Positions 1-64,000 of a DNA stretch of 64,000 nucleotides are shown piece by piece. The notes beneath the pieces were generated by a model. That model saw only the letters and a program-made list of their open reading frames with translations. It had not been told where the DNA came from and did not search any database. Source of the DNA: Bombella intestini. Its GTDB lineage: Bacteria; Pseudomonadota; Alphaproteobacteria; Acetobacterales; Acetobacteraceae. Position 1 is the stretch's first letter; every line of letters starts with the position of its first letter. The stretch covers positions 1 through 64,000 of the forward strand of contig NZ_JATM01000002.1 of NCBI RefSeq assembly GCF_002003665.1, in the 5' to 3' direction. Made by a program: the position numbers and the translations under genes.

Positions 1-6
1 GAAGCA

Positions 7-42
7 TCAGAGTATTTAGCTTAGAGTTGCTTATGGTAGGTT
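7..42 (+). repeat. Degenerate 5'-terminal CRISPR repeat with promoter-like 3' half
   Basis: This 36-bp unit is in register with the array. The last 16 bp match the consensus except for one base (TTGCTTATGGTAGGTT against TTGCCTATGGTAGGTT), while the first 20 bp are largely unrelated. In II-C arrays studied elsewhere (Neisseria, Campylobacter), each repeat carries its own promoter, with the -10 box near its 3' end. The retained TATGGT-like box fits that. No spacer precedes this unit, so its crRNA-handle half has no function to preserve. The promoter role is inference. Confidence 0.8.
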
Positions 43-306
43 AACTCTCCACCTTGATCGAAGCGGAAAGTTGCCGTGGTTTCCCTACCGATTTGCCTAT
101 GGTAGGTTGGAAAAGCCCCCTGAAGGGCTGACACCATGGCCGTGGTTTCCCTACCGATTTGCCTATGGTAGGTTCTCTCTCTGCATGATGGCGTGCAACT
201 CTTTGCCGTGGTTTCCCTACCGATTTGCCTATGGTAGGTTGTCAGGCGATGATAGGCGCAATAGACTATAGCCGTGGTTTCCCTACCGATTTGCCTATGG
301 TAGGTT
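7..306 (+). CRISPR. Type II-C CRISPR array, four 30-bp spacers
   Basis: Four identical 36-bp repeats lie at 73-108, 139-174, 205-240 and 271-306. Spacers of exactly 30 bp occupy 43-72, 109-138, 175-204 and 241-270. A fifth, degenerate repeat is at 7-42. The repeat starts GCCGTGGTTTCCC and ends CTATGGTAGGTT. Its layout resembles the Campylobacter jejuni II-C repeat, which I recall as ending TTTATGGTAAAAT. The anti-repeat upstream of cas9 pairs with the first 26 nt of the repeat as read on the + strand, so crRNAs are made on the + strand, opposite to the cas genes. The array lies just downstream of cas2. The window begins only 6 bp before the degenerate repeat, so anything further upstream is not visible. 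Confidence 0.97.
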
Positions 307-363
307 AGCTCTTGCGTAACAGATTGATGTTGCATGATTTTTCATTGTTTTTACGATCGAAAA

Positions 364-693
364 TCATAGCAACACCATCTGTTTCGTGCCTATTCCTTCG
401 GTTTTTTTTGCAAGGCCGAGCATAATCTCCATCCTTCCATACTGTTTGTCCGTTACTTGCAAAGCTCGGACGCTTCCTTCTTTAGGGAGGGCGGTCCGAA
501 CCCGGCGTAAATGTTTATCGAGACTGTCTTGTCCCCGTCCGACACGAACATAGACGGAATATTGTAGCATGATGAATCCATCATCACGTAGGAAATTACG
601 AAACTGCGCTGCCTGCCGCCTTTGAATTTTGGTGCGGACGGGGAGGTCGAAAAAGATTATTAGCCACAAGAATCGGGTCTCCTCTGCTTTCAT
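364..693 (-). CDS. cas2: CRISPR-associated endonuclease Cas2
   Basis: A 109-residue protein of normal Cas2 length. The beta-1 strand ends in the acidic metal-binding motif (LIIFFDLPV, around residues 11-19), followed by an RxxxxFRNFL helix typical of the ferredoxin-like Cas2 fold. Cas2 forms the structural dimer at the centre of the Cas1-Cas2 spacer-integration complex. Its start overlaps the cas1 stop by 4 nt, so the two are probably translationally coupled. It is the last gene of the cas9-cas1-cas2 operon, and its stop lies about 57 bp from the last repeat. Confidence 0.97.
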   Translation of the reverse strand: MKAEETRFLWLIIFFDLPVRTKIQRRQAAQFRNFLRDDGFIMLQYSVYVRVGRGQDSLDKHLRRVRTALPKEGSVRALQVTDKQYGRMEIMLGLAKKTEGIGTKQMVLL

Positions 694-1589
694 GAGCTAC
701 CCCCAGTGATGCAGACAGGCAGGCGCAGTAAGGCAGCACTGTTATGTTCAAGGGCTTTAACCAGGTTAGAGGCAACAATTTCAGTCGCCGCAAGAATGGT
801 CATGGTTTCTTGGCCTATCAGAACAGATTGTGACAGGATGCCAACCATGAACTGGCGGTCCTCAAGACTGGCTGAAGCAGCGGCTGGCTCCGGATGGTAT
901 TGGGCTACCATCTGGTCCACGAAGGGGCGGAAAGGTTCTATGAGATCATCAACAAGATTGAAGGCGTTGGTGCGAGATGCATGATGCACTCCTAGTGAAG
1001 GGATAAGTCCTGCAGCAACGCAGGCACGTGCCAAGGCTGCACGAAGGATGGCATAGCCATAATTTAAAAGGCCATTGCGCTTATCAGCTTCGTTGGCGCG
1101 AGTGAAGTTGAGAAAAAGCCGGGACCAGTAAAAGCGGGCGGCTTGTGCCTCGATGTTAGCCTTATCGCCTGAGGTCACGAGGTCTATCATGTTTTGCAAC
1201 CTTTTGGCCTCACCATGCCTTTGCATGTTCAGAACAGCCGCTTGATTGTTGATCTTCGCAGTGACGAGCAGCTGCCAAAGTCGTTTACGGAGTGGCAAAG
1301 AAGCGGATATCTGAAACTGTATGATGTCTGCTTGTGCATAGTGCTGGTGGAAGGGGAGGAGAAGCCCGGCTGGGTGGTGTCTGGCATCCGGTACGATCAA
1401 GACGATGCCCTGCACGGCAAGAGTGGAAAGCAGGGCACCAGAAAGAGTGATCTGTGGCGTGTCGAGTACGCAGCAGGCTATGTCCTCTAATGGCAGGGTG
1501 ATGGTGTCATCATCCTGCATAATAAGCATTTGTCCGTCTTTTAGCTTCAATCGTGCTGGTCGGGAGATGTGCACGCAACGCCATGCCAT
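690..1589 (-). CDS. cas1: CRISPR-associated endonuclease Cas1 (type II)
   Basis: A 299-residue Cas1 integrase, the catalytic subunit of spacer acquisition. The N-terminus (MAWRCVHISRPARLKL) is the standard beginning of type II Cas1 proteins, so the start is well supported even though it lies 43 nt inside the end of cas9. The C-terminal helical domain contains the expected acidic/His region (GLIPSLGVHHASRTNAFNLVDDLIEPFRP), with Glu and His metal ligands of the family. It lies between cas9 and cas2 with overlaps on both sides, indicating a single transcript. No Csn2 or Cas4 is present, which fits subtype II-C. Confidence 0.97.
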   Translation of the reverse strand: MAWRCVHISRPARLKLKDGQMLIMQDDDTITLPLEDIACCVLDTPQITLSGALLSTLAVQGIVLIVPDARHHPAGLLLPFHQHYAQADIIQFQISASLPLRKRLWQLLVTAKINNQAAVLNMQRHGEAKRLQNMIDLVTSGDKANIEAQAARFYWSRLFLNFTRANEADKRNGLLNYGYAILRAALARACVAAGLIPSLGVHHASRTNAFNLVDDLIEPFRPFVDQMVAQYHPEPAAASASLEDRQFMVGILSQSVLIGQETMTILAATEIVASNLVKALEHNSAALLRLPVCITGGSS

Positions 1590-4500
1590 GTCCGTGTCTC
1601 CTGTTTAACGGGTGACAATTCGCCGAAGCGATTAACGGAAAATTTTTGGATATGCTCCTGGGTTTTTATACCGATGCCTTGTTGTAATGGTGCAGCACCG
1701 GTCGAATCGGCCAGAGCAATGGAAGCTGTGGATCGGTTACAGCCGCAGAAATAGCCTTCTTTGACCGTTCCCTTGTTAAAAAGACGTACATAACTGCGGG
1801 GATAGAGACTAAATTGGAACAGAGCTTCTTCCCCCATGATAGGCCAGTCTTCCTCAGATTTGTTTTTGACGATAGCTTTATTAGGGGGAGTTGGCCATTG
1901 GGAACGATTCATGATCTGGTGGGGATATATGGGGATCATGTACCATTCTGGCTTCCCCTTTTTCCCGATGACTTTGAAGATATCAACCCGTGTCATGACA
2001 CCTCTGTTCGCCATGCCTCCCCGGACGGGAACAGCTGGTTTAGTTGTGGTAGCAAGGCGTACTTTGCGTATTTCATGGCCTGCTGCGCTCTGGTGGCACG
2101 GGGTTCTTGGTGGTCTGTCCTCTGGTTTCCCCGCTTCAATCCACTGGCGGAGGGAGGCGATAAGACCGGCATTGCGGTCTGGATCTTTGATTTTGGCAAG
2201 ATCAGCTAAAGTTAAAGCGTTAACGGCTTTGCGTTCATAGATGACCGGGCCTGTTTCTTCTTCCCGGACCTGTTGGATCGTGGCGTCGTGGCCTTTACCA
2301 CGGGCCCGCTGGCGTTCGGGACGGGCGACGAAAATGGTCTCGTATTTTTCTTTTAACTGATCCCGGAATCCGTCCCATGGTGGGGCAACATCCCGCATGG
2401 GGCGGGATAGGCCTTTCTGCTCACATTCCTGAAAAGACTTCGTGAGTTTCTGGATTTCCGCTTCGCTGACAGCAGCCACAATGGCGGCATCCAGTGCATG
2501 ATGACGGTTATCATGGAGGCGTTCCCCACCGATCTTTTTGAGGGATTCAACACCCCAAGCATGACGGAGAGCAGCTGTTAGAGCCCCAGGACGGGTGAAC
2601 ACCCGCCTTGTTCCCCCTTTTTCGCCGCGCTGTCCGGCGGGATATAACAGGCGTGCCGCCTCGACCATCAGGCGGGCCGCATAGCGTGTATCATTGAGAT
2701 TGCGGCTACGGAACCGTTCCTCTATCTCTTTGCTGCCCTTAAGAAGGAAATTGCGCTTTTTCAGGCCCTTTGTGTTTTTACGGCTTGCCACATCGGCGAC
2801 AAATTTGTCCCACTGCTCCTTCTGGGCCGTGGTTCCCTGGCCATGAATCCATTCATAGGGTGTCTTGTTTTTCTTGGCCTGATTTTCTTTTGCGAGGCAA
2901 AGCCCTTTATTGCTGTAACTGTCATCCCCAAAACGAGACCAAGGCAGGATATGATCAATTTGAATCCGATTATCCTGTGCCATGAGCATGTCCGGTGCAA
3001 TGGACTTGCCCGAATAACAACAGCGACCTCCTTGTTCTTTCCAGAGGCGGTACCGTAGGAGGATATCTGAAGAAACCTCCTTCAGATTTAATAGTTCACA
3101 GGCTTCCTCACGCTCTCTGGCACGTTGTTTAGTCGTAGTTTTGAGATTACGTTCAATTTCCTTACGCTTTTCAAGGCTGTTACCTACATCACGAGCAAGT
3201 TCAATACAGATAGCTCCCGGCAGACCCCAGCGGTTTCGCATGGCCCAGAGCTGTTTCATCCCTTCACTTAAGGCTTTTCTGGCGATGGGGTTGGCAATAC
3301 TGTCCCGGACCTCAGCCATGAGAGCGTTAAATCTGGCTTTGGTATCAATTGTTGCACGACCACTGAATCGGGATGCAGTGTGATCATATCCCGCCTTTTG
3401 GCAGGCTTTGTCGTACGTTAGACCCTGCTGAAGGTAGGGGATGAGAGCCCGTACTGCTTTGTCGGAGAGGGAGGAGGCCCCTTTGAATTTTGCAAATGGA
3501 TTTTTGTCACTTTTTAAAGCATGGCAGATGAGTTTGTGGGCCTCTTCAGGAAGGCCAATGTCGCCCAGTTTCTTTATGATGGTGTCCGTCAGTTCATGGA
3601 AACTGATGATCCATGCAGCGTTATCAAGCCATTCAGGATGTGGCAGTAACTGCCGCCATAACGATTCTCCCAGTACGGAACGGAACGTTGCCGTGCCTGC
3701 AAATGTCTCTCCCGTCCGGCTTGTGATGTCTTGTTTTTCTTGCTCTGGTGGTATGGTGGTGAAGTGTTGATCACCCCGTAAACCGATGAGCTTACGGATG
3801 GCGGCGGCTGTCAGTTTGCGTGTTTTACCTGCGTGCTCGTAGGCAAGGCGTAGCTCTTCTTCTGTCAGAGGGCGTTCTTCTGGGCCATCGGTAACACGGA
3901 GATTGATAAGGCGGCAGAGAAGACGAAACCGCTCGAAGGACGGTGAGAATCGGGATGAACGTTTTTCTTTCGGCTCGAAAGGGCAGGGGGCTACCAGTAC
4001 GCCGCTATCCTGCATGGGGTTCTGCCAAAAGGCGATGCGGGTAAAAGCTTCCTCAATTTCGGTACTGGCAACGGGGTTGCCTAGCGCACGTTGCCTATTG
4101 AAGAGGATTTTTGCCTCATTGATGAGGTCATCCCGGCTTATTGTGCGGTCAAAGAGACCATCCCGGTTGCGCCGCCGCTGTACATAAGCGGAATCACGGG
4201 CGAACATTTCGCCGACTGTGCGATATTGGGCTGATAGCTCTTTGGTTTTTGCAAGTGCGGCCAACATTTTACTGTCGTCAGGCGAAGTATTACTTCCGAT
4301 GCGTTTCGCAGAGGATTTAAAGCCTCGATGTTTGGCAATATGAGCCAAGGCTACGGCAAATTCTTCGGGAGTTAGTTGACGATCAAGACCCTGTCCCCTC
4401 ATTTCCCATGGGTCAATGGTAGGTTGGCGGAGAGCATCTGGTCGGTCATTATCAATCAGGCTATGCTGAGCAAAGAGACGGCGTATCTCAGTCATCCGGC

Positions 4501-4714
4501 TGCGGCGACGGCGGATGACACGGCGGAGAAGGCGGCTGGAGCGTCTGATCTGGTTTGTGGGAGTTCGTTCTTTGCTGGTCTCGGGGGCATCAAAGCACCA
4601 GCTTCCGAGGGCTTCTATGTGTCCTGTTGTATTTGAGTGCCTGAGTACGGCCCAGCCACATGAGCTTATTCCAACGTCAAGACCGAATAGGAGGGATTCG
4701 GAGATAGGTGTCAT
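1547..4714 (-). CDS. cas9: CRISPR-associated endonuclease Cas9, compact type II-C
   Basis: A 1055-residue RNA-guided DNA nuclease in the small II-C size class (Neisseria Cas9 is about 1080). RuvC-I is at the N-terminus (LFGLDVGISSCGWAVL, catalytic Asp13). An Arg-rich bridge helix follows at about residues 57-80. RuvC-II (AICIELARDV) is near residue 500. The HNH motif IDHILPWSRFGDDSYSNK has catalytic His588. RuvC-III is HHALDAAIVAAV (His739, Asp742). All nuclease residues are intact, so it should be active. The start codon is preceded by AAGGA about 9 nt upstream. The last 43 nt overlap cas1. The PAM cannot be deduced from this sequence. Confidence 0.98.
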   Translation of the reverse strand: MTPISESLLFGLDVGISSCGWAVLRHSNTTGHIEALGSWCFDAPETSKERTPTNQIRRSSRLLRRVIRRRRSRMTEIRRLFAQHSLIDNDRPDALRQPTIDPWEMRGQGLDRQLTPEEFAVALAHIAKHRGFKSSAKRIGSNTSPDDSKMLAALAKTKELSAQYRTVGEMFARDSAYVQRRRNRDGLFDRTISRDDLINEAKILFNRQRALGNPVASTEIEEAFTRIAFWQNPMQDSGVLVAPCPFEPKEKRSSRFSPSFERFRLLCRLINLRVTDGPEERPLTEEELRLAYEHAGKTRKLTAAAIRKLIGLRGDQHFTTIPPEQEKQDITSRTGETFAGTATFRSVLGESLWRQLLPHPEWLDNAAWIISFHELTDTIIKKLGDIGLPEEAHKLICHALKSDKNPFAKFKGASSLSDKAVRALIPYLQQGLTYDKACQKAGYDHTASRFSGRATIDTKARFNALMAEVRDSIANPIARKALSEGMKQLWAMRNRWGLPGAICIELARDVGNSLEKRKEIERNLKTTTKQRAREREEACELLNLKEVSSDILLRYRLWKEQGGRCCYSGKSIAPDMLMAQDNRIQIDHILPWSRFGDDSYSNKGLCLAKENQAKKNKTPYEWIHGQGTTAQKEQWDKFVADVASRKNTKGLKKRNFLLKGSKEIEERFRSRNLNDTRYAARLMVEAARLLYPAGQRGEKGGTRRVFTRPGALTAALRHAWGVESLKKIGGERLHDNRHHALDAAIVAAVSEAEIQKLTKSFQECEQKGLSRPMRDVAPPWDGFRDQLKEKYETIFVARPERQRARGKGHDATIQQVREEETGPVIYERKAVNALTLADLAKIKDPDRNAGLIASLRQWIEAGKPEDRPPRTPCHQSAAGHEIRKVRLATTTKPAVPVRGGMANRGVMTRVDIFKVIGKKGKPEWYMIPIYPHQIMNRSQWPTPPNKAIVKNKSEEDWPIMGEEALFQFSLYPRSYVRLFNKGTVKEGYFCGCNRSTASIALADSTGAAPLQQGIGIKTQEHIQKFSVNRFGELSPVKQETRTWHGVACTSPDQHD

Positions 4715-4736
4715 AAAATGTTTTCCTTCATATCTA

Positions 4737-4766
4737 TTGACATTATTTAAGTATTATTTTTAGTAT
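4737..4766 (+). promoter_or_regulatory. Putative tracrRNA promoter
   Basis: TTGACA at 4737-4742 is a perfect -35 box. Eighteen bases later, TAGTAT at 4761-4766 is a 4/6 match to a -10 box. Initiation about 7 nt downstream would start the RNA at about 4773, one base before the anti-repeat. The region is shared back-to-back with the cas9 5' end. The assignment is inferred from position and consensus only. Confidence 0.6.
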
Positions 4767-4772
4767 TGATTC

Positions 4773-4862
4773 TAGGCAAATTGGTTGGGAAACCACGGTA
4801 ACATGGTTTTCCATGCGAAGGATTACCTCCCCCTCGTTTACGAGGGGGAGGGATTCCCTTAT
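4773..4862 (+). ncRNA. tracrRNA
   Basis: Positions 4774-4799 are the anti-repeat: 23 of 26 bases are complementary to the first 26 nt of the CRISPR repeat, two of the three differences are G:U wobbles, and one is a true mismatch. Next comes a small perfect hairpin at 4802-4815 (CATGG, TTTT loop, CCATG), in the place of the nexus-like stem. A strong GC-rich hairpin follows at about 4826-4851 (CTCCCCCTCG, loop TTTA, CGAGGGGGAG). There is no clean U-tract, so the 3' end is approximate. The order anti-repeat then 3' hairpins fixes the strand and pairs it with + strand crRNAs for loading into Cas9. Confidence 0.9.
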
Positions 4863-4910
4863 TACCTATATTTACCAATATATTATGATTATGTTGTGTC
4901 TCGCTATTGC

Positions 4911-5840
4911 CTAGCGGGGGCGATATATGATGGCCCCTCGGCGTTCTTGTAGGTAATGATCAAGGGGCGTGTCCACGACATAGCGATGTTCGGGAAGGGA
5001 AGAGGCATTACGGAAAAGCAGGGTTTTTCCATGCCAAATTGCTAGCCCGATATGGAAGACATCCAACCCTGCCAATGGGCTATAAATACCGATAACATCA
5101 CCCGTTTTTACAATTTTGCGAACGCCACCGGCTTGTAAATCATCAAGAAATGGTCGTGTTGGCAGGTAGGTGATGAGGCGTTTCTTCAGTGGAATACCCG
5201 GCACATAACGGTCTTGGGTCTTTTCATGCCCGTTATCTGGATTGTTGGAAGAAGAGAGTTTCAGGTTCAGTGTTTTCTCAACCCGCTGTGCATACGAAAA
5301 TTTCGGGCTCAGATCACGACAGAGAACGGGTGAGCCATGTAACCAGTCACTCAGAAAATGTCGTCGTTCTGTAAAGCTGACATGATGATGGCTGTATCGT
5401 GTGGCAATTAGTGCGTGTATGAACTGCTCCACATTAAAGCTTTGGCTAGCGGCTAGAATGATTTCCACGAAGGTCATGCAATTTACACCCCGCCATGAAA
5501 GAATAAGCTCTTCGGCTGTACTCGCTGAGCCAATAAGTGGCTGCGCCAGATAGGGCGTGCCCTTCATGGATTGTGAGATCAGCATGATGCGCTCTTGTCG
5601 TGATTTATGAGGAGCTATGCTGACAAGTTGGGTAATCTGCTGACGTGTAGTGTCTGAGAGCGTATCAAGAGCAGGTGCATCAGATGGCGGGGGTGCAGCT
5701 GGTGCGTGCTCATGACCGTGGGACAGAGGCTGTTGTTTCGTCCGTACATGATGATGTCCATCTCCTCTTGCTAGAGATGGATCGGAAAAAGCGAGACCTC
5801 CCAAACCGAGGCCGGTAAGGAAGGTCCGCCGTTTCATCAT
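4911..5840 (-). CDS. DUF1460 family exported protein, amidase/NlpC-P60-like
   Basis: About 309 residues from ATGATG at 5840. An in-frame TTG at 5867 would add 9 residues and overlap the upstream stop. The N-terminus carries a twin-arginine signal (KRRTFLTGLGLGGLAF), followed by a His-rich linker (GDGHHH, HGHEH). The mature part has the DUF1460 pattern: KGTPYLAQPLIG, then VNCMTFVEIILA, whose Cys is the presumed nucleophile, and a late DVFHIGLAIWHG strand with the His partner. The family resembles NlpC/P60 peptidases acting on peptidoglycan, but its substrate is not established. It follows the phosphodiesterase gene by about 20 bp, so the two probably form an operon. Confidence 0.85.
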   Translation of the reverse strand: MMKRRTFLTGLGLGGLAFSDPSLARGDGHHHVRTKQQPLSHGHEHAPAAPPPSDAPALDTLSDTTRQQITQLVSIAPHKSRQERIMLISQSMKGTPYLAQPLIGSASTAEELILSWRGVNCMTFVEIILAASQSFNVEQFIHALIATRYSHHHVSFTERRHFLSDWLHGSPVLCRDLSPKFSYAQRVEKTLNLKLSSSNNPDNGHEKTQDRYVPGIPLKKRLITYLPTRPFLDDLQAGGVRKIVKTGDVIGIYSPLAGLDVFHIGLAIWHGKTLLFRNASSLPEHRYVVDTPLDHYLQERRGAIIYRPR

Positions 5841-5859
5841 ACTGTTGTCGTTGTACCCG

Positions 5860-6879
5860 TCAGACAAGATAGCGTGCGCTTTGCTCTGCCATCATGAAAT
5901 GAATACCAATATCATTGCCGTCTTGAAGTTCCCGATAAATATGCTGCACCGGGCTGTTGCCTTCATGGAATGTCTCTTTCACATGACTGACAAGAACACG
6001 CAGCCCGCGGATATGGTGACGCCCGCCGCAGATATGTCCTAGGTCCCGCAGAGTTTGTAGCAGGTCTTTTGGGCGAAGCTGTCCACAGAGGGCGTTTTCT
6101 GGCTGTGCATCCGGATAGGTTACACCCATGATGATGGTGTGTAGCTTTTTCTCTCGCAACAGTGGTGCAATGGCTTTCCAAAGTTTCTGGAGATTCTGTG
6201 GTCCATCTGGTTGATCTGCCTGTGTATCACCCAGATAGAGAATAGCCCGGCCATGATGCTGAATGAGGAAGGCTGTAGAAGTCGTGCTGGCATGGCTGAG
6301 AGGCCAAGCCGTGACTTCCAGCCCGCTGCCCTCAATGTTCTGGCCTTCCCCCGCTACCATGTCTTTATAGCTGTATTTTTCGATGCGGGGTTCTGGTCCT
6401 TTATCCCCCATAGCACCCCAGATACGGCCATTGAAAAGATGTTCAGTCAGAAGGGTGTTTGTTTCTGGCAAGGCATAAATGGGTTTGGGTGTATCTTCGG
6501 GAGAGGAGAGAACCAGCCCGGCTACGTGGTCGAGATGGGCATGGCTGATGAGATAAGCCCGAACAGTTTGTTTAAGAACATGGCCTGCTCGGCTAAGTGC
6601 GGAATCCGGCATGATGGGAATATCATCTAGAACGCCTCGGGCCTCGGCACGCTTTAGCCCATGCCCCAGAGTTCCGGCGTCACAGATAACAGCCTCATTT
6701 GTGCCTAGGGGACGGACCAGATAGGAGGAAAGATTACCATCAGCTACACCGCTCCGTACGCCAAGGGCTACGATCTCGAAAACCGGGTGGCTGTCTGCGA
6801 AGGTAACGGGTGTTTCTCTGGTTCTGCCCCGTGTTGTCTTCAGCCGGTCACGGAGTGTTTTCAGGTGATGTAGGGGCAT
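5860..6879 (-). CDS. Class II 3',5'-cyclic-nucleotide phosphodiesterase (metallo-beta-lactamase fold)
   Basis: The likely start is the ATG at 6879, preceded by GGAGGAAAAGACC, giving 339 residues. The open frame extends to 7074 without a ribosome site. The signature SHAHLDHVAGL is the metal-binding HxHxDH of the class II cyclic nucleotide phosphodiesterase family (fungal/yeast PDE1 and bacterial CpdP). Later metal ligands appear in the WPLSHASTTSTAF and ILYLGDTQAD stretches. The expected reaction is hydrolysis of cAMP or cGMP to the 5'-nucleotide. No signal peptide is visible with this start. It is divergent from the DUF3465 gene and upstream of DUF1460. Confidence 0.85.
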   Translation of the reverse strand: MPLHHLKTLRDRLKTTRGRTRETPVTFADSHPVFEIVALGVRSGVADGNLSSYLVRPLGTNEAVICDAGTLGHGLKRAEARGVLDDIPIMPDSALSRAGHVLKQTVRAYLISHAHLDHVAGLVLSSPEDTPKPIYALPETNTLLTEHLFNGRIWGAMGDKGPEPRIEKYSYKDMVAGEGQNIEGSGLEVTAWPLSHASTTSTAFLIQHHGRAILYLGDTQADQPDGPQNLQKLWKAIAPLLREKKLHTIIMGVTYPDAQPENALCGQLRPKDLLQTLRDLGHICGGRHHIRGLRVLVSHVKETFHEGNSPVQHIYRELQDGNDIGIHFMMAEQSARYLV

Positions 6880-7059
6880 GGTCTTTTCCTCCCTGTCATA
6901 AGGTGGTGATGGAGTGCCCGGCCATGAATATGGTTGAGCCGCTAGGGGGACATCCGGTAATGGATGAAAATCATGTCTGGTTGTATCCCAGTAATGATGA
7001 AACCCCTCAAGGATACTCCTGCCTCGCCCGTGGGGGAAGGGGGAGGAAAGAGAGATGAT

Positions 7060-7557
7060 ATGCGGTTTTTTCATCCGACCATGCTGAGAGCAGGCCTTCT
7101 TGCGGCCTTGCTCGGTACTGTAGCGTTAAGCCATCCAGCAGCGGCTGAAGCAACAATGCCAGCCCAGTGTGATAATGCGCAGTTCGTGAAGGATCAGACA
7201 GGGTACGCCCAGCAGTTTGCCCATACGCAGGTGCCTTACGGCCAGCATCTGGACTTGCCGGAACATATCTGCGGGAATGTGGTGAAAGTCTATCGAGCCC
7301 GCCGGAGCCGGAGCGGTATGCATGGCTATTTTCTGATGTCCGTTGCCGGGGGCCAGCCCATTCGTGTGGTCTCCAACCTTGATGAGATGAAAGCACCATC
7401 ATGGCCGTGGGTGAAGGTTGGGGATCAGGTCGAGGTGCAGGGGCGGTATTATTATGACGGTCCTAGCCGACAGGGGCTAGATTGGACCCATCACGGCACA
7501 AGCCGCCGTTGGCCGTGGGCTGGGTATGTTAGCGTCAATGGCCAGCGTTACGAATAA
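7060..7557 (+). CDS. Secreted DUF3465 domain protein
   Basis: 165 residues from the ATG at 7060, which has GGGAGGAAAG just upstream. The frame is open further upstream but lacks a signal-like beginning. Residues 1 to about 29 form a Sec signal peptide (LRAGLLAALLGTVALSHPAAA). The mature protein has the DUF3465 layout: CGNVVKVYRARRS, then an OB-like GDQVEVQGRYYYD, ending in DWTHHG...GYVSVNGQRYE. The closing W-T-H-H and N-G-x-x-Y pattern is characteristic. The function of the family is unknown. Two cysteines (CDN and ICG) could form a disulfide in the periplasm. Confidence 0.8.
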   Translation: MRFFHPTMLRAGLLAALLGTVALSHPAAAEATMPAQCDNAQFVKDQTGYAQQFAHTQVPYGQHLDLPEHICGNVVKVYRARRSRSGMHGYFLMSVAGGQPIRVVSNLDEMKAPSWPWVKVGDQVEVQGRYYYDGPSRQGLDWTHHGTSRRWPWAGYVSVNGQRYE

Positions 7558-7575
7558 GATGGCTGTGCCCCGGCA

Positions 7576-9906
7576 TTAAGCCGGGGCCAGTGTTCCAGCC
7601 TTTTTGCGCCCCTTTTTGGGAGAGGGGGCGTTTGTGAGGGCAGAGATGGTGAAGGTCAGTTGTCCATCACGTGCACCGATTTTGACTGTCCCGCCTTCCA
7701 TCAGCTTGCCGAAGAGAATTTCTTCAGCCAGTGGTTTCTTGATGTGATTTTCAATCAGGCGTCCTAGTGGGCGGGCACCGTTGGATTTGTCATAGCCTCG
7801 TTCCGCCAACCACGCCTTAGCGGAGGCTGTGAGATGCAGGGAGACGTTCTTAGCTGCCAGTATGGTGGTGAGTTGGGTTAGGAATTTTTCCACAACATGG
7901 GCAACGACTGCTGGTGTTAGCGGGGCAAAGGGAATGATGGCATCCAGCCGGTTGCGGAACTCTGGTGAGAAGAGTCGTTTGATCGCTTCTTCATCATCGC
8001 CGGACCGTGCTGAACGGGCGAAGCCAATGGCCTCCTTGGAGAGGTCACTGGCCCCGGCATTGCTGGTCATGATGAGAATGACATTGCGGAAATCTACCGT
8101 TTTGCCGGTATTGTCCGTCAGCTTGCCGTGGTCCATGACCTGAAGCAGGATGTTGAAGAGGTCTGGATGGGCTTTCTCAATTTCATCCAGTAGTAGGACG
8201 GCATGGGGTGTCTGGTCTATGGCACTGGTCAGCAGGCCACCTTGCTCAAACCCTACATAGCCTGGTGGTGTACCGATCAGCCGGGAGATGGAATGAGCTT
8301 CCATATATTCCGACATGTCAAAACGTATCAGCTTGATGCCTAGTGACTGGGCCAGCTGTCGGGCTGCTTCTGTCTTGCCAACCCCTGTAGGGCCGGAGAA
8401 GAGATAGCTACCGATAGTTTTTTCCACATCCCGCAGTCCAGCCCGAGACAGCATGACAGCTGAAGAGAGCGCATCCAATGCTGCATCCTGACCGAAAACA
8501 GCCTTGCGAAGGTCTGTCGGCAGATGACGTATGGAGGTTCGGTCATCCGTGGAGAGATGGCGGGGCGGGATATGGGCAATGCGGGATATTGTGGCCTCGA
8601 TGTCCCGAGTGCCGACTGTGCGCCGCTTGCGACTATTGGGCAGAAGGCGGCAGGCTGCTCCGGCTTCGTCAATGACATCAATGGCCTTATCAGGGAGCTT
8701 GCGGTCGTGAATGTAACGGACGGAAAGCTCCACAGCACTGCGAATAGCCGGGTCGGTGAAGCGGATATTGTGGTGTTCCTCGTAACGCTCCTTCAGGCCT
8801 CGCAAAATACGGATCGCATCGGCTTGTGATGGCTCAGTGACATCAATCTTCTGGAAACGCCGGGTTAGGGCGTGATCCTTTTCAAAATGTCGCCGGTACT
8901 CCTGATACGTGGTGGAGCCAATGCAATGTAGCTTCCCAGCAGCGAGAGCGGGCTTGAGAAGATTGGAGGCGTCCATGGACCCATTGGTTGTGGCTCCTGC
9001 ACCGATGAGCATGTGTATTTCATCAATAAAGAGCAGGCTGCCGGGATTCTGCTCTAGCTCGTTCATGATGGCCTTAAGCCGTTCTTCAAAATCGCCACGG
9101 TAGCGTGTTCCAGCCAGCAGGGCACCAAGGTCCAGACTGTAGAGCTGGGCATCGGCGAGTACGGCGGGGACCTTGCCCTTCACGATTCTTTGGGCCAGCC
9201 CTTCTGCAATGGCCGTCTTGCCTACACCGGGGTCGCCAACCAACAGGGGGTTATTCTTGGTCCGGCGGCATAGGATTTGGACGACACGTTCCACTTCCTT
9301 CTCTCGGCCGATGAGCGGGTCGATTTTGTCATGACGAGCTCGCTCGTTGAGGTTCGTGCAGTAGGTCTGTAGGGCGTCTTTTGTATCAGTCTCGGCGGTT
9401 TCGCTGGTGTCACTGCCTTCTTTGCGGGTGGTTCTGGCTTTGCGGCTAGTGGAATCTGCCTGATGTGGGCTGGTGGCTACGTCATCATGCTGCATGGCAT
9501 GAATGGCGTTCAGCCGTGTGAGACCTCGCTGATGGAGGAAGAAAACAGCGTGACTTTCCTTCTCGGCGAACATGGAGATTAGAACATGCGCCCCGGTCAT
9601 GATGGCCTGCCCGGCACTTTGGATGTGAACAGCCGCCCGTTGGATCACCCTTTGGAAGGCTGCCGTTGGCTGGGGGGCGTCATCAAGTTCCGGGCGGATG
9701 ATGGCCTGCTGCTCATGAGAAAGGAAATGGTCGACATCTTGCCGGAGCAGCTCAAGGTCGGTTCGGCAGGCTGCAAAAACCGCCATAGCGTCCCGGTCAT
9801 CGCACAGGGCGAAGAGGAGATGTTCTAGCGTAATGAATTCATGATGATTCTGACCTGCCAGAATGAGCGCACGCTGAAGCGTCTGTTCAAGTGTGGAAGA
9901 CAACAT
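7576..9906 (-). CDS. clpA: ATP-dependent Clp protease ATP-binding subunit ClpA
   Basis: 776 residues from ATG 9906, which has AAGGAG 5 nt upstream. An upstream ATG at 9924 lacks that spacing. The N-terminal Clp domain ([16 protein letters not shown]) is followed by two AAA+ modules: Walker [14 protein letters not shown] with Walker [11 protein letters not shown], and [15 protein letters not shown] with [12 protein letters not shown]. ClpA unfolds substrates and threads them into ClpP; neither clpP nor clpX is in this window. The charged linker around residues 150-180 is typical. It lies downstream of clpS on the same strand, the standard arrangement, and shares its promoter or is separated by a short 85-bp gap. 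Confidence 0.98.
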
Positions 9907-9991
9907 AGGCGCTCCTTGTGCCATGAAGGAATGTCAGAATGATGAAATGGCAGTATAGAAATCTGTCAATTCATATTAAGTGGCGATGGCT

Positions 9992-10372
9992 TTAGGCTTT
10001 CTCAAGGGTGCACTGAAGGGGGTGTTGGTTCTTCTGGGCAAAGTCCATCACCTGGCCTACCTTGGTTTCGGCAATCTCGTAGGTAAAGACCCCGCACACG
10101 CCGCTGCCCCGGTTATGGACCTCCAGCATAATGGCTTGTGCATCGGCCGGGGATTTATCAAAAAACTGTTCCAGCACGAAGACCACGAAATCCATGGGGG
10201 TGTAATCATCGTTGAGGAGAACAACCCTGTACATGGAGGGATAGGCGAACTCTGTCTTTTGGGAGGTCAGAGTATCTTCCCGTGCAGCATGGGGAGGGAG
10301 GGCGATATCGGTATCGTCCATAATGGAGGCCATGGGGCGCTCATGTGCCATGGCATATGGCCTACGCTGCAT
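9992..10372 (-). CDS. clpS: ATP-dependent Clp protease adaptor ClpS
   Basis: A 126-residue adaptor that delivers N-degron substrates to ClpA. The core ([24 protein letters not shown] ... [20 protein letters not shown]) has the ClpS signature [10 protein letters not shown] that forms the N-end amino-acid pocket and the ClpA contact strand. The start at 10372 is supported by CAGGAG 9 nt upstream. The roughly 45-residue N-terminal tail is longer than in E. coli ClpS but common in Alphaproteobacteria. Confidence 0.97.
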
Positions 10373-10696
10373 AGGGAAATTCTCCTGATTTATTTGCAGA
10401 CACGACCCTCAGTCTAGCAGGAAAATGTAGAAATCATATGGCGATGATATTGCGTGGTGGTTTCAATTAAAGTGTAGTTTGGGGTGGATATGGCGTTTTT
10501 CTGCTGGTTATGCCTCGTTTTGTCAGCCTAATTCGTAACAGTTTTGTGATGGAAATCTTTCCTCCTCCTAAATAGGAGGGGGCGATCTTAGATGTAGAAG
10601 ATGGAAAATTCTGGACAGGGCCGGGGACAGAAGATTAAGGTCATACGCTTTCTGATTTTTTGTGGATTCCTGCCAACCTGAGGATATTTCCATCTG
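10373..10696. other. Intergenic region between clpS and the carboxypeptidase gene
   Basis: These 324 bp separate two divergent genes and must hold both promoters. I see no convincing -35/-10 pair. The only structure is a short inverted repeat near 10560-10576 (CCTCCT, loop AAAT, AGGAGG), about 120 bp before the carboxypeptidase start and without a T-tract. No small ORF or RNA gene is recognisable. Confidence 0.5.
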
Positions 10697-11692
10697 ATGC
10701 GCCCGTTTTTTAGTCGTGCCCTGTTTTCGTGTGTGGTCGTTTTGGCTGCCTTCTCCGGTACGGCACGGGCGCAGTTTGCTGGTCATGTCTCGTCTCTAGT
10801 CATTGATGCCCGGACAGGCACCGTACTGTCCGAATCGGATGCCGACCTTCAGCGTTATCCTGCCTCCCTCACGAAGATGATGACGCTGTATATGACGTTC
10901 CAAGCGTTGGAACGTGGCAGCCTCACTCTTCAGGATAGTATGCCGGTCTCCATTCATGCTTCCACACAGGCACCGTCCAAACTGGGGCTGCGTCCGGGGA
11001 CGCATTTGGGGGTGGAACAAGCCATTCTGGCCCTTGTAACCAAGTCCGCCAACGATGCCGCTTGCGTGCTGGGTGAGTATTTGGGTGGTGGGGATGAGAC
11101 CCGTTTTGCTGCACTGATGACCGAGCAGGCACGGCGGCTTGGCATGGCGCACACGACATTCCGCAATGCTTCTGGTCTACCGGACCCTGATCAGGTCACC
11201 ACAGCCCGGGATCTTTCTGTATTGGCGAGAGCGCTGATGCGGGACTTTCCACAATATTATCATTATTTCGGTGTGCGGGAGTTCCCGTTCCGCCGTCATA
11301 TGATCCCCAATCATGATCCGCTCCTCGGGGTGTATCAGGGGGCTGATGGTTTCAAGACTGGTTATACCGATCTAGCAGGCCATAATCTCGTTAGCTCGGC
11401 CCAGCAGGGGCAGGTGCGGCTTATCGGTGTCGTGCTGGGGGCTTCGAGTAATGAGAGCCGGAATCAGACGATGATCTCTCTGCTGGATGGAGGCTTTTCT
11501 GCCTCAGGGCAGGACCCGCTCCCGTTGATCAAGAGGTCGGGCCGTTATTATGCTATGGCCCGTCATGGTGGGAGTGGGCTGCATCGGTCGCATCTGCGCC
11601 GGGGGATTATGCTGGTCTCTTACCGCTCACGTGGTGCGCCACGTGGATTGCATCATTCTTGGGCATCACGCCGGGGGCATCACCGCTCTTGA
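10697..11692 (+). CDS. D-alanyl-D-alanine carboxypeptidase (low-molecular-mass PBP, S11 family)
   Basis: 331 residues with a Sec signal peptide (residues 1-25, ending GTARA). All three penicillin-binding motifs are present in order: SLTK (Ser57 nucleophile, Lys60), SAN (117-119) and KTG (FKTGYT, about 218). The enzyme removes the terminal D-Ala from peptidoglycan stem peptides in the periplasm. The protein lacks the long C-terminal beta domain and amphipathic anchor of E. coli PBP5. It ends instead in a short basic, His/Arg-rich tail (HRSHLRRG ... RRGHHRS). It is monocistronic, bounded by a terminator. Confidence 0.92.
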   Translation: MRPFFSRALFSCVVVLAAFSGTARAQFAGHVSSLVIDARTGTVLSESDADLQRYPASLTKMMTLYMTFQALERGSLTLQDSMPVSIHASTQAPSKLGLRPGTHLGVEQAILALVTKSANDAACVLGEYLGGGDETRFAALMTEQARRLGMAHTTFRNASGLPDPDQVTTARDLSVLARALMRDFPQYYHYFGVREFPFRRHMIPNHDPLLGVYQGADGFKTGYTDLAGHNLVSSAQQGQVRLIGVVLGASSNESRNQTMISLLDGGFSASGQDPLPLIKRSGRYYAMARHGGSGLHRSHLRRGIMLVSYRSRGAPRGLHHSWASRRGHHRS

Positions 11693-11703
11693 TGGCATGA
11701 CCC

Positions 11704-11742
11704 AAGGCCCTTCCGTGCATGATGCAGGAAGGGCCTTTTTTG
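11704..11742 (+). terminator. Intrinsic terminator after the carboxypeptidase gene
   Basis: The arms AAGGCCCTTCC and GGAAGGGCCTT are separated by a short loop and followed by TTTT, 12 bp after the carboxypeptidase stop. Confidence 0.9.
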
Positions 11743-11899
11743 TTTGGCCGTTATTCCCGGTACAGGATGGGCCTGATATCCCGTCTGTGTCGGCGGGGTC
11801 TTGCGCTGGAACAGGGCAGGGCGCATTCTGCAGGCAGTTCTGGCATTATGGCCGAGCCGATAGCATTATTATAGACAAGAACAGGGATTACGGTACTTC

Positions 11900-12700
11900 A
11901 TGTCTTCTCGAGACGGGCGCAGCATCCAGCATTATACAGCGGACGATTTTAAACATCTTAAGGCAGCCGGGCAGCTTGCTGCTGCCACTCTGGATATGAT
12001 CACCGAGCATGTCCGCCCCGGCATTACAACGGGCGAGCTGGATAGGATCGTCCATGAATACACATTGGAGCATGGTGCGACACCGGCACCTCTCAACTAT
12101 CATGGTTTTCCGAAATCCTGCTGTATTTCCCTCAATCATGTTGTCTGCCACGGTATTCCCGGTGACCGCCGCCTGCAGGAAGGTGACATCCTTAACATTG
12201 ATGTCACGTCCATTCTGAATGGTTGGTACGGCGATACATCTCGTATGTATGTGGTGGGCAAAGCCCCCCGCAAAGCCGAGAAGTTGATCGACCTGACCTA
12301 CCAGGCCCTCATGTTAGGGATCGAGCAGGTCCGCCCCGGTGCTACGCTGGGCGATATTGGTCATGCCATTCAGAGTTTTGCCGAGAAGAATCGCCTTGGT
12401 GTGGTGCGGGACTTCTGCGGGCATGGTATCGGCCGCAACTTCCATGAGGCACCGAGTGTTCTACACTATGGCCGCCCCGGGCAGGGTACTGTGCTGAAGG
12501 CAGGCATGGTTTTCACCATCGAGCCAATGCTTAATCTTGGTCGCCCGGATGTGAAGGTGCTGGCCGATGATTGGACCGCCGTAACACGGGATCGCTCCCT
12601 GTCTGCTCAGTTCGAGCATCAATTGGGTGTGACGGAAGACGGGTACGAAATCTTCACCTTGTCCCCCCGTGGTTATACGAAGCCTCCTTACTCTCTCTGA
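11900..12700 (+). CDS. map: Type I methionine aminopeptidase
   Basis: 266 residues. It removes the initiator methionine from nascent proteins in the cytoplasm. The five metal ligands of the family can be read: two Asp in NIDVTSILNGWYGDTSRMY, His in GHGIGRNFHEAP, Glu in FTIEPMLNLG and Glu in FEHQLGVTEDG. Length and order match the single-domain type I enzyme without an N-terminal zinc finger. It is followed 28 bp later by ggt on the same strand, so co-transcription is likely. Confidence 0.97.
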   Translation: MSSRDGRSIQHYTADDFKHLKAAGQLAAATLDMITEHVRPGITTGELDRIVHEYTLEHGATPAPLNYHGFPKSCCISLNHVVCHGIPGDRRLQEGDILNIDVTSILNGWYGDTSRMYVVGKAPRKAEKLIDLTYQALMLGIEQVRPGATLGDIGHAIQSFAEKNRLGVVRDFCGHGIGRNFHEAPSVLHYGRPGQGTVLKAGMVFTIEPMLNLGRPDVKVLADDWTAVTRDRSLSAQFEHQLGVTEDGYEIFTLSPRGYTKPPYSL

Positions 12701-12728
12701 AACCAGTCTGCGGAAAGGAAAGGCGCCC

Positions 12729-14552
12729 ATGATGGCACTGCGTAAACTGACTGTTCGGCTAGCGCTGGGGGGGATGCTGCTTGGTAGCGTTTCCCTCTCT
12801 CATGCTGAACCATTAAGTGCAGCGCATGACCCTCTGGCCTTCGGGCCGGATACAACCCGCCCCGGCACGCTGGTAAAGGGGGAGAGGGGCATGGTCGTCT
12901 CCGCCCAGCATCTGGCTTCCGAGGCTGGTGCCCGTATCCTGCGGGAAGGGGGTAATGCGGCCGATGCTGCCGTAGCTGTGGGTTATGCCTTGGCCGTGGT
13001 TTATCCAGCGGCGGGGAATCTTGGTGGTGGTGGGTTTATGACCCTAAGGCCACCACATGGGCCGGCCGTGTTCATAGACTTCCGGGAGCATGCTCCTCTG
13101 CGGTCCCTACCCACGATGTATCTGGATGAAACCGGCCATGTAAAACCGGGCCTTTCCACAGTGGGTTGGAAAGCTGTGGCTGTACCGGGGACGGTCGCCG
13201 GGCTGGAAGCTGTCCGCAAACGCTGGGGGCGGTTAAGTCGGGCGAAGGATATGGCCCCGGCCATTGCCTTGGCCCGGGATGGTTTCGTGCTGGAAGAGGG
13301 TGATGTAGAGCTGCTGCATACATCAACCAGTTATTTTCAGCAGGATGAGTATGCCCGTGGCATCTTCCTGCGGCCTGATGGCAGTGAGCTTACGATAGGG
13401 GATCGGCTAGTTCAGCCTGGTTTGGCCCAGTCGTTGGAGCTGATCGCTAAAAATGGTGAGGATGCTTTCTATCGTGGTCCTATCAGCGCAGAAATCCTTC
13501 GTGCTGCCCGTCTGGGGGGTGGCTTCCTAACAGAAGCGGATTTCCATACCTATAGGCCCCGGTTCATGAAGCCGATCACCTGCCAATATCGTGGTTATCA
13601 GGTGGAAACGGCCCCGCCGCCGAGTGGCGGTGGTGTGGCTGTGTGTGAGGTCCTCAATATCCTGTCTGGCTATGATATGGGCCGCCTTGGCCTGCATAGT
13701 GCGTCGGCTGTCCAGCTGGAGCTGGAGGCGATGCGTCATGCTTATTCTGACAGGCGGGACCTAGGAGATCCGGCCTTTGTGGTTAATCCGGTCTCTTGTT
13801 TGCTCAATCCAGCCTATGCGGCGCAGATACGGGCTGCACTGCCTAGCAACAGGGCTGTGTCCTCCGATGAGTTACAGGTTGGCCGCCCTGCTCCCGGCAT
13901 GGTGCAACCAGCTGCTAAACCGGCCATGGAGAAGCATGAAACGACCCATTTCTCCACGATTGATTCTCGTGGCATGGCAGTTTCCACAACTTACACGCTG
14001 AATGGCTGGTTTGGTGCGGGTGTCATGGGGGGGCGAACCGGTATCTGGATGAATGATGAGATGGATGATTTTTCCGTCAAGCCGGGGGAGCCGAACATGT
14101 TCGGTATTGTCGGTTCTGTGGCGAATGCCATTGCACCGGGTAAGACACCGCTTTCTTCCATGACGCCAACCATCATTAGCCGGGATGGGCGGGTCGTGAT
14201 GGTCACGGGTAGCCCCGGAGGCTCCCGCATTCCCACTATTGTGCTGTCCAGCTTGCTCGGTGTGGTGGATTATGGGCTTGATCTGGCACAGGCTGTCGAT
14301 CTGCCTCGCTTGCATGAACAGTGGAAGCCCGATGATGTGGAGATGGAAACAGGGGCCTTGAGTCCAGATGTACAGAAGACGTTGGAGCAAGAGGGCTACC
14401 ACTTCGTTGCTCATCGTCCTTGGGGTATTACAGAAGCCATTCTGGTGGGCGGTCCCCGGCTGGATAGCAAGGCAGCCCGCTCGAAAACGATAGGGCCGTT
14501 CTATGGTGTGGCAGACCCACGCCATCCCGGTGGGGGAGCGGTTGCCCCCTGA
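12729..14552 (+). CDS. ggt: Gamma-glutamyltransferase / glutathione hydrolase precursor
   Basis: About 607 residues from ATG 12729, which has AAGGAAAGG upstream. A longer frame from 12669 would run into map. The signal peptide ends near HAEP. The precursor self-cleaves before a Thr nucleophile in ETTHFSTIDSRG to give large and small subunits. The glutamate-binding GNAADAAVAVGYALAVVYPAAGNLGGGGFM and the small-subunit GSPGGSRIP motif are conserved. Expected role: periplasmic hydrolysis or transpeptidation of glutathione and gamma-glutamyl compounds. Confidence 0.96.
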   Translation: MMALRKLTVRLALGGMLLGSVSLSHAEPLSAAHDPLAFGPDTTRPGTLVKGERGMVVSAQHLASEAGARILREGGNAADAAVAVGYALAVVYPAAGNLGGGGFMTLRPPHGPAVFIDFREHAPLRSLPTMYLDETGHVKPGLSTVGWKAVAVPGTVAGLEAVRKRWGRLSRAKDMAPAIALARDGFVLEEGDVELLHTSTSYFQQDEYARGIFLRPDGSELTIGDRLVQPGLAQSLELIAKNGEDAFYRGPISAEILRAARLGGGFLTEADFHTYRPRFMKPITCQYRGYQVETAPPPSGGGVAVCEVLNILSGYDMGRLGLHSASAVQLELEAMRHAYSDRRDLGDPAFVVNPVSCLLNPAYAAQIRAALPSNRAVSSDELQVGRPAPGMVQPAAKPAMEKHETTHFSTIDSRGMAVSTTYTLNGWFGAGVMGGRTGIWMNDEMDDFSVKPGEPNMFGIVGSVANAIAPGKTPLSSMTPTIISRDGRVVMVTGSPGGSRIPTIVLSSLLGVVDYGLDLAQAVDLPRLHEQWKPDDVEMETGALSPDVQKTLEQEGYHFVAHRPWGITEAILVGGPRLDSKAARSKTIGPFYGVADPRHPGGGAVAP

Positions 14553-14621
14553 GAAGGGGTATATGGGGCCTTGGTGAAAGTAATCCTTGCCTGCCCCCCC
14601 TGTTCCTGTGCTAGAAGCCCG

Positions 14622-14722
14622 CTTGGGAGATCGGCCCTGGGCGGTTGACTTGCAAACCCGGTCAGGCCCGGAAGGGAGCAGCCGTAGTAAGATCGTATCG
14701 GGTCGGGTGTCCGGTCTCTCTC
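14622..14722 (+). ncRNA. ffs: Signal recognition particle RNA, bacterial small type (4.5S)
   Basis: The SRP apical core GGTCAGGCCCGGAAGGGAGC, followed by AGCC, lies at 14660-14683 and is diagnostic. Flanking segments pair around it, for example GAGATCGG at about 14627 with CCGGTCTC at about 14711, giving a roughly 100-nt hairpin. The ends are estimated from this pairing. It lies directly upstream of dnaX, the usual place in related Alphaproteobacteria. The RNA pairs with Ffh to target membrane proteins. Confidence 0.95.
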
Positions 14723-14830
14723 CTCTGATTGCCATGCAGGCCTCTGGACGCAGGGAGCAGCAAAGCAGGCCACCGGGCCTCCGGGGCGTCCTTTCCAGAC
14801 AATGAAAGCTGTGGGAGGCACGTTGCAGCC

Positions 14831-16879
14831 GTGAGTGAAGAAGATATTCCCCTCCCTCCTGAAGGCGGTGCTGGTTTTTTCTCTGACGAACCCCCGGCAG
14901 AGGCGGAGCCTTCAAAGAGTGGAACACCTTACTGCGTCCTTGCTCGGAAATATCGTCCTCGGACATTCGATGATCTGATCGGGCAAGAAGGGTTGGTCCG
15001 GATCCTTCGCCGTGCCTTTGCTGTGGGGCGTGTGGCTCATGCCTTCATGCTGACGGGTGTGCGGGGTGTAGGAAAGACCACCACAGCCCGTATTATTGCC
15101 CGAGCCCTGAATTGTACTGGGGTCGATGGCAAAGGTGGCCCAACAGCCGACCCATGTGGCGTCTGCCCTAACTGTACGGCGATTCTGGCAGACCGTCACC
15201 CGGACGTGCTGGAGATGGATGCCGCCTCCCGTACTGGTGTGGATGACGTTAGGGAGATTATCGAGGCATCCCGTTTCCGGCCTATGCAGGCCCGCATGAA
15301 AGTCTTCGTGATTGACGAAGTGCACATGCTGTCCCGTAATGCCTTCAACGCATTGCTGAAAACTCTGGAAGAGCCACCCGCACAGGTTACTTTTATCTTC
15401 GCCACGACTGAATTGCGGAAGGTCCCTGTCACGGTACTGTCTCGCTGTCAGCGTTTTGACCTACGGCGTGTGCCGCAAACTATGCTGGCCGAGCATTTTG
15501 CCCGTATCGCCCGTAAAGAAGGGGTCGAGCTGGAAGAGGGGGCACTGGCTCTCATCGCTCGGGCGGCGGATGGGTCCGTGCGTGATGGACTGTCTCTGCT
15601 GGATCAAGCCATTGCACAAGGTGCTGCCGACACAGCCAGCGTGGCGGACATGCTGGGGCTGGCGGATCGTGGCATGGTGTTCGACCTGTTGGAGGCGGCC
15701 CTTCATGGGCAGGTCGCCGCCGTATTGAAGATAGCCGGACAGGCCTATGCTCGTGGTGCAGACTTGGGCGAGCTGTTGATGGACCTGATGGACGTGCTTC
15801 ATCTCCTCTCCCGCATTAAGGCCTTGCCTGAGTTGCGGGACGGGATGGAACTGCCAGAAATGGAGCGTGTCCGTGGCGGGGCGATTGTAGACCATGTCGG
15901 TGTTACGGTTTTGGGGCGGGCATGGCAGCTGCTTCTGAAAGGGGTGGCCGAGGTAGAAATGGCCCCGGACAGGCGTCAGGCTGCTGAGATGGTGCTGATC
16001 CGTCTCTGCCATGCCAGTATGTTGCCGACGCCAGATAAGCTGATTCGCCAACTTCAGGAGGCCCCGTCTGGCGGGGATACCCCCTCCACTGGGGGCGGCT
16101 CAGCCCTTAGAGGTCCGTCTTTACAGGCACCTATAGCAGGAGGCTCAGAAAGGACGGCCTCTGTGTCGTCCCGGACTGTATCAGCTCCTTCCAGCGTCAC
16201 TGGTGCGGGGGCTGGGACATCAGCTTCGGCGTCCCTACAGGGAAGCGGGCCGGTCAGGCAAGGAAGCACGGTTCTGAAATCGCAGCCGGAGCCGGTTCAG
16301 GAAACACCGCCGCCGCCTAGCCCTCTTCGTCTGGCTACGGAGAATGGGACGCCTGTTGCGCAGAAGTCTGATGAGCAGAATGATACGATCCCGCCTATGC
16401 CTCGTAGCTGGCGGGAGCTAGTTGCCCTTGTACGGCAGCAGAAAGCAGCCCGCCTGCATGGGACCTTGCGGCATCTGGGGCATCTCGTGGAGTTTGCTCC
16501 ACCGAGGCTTGTACTGCGGATTGCCGAGGCGGATGAGGAGCAGAAGCGGCAGACCTTCCGGTCTCTTACAGATCTGCTGGATGGGCTGTATCCCGGTTAC
16601 TGGCAGGTTATTCCATCTGATGAGCAGGGAGAGCCAACGCTGGATGAGCAGGGAAAGGAGGTTGTTGCCTTACATAAGGACAAGGCAAAGCAGCATCCTC
16701 TTGTTCAGGCTATCATGCGGCATTTCCCGAAGGCGCAGATTGGTGAGGTAAGGGATCATACACTGGATGATTACGGCCTCCCGCCGGAAACCGTTGTTCC
16801 ACTGGGCGAGGATGTTCCCTCTTATTTGGAATTTGCCCCGTTGGATGCTGATTATCCTGATGAGGATGATTTTTACTGA
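14831..16879 (+). CDS. dnaX: DNA polymerase III subunits gamma and tau
   Basis: About 682 residues if GTG 14831 is used (GGAGG 12 nt upstream). An ATG at 14729 is in frame but would begin at the 3' end of the SRP RNA. It is the clamp-loader ATPase. Motifs: Walker A GVRGVGKTTTARIIARAL, four zinc Cys in the CTGVDG...CGVCPNC segment, Walker B VIDEVHML and sensor FIFATTE. A Pro/Ser/Gly-rich low-complexity linker (roughly residues 410-520) joins the C-terminal tau domain. I see no A-rich slippery site like that of E. coli, so production of gamma by frameshifting is not supported here. Confidence 0.97.
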   Translation: MSEEDIPLPPEGGAGFFSDEPPAEAEPSKSGTPYCVLARKYRPRTFDDLIGQEGLVRILRRAFAVGRVAHAFMLTGVRGVGKTTTARIIARALNCTGVDGKGGPTADPCGVCPNCTAILADRHPDVLEMDAASRTGVDDVREIIEASRFRPMQARMKVFVIDEVHMLSRNAFNALLKTLEEPPAQVTFIFATTELRKVPVTVLSRCQRFDLRRVPQTMLAEHFARIARKEGVELEEGALALIARAADGSVRDGLSLLDQAIAQGAADTASVADMLGLADRGMVFDLLEAALHGQVAAVLKIAGQAYARGADLGELLMDLMDVLHLLSRIKALPELRDGMELPEMERVRGGAIVDHVGVTVLGRAWQLLLKGVAEVEMAPDRRQAAEMVLIRLCHASMLPTPDKLIRQLQEAPSGGDTPSTGGGSALRGPSLQAPIAGGSERTASVSSRTVSAPSSVTGAGAGTSASASLQGSGPVRQGSTVLKSQPEPVQETPPPPSPLRLATENGTPVAQKSDEQNDTIPPMPRSWRELVALVRQQKAARLHGTLRHLGHLVEFAPPRLVLRIAEADEEQKRQTFRSLTDLLDGLYPGYWQVIPSDEQGEPTLDEQGKEVVALHKDKAKQHPLVQAIMRHFPKAQIGEVRDHTLDDYGLPPETVVPLGEDVPSYLEFAPLDADYPDEDDFY

Positions 16880-16933
16880 CCCTCAGAGGCTGGCCACGGC
16901 CCTAGTTTAGCCCTGTAACCAAGGAGTGACATA

Positions 16934-17257
16934 ATGAAGAATCTTGCCGGTATGATGAAGCAGGCCACACAGATGCAGGCCCGCATGAAAGAGGCTCAGG
17001 CTGCGCTGGAATCCATGAAGGTTGATGGCGAAGCTGGCAACGGGCTTGTACGGCTGACACTGACGGGCAAGGGCGTGCTGACCGGTATCACCATTGATCC
17101 TAAGTTGGCTGATCCAGAGGATATGGAAACTTTGCAGGATTTGATTCTGGCTGCCTTTGCGGATGCCCGCAAAAAGACAGAAGCGATTAGTAAGGAAGAG
17201 ATGAAGAAAGTCACTGGTGGCCTACAGCTGCCGCCGGGCATGGATATGCCTTTCTGA
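16934..17257 (+). CDS. YbaB/EbfC family nucleoid-associated protein
   Basis: 107 residues with a coiled-coil N-terminus ([22 protein letters not shown]), a central beta-sheet ([20 protein letters not shown]) and a C-terminal Gly/Pro tail ([13 protein letters not shown]). All of these are hallmarks of the dimeric DNA-binding YbaB/EbfC family. It lies between dnaX and recR, a near-universal arrangement, and probably shares their transcript. Confidence 0.97.
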
Positions 17258-17283
17258 AGAGGACAAGGAAATAGGGGTCTGAC

Positions 17284-17880
17284 GTGCGCATAAGTCCTGA
17301 AATTGAAGCTCTGATGTCTCGTCTGGCCCGCCTGCCTGGTCTTGGTCCTCGTTCGGCCCGCCGGGCAGCTCTGGCTCTGTTGCAGGCCCCGGAAACACGC
17401 CTTCAACCCCTGATAAACGCCATGCAGGAGGCGGCAAGGGCGATCCATACCTGCCCGCAGTGCGGCAATCTGGATAGCTGCACACCTTGTTCCCTTTGTG
17501 CAGACCCCCAGCGTGATTCCTCTGTCATCTGTGTGGTGGAGAGTGTGGGGGATCTTTGGGCGTTGGAGCGGGCCGGCATGCACCGTGGGCGGTATCAAGT
17601 GTTAGGTGGTGTCCTATCCGCTCTTTCTGGTTGCGGACCGGATGATCTCAATCTGACGGGTCTTATGGAGCGTATTCAGGCCGGTGGAGTAGAGGAAGTT
17701 ATTCTTGCTCTTGGTGCTACGGTGGAGGGTGCGACCACGGCCCATTGGCTACAAGAAAAATTAGCCCCATATGAGGTAGCAGTAAGCCGTCTGGGGCATG
17801 GTGTCCCGATGGGGGGTGCGCTGGATGTGCTGGATGAAGGCACATTGGCTGCGGCTCTGTCGTCCAGAAAGGTTCTGTAA
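17284..17880 (+). CDS. recR: Recombination mediator protein RecR
   Basis: 198 residues starting at GTG 17284. It has an N-terminal helix-hairpin-helix (RLPGLGPRSARRAALALL), a four-Cys zinc finger (CPQCGNLDSCTPCSLC), a Toprim domain (ICVVESVGDLWALERAG) and a C-terminal Walker B-like region. RecR works with RecF/RecO to load RecA on gapped DNA. It is the third gene of the dnaX-ybaB-recR cluster. Confidence 0.98.
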   Translation: MRISPEIEALMSRLARLPGLGPRSARRAALALLQAPETRLQPLINAMQEAARAIHTCPQCGNLDSCTPCSLCADPQRDSSVICVVESVGDLWALERAGMHRGRYQVLGGVLSALSGCGPDDLNLTGLMERIQAGGVEEVILALGATVEGATTAHWLQEKLAPYEVAVSRLGHGVPMGGALDVLDEGTLAAALSSRKVL

Positions 17881-17882
17881 GC

Positions 17883-18635
17883 ATGGTTGGTCTGTCGCCT
17901 CATATGCCCCGTGTTGCGCTGGTGACAGGCGGGGCACGTCGCCTTGGTCGTGCCATGGTGGAGATGTTAGCCCATGAAGGGTTTGCTGTTGCCATCCATT
18001 GCCGCCGTAGCCGTGATGAAGCTGATGCTTTGCTGCAGCACATTGGGGGGCGTGGTTGTGTCGTGCAGGCTGACCTTGCTGAGGAAACGGCTCTGTTGCC
18101 TATGCTGGCCGAGGTTGAGGCGCAGCTGGGGCCGGTCGGTGTCCTCATTAATAACGCATCTGTTTTCGAGCGGGACGAGCTGGGTGGCGTGACCCGCCAA
18201 AGCTGGGATGCGCATATGGAGCCGAACCTTCGGGCACCGTTCGTTCTCTCTCAGGCTGTGGCCAAATCGCTGCCAGAAGGTGCTGAGGGGCTGATTATCA
18301 ATATGTTGGATCAGCGTGTCTGGAATCTAACCCCCCATTTCGTCAGCTATACTGTCTCCCGTTCCGCTTTATGGAGCCTGACTCGTAGCATGGCGTTGGG
18401 GATGGCTCCGCATATTAGGGTTAATGCTATCGGGCCGGGGCCGGTCCTGCCCGCAGAGGGGCAGTCTCTGGAGCATTTCGAGAGTATGTGCCGGAGTACG
18501 CCTCTTCAACGGGGAGCTTCTCCGGATGAGATTGCTGCTATTGCCCGTATGTTCCTGATGCTGCCCTCTATTACGGGCCAGATGCTGGCGCCTGATGGTG
18601 GTCAGCATTTGAACTGGTCGCCTGCGGCTTCCTGA
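17883..18635 (+). CDS. Pteridine-reductase-like SDR oxidoreductase with YxxxR active site
   Basis: 250 residues. The start lies 2 bp after recR, with AAGGTT upstream; an internal Met at residue 8 is an alternative. It has an N-terminal Rossmann motif (TGGARRLGRAM) and the SDR NNAS motif (INNASVFERDEL). The usual catalytic Ser is replaced by Asp143 (NMLDQRVWNLTP), as in pteridine reductases of the PTR1/FolM type. The catalytic Tyr156 is present, but the partner Lys is Arg160 (YTVSR, codon CGT). The family reduces dihydrobiopterin or dihydrofolate-like substrates with NADPH, but the substrate is not provable here. Its 3' end overlaps the convergent gene by about 65 bp. Confidence 0.88.
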   Translation: MVGLSPHMPRVALVTGGARRLGRAMVEMLAHEGFAVAIHCRRSRDEADALLQHIGGRGCVVQADLAEETALLPMLAEVEAQLGPVGVLINNASVFERDELGGVTRQSWDAHMEPNLRAPFVLSQAVAKSLPEGAEGLIINMLDQRVWNLTPHFVSYTVSRSALWSLTRSMALGMAPHIRVNAIGPGPVLPAEGQSLEHFESMCRSTPLQRGASPDEIAAIARMFLMLPSITGQMLAPDGGQHLNWSPAAS

Positions 18636-19191
18636 CATCAAGGGCGGCAGTCGTATAACGTTCAATCAGATAGGCAAAACCCTGTTCATCTGTCCTTCGG
18701 CGGAGGATGGCCCGATTTTCTAGGTCAATGCCGGGGGGAAGATTAGTGAAATGGCTACCTAACCTCTGGCGGATAAAGTTCTTTTCTCCAATGGCCTTGC
18801 CGAATGGTATGTGTGTGTTGGCCAATAGGTGGCGAGCCTGTGGTGTTAGGCGCTCGGGTAGGTACAGGTTCCATGCCTCCGATCGTACCTGCGATCCGCA
18901 TAGGAGCTGAACGTGCCGGATTTCCAGCTGTGTCGTAGGAGGTACCTGTAAGGTCTGCCGGGCATCTCGTTGCAGAACAGGTGATGCGTGCCTGTCGAGC
19001 AATCTGGCCGTGATGAGCTGGGAGCAATGCTGCTGCAAAGCGGCAGTGGCACTGTCTCGCTGCTCCAGCTCATGAGCAAGGGCTGCCGGTGTGGAGGGGC
19101 GAGGCGTGATGCCGTGAGGGTTAGCCTGCCCGCTGTGGGCCTGCGCTGTTGTGCTGGCCAGTAAAAGGCCCGTCATACAGAAAAGCCGCAT
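18571..19191 (-). CDS. Secreted protein resembling chorismate pyruvate-lyase (UbiC/DUF98-like)
   Basis: About 207 residues from ATG 19191. The frame stays open upstream, but that part is the shadow of the neighbouring acidic gene. Residues 1-18 read as a Sec signal peptide (LFCMTGLLLASTTAQAHS). The middle (IRHVQLLCGSQVRSEAWNLYLPERL ... IPFGKAIG) resembles the UbiC/DUF98 fold, in which a beta-strand, a promoter-like Pro/Leu segment and a G-x-AIG turn line the product pocket. This is a pattern-level match only, and an exported chorismate lyase would be unexpected. The start lacks a clear ribosome site and sits inside a small hairpin at 19189-19206. Confidence 0.6.
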   Translation of the reverse strand: MRLFCMTGLLLASTTAQAHSGQANPHGITPRPSTPAALAHELEQRDSATAALQQHCSQLITARLLDRHASPVLQRDARQTLQVPPTTQLEIRHVQLLCGSQVRSEAWNLYLPERLTPQARHLLANTHIPFGKAIGEKNFIRQRLGSHFTNLPPGIDLENRAILRRRTDEQGFAYLIERYTTAALDVRKPQATSSNADHHQAPASGP

Positions 19192-19267
19192 CCGGGTGGG
19201 GATGCGGCTCCTGCGAGGGGAGGAGCCCTGCCGAAAGCGGGGCCACTCCCTGCAAAGGGGGATGCCC

Positions 19268-19585
19268 TTATGAATCGTCCCGGTCATCTTTGTCGGTCGA
19301 GACTTCGATGTCCTGACTGATATCGTCATCATCATCCAGATCATTGTCATCGGAGATGACATCATCGTCATCACCGGTATCAATGTCCATATCGTCCTCA
19401 TGCTCTTCCTGAGCGAGATTCTTATCTTTCTCGTCAGCGAGCTCGTCCTCTTTCTTCAGACGGGACAGATTGGTTGGCTGGGTTGTCCCACATTTTGGGC
19501 AGACAGCCGGTACGCGGTTGAGATCATAGAAGCGTGCATTACAGTCAACGCATGTCCGTTTCAGACCGAGTTCTGGTTTTGCCAT
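19268..19585 (-). CDS. FYDLN acid-domain protein (TIGR02300 family)
   Basis: About 105 residues starting at MAKPELGLKRTC. The N-terminal half is a zinc-ribbon-like module, CVDCNARFYDLNRVPAVCPKC, with two CxxC knuckles and the family's FYDLN motif. The C-terminal half is almost entirely Asp/Glu and probably disordered. The family is restricted to Alphaproteobacteria and has no established function. The frame is open far upstream, but that part is antisense to aroA and is not coding. Confidence 0.9.
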   Translation of the reverse strand: MAKPELGLKRTCVDCNARFYDLNRVPAVCPKCGTTQPTNLSRLKKEDELADEKDKNLAQEEHEDDMDIDTGDDDDVISDDNDLDDDDDISQDIEVSTDKDDRDDS

Positions 19586-19808
19586 AATGTTGGAGCCCAT
19601 ATTGCCACAGAATAGAAGTGTCTGGGCCATGCCACTGAAATGCCCCGCTGTCAAATATTTCTCTGTGTGGTGGCAGTGGGGGGAAGCCCCTCTTCGTGGC
19701 TCGTTCCTATCGGCAGAATTGCGACATGAAGGGGACAGACTTTTCCAGATGGATGGGGTAGTCTGGCCTAATTGTATGATCTTACCCTTGATGATGTGAA
19801 GCAGGATT

Positions 19809-21137
19809 ATGACAGCACAGCGTCCCTTGACCGTCTCTTCCGCCCCGACTGGGCTGACCGGGCGGGTCCGTGTTCCCGGAGATAAATCTATAAGCCATCG
19901 TGCGTTGATGTTTGCTGCCCTTGCAGAGGGGCGGACACATATTTCCGGTCTGCTAGAAGGTGAGGATGTTCTGCGTACGGCAGAGGCTATGCGAGCCCTC
20001 GGTGCCAAGGTTGTGCAGAAGGATGGCCGCTGGATTGTGGATGGCTGCGGTGTAAATGGGCTGCAAGAGCCTGCCGATGTGTTGGATATGGGTAATTCTG
20101 GCACGGCAGCCCGTCTGCTGAGTGGTGTTCTGGCGACTCATCCTTTTATGAGCATTATGACGGGGGATGCTTCTCTGCGTGGTCGTCCGATGGGGCGGGT
20201 CAGTGTACCGTTGAGCGAGACAGGGGCACGATTCGTTACGCGTGCAGGACATAAGTTGCCGATGGCCGTAGAGGGCACGGGTAAGGGCAAGCCGCTGCAT
20301 TACCGTCTCCCGGTGGCGTCAGCACAGGTTAAGTCTGCCATTCTTTTGGCTGGCCTGAATTGTGAAGGCGAAACGGTAGTAGAAGAACCTGCCCCAACCC
20401 GTGATCATACTGAAAATATGCTGCGTCATTTCGGTACAGAGGTGAAGGTTGAGGAGCTGCCCGAGGCTGGGCGTCGCATCACGTTGAAAGGGCCGGCCCG
20501 CCTTGTGGCGCAGGATGTGCTGGTACCGGGGGACCCATCATCAGCGGCTTTCCCAGTCGTGGCAGCTCTGCTCGTGCCGGGTTCGGAGATTGTTGTAGAG
20601 GCCGTGGGACAGAATCCACTGCGGACGGGTCTTTTCAAGACATTGAAGGAAATGGGGGCTTCTCTCGAGCTGCGTGATGAGCGCACCGAAGGTGGCGAGG
20701 TTATCGGAGACTTGCATGTCCGTGCGGGACGGCTGAAGGCTGTGGATGTGCCTGCTGTGCGTGTGCCTTCCATGATTGATGAATATCCGGTTTTGGCCGT
20801 TGCTTGTGCTTTTGCAGAAGGAACATCTCGCCTGCGTGGTCTTGCCGAGTTGCGGGTAAAGGAGAGTGACCGTCTGGCCTCTACCGTGGCTTTGCTGGAG
20901 GCTAATGGTGCTAAAGTGCATGTCGAAGGAGATGATTTGATTATTGAAGGGCAGAAGAGCTTGCCCGGTGGCGGGAAGGTCCAAACCCATATGGATCACC
21001 GTCTGGCCATGAGTGCTACCGTGCTAGGGCTTGCGGCTGAACAGCCGGTCCATATTGACGATACAGCGTTTATCGAGACCAGCTTCCCCGGATTCGTGTC
21101 GCTGATGAACACACTTGGAGCGGGGCTGAAGCCATGA
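19809..21137 (+). CDS. aroA: 3-phosphoshikimate 1-carboxyvinyltransferase (EPSP synthase), class II-like
   Basis: 442 residues, start with GCAGGA upstream. It catalyses the sixth step of the shikimate pathway, joining shikimate-3-phosphate and PEP. The sequence resembles Agrobacterium CP4 class II enzymes: GDKSISHRALMFAALAEG, SAQVKSAILLAGLN and the class II motif RDHTE. CP4 has Ala100 in its NAATG segment; this protein has NSGTA with Gly. The NxTR motif reads NPLR here. Its stop overlaps the cmk start by 4 nt. Confidence 0.97.
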   Translation: MTAQRPLTVSSAPTGLTGRVRVPGDKSISHRALMFAALAEGRTHISGLLEGEDVLRTAEAMRALGAKVVQKDGRWIVDGCGVNGLQEPADVLDMGNSGTAARLLSGVLATHPFMSIMTGDASLRGRPMGRVSVPLSETGARFVTRAGHKLPMAVEGTGKGKPLHYRLPVASAQVKSAILLAGLNCEGETVVEEPAPTRDHTENMLRHFGTEVKVEELPEAGRRITLKGPARLVAQDVLVPGDPSSAAFPVVAALLVPGSEIVVEAVGQNPLRTGLFKTLKEMGASLELRDERTEGGEVIGDLHVRAGRLKAVDVPAVRVPSMIDEYPVLAVACAFAEGTSRLRGLAELRVKESDRLASTVALLEANGAKVHVEGDDLIIEGQKSLPGGGKVQTHMDHRLAMSATVLGLAAEQPVHIDDTAFIETSFPGFVSLMNTLGAGLKP

Positions 21138-21787
21138 GCAAGCGGAGCGCAAAATATCCAGTTATCGCTATTGATGGCCCTGCTGCTGCAGGGAAGGGTA
21201 CGTTAGCTCGTCAGTTGGCGGAGGTGCTGGAGCTTCCCTATCTGGACACGGGGCTTCTTTATCGGGCTGTTGCCCGTCGGGTACTGGACCGGGGGGGAGA
21301 CCCAGCTCATGACGGGCCAGAACAAGCCCGCCAGCTTGTGCCAGAAGATATGCGCCGGAATGATTTGCGGGAGCCGGAGGTAGATCAAGCGGCTTCCATT
21401 GTGGCCCGTCATCCGGAGGTCCGGGCGGCCTTGTTGGAGCGGCAGCGTCATTTCGGGCGTGCCCGTGGGGCCGTAGTAGATGGTCGTGACATTGGCACAG
21501 TTGTGTTCCCGGATGCGCCGGCTAAGTTCTTCATCACGGCCTCACCGGAGGTTCGGGCGCAGCGGCGGTATGAGCAGCGTCATGGGCAGCCATGCACAGA
21601 CCCAACCAGGTTGGCTGAGGAGGTCGCCGCCATCAATACACGGGATGAACAGGACGCTGCCCGCGCCGCTGCGCCGCTGCGGCCTGCCGAAGATGCCGTG
21701 ATGGTCGTCACGGACGATCTCGATGCGGCTGGTGTGCTGGAGCATGTCTGCCAAATTCTACAGGAAAAGGGCATCATCCGGCGCTGA
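21134..21787 (+). CDS. cmk: Cytidylate kinase
   Basis: 217 residues with Walker A GPAAAGKGTLARQLA, the NMP-binding LDTGLLYRAVARR and DGRDIGTVVFPDA motifs, and a LID Arg cluster (RAQRRYEQR). It phosphorylates CMP/dCMP. Gene order aroA-cmk-rpsA is classical. It is translationally coupled to aroA through an overlapping stop and start. Confidence 0.98.
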   Translation: MSKRSAKYPVIAIDGPAAAGKGTLARQLAEVLELPYLDTGLLYRAVARRVLDRGGDPAHDGPEQARQLVPEDMRRNDLREPEVDQAASIVARHPEVRAALLERQRHFGRARGAVVDGRDIGTVVFPDAPAKFFITASPEVRAQRRYEQRHGQPCTDPTRLAEEVAAINTRDEQDAARAAAPLRPAEDAVMVVTDDLDAAGVLEHVCQILQEKGIIRR

Positions 21788-21876
21788 TTTTCATATCTTC
21801 GCTGTTGACAGTTCCCCCTTTATGCGTGTTGGTGAGGGAAGCGTGATGTCGTACAGCCCACGGCATTACGAATTCT

Positions 21877-21894
21877 CTACCATAGGGTAGGGAA
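21877..21894. repeat. CRISPR-repeat-like inverted repeat upstream of rpsA
   Basis: CTACCATAGG followed directly by GTAGGGAA occurs 150 bp before rpsA. The reverse complement of the CRISPR repeat contains the same two blocks, separated by seven bases. The element is itself a short near-palindrome (CTACC...GGTAG), so chance similarity is quite possible. No function is known. Confidence 0.35.
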
Positions 21895-22046
21895 TATATG
21901 ATTTATGATGACTTCCGCTTCGGGCTGTGGGGCTGGGAGGAGACGGCACTTTTTGTTGATCCACCCTAGAGGTTGTGGGTTTAAAAAGTGGCGCATGGCT
22001 GGGTGTCGGGCCTATAGGCTGCGGCACTCTGGAATGCTGGAAATAC

Positions 22047-23756
22047 ATGGCTTCTGCCACTCAGAATACACCGGAACACGGTAAAGAAGATTTTGCTGCT
22101 CTGCTGGATGAAACACTGGGCAGCGACAGTGCGTTTGACGGTACCGTTGTCCGCGGTCGTGTCATCCGCCTGACGGACGATCACGCTATTGTCGATGTTG
22201 GCCTGAAGAGCGAGGGCCGCGTGGCTCTGCGTGAGTTCGGTCCTGCTGGCACAACCCCGGATGTGAAGCCGGGTGATGTGTTTGAACTGTTCATCGAGCG
22301 TTACGAGGACCGTGACGGTTCCATCGTGCTGTCTCGTGAGAAGGCCCGTCGTGAAGAGGCATGGACCGCTCTGGAGAGCGCCTTTGCACATAACCAGCGT
22401 GTCAACGGCACGATCTATGGTCGTGTGAAGGGTGGCTTCACGGTTGATCTGGGTGGCGCTATGGCCTTCCTGCCGGGCAGCCAGGTTGATATCCGCCCCG
22501 TGCGTGATGTCGGGCCGCTGATGGGTCAGCCGCAGCCGTTCCAGATCCTGAAGATGGACCGTGCCCGTGGCAACATCGTTGTGTCCCGTCGTGCCGTTCT
22601 GGAAGAGACCCGTGCTGAGCAGCGTTCTGAGCTGATCCAGGGCCTGAAGGAAGGTATGATCCTCGACGGCGTCGTCAAGAACATCACCGACTACGGTGCG
22701 TTCGTTGACCTCGGCGGCGTTGATGGCCTGCTGCATGTCACCGATATCGCTTGGAAGCGCATCAACCATCCGTCTGAAGCTCTTCAGATCGGCCAGCCTG
22801 TCCGCGTGCAGGTGATCCGCTTCAACTCCGATACACAGCGTATCTCTCTGGGCATGAAGCAGCTTGAGGCTGATCCGTGGGAGAACGTGGCCGTTAAGTA
22901 TCCGGTCAATGCTCGCTTCACGGGCCGCGTGACCAACATTACGGATTACGGTGCATTCGTTGAGCTGGAGCCGGGCGTTGAAGGTCTGGTCCATGTTTCC
23001 GAAATGTCCTGGACGAAGAAGAACGTCCATCCGGGCAAGATCGTGGCTACTTCTCAGGAAGTTGAAGTCATGGTTCTGGATGTGGACAGCGCAAAGCGTC
23101 GTATTTCTCTGGGTCTGAAGCAGGTTCAGCGCAATCCGTGGGAGCAGTTCGCTGAAGAGCACAAGGTTGGCTCTGTCATCGAAGGCGAGATCCGCAACAT
23201 CACCGAGTTCGGTCTGTTCATCGGTCTGTCCGCTGACATCGACGGCATGGTTCACATGTCTGACCTGTCTTGGGATGAGTCCGGCGAAGAAGTCATGAAG
23301 CGCTACGAGAAGGGTCAGGTTGTTCAGGCCAAGGTTCTCGACGTGGATGCCGAGAAAGAGCGTATCTCTCTGGGTATCAAGCAGCTTCAGGAAGACCCGG
23401 CTGCCGATGTGCTGGACCGCATCAACAAGGGTGATGTTGTCACCTGCGTTGTGACGGCTGTTCAGAGCAACGGGATTGAGGTCAAGGTTGATGACGTTCT
23501 GACAGGCTTCATCCGCCGTGGTGAGCTGGCCCGTGACAAGAGCGAGCAGCGTCCGGAACGCTTCGCTGTTGGCGAGAAGGTCGATGCCAAGGTTGTCGGT
23601 CTGGATCGTTCCTCCCGTAAGCTGTCCCTGACGATTCGTGGCCGTGAGGTCGAGGAAGACAAGCAGGCGATCAGCGAGTACGGTTCTTCCGACTCTGGTG
23701 CTTCTCTTGGTGATATTCTGGGTGCGGCTATTCGTCGTCGCACTTCTGAAGATTGA
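22047..23756 (+). CDS. rpsA: 30S ribosomal protein S1
   Basis: 569 residues from ATG 22047 (MASATQNTPEHGKEDF); the frame is open from 21975, but the family start is here. It has six S1 RNA-binding OB domains in tandem, recognisable by repeated G-x-V-x-x-I-T-x-Y-G-A-F-V-x-L and I-S-L-G-x-K-Q motifs. S1 helps the 30S subunit unwind mRNA leaders. Codon use is more regular than in the neighbours, as expected of a highly expressed gene. A 259-bp leader separates it from cmk and is likely to hold its own promoter and regulatory structure. Confidence 0.98.
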   Translation: MASATQNTPEHGKEDFAALLDETLGSDSAFDGTVVRGRVIRLTDDHAIVDVGLKSEGRVALREFGPAGTTPDVKPGDVFELFIERYEDRDGSIVLSREKARREEAWTALESAFAHNQRVNGTIYGRVKGGFTVDLGGAMAFLPGSQVDIRPVRDVGPLMGQPQPFQILKMDRARGNIVVSRRAVLEETRAEQRSELIQGLKEGMILDGVVKNITDYGAFVDLGGVDGLLHVTDIAWKRINHPSEALQIGQPVRVQVIRFNSDTQRISLGMKQLEADPWENVAVKYPVNARFTGRVTNITDYGAFVELEPGVEGLVHVSEMSWTKKNVHPGKIVATSQEVEVMVLDVDSAKRRISLGLKQVQRNPWEQFAEEHKVGSVIEGEIRNITEFGLFIGLSADIDGMVHMSDLSWDESGEEVMKRYEKGQVVQAKVLDVDAEKERISLGIKQLQEDPAADVLDRINKGDVVTCVVTAVQSNGIEVKVDDVLTGFIRRGELARDKSEQRPERFAVGEKVDAKVVGLDRSSRKLSLTIRGREVEEDKQAISEYGSSDSGASLGDILGAAIRRRTSED

Positions 23757-23814
23757 GAGGTGCAGCCTAGATTATGGGGAAAATTTTAATATTTTCTTGA
23801 TGATTTAGGGTGGT

Positions 23815-23850
23815 AAAAGGGCGGCCAATGGGTCGCCCTTTTATCGTTTT
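23815..23850 (+). terminator. Intrinsic terminator after rpsA
   Basis: AAAAGGGCG and CGCCCTTTT form a 9-bp stem around a short loop, followed by ATCGTTTT, about 60 bp past the rpsA stop. Confidence 0.88.
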
Positions 23851-23922
23851 GTAAGGGCGACCTTAACATTTTGTTGGGGTTGTGTACTGAATGGGTTCGT
23901 TTTTTGTAAGTAAGTTGTTATC

Positions 23923-26900
23923 ATGGCCCGTCTGCGCAGTCGGCTGCAAGATGGGTTCTCTCTAAAAGATTTAGGGCTAGCAATGGCGATCATTTACAAC
24001 ACAAATTATACCCATAACCCGAATGCCTACCTGACATTGGCAATACAGCGTGCAGCGGAAGAGCTGTTCGGGAAAGAGAACATCCTTGTTGCTGATAATC
24101 TGAGTTTGGCAAGTGCTGCGGCTTCCGGTCAGCACGACACGCTGCTGTGCATTGATGGGCAGCGCATTAATCAGGCTTTGATCCGCCGTGTACGGCCTGC
24201 TTTTAAGACCGTGATTCTCTGGACGTTTGAAGACCCCTTCATGCAGGAGGTAAACGCCCAGCTCGCCCCGCTGTTCGACTATATTTTCACTAATGATCCT
24301 GCTTCTGTACCGGTTTACCAAGGTAAGGGGCATTATCTGCCACTAGCCGCAAGCCCGAGTCTGCATGAACGGCCTGTGCTGAATGCTGCAGATTGTGAGT
24401 ATGATCTGTTCTTTGCTGGCACGATGTGGCCTAACCGTGTGCGTACCCTGCGGCGTGTGCTGGCTAGCTTCCCCGATGTGCGGCTGAAGCTTGTCTGCCC
24501 GGGGAATGAGTATCTGCCACCTCTGCCGGATGATATTGCTGCACTGGCCCTTCAGAGGCCTGTCAGCCATGAAGCCTTTATTGATTTTGCAAATGTCAGT
24601 GCCGTGACGCTGACAATGTTCCGAGACTATGCCAGCCATGGCGATGTCAGCCAGGCCACAGCACCGGGCCCACGCTATTTTGAGCTCGGTTTGGCGGGAA
24701 CAGCACAGGTTGTTGAAGTCGCTCCGGGTATGGATGTCGAACACTTTAAGAGTGTGGAAGGCGTCCATCTGGCCTATGATGACGATGAAGTCGTGGAGCA
24801 TATTGCCCGCTTGCTTAATGACCGCAAGCTGCGGCAGGATTCTGCCCGTGCGGCGCAGAAGTCGGTCATCGGGCGGCATCTTTATGCCCATCGTTTGCAG
24901 GTCATTCGTAAGATTACGCAGGCGGAGTTCAAACGTCATGCGCCGGCCAATGTGGTGCCAACCCCACGGCGTGACCGCCTGCGGGTGCTGATGTGCACTC
25001 ACTCCACCATTCATGAGCAGGTCTGGGGTGGGGTCGAGGTTTATCAGCGGGAGCTTTGCTCCTTCCTTGGCCGGGATGTGGAGTTCTTCTTCTGGCTGCG
25101 GCGGGGGACAAGCTGCCGTCTTCTCTCCGCCAACGGGCACGAGTTGGAGCGTTTTGACGTTGCCGAACGTAGCTGGGATGATGTTGTCTGCGATGCGCAG
25201 GAAGAAACGGTATTCTCCAGTGTGCTGGGCCAGTACAATATCGACATTGTCCACTTCCAGCACCTTGGGCATCATGCCCTGTCACTGCCACTCATTGCCA
25301 AGGCAGGCGGGGTGGGCGTCCTATTCTCGGCACATGATTTCTGGCTGGTATCGTCCCGTTATAACCTGTTGAATCAGGAAATGCGTCATGTGGAAGATCA
25401 GTTCAAATCTGTTCTAGCCATGGATATCATGCTGAAGCAGGCCGAAGGGGTTGAGTATGGCGGGGAACAGACACGCCGTGCCTTCATCGACCGGATGCTG
25501 CATCATGTTGATGCCATTATGTTTGGTACCACTCATTCTCGGGACTTCATGCACCAGATCTACCCTGTCCTAGATAGGAAGATCAGTCTGGTTAACGGGA
25601 TCCCAAGCCCTGATGTAACGGTGCCGGTCATCCCCAATACGTATGCGCCTCTCGGGGAACGTCCGCTGGGTGTAGCCATTGTTGGCAATTTTGCCCGGAC
25701 CAAGGGAGCAGATACCATTCTCTCCCTCATCGAGGCGGCCCATCCGGATCACTTCCATTTCCATATTTTGGGTTATGTCCATCCAGACTATCAGCCAGTG
25801 CTAAACAACCTGAATCGTGCGAATGTGACGGTTCATGGGCGGTATGACATTGGGAATACGGATGTCATGAAACAGGCCGATGTGGCTCTGTTCTTGTCCA
25901 TATGGCCCGAGACCTATTGCATCTCCCTGTCTGAGGCATGGCAGTATGGGCTTGTGCCCATCGTCACGGAAATCGGCGCACTGGATGACCGGGTGACGGA
26001 TAGCGTCAACGGCTTCAAGGTGCCAGTTGGTCGGCCGGATGTCGTGTTGGAACGGCTGGAGCTTCTGCGTTCCTCCGAAGATATTCGTCAGAAGATGATG
26101 AAGGCCATTACACCTGACCTCTGGACGCATGAAGGTGAATACGCTGCTGGGCTGTTCAAGCTGTATCAGAGCTTGGCACCGAAGCGTCTGCTTGGCGTGT
26201 CCGATCTTATGTTGGATGCTGGACAGCTTGGTATTCTGCCCATAGCGTCTTGGAAGAATCAGGCTCCGCCTCGGCATATTTTCGATCCGCCGCTGGTGCG
26301 GGACTTGGCTATCAGCCTGCCGACACATATCAACGACTGGTTCGCCATTCAGGGTGCTAATTGCTACTTGGATGACATCTGCCACCATGTTCTTGTCGAG
26401 GGTGCAGAGAAGACATTCAGACCGGCTGATGAGTTCCATCTTCGTGGTTGGTTGTTCCTCCCCAGCATCACGACAGCGGGACAGCTGCATGTTGTGCTGA
26501 TCAGCGAGGATGAGCAGAATCCGTTGATCTTCTTGAAGAGCGAGCGGGAAAGCCGAGGGGATATTTGTGAGCTGTTTGGTGCCGATGTGCCGCGGCGTTC
26601 GGGCTTCTCGGTCAAGGCGGCTCTGCGTGGTAAATGGTGTGAAGGGTGGTACCGGATCGGTATCGTCAACTCCATCAACGGCCGTGGGGCGTTCCAGCTT
26701 CTTTCCTATGGTCTGGAGGTTGAAGGTAGCAAGGTCAGGAGCATCCGGTCGTTCAAACCGAGTAATGATACGATCCTGAGCGACTTCTACCGGGTTGTGA
26801 ATAATGACAACGTGTTGCGTGGTGTGCCGTTGACTCGCTTCCCGCGGGGTCGCCTGTTTGCTCAGGAGCATGGAACGCAGTTTTACTTCTTCGATCGTCT

Positions 26901-27360
26901 GGAATTGCTGACAGCCGATGAGGGTAAAGATCAGGGTATCTCACCAGAAGATGTAGGTGGCGTTGCTGTTCGAGGCTGGAGCTTCATGGCGGGGCAGGGC
27001 CGCTCCGGTACGGTTTATGCTGCCCTCGTTGGGGCAGAGACGGATGAGATCGTCTTGTTTGCCATGTCCCGCTTCGCACGGGATGACGTGCGGACAGCCC
27101 ATAATGATGCGCCGCTTTGCTCTGGGTTTGAGGGGATGTTGAGACCATGGAAGGGGCGGGTCCGCCCAATGTCTGGTGTCTGGCATCTGGCCTTGGTGAA
27201 CATCGTTGGGGAGTTGTTCGGCACGGTTGTGACGGATGTCTGCATGGAGATGGAAGGCGGACGCTGTCGGACGCTGTATCGTGAAATGCCAACAGACGAA
27301 CAGCAGGAGCGTATCCGGCGGTTGGTGCTAGATTTGTCTCACCGTCAATCTAGGCAATGA
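23923..27360 (+). CDS. Giant multidomain glycosyltransferase (CgeB-like + GT4 + duplicated C-terminal module)
   Basis: 1145 residues. ATG 23983 (MAIIYNTNYTHNPNA, with AGGG upstream) is an alternative start that would drop 20 residues. Residues 20 to about 340 form a CgeB/YkvP-like glycosyltransferase domain similar to the product of the gene at 30410 (FATDPASVPVY-type nucleotide-fold features, APGPRYFELGLAGTAQV). Residues about 355-750 form a GT4-type domain: an acceptor half with VWGGVEVYQREL, then a donor half with GNFARTKGADTILSL and SLSEAWQYGLVP. Residues about 836-940 and 1016-1112 are two related copies of an unassigned module beginning RGWxF. Substrates are unknown. It overlaps the next gene by 4 nt. 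Confidence 0.88.
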   Translation: MARLRSRLQDGFSLKDLGLAMAIIYNTNYTHNPNAYLTLAIQRAAEELFGKENILVADNLSLASAAASGQHDTLLCIDGQRINQALIRRVRPAFKTVILWTFEDPFMQEVNAQLAPLFDYIFTNDPASVPVYQGKGHYLPLAASPSLHERPVLNAADCEYDLFFAGTMWPNRVRTLRRVLASFPDVRLKLVCPGNEYLPPLPDDIAALALQRPVSHEAFIDFANVSAVTLTMFRDYASHGDVSQATAPGPRYFELGLAGTAQVVEVAPGMDVEHFKSVEGVHLAYDDDEVVEHIARLLNDRKLRQDSARAAQKSVIGRHLYAHRLQVIRKITQAEFKRHAPANVVPTPRRDRLRVLMCTHSTIHEQVWGGVEVYQRELCSFLGRDVEFFFWLRRGTSCRLLSANGHELERFDVAERSWDDVVCDAQEETVFSSVLGQYNIDIVHFQHLGHHALSLPLIAKAGGVGVLFSAHDFWLVSSRYNLLNQEMRHVEDQFKSVLAMDIMLKQAEGVEYGGEQTRRAFIDRMLHHVDAIMFGTTHSRDFMHQIYPVLDRKISLVNGIPSPDVTVPVIPNTYAPLGERPLGVAIVGNFARTKGADTILSLIEAAHPDHFHFHILGYVHPDYQPVLNNLNRANVTVHGRYDIGNTDVMKQADVALFLSIWPETYCISLSEAWQYGLVPIVTEIGALDDRVTDSVNGFKVPVGRPDVVLERLELLRSSEDIRQKMMKAITPDLWTHEGEYAAGLFKLYQSLAPKRLLGVSDLMLDAGQLGILPIASWKNQAPPRHIFDPPLVRDLAISLPTHINDWFAIQGANCYLDDICHHVLVEGAEKTFRPADEFHLRGWLFLPSITTAGQLHVVLISEDEQNPLIFLKSERESRGDICELFGADVPRRSGFSVKAALRGKWCEGWYRIGIVNSINGRGAFQLLSYGLEVEGSKVRSIRSFKPSNDTILSDFYRVVNNDNVLRGVPLTRFPRGRLFAQEHGTQFYFFDRLELLTADEGKDQGISPEDVGGVAVRGWSFMAGQGRSGTVYAALVGAETDEIVLFAMSRFARDDVRTAHNDAPLCSGFEGMLRPWKGRVRPMSGVWHLALVNIVGELFGTVVTDVCMEMEGGRCRTLYREMPTDEQQERIRRLVLDLSHRQSRQ

Positions 27361-30300
27361 GTTCCGTCATGACGGAGATGAAAACTGGTTCATCGGGGGA
27401 TGTATCCCCCCGGTGGCTGGCGTTTCAACCAGAATGGTACTTACTGCGCTATCCTGATGCGCAGGAGCTGATGTTTCAGCATGGTTATGATGATCCGCAG
27501 CGTTTTTACGAAGATATAGGCTGCCATAGGGGGCATTCGCCCAACCGGTATTTCGATGAAATCTGGTACAGGCAGGCCTACCCGGAGGTCCGGCGTGGCC
27601 TGCTGGAAAAACGCTGGAAGTCCGGCTTCGAGCATTATTGTGCGGAAGGGTATCACCGTCTGTCACCGCACTGGCTGTTTGATGAGGTGGCTTACCGCCG
27701 CCGGTATATGGAGCTAACAGACCGGTATTTAGCAGAACGTGGCTTCCGCAATGGGTATGATCATTATCTCTCCTATGGCGAGATGCATGGTTTCCGGGCG
27801 GGGCCTTTTGTTGATGTCGTCCTGCTTCAGAAAATGGCAGAGCGCTACGAGGAATGGTTTGGCTCGGAGGGGCTACTAGCCTCGTGGTTGGCTCTGCCTT
27901 CTCACATTGTGGATGCTGAACCGATCTCGTGGTACTTTGATGCTTCGTGGTATCTGAAGACGTATCCGCAGGTGCAGGAGGCTATTGATGCCGGCGAGTA
28001 CGGCAACGCACTGCATCATTATCTGACCAACCCGACACCGGATGCGTTCAGTCCGTCCGCTTGGTTTGATGAAGCCTATTACCGTAGGACATCACCGGAT
28101 ATTCTGCCCTCCGTAGGGGCTAATGGATTGCGGAATGGGTATGAACATTTCGTCCTCTTCGGTGCGCATGAGGGGCGTTCCCCCGCAGAAGGGATTGATC
28201 TCGTCTCTTACAAGAGGCATCCGCTTGTTTGGTCGGATTGTGAGGGAGGGGTGTATGATAGTCCCTTCGCTCGTCTGGTAGCGGAAAAGAATGGTCAGGC
28301 CGTGCCAGTGGAGCATGAAGAGTCACTGCCTGATGAGGAACAGACACGCCAGCTTTTTCGGGATGATGCGGCCCTGTATCTTCCCGCTCTGGCACGTCGG
28401 AAGCTGGACTTCCGTGTGCGTGGCATGGCGGAGGTCAGCGTCATTATGGTCGTGCATGATCAGATCGACCTGACCCTTCAGGCTCTGGCATCTCTGCGGG
28501 CTGGGTATGATGGGGCGATCCAGCTGATCCTTGTGGATTCAGGCTCCCGTGATGAGACATCCGGGCTGGAGCAGCTTGTCGAGGGAGCGATCATCCTTCG
28601 GCACAAGGTGAATATCGGTTATCTGCTGGGCTGTAACGAGGCATTGGCCCATGTTACGGCGCCGGTCGTCCTCTATCTAAATAACGATGTACGGCTTTAC
28701 CCTGATGCTCTGCATCATGCTTTGAAGCGTCTGTATCGCCTTGATACAACCGGTGCGGTAGCTGCCCGGTTGGTACGGACTAATCTGTACCTTCAGGAGG
28801 CAGGGTCCATCATCTGGCGGGACGGGGCAACTTACGGGTACCGGCGGCAGGATGACCCCAATATTCCGGAGGCTAGTTTCAGCAGGGAGGTCGATTACGG
28901 ATCGGCGGCTTTCCTGTTGGTTAGGACGGGGCTTCTACGGCGGCTGGGCGGGTATGATACTCGATACTGGCCTGCCTATTTCGAGGATACGGACCTGTGC
29001 GTCCGGCTTCAGAAGATTGGGGCACGGATCGTTTATGAACCCCTAGCCATGGTCGAGCACTTAGAGTTTGGCAGTTCTGGGCAGAGTGGGTCTCATCAGC
29101 TGATTCAGCGGCACTGGAAGGTCTTTGCCCAGCAGCATCAGGAGTTTCTCCGGCAGCAGCAGCCTCAGCATATCCGTAATGCTCTGCTGGGGCGTGAGCG
29201 ACGCCGACCAGAGCGCCAGCGTGTCCTACTGATTGAGGACCGGATTCCCTTGCGGGGTCTGGGGTCTGGTTATGTGCGGTCCAATGATATTGTCCGTGCG
29301 CTTGTAGCGCTGGATTATCATGTGACGGTCTTCCCCGTTATGCGGGAACAGACGCCGCCCTTCCTGCTTTATCGGGACTTCCCGGAGGAAGTGGAGCTGG
29401 TTTTCAATCAGGATATGTCCACCCTGCCGGCATTTTTGGAGGAACGGGCCGGATACTATGACCTGCTCTGGGTGGGGCGGACTCATAACATGGCCCGTCT
29501 CTTGCCTTTGTTGAATGAGGCAAGTCGCTTCCTGCCGCATTGCGGGTCTGTTCTGGATACGGAGGTCGTGGCGGCCCCAAGAACCCTTCTTCAGCAGCGT
29601 GTGACAGGTCTTATGGCCGATGGTAGCCCGGCACCAGAACTGACAGCGCAGGAGTGGGCGGCGGAGCAGGATAAATTGCTGGCGGAGGAGTTGCGCTGCG
29701 CCCATTACTGCCAGCAGATCGTGGCCGTGACCGAGCATGATGCCGATCTGATTCGTCAGGCAGGCTATCCTAATGTGATGGTCCTGGGGCATGGCATGGC
29801 GGTTAGACCAACCCCCCGGCCTTATGGGGAGCGGCGAGACATTCTTTTCTTGGGAGCTTTCCATAGTGAGGCATCTCCCAATTATGATAGTATGAAATGG
29901 TTTGTTGAGGAGGTATTACCCCTCATCAAGGCTCTACCGGAGGGTGTGTGCCTGCACATTGCGGGCTATGTTCACCCAGCGGTGGATATGACCCCGCTTG
30001 GGCAGCATGATCGTGTCGAGATTCTGGGGCCGGTGGATGATTTGGATGCCCTATTTGACCGGTACCGGGTGTTTGTGGCACCGACACGTTTTGCTGGTGG
30101 GTTGCCATTTAAGGTCCATGAGGCTGCTGCTCGGGGGCTGCCCATGGTCGTAACAGACCTGCTCCGGGAGGAGGTAGGCTGGCAGGCTGGGGAAAGCCTG
30201 TTGAGCGCATCCGGAGCCGATCCGGCAGGTTTTGCCGCAGCTGTGGAGCAGCTGTATGGCGATGAAACACTCTGGCAGAGTATCCGCCAGTCTGCTCTGG

Positions 30301-30377
30301 AGGCTGTGAAGCGGGATACCGACCTAGAGGATTTCAGACACAAATTGAAACAGATTGTGGATGCCTCCCTGAACTGA
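27357..30377 (+). CDS. Giant multidomain glycosyltransferase (FDxxWY repeats + GT2 + GT4-like)
   Basis: 1006 residues. The first 290 residues hold about five degenerate repeats built on F-x-x-x-W/Y-Y-x-x-x-Y-P with a later G-x-x-H-Y (FQPEWYLLRYPDA, FDEIWYRQAYPEV, FDEVAYRRRY, FDASWYLKTYPQV, FDEAYYRRTSPDI). Residues about 360-590 are a GT2 domain (VSVIMVVHDQIDLTLQALASL, LYLNNDVRL for the DxD, and a YFEDTDLCVRL catalytic region). Residues about 620-1000 are a GT4-like domain ending FLGAFHSEASPNYDS and APTRFAGGLPFKVHEAAARGLP. It is translationally coupled to the previous gene. Probably a surface-polysaccharide or glycoprotein assembly enzyme; substrate unknown. Confidence 0.9.
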   Translation: MSSVMTEMKTGSSGDVSPRWLAFQPEWYLLRYPDAQELMFQHGYDDPQRFYEDIGCHRGHSPNRYFDEIWYRQAYPEVRRGLLEKRWKSGFEHYCAEGYHRLSPHWLFDEVAYRRRYMELTDRYLAERGFRNGYDHYLSYGEMHGFRAGPFVDVVLLQKMAERYEEWFGSEGLLASWLALPSHIVDAEPISWYFDASWYLKTYPQVQEAIDAGEYGNALHHYLTNPTPDAFSPSAWFDEAYYRRTSPDILPSVGANGLRNGYEHFVLFGAHEGRSPAEGIDLVSYKRHPLVWSDCEGGVYDSPFARLVAEKNGQAVPVEHEESLPDEEQTRQLFRDDAALYLPALARRKLDFRVRGMAEVSVIMVVHDQIDLTLQALASLRAGYDGAIQLILVDSGSRDETSGLEQLVEGAIILRHKVNIGYLLGCNEALAHVTAPVVLYLNNDVRLYPDALHHALKRLYRLDTTGAVAARLVRTNLYLQEAGSIIWRDGATYGYRRQDDPNIPEASFSREVDYGSAAFLLVRTGLLRRLGGYDTRYWPAYFEDTDLCVRLQKIGARIVYEPLAMVEHLEFGSSGQSGSHQLIQRHWKVFAQQHQEFLRQQQPQHIRNALLGRERRRPERQRVLLIEDRIPLRGLGSGYVRSNDIVRALVALDYHVTVFPVMREQTPPFLLYRDFPEEVELVFNQDMSTLPAFLEERAGYYDLLWVGRTHNMARLLPLLNEASRFLPHCGSVLDTEVVAAPRTLLQQRVTGLMADGSPAPELTAQEWAAEQDKLLAEELRCAHYCQQIVAVTEHDADLIRQAGYPNVMVLGHGMAVRPTPRPYGERRDILFLGAFHSEASPNYDSMKWFVEEVLPLIKALPEGVCLHIAGYVHPAVDMTPLGQHDRVEILGPVDDLDALFDRYRVFVAPTRFAGGLPFKVHEAAARGLPMVVTDLLREEVGWQAGESLLSASGADPAGFAAAVEQLYGDETLWQSIRQSALEAVKRDTDLEDFRHKLKQIVDASLN

Positions 30378-30409
30378 CATAGGGCAAGGCGTTGTGGGGG
30401 GAGTGACAG

Positions 30410-31438
30410 ATGAGCGCAGGTGAAGGGCAGACCGCCGTGAAGAACAATCGGAAAAAAAACAAAGTGAGCAGAAAAGAACAGAAGGTTCTACTTTGCAGTG
30501 GTGGCCGTTACGAGAGCCATGCCAATGCTCAGGTGCGCGCAACCATCGTGGAGGGGTTGGAAAACTGCTTTGGCAAAGGGAATGTGATTTCCGTCCATGT
30601 GACGGCAGCCGCCTCTGCCATTCAGACGTTGCGCCCGGCCCTTGTTTTTGCCTCAGGGTCCTATTTGCCAGAGAGTACCTATTTTGGTGAGGTATCACGG
30701 GCTGCGAAGAAAGTCGGTGCTGTGACGACCTTCTGGGCCACGGAAGACCCTTATGAGCAGGATGCGCATTACCAGATCGCCAACGATTTTGATGTGATCT
30801 TCTCCTGCGATCGCTGGGGGCATAATTTCTACCAGCGGGATCGGGTGTTTCATCTGCCGCTGGGTGCCTGCCCGAAGCAGCATTATGTGCCGATCGACCA
30901 GCAGGTAGAAAAAACCATTGATGTGCTCTTCTGCGGTGTGGCTTTCAGTTCCCGTAAGGAAGTTGTACGCAACCTTATGCCTGTGCTTCAGCAGCTTAAT
31001 ATCCGTATCATCGGGCCGGGCTGGGGCGAGATGGGTGTGGGTTTCTCCGATGCTCGGATTGAAAAGCAGCAGCTCATCGAACTGTATAGTCGCTCACGCA
31101 TTGTGCTGAATTTGGGGCGGTCTCTGCATTTTGAAAATAAACGCTTCATGATCTCCCCTTCCACACCGGGGCCACGTACATTTGAGGCTGCTGCGGCTGG
31201 GGCGTTTCAGGTCTTCCATGAAGAAACTCACGAATTACGGCGCTACTATAGTGCGGATGAGATTCCGATCTTCTCCAACCGTGATGATTTTGAGCAGATC
31301 GTGAATCGTTATCTCCGGGATGATGATTTGCGTTTTGAGATGGCCAAAAAGGCGCAGGAACGGACCATGCGGGAACATCTGTACGGCAACCGTATTGCAC
31401 AGGCTGTAGACTATCTGATGGAAGAAAAGCTGCTCTGA
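30410..31438 (+). CDS. CgeB-family glycosyltransferase
   Basis: 342 residues, start supported by GGGGGAG upstream. A basic N-terminal tail (KNNRKKNKVSRKEQK) precedes a single CgeB/YkvP-like glycosyltransferase unit (VLLCSGGRYESHANAQVRATIVEGL ... PGPRTFEAAAAGAFQVFHEETHEL). It aligns by eye with the N-terminal domain of the protein encoded at 23923. It is the third gene of a co-directional unit, 32 bp after the second, and is closed by a terminator. Donor and acceptor are unknown. Confidence 0.9.
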   Translation: MSAGEGQTAVKNNRKKNKVSRKEQKVLLCSGGRYESHANAQVRATIVEGLENCFGKGNVISVHVTAAASAIQTLRPALVFASGSYLPESTYFGEVSRAAKKVGAVTTFWATEDPYEQDAHYQIANDFDVIFSCDRWGHNFYQRDRVFHLPLGACPKQHYVPIDQQVEKTIDVLFCGVAFSSRKEVVRNLMPVLQQLNIRIIGPGWGEMGVGFSDARIEKQQLIELYSRSRIVLNLGRSLHFENKRFMISPSTPGPRTFEAAAAGAFQVFHEETHELRRYYSADEIPIFSNRDDFEQIVNRYLRDDDLRFEMAKKAQERTMREHLYGNRIAQAVDYLMEEKLL

Positions 31439-31460
31439 TAGAGCCGTTGTGATGGATGGA

Positions 31461-31493
31461 AAAAAGGGCACCCTTTTTAGGGTGCCCTTTTTG
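31461..31493 (+). terminator. Intrinsic terminator of the glycosyltransferase unit
   Basis: The inverted repeat AAAAAGGGCACCC / GGGTGCCCTTTTT sits about 20 bp after the CgeB-family gene. It is T-flanked on both sides, so it could act in both directions. Confidence 0.92.
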
Positions 31494-31503
31494 TTTCAGG
31501 GTT

Positions 31504-31539
31504 TTTATTCCCTGCCATAGCGGCACGGCAGGGAATAAA
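31504..31539 (-). terminator. Terminator of the M16 protease gene
   Basis: A perfect 13-bp stem (TTTATTCCCTGCC at 31504-31516 with its complement at 31527-31539) immediately follows the minus-strand stop at 31542. On the minus strand it ends in a run of A/T. Confidence 0.8.
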
Positions 31540-31541
31540 GT

Positions 31542-34289
31542 TCATTTTGCAGGTGCAGGGCCCATGATGATGCGGGCCATGTCCGCCGGGCGTATCCATT
31601 GGGCAAAGGCCTTCTGCACGTCTGTAGCCGTCATGTCATAGACAGCCTTGGCGGCTCTGTCTGGGTTATCCAAAGGTAGGTCTAGGTCAATGAGGGAGAG
31701 CCAGAGTTCTGCAAGGGAATCAAAGCTGGCCCGGCTCATCGGGAAACTGCGGAGCAAGGTGGCTTTGGCGAGGTCTAGCGTCTCGGCAGAAACAGGCTTT
31801 GTTCTCAGCCGGTTTAGGTCTTTTATAGCAAGGGCCTGCGCAGCGGGCACCTTGGCGGGGTCTGCTCCGAAAGTAATGGAGAAACTGCTGCGTGTGCGGC
31901 TGTAATTCAGGCTGCTGCCAACCCCATAGACATACCCGGTGCGGACACGGAGGTCCTGCATTAGAAGGGAGGAGAAGCCGTCTCCCAGAATGGTATTACC
32001 CACTGCCAGAGCGTGACGGTCTGGGTTGGTAATGGTTAGGTTTAGTGTTTCCGTAAGGGTCACTTTGTCCTGAGAGCGTCCTGGGTCGGCAATGACAGCC
32101 TTACTAGCCCGGCTGGGCGGAATTGGTGCAAGATCAACCTGTGGCGTAGGGCCTGTGGCCTGCCAGCCCCCGAAGGCGGCTGTGATCTTCTGCGTGGCTT
32201 CCTCCGGTGTGATATCGCCTATAATGACGATGGTCGTCAGGTCCGGCCGGTAGGTATTCCGGTAATAGGCATTCACATCGTTGAGTGTAAGGGCACGGAT
32301 GCTCTCTGGTGTTGCCTCACGTAGGGTAGGGTCCTTCGCCGGGACAAGAGCTTTTTTGATGGCTCGGCCAAAATGATAGGCTGGAGACTGGAGCGTGCCT
32401 TTCTGGCTGCGAGCTTCTTGCTCCCGTGTGATGGCGAAGGCGCTAGAGGGGAATGCTGGGTGCAGCTCATGTTCTGCCAGAAGGGATAGGCCGGTACCGA
32501 AGGACTCCGTTAGGGTGCTGAGGCTGAAGCTGCTGCCGGCTTCCTCTTCAGCGGAAATGTCATCAAGAGCGCGGGCTAGAGCCAGTCGGTCATGCTGGGT
32601 GCTGCCGTAGAGGAAGAGCCGGTCCGTCAGAGAGGCAACGCCTTCCTTCCCCAAGGGCTGTTCCAGCGCAGGGTTCTGGCGGATAGTGCCATATAGTTCG
32701 ATTGTGTGGCTTACATGTTCGGGCTGGACGATAAGCCGCAGGCCATTGGGAAGTGTTGTTGCATAAGGCTGGGGCGAGGCTGCTGGTAGGGTCAGGCGGG
32801 CAAGGGCCTGTTCTGCCCAATCTGGCAGAGTGACATGCTCTTTGGGTGGGTTGGTGAAGGATTCTGCCCCGCCAAAGCCTTTATCAGCCAGTGGCTTGCC
32901 CGAGTTGCTAGGCGTTAGTGTTGCGCTGATGGCGTGGCTGGGGTCTAGCCATTCCCGTGCCAGAGCATCGACATCCGCTTTGGTGACCTTTTGGAAGGCG
33001 TGGATTATGTCACGAGGGTTGTTCAGATGCTGGATGGCGACAGCCTGAGACCAGCTTTCTGCCTGCCCGCTGATGCTGTTGGCATTGAACTCCAGTGCAG
33101 CAATTTCCCTGCGCCGGGCGGCCTCAATGAGGTCTGCCGGGAGGCCGGTGGAACGGTAATGCTCCAGAATGGCTGCCATATTGACCCGGACAGGGGTTGG
33201 ATTGCCGCCCTGTGGGAACACGGCATAGGCTGTGGCAATACCGCCCTGCGCCTCTGGCGCATACATGAAGCCAGTTTCCAGTGCCTTGCCTTGTGGTACG
33301 AGGGCAAATAGATCAGCCCGCTGGCTGGCGAGTACATCCGCCAGAAGGGTTGCAGCCGCATAGCGGGGATCACGCTGGCCGGGCATTTGCCATGCCAGTG
33401 TGACCAACCCAGCCGGGAGGTCTGTTGGCAGGGAGAGTTCCCGATGGACAACGGGTTTAGGGGTGACATCTGGGCGAGTTGGAAGAGGCCGAGAGGGCAG
33501 GGCACCGAAGGCGGCTTCAACCTTCTTCAGTGTTTCGGTCGGGTCTACATCCCCGGTGATGACCAGCACGGCATTATTAGGGGCATACCAGCTTTCATAG
33601 AACTGACGGAGCTGGTCGACTGTCGTGGCATCGAAGGAGGGACGACTACCCAGAGCATCAGCTTCGTAAGGTGTATCCTTGTAGAGCAGCCCCCGCACCT
33701 GCGAGAGATAACGGTAGATCGGGCTGGAAAGGTCTCGGGAGACTTCCTGCTCGATGGCACCGCGCTCATGAGCCCATTCGTCCTTGCTGAGGGTCAGACC
33801 TTCCATTCGGCCTGCTTCAATACGTAGAAGAATGTCGAGATCACTGGCTGGAGCTGTGAAGTAATATTGTGTGACGTCCGCCGTGGTATCGGCATTGTCG
33901 TTATTACCCAGCCGTGCGCTGAGTGTAGCTAGCTGGTCCCGGCTGAGAGTTTTGGAACCATTGAACATCATATGTTCAAGAGCATGGGCCGTGCCGGGGA
34001 AGCCCTTGGGCGCATCGACAGACCCGACCTCGTAATTCATCATCGTCTGCACGACCGGGGCCAAATGATTCTGGACGATGATGACACGCAGGCCGTTTTT
34101 CAATGTGGCCCGGGTGACGCCTTCCTCATCGGATGTGCTGAGTATGGCAGATGGGGCGGGGGCCGCAGGGCTGGGCGTAGCAGCAGGCTGGGGAGCCGTG
34201 TCAGCCAGAGCGGGCAGAGCCGTGAGGCTAGTGGTCAGAAGAGTGACCGCAAGCAGGGCTGGACGGAACAGTGAAGCGGGTAAAGCCAT
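31542..34289 (-). CDS. Exported M16 family zinc metallopeptidase (pitrilysin/PqqL-like)
   Basis: 915 residues with a Sec signal peptide (about residues 1-30, ending ALPALAD) and a Pro/Ala-rich linker. The N-terminal M16 domain has the inverted zinc motif HALEH (His102, Glu105, His106), with a downstream Glu region (ERGAIEQEV). A second M16-like domain in the C-terminal half (about residue 500 onward) lacks the zinc motif, as is usual for two-domain M16 proteins. It probably degrades or processes peptides in the periplasm. Monocistronic, convergent with the glycosyltransferase unit. Confidence 0.93.
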
Positions 34290-34438
34290 GAGGGCTGCGC
34301 ATCCTTTCAGCAGAGGAAGGTGTCTGTCGTCTGTTTTCAGTATGCCGGTGACATATCGTCAAGGGGGCGTGTTCTGTTATAGTCCCGGTCAGGGCAGATT
34401 GTGCCAAGTGGGCATGATACCAGAGAAAAGGAGACAGG

Positions 34439-34969
34439 ATGAAGGAGGGGTTTCTTCAGGCACTGGATGATTTCATTCTGGACAGGCTGTTCCAGCCCAT
34501 TGCAGACCGTATGCCTGAACCCATATCGGCTTGGAGTATTGGCATCAATTTTGAGCTTGGTTCCGTCATCCTACAGGTTGCCTGCCTTTTTGCACCATTG
34601 TTGATTTATGGAGCCTCCATCAGCGAGAGTGTGCAGTCCGTTCTGGTGCTTCTGTGCAGTATTGTGCTGTTCATTGGGTTCCAGCGGTTCCGCCCTTTGG
34701 TGCAGTCCAATACGCTTAACCCTCTGCGCCCATTGATGCGTAGTTTGCGGCTGATTTGTCTGGCTTTTCTTATCTACGAAACCATATCCGTTTTTATATC
34801 TCCTTCCTCTCCCACCACATGGCTTTGGAGCCGTCTGGGCCTGCTTTCGCAGCTAGCTTTTGTAACGGGGTTATATTTCATGGCTTGCCAGCCTCGCCCA
34901 CCAAGAGAAGAGCGCAGGGCTGAGAAACGTCTTGCTGAACTGAGGGGAGTTGCGACTGATGGTATTTGA
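34439..34969 (+). CDS. Small membrane protein of unknown function
   Basis: 176 residues, start with AGGAG 5 nt upstream. About four hydrophobic segments (SVILQVACLFAPLLIYGA, SVLVLLCSIVLFIGF, LRLICLAFLIYETISVFI, LLSQLAFVTGLYFMACQ) are followed by a charged cytoplasmic-looking tail (PREERRAEKRLAELRG). I do not recognise a family. It overlaps the following MliC-like gene by 11 nt, so the two are likely translationally coupled. Confidence 0.75.
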   Translation: MKEGFLQALDDFILDRLFQPIADRMPEPISAWSIGINFELGSVILQVACLFAPLLIYGASISESVQSVLVLLCSIVLFIGFQRFRPLVQSNTLNPLRPLMRSLRLICLAFLIYETISVFISPSSPTTWLWSRLGLLSQLAFVTGLYFMACQPRPPREERRAEKRLAELRGVATDGI

Positions 34970-35495
34970 TCGGTTGAAAGTGGTGTCTATGTGTGGGCTG
35001 GTATTGGCGGTGGCCTGCTCTGGTGGAGAAAAGGCACAGGCAGAGGAGAGTGCTGCCAGTCAGCCCCAGCAGGCTACGCACGCCCAGCCTGTATCCCCTC
35101 GCCAGAAGGCTGCTTCGACACATAAAACAGGTAATCATCTTCTGATTCCCCTTCCGGCTGATGAGATCGTAGGGCGGCAGGATGTTGATTACACATGTAG
35201 TCTGGACGAGAAAAAGGCGGGAGATGATGTCCGGTCCCTGCGGACCTCCCTACCTGCGGGTCGCTTTACGGTCACCTATCTGAGTGCGGATATTATGGCT
35301 CTGGCCGTCCTGCCCGTGGATGGACGGGTGATGGTCTTTGCTAATGTCGTAGCGGGTGATGGGGCTAAATATGTAGGCGATCGCTACAGCTGGTGGGCTA
35401 AGGGTGATGAGGTCACGTTCGCTCGGGAGGACAAAGAAGGCGTGTCCTTTGCCTGCCATGTTGTGCCTACTGCTGGGGCACCTGCGGCTCATTGA
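34959..35495 (+). CDS. MliC-like C-type lysozyme inhibitor domain protein
   Basis: About 178 residues from ATG 34959; a TTG 9 nt upstream is also possible. The N-terminus has a hydrophobic segment ending LAVACSGGEKAQAEE, either a weak lipobox (AVAC) or an ordinary signal peptide. After a low-complexity linker, residues about 75-175 match the MliC pattern: DYTCSL, FTVTYLSADIMALAVL, GDGAKYVGDRYSWWAKGDEVTF and FACHV, with two Cys placed to bridge. MliC proteins bind and block animal c-type lysozyme in the periplasm or outer membrane. The membrane-protein neighbour is not a known partner. Confidence 0.8.
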   Translation: MVFDRLKVVSMCGLVLAVACSGGEKAQAEESAASQPQQATHAQPVSPRQKAASTHKTGNHLLIPLPADEIVGRQDVDYTCSLDEKKAGDDVRSLRTSLPAGRFTVTYLSADIMALAVLPVDGRVMVFANVVAGDGAKYVGDRYSWWAKGDEVTFAREDKEGVSFACHVVPTAGAPAAH

Positions 35496-35526
35496 ACTAA
35501 CAGATTGAATGGTTAGGGATGATACA

Positions 35527-35559
35527 GAAAAGGGCTCCCCAGTGAGGGAGCCCTTTTCA
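35527..35559 (+). terminator. Intrinsic terminator after the MliC-like gene
   Basis: The stem AAAAGGGCTCCC / GGGAGCCCTTTT has a 5-nt loop and lies about 30 bp past the stop. Confidence 0.92.
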
Positions 35560-35589
35560 TGTGGGGGAGACTGTTCTAAATCGCCCCCC

Positions 35590-35640
35590 GGAACCCGGCT
35601 TCATTTGGATGGATCGTGCTAGGTAACGAAGCCGGGTTCC
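35590..35640. repeat. 13-bp perfect inverted repeat downstream of metE
   Basis: GGAACCCGGCTTC at 35590-35602 and its exact complement at 35628-35640 flank a 25-nt spacer, 14 bp past the metE stop. It has a long loop and no clean T-run, so it is not a standard terminator, although it may stabilise or end the metE transcript. Confidence 0.7.
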
Positions 35641-35654
35641 ATCTCTTTCAGCCT

Positions 35655-37982
35655 TCAGCCACGCAGGATTTCAGCAGCCTTGACCATGTTGGTGATGGCC
35701 GGGCGGACTTCTTTCCAGTTACGGGTCTTCAGGCCGCAATCCGGGTTCACCCACAGCTGGCGGCGAGGCACCTTCTTCTCAGCGGCACGCAGCAGCTCGA
35801 CCATCTCCTCGACAGACGGGACGCGGGGGGAGTGAATGTCATACACGCCCGGGCCGATCTCGGCAGGGTATTTGTGGTCGGTGAAGGCTTCCAGCAGTTC
35901 CATTTTGGAGCGTGCTGTCTCGATAGAGATCACGTCAGCATCCATGTCGGCGATGGCCTGGATGATGTCGTTGAACTCAGAGTAGCACATATGGGTGTGG
36001 ATCTGCGTCTTGTCCTGCACACCGCTGGCCGTGACACGGAAGCTTTCCACAGCCCAATCCAGATAATGCTGCCAGTCCTTGCGGCGCAGGGGGAGGCCCT
36101 CACGCAGGGCGGCTTCGTCAATCTGGATGACGGGGCAGCCAGCTTTTTCCAGGTCCTGCACTTCGTCACGGATGGCGAAGGCGATCTGACGGCATGTCTC
36201 GGAACGTGGCTGATCGTCACGGACGAAGGACCAGTTCAGGATTGTGACCGGGCCTGTCAGCATGCCCTTGACCGGCTTTTGGGAGCAGGACTGTGCATAC
36301 TGCCACCAGTCGAGCGTCATGGCTGCCGGGCGGGAGACATCACCAAAGATGATGGGCGGGCGGACATAGCGGGAGCCGTAGGACTGCACCCAAGCATGTT
36401 TGGTGAAGACGAAGCCTGAAAGCTTCTCACCAAAATATTGCACCATGTCGTTACGCTCGAACTCACCATGCACGAGTACGTCCAGACCAACTTCTTCCTG
36501 CCATTTGATGGCGGATTCCGTTTCCTTCTGCAGGAAGGCCACGTAATCTTGCGTGGAAAGTTCCTTCTTGGCGTGGCGGGCACGAGCCTGACGCACTTCC
36601 TTCGTCTGCGGGAAGGAGCCGATGGTTGTGGTAGGGAAGAGCGGCAGCTTCAGGGCCTCTTCCTGCGCCTTCTGGCGGATAGGGAAAGCAGACTGACGCT
36701 GTGTCAGCTTGGCGTCCTTCTGGGCGGCACGCTTCTTCACATCCTGATTATGAATGCGTGTGGAGGTGCGGCGGCTCTCGGCAGCAGCATCGGAGGCTTC
36801 CAGAACGGCCTTCACGCTCTCATGCCCTTCATTGAGGGCCTTGGCGATGGTGGCGAGTTCGGCAATCTTCTGCACGGCAAAGGCCAGCCAGTTCTTTACC
36901 TCGGCATCCAGCTGCGTTTCACGCTCCAGATCAATCGGTGTGTGCAGCAGGGAGCAGGATGGAGCTACGATGATGTCACGCTTGGCAGCCACCGGAGCGA
37001 TGTGCTTCAGAATCTTGGAAAGATCAGCCTTCCAGATGTTCCGGCCATCAATCACACCGAGGGAGAGCAGCAGGTCCGGGCGGGCCTTGGCGACAACGTC
37101 TTCTAGCTGCTGCGGTGCACGGACCAGATCAACATGCAGACCATGGACTGGCAGGGAGAGTGCTGTATCCAGATTGTCGCCCAGACCACCAAAATAGGTT
37201 GTCAGAAGCAGCTTGATGTCTGGAACGGCACTTGTGAGGCCCTGATAAGCAAAGGCAAAAGCCTTGCGGGCAGCATCATCAAGGTCCAGCACCAATGTCG
37301 GCTCATCAATCTGGACCCATTCAGCACCAGCCTGACGCAGCTCACGCAGTACCTCGGTATAGACGGCGAGCAGCCCCGGCAGCAGGTCCAGCTTATTGAA
37401 AGCTGAGCCATGCGCCTTGCCCAGCAGCAGGAAGCTTACCGGCCCCAGCAGGACAGGGCGTGTCTCAATACCCTGAGCCTTGGCTTCCTTATACTCATCA
37501 ATGATCTTGGTGGAGGAGAGGCTGAAGCTCTGGCCTTCTTTGAATTCCGGCACGAGGTAATGATAGTTCGTGTCGAACCATTTTGTCATTTCCGCAGCGG
37601 GAACATCGGTGGCTTCATGGTGATGGCAGGAACAGTTTGCATGGCCCTCAGCGACTTCACCACCGGCAACCTGACGACCGCGAGCGATGGCAAAATAAGT
37701 GGTGAGGTCCACTTTACCGCCCTTATGGCCATAGATCTCCGGCACAGCACCGACTAGGGCACTGGTATCCAGCACATGGTCATAGAGTGAGAAATCGTTG
37801 GAGGGGATGATGTCCGCTCCCTGCTCCTTCTGGCGGGTCCAGTTCTCCTTACGGAGGCTGGCGGCAGTCTGAAGCAATTCGGCTTCGCTGCTGTTACCGG
37901 CCCAGAAACTTTCCAGAGCCTTTTTTAGTTCGCGGCGGCCACCGATACGGGGAAAGCCCAATGTTGCGACGCGTACGGTCAT
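35655..37982 (-). CDS. metE: Cobalamin-independent methionine synthase
   Basis: 775 residues from ATG 37982 with AGGAGG 6 nt upstream. It transfers the methyl group of 5-methyltetrahydrofolate (triglutamate) to homocysteine. N-terminal half: TLGFPRIGGRRELKKALE. The C-terminal catalytic barrel has zinc ligands in HTHMCYSEF and in NPDCGLKTR. An unusual Cys/His-rich insertion (GHANCSCHHHEATD) lies near residues 110-125, just before EMTKWFDTNYHYLVPEF. It is divergent from the ArsR-methyltransferase and metF genes, with which it shares a regulatory region. Confidence 0.98.
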   Translation of the reverse strand: MTVRVATLGFPRIGGRRELKKALESFWAGNSSEAELLQTAASLRKENWTRQKEQGADIIPSNDFSLYDHVLDTSALVGAVPEIYGHKGGKVDLTTYFAIARGRQVAGGEVAEGHANCSCHHHEATDVPAAEMTKWFDTNYHYLVPEFKEGQSFSLSSTKIIDEYKEAKAQGIETRPVLLGPVSFLLLGKAHGSAFNKLDLLPGLLAVYTEVLRELRQAGAEWVQIDEPTLVLDLDDAARKAFAFAYQGLTSAVPDIKLLLTTYFGGLGDNLDTALSLPVHGLHVDLVRAPQQLEDVVAKARPDLLLSLGVIDGRNIWKADLSKILKHIAPVAAKRDIIVAPSCSLLHTPIDLERETQLDAEVKNWLAFAVQKIAELATIAKALNEGHESVKAVLEASDAAAESRRTSTRIHNQDVKKRAAQKDAKLTQRQSAFPIRQKAQEEALKLPLFPTTTIGSFPQTKEVRQARARHAKKELSTQDYVAFLQKETESAIKWQEEVGLDVLVHGEFERNDMVQYFGEKLSGFVFTKHAWVQSYGSRYVRPPIIFGDVSRPAAMTLDWWQYAQSCSQKPVKGMLTGPVTILNWSFVRDDQPRSETCRQIAFAIRDEVQDLEKAGCPVIQIDEAALREGLPLRRKDWQHYLDWAVESFRVTASGVQDKTQIHTHMCYSEFNDIIQAIADMDADVISIETARSKMELLEAFTDHKYPAEIGPGVYDIHSPRVPSVEEMVELLRAAEKKVPRRQLWVNPDCGLKTRNWKEVRPAITNMVKAAEILRG

Positions 37983-38230
37983 GACATGCCTCCTGGCGTT
38001 TGGTGGGGGCCGGTCCATTTGCCTTCCACCACCCTGCGGAGAAAAGCCGCTGGGGGGAGAAAGGCAAACGGGCGGGCGGTCTATGCCCCACCGATAGGAT
38101 CAAGACTGCCTCGGGAGAGGCAGCCGGAGAAGCGTCCTGCTCACCTTTCATGAAAGATGAAAAAGCGAACCGGGATGCGTTGTGAGAACCAGAAGTGGCA
38201 GGGCTTTTTAAAAGTGTCAACATATATTGC
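37983..38230 (-). promoter_or_regulatory. metE promoter and long 5' leader
   Basis: About 250 bp precede metE. A perfect TTGACA lies on the minus strand at 38220-38215, but a good -10 box is not obvious. If it is used, the leader would be about 190 nt. The leader contains a stem-loop around CTGCCTC / GAGGCAG near 38105-38123 and a small CTTTCATGAAAG palindrome near 38142-38154. I looked for cobalamin and SAM riboswitch cores and did not find them. Confidence 0.45.
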
Positions 38231-38254
38231 ATATATAATGAAGTCATTATATAT
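38231..38254. promoter_or_regulatory. Perfect palindrome, probable ArsR-type operator
   Basis: Arms ATATATAATGA (38231-38241) and TCATTATATAT (38244-38254) surround a 2-bp centre. The left arm contains TATAAT (38234-38239), a perfect -10 for the downstream regulator gene. The palindrome ends 7 bp before that gene's ATG and lies upstream of the metE -35 box. AT-rich palindromes of this size are typical ArsR-family sites. Binding is inference. Confidence 0.7.
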
Positions 38255-38261
38255 AGTTTGC

Positions 38262-39230
38262 ATGGATCGTGCTCTTATAATCTTTCAGGCTCTTGCTGAG
38301 CCTACACGTTTGAGAATTTTGCGCTTACTGCGTGAAATGGAGTTGTCAGTTGGCGAGTTGGCCCAGGTTTTGGGCCAGAGCCAGCCGCGGGTCTCCCGGC
38401 ATGTAAAAGTGCTGGCCGAGGCTGAATTGGTGGAACGGCGCAAGGAAGGAAGTTGGGTTTTTCTCGCCCTTGGGGATGAGAATGATCTGGAACCTATCTT
38501 TGCGGCGCTGGACCATTGGCGGCGTTATCACGAAGAGGATGATGATGAGATGGGCCGGGCGGACCGGCAGCGTCTTCAGGCCGTGCGGAATGTTCGCATG
38601 GGTGAGGCCGAGGATTGGTTTGAGGTCCATGCAGCGGAGTGGGATGCGATTCGCTCCCTGCATGTTTCGGAGCAGTCTGTCGAATCGGCCATCATAAAAC
38701 TGGTGGGCGATGGGCCGCTTGGGCGTGTTGTGGATATCGGGACAGGAACAGGGCGTATGCTCGAGCTTCTGGCCCCGCAGTGTGAAAGTGCCATCGGGTT
38801 TGACCGTAGCCCCTCTATGCTGAGGTTGGCCCGGGTCAAACTGGAAGAGAATCGGACGGCAGATGGTGAAGAGATCAAGCTGAGGCAGGGGAATTTTTAT
38901 GCTCTGCCGCTGGCTGCTGGCTCGGCTGATCTAACCATTCTGCATCAGGCGTTGCGTTATGCGCAGCACCCGGCCGCCGTTATTGCCGAGTCGGCTCGGA
39001 TTCTTAGCCCTGGCGGGCGTCTTCTGGTGGTGGACTTCGCCCTGCACGACCGTGAGGAACTCCGCACACGGGATGCCCACATGTATCTCGGCTTTAGTGA
39101 TGAACGCATGCAGCAATGGTTTGAGGCGGCAGGGTTGGAAGCAGACCCCCCTGTCTCTCTCGATGGAGAATTGACGGTAAAGCTCTGGATGGGCCGCTTG
39201 CCGTTGGATCAGCAATCAAGGGTTACATAG
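38262..39230 (+). CDS. ArsR-family regulator fused to a SAM-dependent methyltransferase
   Basis: 322 residues from ATG 38262. A longer open frame from 38157 would place the palindrome inside the coding sequence. Residues 1 to about 95 are an ArsR winged helix (ALAEPTRLRILRLLREMELSVGELAQVLGQSQPRVSRHVKVLAEAELVERRKEGSWVF, broken here by domain logic into dimer helix, recognition helix and wing). It lacks the CxC metal site of ArsR/SmtB. Residues about 140-310 are a class I methyltransferase with motif I VVDIGTGTGRMLELL and post-motif LSPGGRLLVVDF. With metF 26 bp downstream and metE divergent, it is probably a methionine-cycle regulator sensing SAM or SAH. Confidence 0.92.
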   Translation: MDRALIIFQALAEPTRLRILRLLREMELSVGELAQVLGQSQPRVSRHVKVLAEAELVERRKEGSWVFLALGDENDLEPIFAALDHWRRYHEEDDDEMGRADRQRLQAVRNVRMGEAEDWFEVHAAEWDAIRSLHVSEQSVESAIIKLVGDGPLGRVVDIGTGTGRMLELLAPQCESAIGFDRSPSMLRLARVKLEENRTADGEEIKLRQGNFYALPLAAGSADLTILHQALRYAQHPAAVIAESARILSPGGRLLVVDFALHDREELRTRDAHMYLGFSDERMQQWFEAAGLEADPPVSLDGELTVKLWMGRLPLDQQSRVT

Positions 39231-39256
39231 AACCGTATGTAAAAGGAACTGGCATC

Positions 39257-40138
39257 ATGCCTGAGGTCTCATTTGAATTTTTCCCGGCGAAGACGGACGA
39301 AAAAGCCGCTTCTCTCCTGCGGGTTGCTCAGCGGCTTACAGCCTACGAGCCTCGCTTCATGTCCGTCACCTATGGGGCTGGCGGTTCTTCCCGGGACCGC
39401 ACTCTTGAGACCTTGCGGCAGATGTCAGGGAAGGTAGCCACACCATTGGCGGGGCATCTCACCTGTGTGAATGCCTCCCGTGGGGATGTTGATGATGTGG
39501 CCAGAGCGTATTGGGATATTGGGGTAAAGCATATTGTGGCTTTGCGGGGCGATCCGCCAGCCGTGAAGGGTGCTTCTCCTGTTCCCTACGCTCCACATCC
39601 GGAAGGGTATCACTATGCGGCGAATCTCGTGGCGGGTCTGAAGAAAATAGCCCCGTTTGAGATTTCCGTAGCAGCTTATCCCGAAACTCACCCAGAAGCA
39701 GAATCGGCTAGCTCTGATATCGATCATCTGAAAGAGAAATTCGATGCTGGGGCGGATCGGGCTATCACTCAGTTCTTTTTCGACCCGGAAAAATTTCTGC
39801 GTTTTCGGGACCGGGCGGTGAAAGCGGGAATTACCAAACCAATCGTACCGGGTATCCTACCGATTGGTCGGGCATCACAGGCATGGCGTTTCGCAAAAAT
39901 GTGTGGTGCTTCTGTCCCGGATGAGCTGAAAGCCCTTTTTGAGGGAGTAGATGATCTGCCTCCGATCCGCTCTCGCCTGAGTACCGTGGTGGCAGACCGC
40001 ATCTGTCAGCGTCTGAAGGCAGAAGGGGTGGAGCATTTCCATTTCTATACGTTGAACCAGAGTGCGCCGACCTCAACGCTCTGCACGCTTCTGGGGCGGC
40101 AGCGGTCTCATGCGCTGGTGGAGAAGCATGCAGCTTGA
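39257..40138 (+). CDS. metF: 5,10-methylenetetrahydrofolate reductase
   Basis: 293 residues starting MPEVSFEFFPAKT, the usual N-terminus of bacterial MetF. The FAD-binding TIM barrel shows SVTYGAGGSSRDRTLE, HLTCVNAS, ALRGDPP and AITQFFFDPEKFLRFRDR. It makes the 5-methyl-THF used by MetE. It lies downstream of the ArsR-methyltransferase gene in a probable operon, which supports a shared methionine-pathway control. Confidence 0.98.
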   Translation: MPEVSFEFFPAKTDEKAASLLRVAQRLTAYEPRFMSVTYGAGGSSRDRTLETLRQMSGKVATPLAGHLTCVNASRGDVDDVARAYWDIGVKHIVALRGDPPAVKGASPVPYAPHPEGYHYAANLVAGLKKIAPFEISVAAYPETHPEAESASSDIDHLKEKFDAGADRAITQFFFDPEKFLRFRDRAVKAGITKPIVPGILPIGRASQAWRFAKMCGASVPDELKALFEGVDDLPPIRSRLSTVVADRICQRLKAEGVEHFHFYTLNQSAPTSTLCTLLGRQRSHALVEKHAA

Positions 40139-40206
40139 AGGGACCATGAGGCCCCGTACGCCTCCCTCTTATGGAGGGGGCGTACAATAAAAATAGAAGA
40201 GAGGAT

Positions 40207-40249
40207 AAAAAAAGACCCCGGCTCCTTCTACAGGGCCGGGGTCTTTTTA
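40207..40249 (+). terminator. Intrinsic terminator after metF
   Basis: AAAAGACCCCGGC and GCCGGGGTCTTTTT flank a loop of about 14 nt. A second GC-rich hairpin (GTACGCCTCC...GGAGG with GGGCGTAC) sits upstream at 40156-40185. The element may also end the convergent infC transcript. Confidence 0.9.
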
Positions 40250-40290
40250 TGTGTTCTTCCGCCGTCTTCAGGACAGGATAGCGTAGAAAC

Positions 40291-40851
40291 TCACTTACTG
40301 TCCCGCTGCTTGTTGGGGGCCAGAATCATGATCATCTGGCGATTCTCAAGCCGGGGCATCTGTTCAGCCTTGGCGATATCATCCACCGATTCACGGATAC
40401 GATGCATCATTTTAGCGCCGAGGTCCTGATGGGCCACTTCACGCCCTTTAAAGCGCAGTGACACCTTGACCTTGTCGCCTTCCTCCAGGAAGGAGCGCAC
40501 AGCCTTGGCCTTGGTCTGGAAGTCGTGTTCCCCAGTACCGGGACGAACCTTCACTTCCTTGATCTCGATGACCTTCTGCTTCTTACGGGCTTCGTTACGC
40601 TTTTTCTGCTGTTCGTATTTGAACTTGCCGTAATCGAGGATCTTCGCAACCGGAGGCTCCGCCGTTGGGCTGATTTCCAGAAGGTCCATCCCTTCAGAAA
40701 AAGCGCGGGAAAGGGCCTCACGCGTCGGCATGATGCCGATCATCTCACCTTCGGCGTCAATAACACGTACCTGCGGCACCCGGATCTCTTCATTGACACG
40801 CGGCCCATCGCGGTTCGGGGCGGCGTGAAACGGCGGTCTAGCTATGGTCAT
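40291..40851 (-). CDS. infC: Translation initiation factor IF-3, probably starting at an AUA codon
   Basis: 186 residues as drawn from ATG 40851. The N-domain (GPRVNEEIRVPQVRVID), linker (KFKYEQQKKRNEARKKQK) and C-domain (KVRPGTGEHDFQTKAKAVRSFLEEGDKVKVSLRFKGRE) are canonical. The Shine-Dalgarno AGGAG (40856-40852) directly touches ATG 40851, leaving no spacer. It is exactly 6 nt from an in-frame ATA at 40845-40843, followed by ARPPFHAAPNRDGPRVNEE. In E. coli, infC starts with the rare AUU and IF-3 represses itself through it, so an AUA start would be the analogous device here. It lies downstream of thrS. Confidence 0.95.
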   Translation of the reverse strand: MTIARPPFHAAPNRDGPRVNEEIRVPQVRVIDAEGEMIGIMPTREALSRAFSEGMDLLEISPTAEPPVAKILDYGKFKYEQQKKRNEARKKQKVIEIKEVKVRPGTGEHDFQTKAKAVRSFLEEGDKVKVSLRFKGREVAHQDLGAKMMHRIRESVDDIAKAEQMPRLENRQMIMILAPNKQRDSK

Positions 40852-40965
40852 CTCCTGTTGATACTACGGGCCCGTCACAACGGCAGAAGCAACGGGACTC
40901 AAACTACCTGTTCAGATTCATACCCCCCGCACCGGTATGGTGCAAGGGGGCAGAGGCAGTGGTGA

Positions 40966-42912
40966 TTAGGCCGTTTTTGTGGAGGCTGCCCGCAGGATAT
41001 CCGGCGGTGTGGCTTCTGCGGCCAGTGCGGCGATAATCTCATCGGTAGCGATGACGTTCTGCGCCTGTTCACCGAGGCGGCGGACGCTCACTGTACCTTC
41101 TTCAGCTTCACGGCGGCCGACCACAAGCATGACCGGCACACGGGCTAGGCTATGCTCACGCACTTTGGCGTTGATCTTTTCGTTGCGGATGTCCGCCTCG
41201 GCGTGGAGACCAGCCTTACGCAGACGTTCGGTAACCTCCAGCGCATAGTCGGCGGCATCAGTCACGATGCTGGCTACCACGACCTGCGTTGGGGCCAGCC
41301 AGAGCGGGAACTTGCCTGCATACTGTTCGATCAAGATACCAAGGAATCGTTCGAAACTGCCAAGGATGGCACGATGCAGCATGACAGGGCGGTGGCGGGC
41401 ACTGTCCTCGCCAATGTAGGAGGCATCCAGCCGCTCTGGCAGAACATAGTCCACTTGGAGCGTACCGCACTGCCAGTCACGCCCGATGGCATCGGTAAGG
41501 ACGAACTCCAGCTTCGGACCATAGAAGGCCCCTTCACCGGGATTCAGCTCATAGTCCACACCGACCATCTCGCAGGCCCGTTTGAGGGCACCTTCGGCCC
41601 GGTCCCACACCTCGTCAGACCCGGCACGGGTTTCGGGGCGGTCGGAGAATTTCACACGGAAGCTCTCGAAGCCAAAATCCTTGTAGACCTCGCCCAGCAT
41701 GGTGACGAAACGGGCCGTTTCCTCGGCGATCTGGTCATCCGTGCAGAAGATGTGGGCGTCATCCTGCGTGAAGCCACGCACTCGCATGATGCCATGCAGG
41801 GAGCCAGACGGTTCATACCGGTGGCAGGCACCGAATTCTGCCATACGCAGGGGCAGCTCACGATAGGAGCGCAGGCCATGACGGAAAATCTGCACATGGC
41901 AGGGGCAGTTCATCGGTTTGAGGGCGAGGGTCTTGTCCTCATCCTCCACTGTGGCGATGAACATATGCTCCCGGTACTTATCCCAGTGGCCAGAGGCTTC
42001 CCAGAGGGTCCGGTCCACGAGCTGCGGGGTGCGGACTTCCTGATAGTCGTTCCGGTTCTGGGCACGGCGCATGTAATCCTGCACGGCCGTGTAGAGACGC
42101 CAGCCTTTCTGGTGCCAGAAAATCTGCCCGACTGCCTCCTCCTGAATATGGAACAGGTCCATATCCCGGCCAATGCGGCGATGATCCCGTTTCTCGGCCT
42201 CTTCTAGCCGCAGAAGATAGGCTTTCAGCTCTTTTTTGTCCCGCCATGCTGTGCCGTAGATGCGGGTCAGCATGGGGTTGCGGTGGTCACCACGCCAGTA
42301 GGCCCCGGCCACCCGCATTAGCTTGAAGGCATTACCTACATCCGCTGTGCTGCGGAGATGCGGCCCACGGCAGAGGTCCAGCCATTCACCCTGACGGTAG
42401 ATGGAGATATCTTCACTTTCTGGCAGGTCTCGGATCAGCTCAGCCTTGAACTTTTCCCCACGCTTCTCAAAGAAAGCGATGGCCTCGTCACGGTCCCAGA
42501 CCTCACGGGTGAAGGCATCACCCCGTGCGATGATCTCGGCCATTTTAGCTTCAATGGCTTCGAAGTCCGCCGGTGTGAAAGGTTTATCCCGGAAGAAGTC
42601 GTAATAGAAACCGTCTTTGATGCTCGGGCCAATGGTGACCTGTGTACCCGGCCAGAGTTCCTGCACGGCTTCGGCCATGACATGGGCGGCATCGTGGCGG
42701 ATCATCTCCAGCACATCATCATCTTTGCGTGTGATGAATCGGACGGTGCTGTCCTCACTGATTGTGAAGCCGAGATCCACGGCTTTTCCATCCACTTCCA
42801 TGGCCATGGCGGCACGAGCAAGTCCCGGCCCGATGGCCTCGGCGATGGTTGTCCCGGTCACTGCCCCATCGAAGGTGCGAATGCTTCCATCGGGCAGGGT
42901 AATGGCGGGCAT
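40966..42912 (-). CDS. thrS: Threonyl-tRNA synthetase
   Basis: 648 residues, start with AAGGAG 7 nt upstream. An N-terminal TGS domain ([17 protein letters not shown]) is followed by the SAD editing domain with HxxxH ([16 protein letters not shown]), the class II catalytic core (zinc ligand Cys in [10 protein letters not shown], and motif 2 [19 protein letters not shown]), and an anticodon-binding domain ([18 protein letters not shown]). The thrS-infC order is conserved in bacteria. A GC-rich hairpin lies in its leader near 42948-42976. Confidence 0.98.
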
Positions 42913-43111
42913 GGAGGAACTCCTTGGTCATTGAGCAGAAAGGATGCTGCCCTCCCATGGGAGGACAGGGCAGCAGATAGAGATGGGGGCAAAAATGGCC
43001 TTTTATGGCTCTGTCCTGCAAGCCCTAATGTGAAGACAGAGGGGGAAGAGTGGTTTTTTTGTTAGTTCTACCCAGTTTTCCCTATGAAATTAGGGGCGTA
43101 TGTTTCGTTAG

Positions 43112-44071
43112 TTAGTCTTTGTTGTGAAGACTTATGCGAGCCTGCATGAGCGGGTGCCCCCAGGTCTCCAGCAGTTTTATGACACGCTCCGGTGGTAGGG
43201 CGGACAGGTCAGGGCAGTCTAGCACTCGGTTTCGTCTCGGTGTGATGCTAAGAGGGGCACAGCGTCCCGGGTCGCTAGCGGCGGAAAAGAGCGTTAGAGT
43301 GGGGCAGTCCATTGCAGCGGCTATGTGGAGTGGCCCGGTATCGTTACCGATGCAGAATGTAGCTCGATGAAGCAGGCCTGCCAGAGCAGGCAGACTTGTC
43401 CGGCCTGTTAGGTCCAGAGTCTGCGGGGTTTGTGCATGGATAATCTCTGCCAGTGGACGGTCCATGGCACTGCCAATGATGACGGGTTGATACCCCCATG
43501 CTGTGATGGTCTGGGCGAGTGTTGCAAAATAGGAGGCAGGCCAGCGTTTGGCCGGTCGATGTGGGGCAGCACCGGGCACTAGCACGATATAGGGTGAGGG
43601 CAGCCGTGGCCCTCGGTCTTTTAGGAACTCGGGAACAGTGCGGGGTTGTAAAGGCACACCGGCAGCCCGAAGCTGGTCGGCCTGCCGTATAAGCGTGTGC
43701 ATCTGGCGGGCCTGCGGATTGCTGTGAGGCAGGCTAGCCCGGCGGTTCTGGCCAGACCATGCAGTGTCCGGACGTATAAGGTGGAAATAGCGGGCTGTCC
43801 GGCCAGAGTTTTGCAGGTCGAACACCATATCCATCTCTCGTAGGAGGCGGCGGATTTTTAACCAGTGGCGTAGATTGGTGATGGGGGGGCGGTCATCCGT
43901 GGCGATGGCATCAAACCACGGGCAGCATGATGCCAGCTCGTGATAGGGACTGGCCGTCAGGAGGGTGATATGGGCGTGGGGGAAAGCGTGGCGAATGGAG
44001 GCGAAGGCCTCAAACGCCTGAAAGAGGTCTCCCAACGCCCCATGACGGATAATGAGTATCTTATGCGGCAT
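43112..44071 (-). CDS. Glycosyltransferase family 9 (heptosyltransferase-like)
   Basis: 319 residues with the GT9 layout: N-terminal KILIIRHGALGDLFQAFEAF, a middle VLVPGAAPHRPAKRWPASYFATLAQ and a donor-site IGNDTGPLHIAAAMDCPTLTLF. Such enzymes add ADP-heptose or related sugars to the lipopolysaccharide core at the inner membrane. The acceptor cannot be told from the sequence. It lies 29 bp after grpE on the same strand and probably shares its transcript. Confidence 0.93.
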   Translation of the reverse strand: MPHKILIIRHGALGDLFQAFEAFASIRHAFPHAHITLLTASPYHELASCCPWFDAIATDDRPPITNLRHWLKIRRLLREMDMVFDLQNSGRTARYFHLIRPDTAWSGQNRRASLPHSNPQARQMHTLIRQADQLRAAGVPLQPRTVPEFLKDRGPRLPSPYIVLVPGAAPHRPAKRWPASYFATLAQTITAWGYQPVIIGSAMDRPLAEIIHAQTPQTLDLTGRTSLPALAGLLHRATFCIGNDTGPLHIAAAMDCPTLTLFSAASDPGRCAPLSITPRRNRVLDCPDLSALPPERVIKLLETWGHPLMQARISLHNKD

Positions 44072-44100
44072 GAGGCTTGGGGCGAACCGTACTAGAAGTA

Positions 44101-44736
44101 TCAGTCCTCTTTAGGGGGCTGCCCTGTGGAGGAGGCGTTGGAGACAACGACCATGGCCGGCTTGAGCAGGCGGTCCTTCAGCATCCATGTCGGCGACCAT
44201 GCCTGAACGACGTGATTCGGCGGGAGATGATCGACTTCCTGTTCCTGCATGGCCTGATGTAGGTTGGCATCAAACGGCTTATGCGTTGGGTCCAGCCGGG
44301 TGATGCCGTGGCGTTCCAGAATGGAGAGGAAGGAGCGTTCTGTTCCTTCAAAGCCCTTGCGCATTTCGGTAATCAGGGCGTCTTCGCCTTCCTTATAGTG
44401 TGGCAGGGCAGATAGGCCACGGCGGAGATTATCGGCAGCTTCAACGACATCACGGGCAAATTTCTGAACAGCGTAATGGCGAGTATCTTCGAGTTCCCGC
44501 TTGTGGCGTGCCCGGAGATTTTGGTTGTCTGCCTCGGACCGCTTCCAGCGATCTTCCATTTCGCTCAGTTTTTCTTCAAGGGCAGCGATACGCTCCTCGG
44601 CACCGCCCGCTGTGGCCTGTTCGTCTTCGGCGTGGCCCTCGTGATGTTCAGCCTGAGACGCTGCATCATGCGGCTGGGCTGTGTGCTGTGTGGCGTCAGT
44701 CTGTGGTGTTTCGGTATGCGAAGTCTGCTCTGTCAT
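44101..44736 (-). CDS. grpE: Nucleotide exchange factor GrpE
   Basis: 211 residues. An acidic, low-complexity N-terminus (about residues 1-50) is followed by a long coiled coil (ERIAALEEKLSEMEDRWKRSEADNQNLRAR), a four-helix segment (FARDVVEAADNLRRGLSALP) and the C-terminal beta-wing (DANLHQAMQEQEV ... VVQAWSPTWMLKDRLLKPAMVVVS). It releases ADP from DnaK. A heat-shock-type promoter can be proposed upstream. Confidence 0.97.
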   Translation of the reverse strand: MTEQTSHTETPQTDATQHTAQPHDAASQAEHHEGHAEDEQATAGGAEERIAALEEKLSEMEDRWKRSEADNQNLRARHKRELEDTRHYAVQKFARDVVEAADNLRRGLSALPHYKEGEDALITEMRKGFEGTERSFLSILERHGITRLDPTHKPFDANLHQAMQEQEVDHLPPNHVVQAWSPTWMLKDRLLKPAMVVVSNASSTGQPPKED

Positions 44737-45104
44737 ATCGTGACCCTGTTCTCATCTTCATGGGTTACTTCTTGTTCCTCCCCGACTCACTATATCCCTT
44801 CGGGTTTTCATGGTCGTGGCGGTATGGGGAAGCCCCCTTCGTGCCTATAGGAGATAGTGCTGTATGCTGCAAAAGCAAGAGGGAGGGGGACGCTAGGGAG
44901 AATGTGACTTCGATACCAGTTTCAAGCGTAAAAAATCATATTTACATAATGTGCTAGCGGAATTACCGAAAAACAATGTATAATGTTGTCAGAATAGTGG
45001 CATATGTTGGCAGTATTCTTCCTGTTAATATTTGTCGTAGATAATCTTAACTTTGTGTTGAGATTTTTTATTGCTTGTTACGTTGCCAAGGCACAGGAGT
45101 TTGC
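44737..45104. other. Intergenic region between grpE and chvI
   Basis: These 368 bp separate divergent genes. The grpE side carries the heat-shock-like promoter noted at 44852-44879. The chvI side is AT-rich (about 44930-45085), with several TATAAT-like hexamers such as TATAAT near 44980, but no single convincing promoter. No ORF or RNA gene was recognised. Confidence 0.5.
44852..44879 (-). promoter_or_regulatory. Putative heat-shock (sigma-32-type) promoter of grpE
   Basis: On the minus strand, CTTG (44879-44876) is followed 17 nt later by ACTATCT (44858-44852). I recall the alphaproteobacterial RpoH consensus as CTTG-N17/18-CYTATNT; this matches with one substitution. It lies about 115 bp upstream of grpE, a chaperone gene commonly under RpoH. 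Confidence 0.45.
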
Positions 45105-45881
45105 ATGAAGAAGCCCCCTTTCCCTTCCGTGGTTCCGTCTCACACGGAAGAGAAACATGGTTCAAAAACGCAGCAGGTTCCGGTTATTGCTCTTGTAGAT
45201 GACGATCGGAACATCCTGACTTCTGTTCAGATGACACTAGAGGCTGAGGGTTTCACGGTTCATGTCTACACGGATGGGGAGAGTGCCTTGCAGGGCATTT
45301 TGTCTCGTTCGACCTCTCTGGCAGTGCTGGATGTTAAGATGCCCCGCATGGATGGGATGGAGCTGTTGCGGCGGCTGCGTATGCGTTCGAGCAGCCTGCC
45401 GGTCATTTTCCTAACCTCCAAAGATGAGGAGATGGACCAGCTCATGGGGCTGCGTCTGGGAGCGGATGATTATATCACTAAGCCGTTCTCTGTTCGTCTT
45501 CTAGTGGAACGGATTCGGGCCCTGCTACGGCGGCATGAGGTCAGTCAGGCGGAGATCACAGGGGAAGCAGGAGCCAGTAGCAGTATCCTTGTTCGTGGTG
45601 CGTTAGCTTTGGATGAGGCCCGGCATCAGTGCCTTTGGAATGGGCAGGAAGTGGCATTAACGGTTACCGAATTTCTGCTCGTTAAGGCATTGGTAGTACG
45701 TCCGGGGCTAGTGAAATCCCGTGATCAGCTCATTGATGCTGCCTATGGGGATAGCATTTATGTGGATGATCGTACGATCGATAGTCACATTAAGCGGGTT
45801 CGTAAGAAGTTTCGCCGGGTGGATGAGTGTTTCAACCATATCGAGACTCTTTATGGAGTCGGATACCGGTACCGGGAGTGA
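45105..45881 (+). CDS. chvI: Two-component response regulator ChvI
   Basis: 258 residues from ATG 45105 with AGGAG 5 nt upstream. The receiver domain ([11 protein letters not shown], phospho-acceptor Asp in [16 protein letters not shown], Lys in YITKPFS) is followed by an OmpR-type winged helix ([17 protein letters not shown] ... [16 protein letters not shown]). It pairs with the adjacent ChvG kinase; in related bacteria ChvGI controls envelope stress, acid response and exopolysaccharide genes. Confidence 0.95.
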
Positions 45882-45940
45882 GGTGATTATATGGCCTGCT
45901 CTGTAAATGCACTTCTCTCCCACCTCGGTGAGGCACTGGC

Positions 45941-47683
45941 ATGGTAGCTGGTGGCGAAGAGCTGATTGGTACTCTGCGGCGCATATGGCTTCGCTTTCGG
46001 GCAGTGAGGTTCGGGCAGTGGGTATCACCGCTGACAAACCGCCTGATGCTGGTCAATTTCCTGCCTCTGCTCTTTATGGGGGGGATGTTGCTCTCCATCA
46101 ATGCGCTGCGGAATACCCTGCTGAATGACAGTGTAGAGGCTTTGCGGGAGCAGGCACGTATCTATGCTTCTGTTCTTCAGCAGGCTCAGCGGATTGGGGA
46201 GGATGGTAGCGAGGTCAGTCTTGATAAAGACAAGGTGCATTTCTTTCTGGATAACATGATCCGCTTCAGCCGTAATGCGCAGGTCAGGCTTTATGCGCCT
46301 AATGGGTCTGTTTTGACGGAAAGCAGCCAAGGCGATCGCGCAATCAGTGGGGCCCGCTGGCAGCCTAATGTTAGTCTGGCTGATCGTGTTTACGACTGGG
46401 TGTTGTCGTTGATTCCCCTCAGTACCCGGGAGGGGGAGGTCCCGCTAGATAACTCCACAACATCGCAGAATTTCGGACAGGACACAGATGAGGATGTTCA
46501 TCTTAGCGCACAGGAGGAATTACCCCCTTACATCCGGATGACCGCTCAGCACGAGTTGGTCATGACGGTTGTAGAACCTGTCATCGTGCAGGGGGAGACT
46601 GTCGGTGTTCTTCAGCTTACCCGGTATAATACAGATATCGACCGGGCTATTATGGAAGTACGCTGGCTCATCGTCATCGTACTATTGTTGAGTATGGGGG
46701 CCGCCGTGCTGCTCTCATGGTATTTTGCCCTGACGTTGGCCCGCCCTTTACGTTGCCTTGTCGCCCGGTCGAGGGAGATGCGGGAGCCGGGAAAGGGGCG
46801 GGTGGATGGTCTGCCTTATACACTGCTCAGCAGGCGTGATGAAATTGGCGAACTTGCCCGAGCACTGCGTGAAAGTGCTTTGGCCCTGTGGGCCAGAATG
46901 GATGATGTGGAGCGTTTTGCAGCAGAGGTCAGCCATGAACTAAAAAACCCGCTTTCTTCCATCCGTTCCGCTCTGGATACTTTGCCTCGCATTGCAGATG
47001 CACAGGCACGCGATAGGCTGCTTAGTATTCTGGGGGGGGATGTTCAGCGGTTGGAGCGGCTGATTACCGATATTTCTTTTGCTAGCCGGGTGGAGGGGGA
47101 ACTCCAGCGGGGTGCACGGGTGGCGGTGGATGTCATCGAACTTCTGGGGCTGTTCGTGGAAGTGAATCGTGCCACAAGTAAGCCGAATTCTGTTCGGCTG
47201 ATGCTCGCTGTACCTGAAGGGGAAGAAGCTCTTCATGTTTTGGTCGGGCGGGATGGACTTGTTCAGGTTCTGCATAATCTCATCGGCAATGCGAAGTCTT
47301 TCTCGCCACCTAATGGTGTCGTTCGGCTTGTTGTCCGGGTTATGAAGGGGCCGCCCAGATTGGCGGAAGATGGCACGATCATCCCCGGTGGCCCGACTGT
47401 CGAGATTGCGGTGGAGGATGAAGGCCCCGGTATCCCGCCAGCGAAACTGGATAGCATCTTCGACCGCTTCTATTCAGAACGACCCGCTGGGGAGAATTTC
47501 GGCCAACATTCTGGTCTGGGGTTAGCCATAAGTCGGCAGATCATCTTGGCATTTGATGGGACTATTCATGCTGAGAACCGGGAGGAAATGGACCCGTTGA
47601 CGAAGCAGAGCCGTGTCTGTGGCGCCCGTTTTGTCATACGTCTTCCTCGCTTCATGTCTGTTGGTGTTGCTCCCTCTCCATAG
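45941..47683 (+). CDS. chvG: Two-component sensor histidine kinase ChvG
   Basis: 580 residues. The first membrane segment is at about residues 35-55 (LMLVNFLPLLFMGGMLLSI). A periplasmic sensor domain extends to about 240, followed by a second membrane segment (WLIVIVLLLSMGAAVLLSWYFAL), HAMP, DHp with phosphorylatable His (EVSHELKNPLSSIRSALDTL) and the HATPase domain (N box NLIGNAKSFSPP, EDEGPGIPP, HSGLGLAISRQI). It follows chvI by 59 bp. Confidence 0.95.
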   Translation: MVAGGEELIGTLRRIWLRFRAVRFGQWVSPLTNRLMLVNFLPLLFMGGMLLSINALRNTLLNDSVEALREQARIYASVLQQAQRIGEDGSEVSLDKDKVHFFLDNMIRFSRNAQVRLYAPNGSVLTESSQGDRAISGARWQPNVSLADRVYDWVLSLIPLSTREGEVPLDNSTTSQNFGQDTDEDVHLSAQEELPPYIRMTAQHELVMTVVEPVIVQGETVGVLQLTRYNTDIDRAIMEVRWLIVIVLLLSMGAAVLLSWYFALTLARPLRCLVARSREMREPGKGRVDGLPYTLLSRRDEIGELARALRESALALWARMDDVERFAAEVSHELKNPLSSIRSALDTLPRIADAQARDRLLSILGGDVQRLERLITDISFASRVEGELQRGARVAVDVIELLGLFVEVNRATSKPNSVRLMLAVPEGEEALHVLVGRDGLVQVLHNLIGNAKSFSPPNGVVRLVVRVMKGPPRLAEDGTIIPGGPTVEIAVEDEGPGIPPAKLDSIFDRFYSERPAGENFGQHSGLGLAISRQIILAFDGTIHAENREEMDPLTKQSRVCGARFVIRLPRFMSVGVAPSP

Positions 47684-47794
47684 GGTGGGCTGTATGGGGC
47701 AGGCGGATGGACGGCCTGTTTCTTATAGGTCGGAGACTGTGTTATGCTGGCGGCATCATGGCAGTTCCGCCAGTGTGGTGCAGGGAAACAGGGC

Positions 47795-48733
47795 ATGGGC
47801 ATGAGGACACAGGGCCGGTCTTCAGGAAGTATTGTGCTGGTGACGGGGCTTTCCGGTGCTGGGAAAGCTTCCATCCTGCGTATGTTGGAAGACCTTGACC
47901 ATGAGGTTGTAGATAATCCACCGCTTGATCTGTTCGAGGCCCTTGTTACCCGTTCTGGCCCTCGTCTGGCCATTGGGGTGGATGTGCGCAGCCGTGGCTT
48001 TGAGGCCCATCGGATTGTGGATTTTCTGATGCAGGCTCGTCGGGAGCCAGACTGCGTAACTCAGCTGATTTTTGCTACGGCTGATTATGATATCCTGCTG
48101 CGCCGGTTCACGGCGACAAGGCGGCGGCATCCTCTGGCTGGGGAGGGTGGCCTCCGCCCTGCGTTGGAGCAGGAAGCGGGATTGCTGGAGCCACTACGGG
48201 CTGTTGCTGATTTTGTGATTGATACAAGCGACCTGCCCCTGCCTGCCTTGCGTCAAATGATTGAGGCTCGCTTCAGTGCCGGGGTGGGGACCATGTTGTC
48301 CGTGGCTCTGATGTCTTTTGCCTATCCGGCGGGCCTGCCACGGGAGGCGGATATCGTGTTGGATGCCCGTTTCCTCCAGAACCCTCATTATGATGAAGGT
48401 CTACGCCCCCACACGGGGTTGGATGCCGATGTGGCGGATTATGTGAAGGCGGATCCGTTCTTTCAGTCCTTTTATGATCATGTGCTGGGGTTGGTGCGGA
48501 CTGTGCTGCCTCGTTTTGCACAGGAAGGAAAGAAATACGTCACTATTGCCGTCGGGTGCAGCGGGGGGCGGCATCGTTCCGTTACGGTTGTAGAGGCCTT
48601 GGCGCAGGATATTGTTGCAGATCCGATGATTGGTGAGTTGCGTGCCCCGGTGATGGTTTTGCATCGGGAGCTTGCTCGCAATGGGCTGGCCGCATGTCGC
48701 TGGGCTGCCCCCCCGCCGGGGGATAGAACATGA
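47795..48733 (+). CDS. rapZ: RNase adapter protein RapZ (YvcJ family)
   Basis: About 312 residues from ATG 47795; an ATG 6 nt later is also possible. The N-terminal P-loop reads GLSGAGKAS, with Ala in place of the Ser/Thr that normally follows the Lys, then EDLDHEVVDNPPLDLF. The C-terminal signature VTIAVGCSGGRHRSVTVVEAL is strictly conserved. RapZ binds sRNAs and GlcN6P in enterobacteria; its role in Alphaproteobacteria is less clear. In many relatives hprK and a PTS EIIA gene lie in this cluster; neither is present here. It overlaps the next gene by 4 nt. Confidence 0.95.
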   Translation: MGMRTQGRSSGSIVLVTGLSGAGKASILRMLEDLDHEVVDNPPLDLFEALVTRSGPRLAIGVDVRSRGFEAHRIVDFLMQARREPDCVTQLIFATADYDILLRRFTATRRRHPLAGEGGLRPALEQEAGLLEPLRAVADFVIDTSDLPLPALRQMIEARFSAGVGTMLSVALMSFAYPAGLPREADIVLDARFLQNPHYDEGLRPHTGLDADVADYVKADPFFQSFYDHVLGLVRTVLPRFAQEGKKYVTIAVGCSGGRHRSVTVVEALAQDIVADPMIGELRAPVMVLHRELARNGLAACRWAAPPPGDRT

Positions 48734-49281
48734 AAGCAGGGGGCGCAGCAGCAGGAAGCACCAAAGAGGTTGGGGGGGCAGAGTTCAGTGTAGAGGTGGC
48801 GACCCGGTTGGAGGAGGTTGCCCACTGGTGCCAGCATCACGGGCAGAGGCTGACGCCCGTTCGCCGTTTGGTGCTGGGGTTGGTTCTGTCCGAAACAAAA
48901 CCGCTGGGTGCTTATGATATTCTCTCCCTACTGCGTGTCTATCAGCCACGGGCTGTGCCACCTACGGTTTATCGGGCTTTAGATTTCCTGCTGGAACAGG
49001 GGCTGATCCATCGGATTGAGCGGCTTAGTGCCTTTGTGGGTTGCCGCCATCGGTTGGATTGTGAAGACTGTTGCACATCCCACAAGGCGTGGGGCGTCCA
49101 TCGGGCTCAGTTTCTCATCTGCCGTGGTTGTGGTCAGGTGCAGGAGCTGGAGCAGGATGTGGTGGCGGCTGTCTTGTTGCAGTCTGCCCGGGGGCAAGGG
49201 TTTCGTGCCGAGGCCGCAACGGTGGAGATTGAGGGAGTCTGCGCCCGTTGTGCTGAGGTGTCGCCGGTAAGGGAAAGTTAG
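48730..49281 (+). CDS. Fur-family transcriptional regulator, probably Zur
   Basis: 183 residues, ATGA-coupled to rapZ. The N-terminal winged helix (GQRLTPVRRLVLGLVL ... AYDILSLL ... PPTVYRALDFLLEQGLIHRIERLSAFVGC) is of Fur/Zur type. The C-terminal dimerisation domain has HRAQFLICRGCGQVQELE and VCARC, giving the paired CxxC structural zinc site. The AQFLICxxCG pattern favours Zur over Fur or PerR. An extra CEDCC cluster (around residue 110) is unusual. No zinc transporter gene is adjacent. Confidence 0.88.
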   Translation: MKAGGAAAGSTKEVGGAEFSVEVATRLEEVAHWCQHHGQRLTPVRRLVLGLVLSETKPLGAYDILSLLRVYQPRAVPPTVYRALDFLLEQGLIHRIERLSAFVGCRHRLDCEDCCTSHKAWGVHRAQFLICRGCGQVQELEQDVVAAVLLQSARGQGFRAEAATVEIEGVCARCAEVSPVRES

Positions 49282-49469
49282 GAATAGAGCTGTTTTTCAG
49301 GCCAGAAAGGGCCTACTGATTTTTGGAAAAATGACTAAAAATCAGTATGTTACCTTACCTCTCATAACTGTGATCTGGCAGGAAAATGTAGCTCATAGGT
49401 TAAACTGTTTTTTATGATATGGATGATTCCATTCGGGGAGTCTTCCCTCCACTAAAAAGGTCCGATGTT

Positions 49470-50870
49470 ATGAACAGGACAGCTGAATCTCCACAGCATG
49501 TTGTTGATCCCGCTGCCAGACGGAGAGTGCTTTTCATCTGCATTCTTGCCTCTCTGGCGGGGCTGATGTGCGGTATGGATATTGGTGTCATCTCCGGTGT
49601 GCTGCGTCCGTTTGGTATGGAGTTCCATGCTTCTACGGTTGCTCTGGAGTGGATTGTCGGGGGTATGTTGGTCGGTGCCACGATTGGCGCCCTGACGGGT
49701 GGCCAGCTTACCCAGCGTCTGGGGCGCAAGTACACGCTGACGACAGCAGCAGCTTTTTTCTCTATCGGTGCTTTTGGCTGTGCGGCGTCGCAGTCCATCG
49801 CCATGATGATCATCTGCCGTGTGCTGGTGGGCATGGGCATGGGGCTTTCCGACTTCTCCACCCCGCTTTATCTCTCCGAGGTCGCGAGGAAGGAGCAGCG
49901 TGGTGCTATGGTCTCGCTGTATCAGCTGCTCAAGACGATCGGTATCTTTCTGGCATTCTTCTCCAATAGCTGGTTTGCATCCTCTGGTGCATGGCGTTCC
50001 ATGCTGATGGTGGAAGCTGTGCCAGCTATCGTGTTTCTGGTGATCTTCCTCTTCCTGCCGCAAAGCCCACGTTGGCTGATGATCAAGGGACGTAAGGAAG
50101 AAGCCCTGCAGACGATGACCCGTCTTCGTGATGCACCAGCTCAGGCCCATAAGGAGCTTCAGGCTATTGGTGAGCAGCTGCAGACCAAAGAAGAGGGTTG
50201 GAAACTGCTGCGGACCAACAGCAATTACCGCCGCTCTCTTGGGCTTGGTATGCTGCTTCAGATCATGCAGCAGTTCGCTGGCATCAACATCATCATGTAC
50301 TATGCCCCCCGTATTTTGGAGACAGCCCATTTCAGTCTCGAGGCACAGATGTGGTGCACGGCTCTGATCGGTCTGGTGAATGTGCTGATGACATTCGTTG
50401 CTGTTGGTTATTCGGACCGTTGGGGGCGTAAGCCTATCCTGTATGCTGGGTATGTCAGCATGGCAGCAAGTATGGCCATTCTGGCCTTCCTGCTGTGGTA
50501 CGGTACGACAAGCCTGTCGCTCCAGCTTTTGGCACTGGGCATGATCATCATCTTCGTAGGTGGGTTCGCTATGTCCGCTGGGCCGCTTATGTGGGTGATT
50601 TGCTCGGAGATTCAGCCCGCTGCAGGCCGCAGCCTTGGTATCTCCATTTCCACGGGTACCAACATGCTAAGTAACCTGCTGATCGGCACAACGTTCCTTA
50701 GTGTTCTGGAGCTGGTCGGTGGCCCAAATACTTTCTGGTTGTTCGCTGGATTCAACGCCATTGGTGTCGTGTTACTTTACCTCTTTGTTCCAGAAACCAA
50801 GGATGTTTCTTTGGAAACCATTGAGGAACGCCTCATGAGTGGTGTAAAGCTGCGTGATCTTGGTCGTTGA
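49470..50870 (+). CDS. MFS sugar porter (GalP/AraE-like), copy 1
   Basis: About 466 residues from ATG 49470 (AAGG upstream); ATG 49419 would add 17 polar residues. Twelve hydrophobic segments are present. Sugar-porter signatures: GQLTQRLGRKYTL, PLYLSEVARKEQRGAMVSLYQLLKTIGI, PQSPRWLMIKGRKEEA, QQFAGINIIMYYAPRIL, DRWGRKPIL and PETKDVSLETIEE. It is probably a proton-coupled hexose or pentose importer of the inner membrane; the substrate cannot be assigned. It is closely similar to the next gene. Confidence 0.93.
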   Translation: MNRTAESPQHVVDPAARRRVLFICILASLAGLMCGMDIGVISGVLRPFGMEFHASTVALEWIVGGMLVGATIGALTGGQLTQRLGRKYTLTTAAAFFSIGAFGCAASQSIAMMIICRVLVGMGMGLSDFSTPLYLSEVARKEQRGAMVSLYQLLKTIGIFLAFFSNSWFASSGAWRSMLMVEAVPAIVFLVIFLFLPQSPRWLMIKGRKEEALQTMTRLRDAPAQAHKELQAIGEQLQTKEEGWKLLRTNSNYRRSLGLGMLLQIMQQFAGINIIMYYAPRILETAHFSLEAQMWCTALIGLVNVLMTFVAVGYSDRWGRKPILYAGYVSMAASMAILAFLLWYGTTSLSLQLLALGMIIIFVGGFAMSAGPLMWVICSEIQPAAGRSLGISISTGTNMLSNLLIGTTFLSVLELVGGPNTFWLFAGFNAIGVVLLYLFVPETKDVSLETIEERLMSGVKLRDLGR

Positions 50871-50976
50871 TTAAAGATTAGCTCTGTTCATTTGTTGCCG
50901 GGCAGGGAGGACGGTTCGTCTTTTCTGCCCGGTTTCGTATGGGGGTGATCTGTTACAGAGAGGGTATACTCTTTGC

Positions 50977-52404
50977 ATGGTAGATGAAGTTGATTCCCAT
51001 TCCGTCTCATCCGGAACGGGTGATGATGATGGGTCATTTTTCGACCCTACGAAATTCAAGATTCTTGTCATCGGTATCGTAGCTGCGCTGGGCGGGTTGA
51101 TGTCCGGTATTGATATCGGTGTGGTTTCCGGCGCGCTGGACCTGTTCTCACGGGAGTTCCATCCATCCACGATTGCCCTTTCATGGGTTGTTAGTGCCAT
51201 GATGGCGGGGGCTGCTCTGGGTTCTGTTAGTGCGAGTAAACTTGCCCAAAAAGTGGGTCGGAAACGTGCACTTATTTGTGGGGCAGGCGTATTCGTGGTG
51301 GGGGCCCTTGGTTGCTCACTGAGCTGGTCTATTCCCTCCATGATCTCGTTTCGTGTGGTGATGGGCTATGCCGTAGGATTGTCCGCTTTTACGGCCCCGC
51401 TCTATCTTTCCGAGATTGCTAGCGAGGAATCCCGTGGGGCTATGATCTCCACATATCAGCTGATGCTGACGATCGGGATTTTCGTAGCCTTTTTGGCGGA
51501 TACCTATTTTTCCTACCGTGGCAGTTGGCGGGGCATGTTCGGTTTTGCGGCGTGTCCGGCAGCACTGTTCTTCATCGGGGTGTTGTTTCTGCCTTACAGC
51601 CCGCATTGGCTGGTCATGAAAGGGCGGCATAAGGAGGCCCGCAGGATTCTTATGGACCTGCGTAATGACCCGCTGGAAGCCGCTAAAGAGATTCAGGCCA
51701 TTCGCCAACAGCTGGAGACTAAACAGGAAGGTTGGTCCCTGCTGAGGCGGAATAGCAATTTCCGTCGCTCTGTGCTTCTGGGGGTTGCTCTTCAGGCCAT
51801 GCAGCAGCTGGCGGGCATTAATATCGTCATGTTCTATGCGCCCAAGATTCTTCAGGCAGCGCATTTTGATTCACACGCACAGATGTGGTGCACGGCCATT
51901 ATTGGTCTGGTGAATATGCTCGCCACATTCGTGGCAATTGGTCTGGTGGATCGCTGGGGGCGTAAGCCTATCCTTTACGTTGGGTTCTCTGTCATGGCTC
52001 TGGCGATGGGGGTATTGGCTGGCCTGCTGCATGAGGGAATGGCTGAACAGGCCTCCCAGATGATCGCCGTGTTCGTGCTGATGATTTTCTGTGCGGGGCA
52101 CGCCATGTCAGCCGGGCCGCTTATGTGGGTGCTGTGTGCGGAGATTCAGCCTATTCAGGGGCGTGACTTTGGCATGTCTGTTTCCACATTGACGAACTGG
52201 CTGGCCAATATGGGCGTGAGCGTCAGCTTTCTGCCGCTGATGGAGGCTTTTGGTGCTTCTGGTACATTCTGGCTGCTGGCTGTGCTGAACTTCATCTTTA
52301 TTGGCATGACCTATCTGTATGTGCCGGAGACAAAGGGCATGTCCCTCGCAAAGATTGAGGAACGTCTGATGAGCGGTGTGAAGCTACGCAAGCTGGGACG
52401 CTGA
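50977..52404 (+). CDS. MFS sugar porter (GalP/AraE-like), copy 2
   Basis: 475 residues with the same porter motifs as its upstream neighbour (ASKLAQKVGRKRALI, PLYLSEIASEESRGAMISTYQLMLTIGI, QQLAGINIVMFYAPKIL, DRWGRKPILY, PETKGMSLAKIEE). The two C-termini are nearly identical (IEERLMSGVKLRxLGR), pointing to a tandem duplication followed by divergence. A 106-bp gap separates them, and a strong terminator follows. Confidence 0.94.
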   Translation: MVDEVDSHSVSSGTGDDDGSFFDPTKFKILVIGIVAALGGLMSGIDIGVVSGALDLFSREFHPSTIALSWVVSAMMAGAALGSVSASKLAQKVGRKRALICGAGVFVVGALGCSLSWSIPSMISFRVVMGYAVGLSAFTAPLYLSEIASEESRGAMISTYQLMLTIGIFVAFLADTYFSYRGSWRGMFGFAACPAALFFIGVLFLPYSPHWLVMKGRHKEARRILMDLRNDPLEAAKEIQAIRQQLETKQEGWSLLRRNSNFRRSVLLGVALQAMQQLAGINIVMFYAPKILQAAHFDSHAQMWCTAIIGLVNMLATFVAIGLVDRWGRKPILYVGFSVMALAMGVLAGLLHEGMAEQASQMIAVFVLMIFCAGHAMSAGPLMWVLCAEIQPIQGRDFGMSVSTLTNWLANMGVSVSFLPLMEAFGASGTFWLLAVLNFIFIGMTYLYVPETKGMSLAKIEERLMSGVKLRKLGR

Positions 52405-52427
52405 AACACTATCAGGCTGGAAGGCAC

Positions 52428-52463
52428 AAAAAAGGCTCACCATCTAAATGGTGAGCCTTTTTT
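52428..52463 (+). terminator. Intrinsic terminator after the sugar porter pair
   Basis: AAAAAAGGCTCACCAT and ATGGTGAGCCTTTTTT form a long stem with a 4-nt loop, 24 bp past the second porter stop. It probably works in both directions, ending the convergent glycosyltransferase gene too. Confidence 0.94.
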
Positions 52464-52499
52464 ATTGCAGAGAATACAGTCCGTAAAAGGATTGCAGCC

Positions 52500-54020
52500 T
52501 TACAGAATGAATGGCGCCAGAGCACCCAGATAGCTACGCAGCTCTTTATATTGAAGCGTTTCCAGATGGAGTGCCAGAAAAGGAAGCAGCCATACTGTAG
52601 CTTCCCGGTCGATGGCTGTTAGGGTGGAGACATTCCCTAGTGTGAAAGAAGATGGCGTTAGAGCCATTTCCAGCATGTTCAGGGCAGGTATATTCAGCCA
52701 CGAGCCTCCGGAGGGTGTGGTTTCCTGCGGGATGCTGAGGAAGCATTCCCAAAGGCCAGCCTTTAACCTGTCAGGTGTCAGCGGTTCCTTAGGGGGGGAG
52801 CATAGAAAATGCCCCTGCCCGCCCCGCTGCCTTAGTGCAATGGCAGATTGCTCGACAACGGGCAGGATATCATAGCGAGGCAAGCCGGTGAGGCGGCCAT
52901 CACGGAGGATGAAAAAGTCTTGAATCCGATCTGATCCATCCAGACCAAAGAGAAAGGCCGCTTCCCGATGCTTTAAGCTCTGGAGAAGGAAGAGCTGGAA
53001 ATCATGGCTCTGTTGGTCAGCCTGCCCCGTGTCGTGGAGTATACCCCCGCTGACACCGAGATGGCGGGCATCTTTGGGATGCAGAGAGAAGATGCGGAAG
53101 CTGGTTGGCTTCTGGCGGGATGGGGGAGGTGTTAGGCCAGAGATAGGCGGGTGTTGGCGGCGGATTCCCTCCAGCGCAGTCATAGCCCCTGTCATGACGA
53201 TGGGTTTTACCCAACGTAGGACATCAGCCGTTTTCTCTCGGGGGGAGGGGTCTTCAATCTCATTCCACTGGGTAAGCTGGTGGTCACCCAATGAGAGTTG
53301 GAGATCCTTCCGGATGAGGGCACGTTTAACGAACTGTTCTAGGCTGCGGCGTTGAAAATGCATCAGGTAAGCAACAGACCAATCCGGTGCTTCCTCCGTG
53401 ATGCCGGGTGTAGGCGACCATGTGATAGGCGCACCAGATGCGGTGACGTAGCGGCCTTTTTTCAGCTCGAAATAATGGACATTGACCCACTTACCCTTGT
53501 CCCAGCACGCAGGGCGGATGAAACTTTTAACATGCCGGTTTATGGGTTCCTCAGCCGTGCTGTGGCGGCTGAAGCTATGAGAAGGGGGCAGGCTGGGGGT
53601 CGAGATGAGATCATTATGGCCGTAAACCTGCCAGTGCAACGCTACGGCGCCGGCATCATCAGGCAATGAGCCGAGGAACTCCGGTAGGCTGGCATGATTA
53701 TCCAGCCTTATATATTCGTCCGTATCCAGGAAACCGACCCAGTCAAAATGCTGCCCGCTCATGGCGGTAAGGGCATCCAGATAGACTTGTTTCTGGCGGT
53801 CCACAAAGCCTTGATTGGTTAGGTCGAGGCTGTGCTCACGAATATGGAAGAGCCGTATATCCCAATGCACGCTGGCGGCGGCGATGAGGTCTCGCGTGCC
53901 ATCATCAGAATCATCATCAAAGAGAATGAAACTGTCCACACCAAGGAGGGCATGCCAAGCCAACCAGTACAGGATGTCATGTTCTTCGTTTTTTACAATG
54001 CCGACCAGAGCCGTTTTCAT
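52500..54020 (-). CDS. GT2-like glycosyltransferase (Glyco_tranf_2_4 type)
   Basis: 506 residues. The N-terminal ~250 residues have the fold of the GT2/GT92-like family: KTALVGIVKNEEHDILYWLAWHALLGVD, DDDSDDGTRDLI, the metal-binding WVGFLDTDEYI, and HFQRRSLEQFVKRA. The C-terminal half is not recognised and has no obvious membrane helices. The substrate is unknown. It lies 30 bp downstream of pyrD on the same strand, so it may be read through from that gene. Confidence 0.85.
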   Translation of the reverse strand: MKTALVGIVKNEEHDILYWLAWHALLGVDSFILFDDDSDDGTRDLIAAASVHWDIRLFHIREHSLDLTNQGFVDRQKQVYLDALTAMSGQHFDWVGFLDTDEYIRLDNHASLPEFLGSLPDDAGAVALHWQVYGHNDLISTPSLPPSHSFSRHSTAEEPINRHVKSFIRPACWDKGKWVNVHYFELKKGRYVTASGAPITWSPTPGITEEAPDWSVAYLMHFQRRSLEQFVKRALIRKDLQLSLGDHQLTQWNEIEDPSPREKTADVLRWVKPIVMTGAMTALEGIRRQHPPISGLTPPPSRQKPTSFRIFSLHPKDARHLGVSGGILHDTGQADQQSHDFQLFLLQSLKHREAAFLFGLDGSDRIQDFFILRDGRLTGLPRYDILPVVEQSAIALRQRGGQGHFLCSPPKEPLTPDRLKAGLWECFLSIPQETTPSGGSWLNIPALNMLEMALTPSSFTLGNVSTLTAIDREATVWLLPFLALHLETLQYKELRSYLGALAPFIL

Positions 54021-54050
54021 GGTGCAATATGGGTCCTGCGTTACAGTGGT

Positions 54051-55109
54051 TCAGCGTTGAAGAGCGGTAAGGCTGCGAATGCCAGAACGGCTCATTTCGT
54101 GCAGCAGTTCCTGTTTTAGCCGTGTTAGCACGGCGGGGCCTTCGTAGATGAAGGCCGTGTAGATCTGCACGAGGTTTGCCCCCATCTTCAGGCGCTCGAG
54201 AATATCCCGTCCGGTTTCGATGCCACCGGAGGACACAAGGCAGAGGCGGCCTTTGTTCAGCTCGCTTACAAGCTGGAGTACATGGCGTGCTCGGTCTGCC
54301 AGAGGCGCACCGGAGAGACCGCCAGTTTCGTCACGGTGTGGGTCTTTCAGGGATGTCGGACGGGCAAGAGTGGTGTTGGTGAGAATGAGACCATCGGCCC
54401 CGCCGTCAATTACCGCCTGAAGAATAGGAGCATAGGCCTCATCCTCAAGGTCAGGAGCTAGCTTTACCAGCAGCGGGGGACGGTCTGGATGGGCGGTCTG
54501 GATGGCCTCTAGCAGGCGGGCCAGCATATCAGCCGCCTGAAGGTCCCGCAGTCCGGGCGTATTGGGGGAGGAGAGATTGATGGTCAGATAATCGGCGTAA
54601 GATTTTGTCCGTCCCACGAGAGCGGGATAGTCTACCAGCGGGTCAGCACCTGTTTTGTTGATGCCTAGATTGATACCGAGCGGCGCATCGGTGGGGCCTA
54701 CCTGGCCGTGCCTGTTTGGCCGGAAGAGCGGTGCTAGATTCTGACAAAACTTATCAATCCCGCAGCTGTTGAAGCCCATGCGGTTGATGATGGCTCTGTC
54801 TTCGACCAGTCGGAATAGGCGGGGGCGGGGATTGCCCGGCTGAGGCCGGGGCGTAACCGTTCCAGTCTCCACAAATCCGAAACCAAGTTTGGTCAGGCCT
54901 CGCACAGCACGGGCGTTCTTGTCGAATCCTGCTGCCAGACCGATTGGATTAGGGAAGGAAAGCCCCAGTGCTTCTGTTCGGAGGGCCGAATGATCGGGCT
55001 TGCCACGACCAGCGAGCCCATGGGCAATGCTATGAATAGCAAGCTCATGTGCAGTTTCAGGGTTGAGGCGGCGTAGAAGCCATGTGGCTGTTTTTCCGAT
55101 ATCAAGCAT
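54051..55109 (-). CDS. pyrD: Dihydroorotate dehydrogenase (quinone), class 2
   Basis: 352 residues. The N-terminal helical membrane-association segment (TATWLLRRLNPETAHELAI) is followed by the FMN barrel: NPIGLAAGFDKNARAV, GFVETGTVTPRPQPGN, NLSSPNTPGLRDLQ (catalytic Ser), VKLAPDL and LVSSGGIETGRD. It oxidises dihydroorotate to orotate in pyrimidine synthesis, passing electrons to quinone at the inner membrane. Confidence 0.98.
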   Translation of the reverse strand: MLDIGKTATWLLRRLNPETAHELAIHSIAHGLAGRGKPDHSALRTEALGLSFPNPIGLAAGFDKNARAVRGLTKLGFGFVETGTVTPRPQPGNPRPRLFRLVEDRAIINRMGFNSCGIDKFCQNLAPLFRPNRHGQVGPTDAPLGINLGINKTGADPLVDYPALVGRTKSYADYLTINLSSPNTPGLRDLQAADMLARLLEAIQTAHPDRPPLLVKLAPDLEDEAYAPILQAVIDGGADGLILTNTTLARPTSLKDPHRDETGGLSGAPLADRARHVLQLVSELNKGRLCLVSSGGIETGRDILERLKMGANLVQIYTAFIYEGPAVLTRLKQELLHEMSRSGIRSLTALQR

Positions 55110-55369
55110 TCACTCTTCCCTCACTGACGGTTAGAAAACCTTTCAGAACGCATGACCGGTCTTGTCAAGGGATTTCCTGTCAGCCGTCCTGCATGGTCTA
55201 GGCCATATCGGGCAGATTATGGGCCAGTCCACACCCATATCATGCATGGTTAGCAGGGGCGGCAAAAGACACTAATCAGGAAATAGCAGACTTAGGTCTA
55301 TGCTGGCATTACGGAATGCCAAAGATGCGTTAATTACATGGTCAGCACCCATGAGGAGGACAGGATATC

Positions 55370-55648
55370 ATGAGCTGGGACGAACTGTATCTGGAAACCT
55401 GCTGCCGCTCGGCCCTGCACAGGCTGGTACTGAGCGGTGAGACAGGCCGCCCGGTCGGTCCGCCGCCGGAGGGGCGTATGCCCGACTTCCGAGCTCCCTT
55501 GAAGGACAGGTCTTGCCTGTTGCGGTTGGCGGGCATGGGGCTGGCTCGGCAGCGGGAGGATGGACGCTTTGAGGTCACCCCGGCTGGTGTGCAACGCCAT
55601 GACCGGGAGATTCTTTCTATGAGGCGGGCCCGCCGCCGATGGAGGTAA
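55370..55648 (+). CDS. Small basic protein of unknown function
   Basis: 92 residues with a possible ribosome site (AGGA 5 nt before ATG, and GAGGAGG further upstream). The sequence is Arg-rich, especially at the C-terminus (RRARRRWR). The middle, LLRLAGMGLARQREDGRFEVTPAGVQRHDREI, has the look of a winged-helix turn with a beta-wing (ending VTPAG, as in DNA-binding helix-turn-helix proteins). The family is not recognised. It lies 87 bp upstream of dusB. Coding status is likely but not proven. Confidence 0.6.
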   Translation: MSWDELYLETCCRSALHRLVLSGETGRPVGPPPEGRMPDFRAPLKDRSCLLRLAGMGLARQREDGRFEVTPAGVQRHDREILSMRRARRRWR

Positions 55649-55735
55649 CGGGAGTGTTGTTTGCGCTTTGCCGGGGGGAACGGTAAAATCCCGCTCCGAT
55701 TTACTCCATAAAAACCTGACAGGTATCCGATACCC

Positions 55736-56785
55736 ATGCCAATGCCGATTCCTCTGCCGCCGATCACTCTGGGGCCGGGCTGCGTGATTGATGACCCCGT
55801 CATCCTCGCACCTATGTCCGGTGTTACGGATCTGCCGTTCCGCCGACTGACCAGAGAACTGGGGGCAGGGCTTGTCGTGTCGGAGATGATTGCCTCATGG
55901 GCGATAGTACGGGAGAATGAGAGAACCCTGAGCATGGCCCGCAGTGCGGGGGCTGGTGGCGTTAATGCCGTTCAATTGGCCGGGTGTGATCCGCAGGCTA
56001 TGGGTGAGGCAGCAAAGATTGCCGTGGCTGGTGGAGCAGATGTTGTCGACATCAATTTTGGCTGTCCGGTCAAAAAGGTGGCCATTGGCCAGATGGCTGG
56101 ATCATCCCTCATGAGGGATGAGCTGCTGGCCGCCCGCCTGTTAGAGGCCACCGTTAAGGCTGTGGATGTGCCTGTCACTTTGAAAATGCGGATGGGTTGG
56201 GACCATGAACATCTCAATGCCCCCACCTTGGCCCGTATTGCCGAGGATGTGGGTATCCGCCTGATTACGGTTCACGGGCGCACTCGCCAGATGTTCTATA
56301 ACGGTCATGCAGATTGGAAGTTTGTCCGTAAGGTCAAGGATGCCGTAAAGCTGCCAGTGATTGTTAATGGTGATATTGTCAGCATGGCTACGGCCCGTCA
56401 GGCATTAGCAGAGTCAGGGGCAGATGGTGTGATGGTAGGGCGTGGCTGTTACGGGCGGCCTTGGTTCCCAGCCCAGTTGGTCCAGTCCCTGCGGAGTGGT
56501 GTGGATGTGCCAGACCCCGATCTCGCCACGGAAAAAGAGATCGTTCTGAAGCATTACCACATGATGATGGATTATTTCGGCGAGCGGCCCGGCCTGCGTC
56601 TCGCCCGTAAACATGTCTCTTGGTATTCCGCCGGGCTTCCGGGTTCTGCCGCCTTCCGGGCGGAGGTGAACCGGTTGGATAGTGCTCCGGCTGTCATCAC
56701 GTTGCTAGAGCGGTTTTATGATGAAGCTATTGCTGCGGGTATCGTGCGTGACCGAGAAGGTGCCCTGGCCCGGCACGCAGCGTGA
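55736..56785 (+). CDS. dusB: tRNA-dihydrouridine synthase (DusB/NifR3 type)
   Basis: 349 residues. The FMN-binding TIM barrel begins [22 protein letters not shown]. The catalytic Cys lies in [23 protein letters not shown], followed by [18 protein letters not shown] and [17 protein letters not shown]. It reduces uridines in tRNA D-loops with NADPH. In Alphaproteobacteria this gene (nifR3) heads the ntrB-ntrC-ntrY-ntrX operon; here it runs directly into a reduced ntrC, and its stop codon overlaps that start. Confidence 0.96.
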
Positions 56786-57525
56786 TGGGCGAGCAAACGG
56801 CCCGTGAGGTCCGGGCGATGCGGCCTTTATTTCTGTATGGTGCCAGCTCGCAGGAGCGGTTGGATGTAGCGCAGCGGATTCACGCTCATAGTCCATGCTC
56901 AGAAGGGGCTTTTGTTGTTGCAGGGCTGACAGCCGTACCCCGAGCTTTGCGGGAAGAGCGGCTATTTGGCACGGCGGGTAATGGGTGGCTGGAGCAGGCC
57001 CGTGGTGGCACGTTGCTGCTGGATGAGCTGGATTGCCTATGCCCGGAACTGCAAAAGCGTTTTGCTGCCTTCTTGGCGCATAGGCCACAGGTCAAGCGGG
57101 AGGAAGCCGTGCGTATCGTGGTGGCCAGCCGCCATGATCAGGCCACGCTGCTGCGGCATGGCGGGCTGGAGGATGGTCTGAAACACTGGCTGGCCTCTCT
57201 CCCCGTGGCGCAATGTCTCGGGCCGGACCGCCTGCGGGCTGTGCGGGCTCTCTCCAGTGATCGGAACGGAGGTCTGGCAGCGATGTTCGAACCTGTCATG
57301 CGCAGTTATGTGCGGGCTGGTCTGGAAGCGGGTGGCTGCAATCTGCATGGTAGCGTGGTGGGGGCGGTGGAAAGGCCGCTTATCACTATGGCACTGCATC
57401 ATACGGGCGGGAATCAGCTTCGGGCAGCTTCCCTTCTGGGGTTGAACCGCAATACGCTGCGTAAACGCATCAAGGAACTTCACATTATCGTTCCCCGCTC
57501 CGGATCACGGTCCGGGGAGCGTTGA
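56785..57525 (+). CDS. Reduced NtrC homologue: partial AAA+ domain plus Fis-type HTH
   Basis: About 247 residues against some 470 for NtrC. There is no receiver domain. The ATPase region lacks Walker A (YGASSQERLDVAQRI where GESGTGKE is expected) and the GAFTGA sigma-54 loop is deleted (ERLFGTAGNGWLEQARGGTLLLDEL). A Walker B-like TLLLDEL and a sensor-I-like IVVASRHD remain. The C-terminus is a well-kept NtrC/Fis helix-turn-helix (VERPLITMALHHTGGNQLRAASLLGLNRNTLRKRIKEL). The start at ATG 56785 overlaps the dusB stop, leaving no room for ntrB. It probably still binds DNA but cannot work as a phosphorylated sigma-54 activator. A decaying pseudogene is the alternative, but the frame is open and intact. 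Confidence 0.85.
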   Translation: MGEQTAREVRAMRPLFLYGASSQERLDVAQRIHAHSPCSEGAFVVAGLTAVPRALREERLFGTAGNGWLEQARGGTLLLDELDCLCPELQKRFAAFLAHRPQVKREEAVRIVVASRHDQATLLRHGGLEDGLKHWLASLPVAQCLGPDRLRAVRALSSDRNGGLAAMFEPVMRSYVRAGLEAGGCNLHGSVVGAVERPLITMALHHTGGNQLRAASLLGLNRNTLRKRIKELHIIVPRSGSRSGER

Positions 57526-57539
57526 GAAGGGAAGAGATC

Positions 57540-59900
57540 GTGACGATCAGACGTCTTGCCGGCAAGATACGGGCCTCCATCGGGCGGTTGACCAGCCCCG
57601 ATGGTGTGGTGGTGCTGACAGTCATAGCATTGGTCCTTACCTTTGTGACGTTTATCGTTCTTGCGGGAGGGGTCTCTCTGGCCCGGGTGCCGAGGGCGCA
57701 GGCTCTTCTTTTTCTGCTGGATTTCATCACGCTTTTGCTTATTGCGGCTGCCGGGGTGCGGCAGATTGGCCGTATGCTCGCCGAGCGGCGCATGGGGCAG
57801 GCAGGGGCGCGGCTGCATAGTCAGCTTGTTATGCTCTTTGGTGTGGTGGCTGTAGCCCCAGCACTGATGGTAGGGGCGTTGTCCGCCCTGTTTTTCCATT
57901 ATGGTGTGGAAATCTGGTTTTCAAACCGGGTCAATACGGCTTTGAGCGAGGCCCGTTCTGTAGCGGCGGGGTATCTGCGGGAGCATAACGAGAATACGAG
58001 AACGGAAGCCTTCGCCTTGGCGAATACGCTTCTGACGGTTCAGAATGATGAGATGTTCGCTCATGGAACGGACTTGTTCCATGACCAGCCCCGCCTTCAG
58101 GCTCTTTTGGAAGATGAGGTGACGGAACGAGGGTTGAATGATGCGATCATCTTTAATCCGATCACCTACAAGATTATCGCTACGGGGGGGTTGATGGCCA
58201 TCCGGGCGGGCGACCCGGAAAAAGAACTCCCCCCTCGTTCCGTTGCTGCTATGGCTCGTACGGGTGAGGTCGTGCTGTTGGACCAGCCAGAGGCCCAGCT
58301 TGTGAGGGGTGTGGTCTCGTTAGGGGGTAATTCGGGCCTGATGCTGGTCATAACCCGGCCGGTGGACCCAGATATTCTTCATCACATGACACGAACAAAC
58401 ACGTTGGTGCAGGACTACCAGCGTATGCTCAACAACCGTGGCAAGACCCAGCTAACACTTGTCGTTATTCTGGCTTTGATGGGCTTATTAGTGCTGGCGG
58501 TGGGGATGCTCAGCGGTTTGTCCCAGGCCAATAGGATTACCCGCCCGCTTAGCCTGTTGATCTGGGCGGCACGCCGTATTTCTACAGGGGACCTGACAGC
58601 CCGGGTCCCGGTGGAGGGTCGGGGTAGCCGGGAGGATGAGCTGGTGACTCTGTCCCGCGCCTTCAACCTAATGGCCAGCCAGCTTGCCAGCCAACGCTCG
58701 GAGCTGATGTTAGCTTATGATCAGATTGATGAACGCCGCCGCTTTACGGAGACCGTTCTAGCAGGTGTTTCGGCTGGTGTGATCGGGCTAGATCATGACC
58801 AGAATCTCGAGCTTCCCAATCGGGCCGCTTCCTTCATTCTTCAGCGGGACCTAGAGGCCGCTAAGGGCCGCCCGCTCGTGGAATGTGTGCCGGAATTTGC
58901 TGAGTTGCTTCAGGCTGTTCGGGATTATCCCGGTCGAGAGCATTGTGCTGAAATTCAGATTGATACCGACAGTGCCCGTGCTCCGGGCGGGCCGGGCGGT
59001 GGTGGCGGTGCTGGGGCTGGGCGTACTTTGTCTGTATGTGCCGTGTCGGACCAGAACGGACATGAGGACACGGCGGGTTATGTTGTCACGTTTGATGACA
59101 TTACCCTGTTGCAGGTTGCCCAGCGTAAGGCCGCATGGGCGGATGTGGCCCGCCGTATTGCCCATGAGATTAAGAATCCGCTGACGCCTATTCAGTTGGC
59201 TGCGGAGCGGCTACGGCGGCGCTTCCACAAGGAAATTGTGAGTGATCCAGAAATTTACGACCAGCTTATTAGTACGATCGTTCGGCAGGTGGGCGATATT
59301 GGGCGTATGGTGGATGAGTTTTCATCTTTTGCCCGTATGCCACGGCCGGAAATGGCCGAGTATGATCTTGTTCGCCTATGCCGGGATGCCATGTTCCTCC
59401 AGCAAAACGCCCATCCAGAGATATCTTATCGGTTGGACGTTCCCGCTGGCGGGCCGGTTATGGTGCGGTGCGATCATCGCCTCATTGGTCAGTCCCTTAT
59501 CAATCTGCTACAGAATGCAGCGGATGCCATCCTGATGACAGAACGGCGTATCGGAGAGGGGCGGTCAATATTGGGTTGGATTGTCCTTAGCTTGACGCTT
59601 GAGGATGGAGCGGCAATCATTGGCGTTGCTGATAATGGTGCTGGTCTACCTGCTGGGGAGCATCAACGTCTGACCGAGCCTTATGTTACCCACAAGGAGA
59701 AGGGGACGGGGCTTGGGCTGGCTATCGTACATCGGGCGATGGAGGCTCATAAGGGGCGTCTGCATCTGCGGTCCCTGACGGAGGAGGAGCGTCAGGTGCT
59801 TGCCGGTACTGGTGAGGTGGGAACAGCTGGTACCCTGGTGGCACTGAGTTTCCCGTTGGCGGAGAAGGAGCTTGCAGCAGAGGGCGCGAGCGGAGCATGA
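57540..59900 (+). CDS. ntrY: Nitrogen-regulation sensor histidine kinase NtrY
   Basis: About 787 residues from GTG 57540 (AGAAGGGAAGAG upstream); a TTG at 57522 is less likely. Four membrane segments lie in the first 330 residues around an extracytoplasmic sensor loop, followed by HAMP (NRITRPLSLLIWAARRISTGDLTARVPV), PAS (about 410-520, with a Gly-rich insertion GGPGGGGGAGAG), DHp His in RRIAHEIKNPLTPIQLAAERLR, and HATPase (NLLQNAADAIL, VADNGAGLP, EKGTGLGLAIVHR). Its partner NtrX is next, 9 bp away. Confidence 0.95.
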   Translation: MTIRRLAGKIRASIGRLTSPDGVVVLTVIALVLTFVTFIVLAGGVSLARVPRAQALLFLLDFITLLLIAAAGVRQIGRMLAERRMGQAGARLHSQLVMLFGVVAVAPALMVGALSALFFHYGVEIWFSNRVNTALSEARSVAAGYLREHNENTRTEAFALANTLLTVQNDEMFAHGTDLFHDQPRLQALLEDEVTERGLNDAIIFNPITYKIIATGGLMAIRAGDPEKELPPRSVAAMARTGEVVLLDQPEAQLVRGVVSLGGNSGLMLVITRPVDPDILHHMTRTNTLVQDYQRMLNNRGKTQLTLVVILALMGLLVLAVGMLSGLSQANRITRPLSLLIWAARRISTGDLTARVPVEGRGSREDELVTLSRAFNLMASQLASQRSELMLAYDQIDERRRFTETVLAGVSAGVIGLDHDQNLELPNRAASFILQRDLEAAKGRPLVECVPEFAELLQAVRDYPGREHCAEIQIDTDSARAPGGPGGGGGAGAGRTLSVCAVSDQNGHEDTAGYVVTFDDITLLQVAQRKAAWADVARRIAHEIKNPLTPIQLAAERLRRRFHKEIVSDPEIYDQLISTIVRQVGDIGRMVDEFSSFARMPRPEMAEYDLVRLCRDAMFLQQNAHPEISYRLDVPAGGPVMVRCDHRLIGQSLINLLQNAADAILMTERRIGEGRSILGWIVLSLTLEDGAAIIGVADNGAGLPAGEHQRLTEPYVTHKEKGTGLGLAIVHRAMEAHKGRLHLRSLTEEERQVLAGTGEVGTAGTLVALSFPLAEKELAAEGASGA

Positions 59901-59909
59901 AGGTATCCC

Positions 59910-61337
59910 ATGGAGCATGAAATTCTGATCGTTGATGACGAGCCGGATATCCGTCTCCTGCTGGCCGGGATTCTGGAAGATGATGGTTACGTCACCTGTG
60001 GTGCTGCGGACGCAGATGCGGCCATACGGGCGTTTCGTGAGAATCGGCCTTCGTTGGTGATATTGGATATCTGGCTTCAGAATTCCCGTCTTGATGGCAT
60101 GGCTCTTCTAAGCCTGTTCCGGGAGGAGCGGCCTGATATCCCCATCATCATGATCTCCGGTCATGGAACGATCGAGACAGCCGTCTCCAGCCTGCATCAA
60201 GGGGCTTATGATTTTTTGGAGAAGCCCTTCCAGTCGGATCGTCTTCTGGTCATTGTCCGGCGTGCGTTAGAGGCCGCCCGATTGCGTAAAGAGAATGCCG
60301 AGCTGCGTTTGCGGGCTGGTGAGCAGAATACGCTCATGGGCAGCAGTGCCTTGGTGAATGCGTTGCGAGGGCAGATTAGCCGGGTGGCACCCACTAATTC
60401 CCGTGTGCTGATCAGCGGGCCAGCAGGTGTGGGCAAGGAAGTGGTAGCCCGGTTGATCCATGCTGAATCTAAAAGGGCGGAAGGCCCGTTTGTGGTGCTG
60501 AACTGCGCCGCTTTGGCCCCGGAACATCTGGAAGAGGAACTCTTCGGTGTTGAGGGGAGTGGTGACCGTCCGGGGCGTCCGGGTCTTCTGGAGCGTGCCC
60601 ATAAGGGAACTTTGCTGCTGGATGAAGTGGCGGATATGCCGCTGGAGACGCAGGGCAAGATTGTGCGGGCCTTGCAGGTCAATACGTTCGAGCGTCTCGG
60701 GGGCAGCCATAGCGTGAAGGTGGATGTCCGGGTACTGGCTACTACCAGCCGGGACCTTCAGGCTGAAATCGCTCATCGTCGCTTCCGGGAGGACCTGTAT
60801 TATCGGCTGGCCGTTGTGCCATTGCAGGTTCCGGCCCTTTCGGAGCGGCCGGAGGATATTCCGGTCATGGCACAGCATTTTCTGGAAAGTTGCGCTCGCT
60901 CTTCCGGGTTACCGCTTCGGACGCTTGCCGTGGATGCGCTGGCGTGTCTTCAAACCTATGAATGGCCGGGTAATATCCGTGAGTTGAGAAACCTGATGGA
61001 GCGGATGCTTATTCTGGCCCCTAGTGGGGATGGTGAGGCGCAAAATGTCATCCGGGCGGACATGCTACCGGAGGTCGTGCGGGAGGGTGCCCCCTCTATG
61101 ACCTGTTTGACAGCGGATGCTGACGTGATGAGCTTGCCTTTGCGGGAAGCACGAGACCAGTTCGAGACACAATATTTACAGGTCCAGCTGATGCGGTTTG
61201 GTGGTAATATCAGCCGGACAGCCAATTTTGTTTGCATGGAGCGGAGCGCCCTGCATCGTAAGCTCAAGCAGCTTGGCGTAACACAGGAAGACCGGTCTGC
61301 CGCATCATCGGAACGTGACGGGCAGGATGGGAAATGA
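59910..61337 (+). CDS. ntrX: Nitrogen-regulation response regulator NtrX
   Basis: 475 residues. The receiver domain ([18 protein letters not shown], Asp in [16 protein letters not shown], Lys in FLEKPFQ) is followed by an AAA+ domain with Walker [20 protein letters not shown] and Walker [11 protein letters not shown], and a Fis-type HTH ([29 protein letters not shown]). The GAFTGA loop is absent ([18 protein letters not shown]), which is usual for NtrX and argues against direct sigma-54 activation. It overlaps hfq by 4 nt. Confidence 0.96.
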
Positions 61338-61576
61338 TGAAGGAATCCATGTCAGAACAGACAAAAGGTGACGTGCAAGAGCAGTTTCTGGCTCATGTGC
61401 AGCAGCGGGAAGAGCCGGTAACGGTGTTTCTGGTCAATGGCGTTAAGTTGCAGGGGGTCATTACACGGTTTGATAACCAGAGCGTGTTGCTCCGCCGAGA
61501 TGGGCATGTGCAGCTTGTCTACAAACATGCGGTGAGTACCATCATGCCTGTGGCGGCTCTTTCAGACCTGCCCTGA
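61334..61576 (+). CDS. hfq: RNA chaperone Hfq
   Basis: 80 residues as drawn; ATG 61337 and ATG 61349 (AAGGA just upstream) are alternative starts. The Sm1 motif ([30 protein letters not shown], split across the beta-bent sheet) and Sm2 motif ([13 protein letters not shown]) are canonical, and the C-terminal tail is short. It is a hexameric matchmaker for small RNAs and mRNAs. The position between ntrX and hflX is the usual alphaproteobacterial one. Confidence 0.98.
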
Positions 61577-61683
61577 TCCTATCCCCGCTGAGGGGTTCTC
61601 TTGTCCTCGGCACGGCTGCCTCCCATATGAAGCAGGCCTGCATGAAGGCAGATACAGGATTTTGAAGACAGGATATTCCGGAT

Positions 61684-63006
61684 TTGAGACGTCAGCCCCA
61701 GGAAACCGCCCGTAAACCCACGCTCGCCGCCGTTGTTCTTCCCGCTGGGAAACAAGATTTTCTGGAAGGCCGTGCAGCAGAAGCCCGGCTGGAGGAAGCA
61801 GTAGGGCTGGCAGCATCCATCGGGTTGGAGATTGTCCATACAGCCATCTATCCCCTGCGGGCAAAGCGGCCTGCTACGTTGCTAGGGGTAGGGCAGCTGG
61901 AAGAGCTGACAGAGATCGTCAAGGCGGAATCCGTTGGTGTGGTGGTGGTGGACGCCCGCCTTTCGCCCGCTCAGCAGCGCAATCTGGAAAAAGAGATGGG
62001 CTGCAAGGTGGTGGATCGTACCGGCCTGATTTTGGATATTTTCGGAGCAAGAGCCGCCACACGGGAGGGTGTGCTTCAGGTCGAGTTGGCGCATCTGGAA
62101 TATCAGCGGTCCCGCCTTGTCCGACTCTGGACGCACCTTGAGCGTCAGCGTGGTGGCTTTGGCTTCCTCGGTGGGCCAGGTGAAACGCAGATTGAAGCGG
62201 ATAGACGGATGCTGGATGAGCGTCTCGTCAAGTTACGCAAGGAGCTGGAGCAGGTCCGCCGGACCCGTGGCCTGCATCGTCATGCTCGCCGTAAGGTGCC
62301 GTTTCCGGTTGTGGCTTTGGTTGGTTATACCAATGCGGGGAAATCCACTCTGTTTAACCGCATTACCGGGGCGGGTGTCCACGCACAGGACCAGCTTTTT
62401 GCCACGCTGGACCCTACGATGCGGAACTTGACCCTGCCTTCTGGCCGCCGGGTGATTCTTTCCGATACGGTGGGCTTTATTAGTGACCTACCCACCGAAT
62501 TGATTGCTGCCTTCCGGGCAACGCTGGAAGAAGTGGCCGAGGCGGACATCATCTTGCATGTGCGTGATGCGGCCCATCCAGATAGCGCTTCCCAGCGGGA
62601 AGATGTGCTGTCTGTTCTGCGTGACATGACAGCGGATGACATGCTGGATGAAGCATGGCCGGAACGGACGATTGAAGTTCTGAACAAGGCGGACCTTCTG
62701 GGGGGAACAGATGCCGTGCCCCGGCGTGAGGGGAGTGTGGCTGTCTCCGCCCTGACAGGGGAGGGCCTGCCGGACCTCATGGAGGCTATAGATGCCTTTA
62801 TGACACGGTCCATGAAGCATTTTGCGGTAAGTCTTTCCGTTACGGATGGTGCCGCATTGGCTTGGCTGTATGAACATGGTGAGGTGATGGAACGGCTGGA
62901 TGATGAGGAGATGCTGCATCTTCAGGTTCGTCTGTTCCCAGCAGATCAGCAGCGTTTCATGCGGCAGTTTCCAGCTCTCCCCCTCACGCCACAGCTGGCC
63001 GACTGA
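61684..63006 (+). CDS. hflX: Ribosome-associated GTPase HflX
   Basis: 440 residues from TTG 61684 (AGGA upstream); no in-frame ATG is nearby. The N-terminal HflX domain (TAIYPLRAKRPATLLGVGQLEEL, LSPAQQRNLEKEMGCKVVDRTGLILDIF, GGFGFLGGPGETQIEADRR) precedes the GTPase: G1 GYTNAGKSTLFN, G3 DTVGFISDLP and G4 NKADLL. It splits stalled or hibernating ribosomes. It is the last gene of the dusB-hflX block. Confidence 0.97.
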   Translation: MRRQPQETARKPTLAAVVLPAGKQDFLEGRAAEARLEEAVGLAASIGLEIVHTAIYPLRAKRPATLLGVGQLEELTEIVKAESVGVVVVDARLSPAQQRNLEKEMGCKVVDRTGLILDIFGARAATREGVLQVELAHLEYQRSRLVRLWTHLERQRGGFGFLGGPGETQIEADRRMLDERLVKLRKELEQVRRTRGLHRHARRKVPFPVVALVGYTNAGKSTLFNRITGAGVHAQDQLFATLDPTMRNLTLPSGRRVILSDTVGFISDLPTELIAAFRATLEEVAEADIILHVRDAAHPDSASQREDVLSVLRDMTADDMLDEAWPERTIEVLNKADLLGGTDAVPRREGSVAVSALTGEGLPDLMEAIDAFMTRSMKHFAVSLSVTDGAALAWLYEHGEVMERLDDEEMLHLQVRLFPADQQRFMRQFPALPLTPQLAD

Positions 63007-63025
63007 TAAGCCATTTTCTCATAAA

Positions 63026-63063
63026 GAAAGGCCTCCGGGACAGTTGTGCCGGAGGCCTTTTTC
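63026..63063 (+). terminator. Intrinsic terminator after hflX
   Basis: AAAGGCCTCCGG and CCGGAGGCCTTTTT form a stem with an 11-nt loop, 20 bp beyond the hflX stop. It also lies just past the end of the convergent SulP gene. Confidence 0.93.
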
Positions 63064-63084
63064 ATGTCGAACCGTTAAGGCGTT

Positions 63085-64000
63085 TCAGATAGTAAAGGCC
63101 TCTTCATCGGATTGTTCTGTCAGGATGCCATGCTGGGCGTGGTCTAGCCCGCAGACTGTGACCTCCTTGCCGTGTTTGCGGAATTTGCTGACGATCTTTT
63201 CTAGGGTCTGTACGGCTGTAATGTCCCAGAACCGGGCATGGGAGAGGTCCAGCGTTACACGGTGGGCGTGGGTCGTGTAGGTCATGGCCTCGGCCATAAG
63301 GTCTGCCGAGGCGAAGAAAATCTGCCCCTGTATGTGATAGGTCAGTATGTCATGCTCCTCTGTGGAGCGGACCTGCACCAGCCGGGCTGTATGCCATGCA
63401 AAGAACAGGCCAGAGAGCAGCACACCGACCAGTACGCCCGCTGCCAGATTGTGAGTAAGGACAACCACGCCGACAGTAACGAGCATGACAAGGCTGGTTA
63501 GTTTTGGGTGATGGAACAGGTCTTTCAAGCTGCCCCATGCAAAGGTGCTGATGGAGACCATGATCATGATGGCGACAAGAGCGGCAACAGGCACACGGGC
63601 AACCCACGGATGCAGCACGACCATCAACAGTAGGAGAAAGGCCCCGGCTGTAAAGGTGGAGAGCCGCCCCCGCCCGCCATAACGCAGATTGCCGACCGTC
63701 TGGCCAATCATGCCGCATCCGGCAATTCCACCAAACAAACCCACAAAGATGTTGGAAATGCCCAGACCGGTACATTCTCTTTGTGGTGAACCGTGTGTGT
63801 CTGTCAGCTCATCAACTACACTTGCCGTCATTAGGGATTCCAGAAGCCCGACAGCCGCCACCGCTAGCGCATAGGGGAAGGTGATGGCGAGTGTTTCTGC
63901 ATTCAGGGGGAGCTGAGGCAGAGTGAATTGAGGCAGACCAGTCGGCAGCGGCCCGAGGTCAGCAATGGTGCGGACTGGCATTGGGTGAATGGCCGTGATG
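63085..64000 (-). CDS. SulP family anion transporter with STAS domain (5' end outside window)
   Basis: About 305 residues are visible and the frame is open through the window edge, so the N-terminal part is missing; the Met at 63981 is internal. The visible part has the SulP core (VGLLESLMTASVVDELTDTHGSPQRECTGLGISNIFVGLFGGIAGCGMIGQT, which is the conserved helix 8-10 region), several membrane segments and a C-terminal STAS domain (VTLDLSHARFWDITAVQTLEKIVSKF). Such proteins carry sulfate, bicarbonate or dicarboxylates; the substrate is not assignable here. Confidence 0.93.
   Translation of the reverse strand, partial: ITAIHPMPVRTIADLGPLPTGLPQFTLPQLPLNAETLAITFPYALAVAAVGLLESLMTASVVDELTDTHGSPQRECTGLGISNIFVGLFGGIAGCGMIGQTVGNLRYGGRGRLSTFTAGAFLLLLMVVLHPWVARVPVAALVAIMIMVSISTFAWGSLKDLFHHPKLTSLVMLVTVGVVVLTHNLAAGVLVGVLLSGLFFAWHTARLVQVRSTEEHDILTYHIQGQIFFASADLMAEAMTYTTHAHRVTLDLSHARFWDITAVQTLEKIVSKFRKHGKEVTVCGLDHAQHGILTEQSDEEAFTI

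Follow-up and report, generated by a model that had tools for sequence, protein, structure and literature searches.

What remains of NtrC in Bombella, and does it still have a function? In the Bombella intestini DNA analysed here (the window: 64,000 nucleotides, positions 1 to 64,000 of contig NZ_JATM01000002.1), the gene order is dusB, a gene for a 246-aa NtrC derivative, ntrY and ntrX, and ntrB is missing from its usual place. The locus raises the question of whether this derivative, termed mini-NtrC below, is debris or a selected product, and what role an NtrC so reduced may have.

Locus, anatomy and genomic partners of mini-NtrC

All features described for the window lie on the forward strand. 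The first gene of the putative operon is dusB (nifR3, 55736..56785), which scored 376.7 bits with the NCBIfam model nifR3_yhdG (cut-off 293.3). Upstream of it, a candidate sigma70-type promoter with TTGCGC, a 17-base spacer and TAAAAT (55661..55689) was read from an alignment of eight Bombella upstream regions in which both stretches are among those conserved; the alignment leaves out 3 of the 11 Bombella genomes, which the start motif did not catch. The gene for mini-NtrC (56785..57525), identified by Pfam, NCBIfam, alignment and conservation, begins with an ATG that overlaps the dusB stop by one base, as it does in all 11 Bombella genomes. A length of 247 residues had been given in the first-pass annotation; this holds for an alternative in-frame GTG at 56782, but not for the ATG at 56785, from which the product has 246 aa. 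It is followed by the sensor kinase gene ntrY (57540..59900; NtrY_N at 3.6e-34, HAMP, HisKA and HATPase_c), for which we chose the GTG at 57540 where the ORF list gives TTG 57522, and by the response regulator gene ntrX (59910..61337; NF051870 at 671.5 bits, cut-off 600). NtrX also has no GAFTGA motif, and sigma54 contact is thus impossible for any protein of the locus.

Pfam searches of mini-NtrC returned HTH_8 at 2.3e-13 and a partial Sigma54_activat match (PF00158, residues 13-139, 42.1 bits, cut-off 20.2), with no match to the receiver (Response_reg) or the AAA lid (AAA_lid_14). The best NCBIfam model was TIGR01818 ntrC at 91.2 bits, far under its cut-off of 558.6. When aligned with NtrC, the protein begins inside the AAA+ domain of its full-length relatives. 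An AAA+ core remnant without lid, delimited by PF00158 and the predicted fold, spans residues 7-152 (56803..57240). Within it, alignment with full-length NtrC places the former Walker A at residues 19-25 (56839..56859), where GESGTGK of the relatives has become GASSQER, and the site of the deleted GAFTGA loop at residues 61-69 (56965..56991), while Walker B (GTLLLDE, residues 75-81, 57007..57027) is kept. Since the lid is missing, the remnant directly adjoins a Fis-type DNA-binding domain at residues 160-236 (57262..57492; helix-turn-helix at about 208-232), located by PF02954, profile match and model; its profile match to E. coli Fis reached 5.5e-21. Gene order, Pfam and alignment together bear out the first-pass reading of an NtrC derivative at the dusB–ntrY locus that lacks NtrB, receiver, Walker A and GAFTGA.

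That reading had also allowed the AAA+ domain only as scraps, a description that does not stand. The AlphaFold2 model (mean pLDDT 83.4, pTM 0.64) has a confidently predicted AAA+ core and four helices in its DNA-binding end, and VIA-align superposed residues 6-152 of the model on bacterial enhancer-binding AAA+ domains with Z ~15, so that an alpha/beta core is predicted to fold even with the lid missing. Among 13 reduced sequences from several genera, W68, E81, D83 and W135 of the remnant are among the invariant residues, and the catalytic Walker B aspartate is variable.

The Bombella intestini genome (2.02 Mb, estimated completeness 100%) holds no second NtrC, as all six of its PF00158 matches are accounted for by NtrX, mini-NtrC, ClpA (twice, in one frame), ClpB and a ClpB-like protein. 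No NtrB was seen among its seven HisKA matches, one of which is NtrY; the other six are closest to PhoR, CopS (two), CckA, EspC and ChvG. None of these six exceeded a curated cut-off, and the NtrB model was absent among the matches listed for them (for two of them, the best 25 families). RpoN was found in none of the 11 Bombella genomes, although control genomes do give matches, and PII was found in all 11. Acetic acid bacteria that live with bees, in food or on flowers thus lack a standard NtrBC switch yet retain PII and NtrYX. Without receiver and NtrB, mini-NtrC has no switching by phosphorylation; without P-loop, its use of ATP is not expected; and without GAFTGA loop or genomic RpoN, activation of sigma54 promoters is impossible. 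Taken together, the loss of switch, fuel site and sigma54 contact in organisms without RpoN excludes activation of the NtrC type.

Selection and reduced NtrC in Acetobacteraceae

The mini-NtrC frame is open in all 11 Bombella genomes, B. intestini included, at 243-256 codons (the 256-aa form, in G006, is an intact ORF), a conservation that excludes chance. Median dN/dS within Bombella was 0.048 for the AAA+ remnant (23 of 55 pairs with usable dS) and 0.040 for the DNA-binding part (22 of 55), compared with 0.038 for dusB and 0.041 for ntrY (21 of 55 each). These are Nei-Gojobori (NG86) values for pairs in the usable dS range, and the pairs are not independent; 7 of the 11 genomes taken alone gave 0.035 and 0.037. 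Both halves of mini-NtrC are constrained as tightly as dusB and ntrY. Beyond Bombella, g78 (Gluconobacter/Neokomagataea) gave 0.061 for the N-part (13 of 78 pairs) and 0.029 for the DNA-binding part (18 of 78), and g109 gave 0.047 for the DNA-binding part (13 of 21 pairs), with just 1 of 21 pairs usable for the N-part. Full-length NtrC across g55, g84 and g97 gave 0.17 and 0.2 (10 of 21 pairs each), above the values for the reduced forms, but these pairs are intergeneric and near saturation and were therefore not used as a yardstick.

A dN/dS of about 0.04 in both parts removes the reading of mini-NtrC as a pseudogene, and likewise the reading that only the helix-turn-helix matters. The term vestigial used in the first-pass annotation does not fit a protein under strong purifying selection on both parts, while its statement that the frame is intact and its suggestion that the gene is not debris are confirmed, as is the purifying selection that it had asked about for the helix-turn-helix. 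It had further named the DNA-binding part as the best conserved; this part is indeed the least changed against distant relatives, but within Bombella the AAA+ remnant is equally constrained. Full-length ntrBC was not found elsewhere in the genome and evolution is not neutral, the two circumstances on which a plain pseudogene had been made to depend.

The reduced form is shared by relatives, a clade of acetic acid bacteria. Among 61 dissected Acetobacteraceae loci, 22 with ntrB and 39 without, a Pfam receiver was found in all 22 NtrC proteins at loci with ntrB and in 0 of 39 at loci without, while HTH_8 was present in 39/39 and 21/22, respectively, the single exception being interrupted by a stretch of N. 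The joint loss of ntrB and receiver fits one contiguous deletion. The AAA lid was matched in 14 of the 39 reduced proteins compared to 21 of the 22 full-length ones, the P-loop regex matched 4 of the 39, and the exact GAFTGA motif was present in none of them. In a tree of DusB, NtrY and NtrX, the 39 reduced loci form one clade with SH-aLRT 94 and require one change (shuffled mean 18); in a wider tree, the node joining this clade and genome G081 was unresolved. A scan of named genomes found the reduced form in Bombella, Saccharibacter, Gluconobacter, Neokomagataea and strain ESL0709, and ntrB with a long NtrC in four species of Acetobacter, Novacetimonas hansenii and Roseomonas rubea. Reduced proteins of ~300-350 aa keep the lid and sometimes the P-loop, those of the Bombella/Saccharibacter/Gluconobacter branch (226-277 aa) have neither, and the protein of G035, with 95 aa, is the DNA-binding domain alone and of Fis size.

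In the three-protein tree, the branch immediately outside the reduced clade is G081, which keeps ntrB and a 531-aa NtrC. In its NtrB the H-box HE has become RG (the histidine is retained in 21 of the 22 NtrB proteins), and in its NtrC the Walker A K has become R and the Walker B DE has become AN, with the DNA-binding domain intact. From these substitutions, G081 appears to be a living intermediate of NtrC decay. The GAFTGA-type loop is gone in 10 of the 22 NtrC proteins at loci with ntrB, two of them (G398 and G081) in genomes with RpoN. Scored as GAF[TSA]GA, the loop was present in nine and absent from two RpoN-positive genomes, and present in three and absent from eight RpoN-negative ones, where RpoN absence means not among the 325 matches listed; these counts disregard kinship, and one of the three RpoN-negative loop keepers, G126, is 79% complete. 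Loop loss and RpoN absence thus tend to co-occur among the 22 ntrB genomes. A perfect GAFTGA was also seen in G167, although RpoN was not found there. Loss of RpoN as the cause of NtrC reduction was rejected, as 21 of the 39 genomes with reduced NtrC, and 8 of 12 with a Fis-sized protein (below), have RpoN.

At the g109 loci L102 (G334), L107 (G353) and L103 (G314), some NtrC, dusB or ntrX frames were broken. The NtrC frames of G334 and G353 are shorter, and dusB or ntrX frames close to them are split; assembly errors may be the cause, with recent decay as the alternative. No match to the NtrC DNA-binding domain was obtained in G063, G149, G099 and G241 (1.7-2.1 Mb), which amounts to complete loss, and no close copy covering 80% of mini-NtrC was found among 72,556 plasmid records. 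A decaying pseudogene or annotation relic in Bombella might be argued from these four small Acetobacteraceae genomes, from the two further truncated g109 loci and from the loss of most defining motifs, but with dN/dS of ~0.04 and 11 of 11 frames open with an identical one-base dusB overlap it is very improbable.

Fis-sized proteins between dusB and ntrY

Outside Acetobacteraceae, at least 14 alphaproteobacterial loci carry a Fis-sized protein between dusB and ntrY, such as the 93- and 99-aa proteins of the Alphaproteobacteria MAG loci L235 and L225. Two of the 14 came from the named-genome scan, five from short frames, and the remaining seven from among the matches listed by a search across 385 genomes of the class, 295 of which matched. 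Directly upstream lies dusB and downstream ntrY in all 14 loci (the dusB of L225 is cut by a contig end), and ntrX is present in 13; G494 and G743, with a Fis-sized frame at a contig end, were dropped. A 72-locus tree that included 13 of these loci and G035 counted six changes for the loss of ntrB, at least four of them required by starred branches, with some weak placements close to the root; this tree left out L271, where ntrX was not found, and eight other loci without one of the three genes.

The L235 protein was predicted to be Fis-shaped, its best 31 Foldseek rows being Fis chains at 41-48% identity, while its identity to the DNA-binding ends of alphaproteobacterial NtrC reaches up to 61%, which favours an origin in place over import of a gammaproteobacterial fis gene. 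When full-length NtrC from G019 was taken as a control, its DNA-binding end also had E. coli Fis as best PDB match (1.3e-16), indicating that Fis-likeness is ancestral and does not discriminate. The Fis-like domain was accordingly rejected as an indicator of recent evolution toward Fis.

Two further sets of proteins were observed in the course of this comparison. The alphaproteobacterial MAG loci L214, L216 and L226 have ntrB and a 469-478-aa NtrC with no P-loop match and no GAFTGA, and these NtrC proteins are possible further intermediates. Nitrospira-type genomes (L196, L199, L201, L203, L207, L208, L212, L213 and L218) have 190-260-aa proteins with a Fis-type end, whose N-part, in those read (L196, L203 and L218), resembles an eroded receiver; dusB was not found next to these genes.

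The history of mini-NtrC may be pictured as follows. The sigma54 loop would have been lost first. Kinase and ATPase residues would then have decayed, a state seen in G081, before a single deletion removed ntrB plus receiver. Finally, P-loop and lid would have disappeared in the Bombella/Saccharibacter/Gluconobacter branch, and the entire AAA+ part in G035. The textbook nucleoid protein Fis bends DNA and stimulates site-specific recombination, and its origin from NtrC has so far been inferred from sequence similarity; Morett and Bork reportedly proposed in 1998 that Fis arose from NtrC at nifR3/dusB. The reduction series matches this proposal and makes it testable. We regard the chances as even that Alphaproteobacteria re-made Fis from NtrC in place several times, with ntrB-ntrC cut independently to give dusB-fis-ntrY-ntrX operons, in which case the protein of the window would be a selected half-way form, that of G081 an earlier one, and the enterobacterial dusB-fis one product of a recurrent route. 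The related loci suggest that mini-NtrC is one step in a recurrent reduction toward Fis, which the first-pass annotation had not foreseen.

The steps are visible as living genes: full NtrBC, NtrBC with dead catalytic residues, receiver-less NtrC, mini-NtrC and Fis-sized proteins, all within one bacterial class and partly within one family. A bench question is thereby opened, namely at which step a phosphorylation-driven activator becomes a constitutive DNA-binding protein, and whether its sites stay. Among the open-access full texts searched, a scope that mostly excludes subscription journals, no title dealt with dusB-fis-ntrYX loci or with an NtrC of acetic acid bacteria that lacks its receiver.

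Role of mini-NtrC and known systems

Given the losses described above, we consider it somewhat more probable than its converse that mini-NtrC is a stable, selected product of NtrC reduction that acts as a constitutive, Fis-type and presumably dimeric DNA-binding protein with an ATP-dead AAA+ scaffold, serving as a repressor or architectural co-regulator at sigma70 promoters. Its dose would be set by the dusB operon, the ATP-dead core would serve as scaffold, and the protein would bind inherited NtrC-type sites at sigma70 promoters, with the glnK-amtB promoter as first candidate. This role finds support in a study of Caulobacter (PMC10274813), whose NtrC lacks GAFTGA, acts as both activator and repressor at sigma70 promoters and has a ChIP-seq motif related to the Fis motif; ntrC alleles without REC or AAA yield stable proteins there and impair growth more severely than the null does. 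In a second Caulobacter study (PMC12421884), individual domains of NtrC were shown to be capable of activity by themselves. Such behaviour favours a constitutive repressor or architectural protein as the likeliest role, as already suggested in the first-pass annotation. Since NtrC of Caulobacter and R. capsulatus needs phosphorylation of the receiver aspartate and ATP binding for activation (PMC10274813), repression or architecture is proposed for mini-NtrC. Against a bare DNA-binding role stands the AAA+ remnant, whose constraint, as strong as that of the DNA-binding part, it leaves unexplained, though G035 has lost the remnant.

A candidate site for mini-NtrC lies outside the window before glnK-amtB (G000:C8:211916-211935), where alignment and pattern scan located a conserved element (loci L253-L263, L316-L321 and L332-L336). 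An alignment of ten Bombella genomes has 42 of 45 bases invariant over this stretch before glnK-amtB, versus 59 of 145 in the remaining intergenic region. The core TCGTTATGAANNTGGCACGA was found at no more than one mismatch in 11/11 Bombella genomes, G018, G032, G035, 5/5 g109 genomes and one Saccharibacter, but in only 6 of 18 further reduced-NtrC genomes and in 0 of 22 genomes with ntrB or without any NtrC. G019 has a full NtrBC pair as well as RpoN, and 78 bases upstream of its glnK there is a complete sigma54 promoter, TGGCACGAAAATTGC. By comparison with this one genome, a lead only, the reduced clade would seem to retain a -24-like half and to have lost the -12 half. As a regulon motif the element was rejected: the six genomes scanned each gave one strong match (at most one mismatch), which yields no regulon, and matches at two to three mismatches equalled those of a reversed control pattern.

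Other roles would give more weight to the remnant or to the DNA-binding domain. Mini-NtrC could be a helper of NtrYX, its AAA+ remnant co-assembling with NtrX and either adding a second DNA-binding arm or poisoning oligomers. The reduced NtrC stands directly before ntrY and ntrX at all 39 dissected loci, NtrX likewise lacks GAFTGA, and a protein-protein role would suit an AAA+ core that has lost its ATP site but retains a conserved surface (E81, D83, W68 and W135); the Fis-sized proteins in this position lack the AAA+ part altogether, however, and we regard this role as unlikely. Mini-NtrC may also act on the nucleoid globally in the manner of Fis, without any particular connection to nitrogen, which the Fis-like DNA-binding domain would suit. 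In enterobacteria, fis belongs to the dusB operon (PMC7482072), and in Caulobacter many of the NtrC sites overlap with sites of the nucleoid protein GapR (PMC10274813). The DNA-binding parts of full-length NtrC are equally Fis-like, and the conserved glnK element would suggest specific sites, making this role a slightly weaker candidate. The ATP-dead core could finally be a small-molecule pocket, making mini-NtrC a one-component ligand sensor. FleQ and VpsR bind c-di-GMP on an AAA+ fold. Strong selection acts on the remnant, whose predicted fold resembles those of FleQ and VpsR, among other AAA+ domains; since this match is general to AAA+ and the core is missing in the Fis-sized relatives, such a sensor is the least probable of the three. 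The constitutive DNA-binding protein proposed above can be compared with several known systems.

With NtrC (NR(I)), mini-NtrC shares its place between dusB and ntrY, the Fis-type DNA-binding domain and the AAA+ core fold, but it has no receiver, Walker A, GAFTGA, lid, NtrB or genomic RpoN, and falls far under the TIGR01818 cut-off. With VpsR, FleQ and VspR it has in common an AAA+ fold in a regulator uncoupled from sigma54. VpsR and FleQ work without sigma54 or without ATP hydrolysis, and all three are longer than mini-NtrC, keep more architecture and bind known ligands. VspR is named as an enhancer-binding relative free of sigma54 or ATP hydrolysis in the Caulobacter study (PMC10274813). The GAFTGA-less NtrC of Caulobacter and Rhodobacter capsulatus likewise has no sigma54 contact loop, and action at sigma70 promoters is expected for mini-NtrC as well; theirs keep receiver and ATP site, as described in the same study (PMC10274813), whereas mini-NtrC has neither. 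With Fis of gammaproteobacteria (dusB-fis), finally, it shares a gene position directly after dusB and a four-helix DNA-binding domain. Fis is a single domain of ~98 residues, whereas mini-NtrC, at 246 aa, retains an AAA+ remnant of 150 residues and has ntrYX downstream; among the loci examined, Fis size is reached only by the 95-aa protein of G035 and at the 14 or more loci outside the family.
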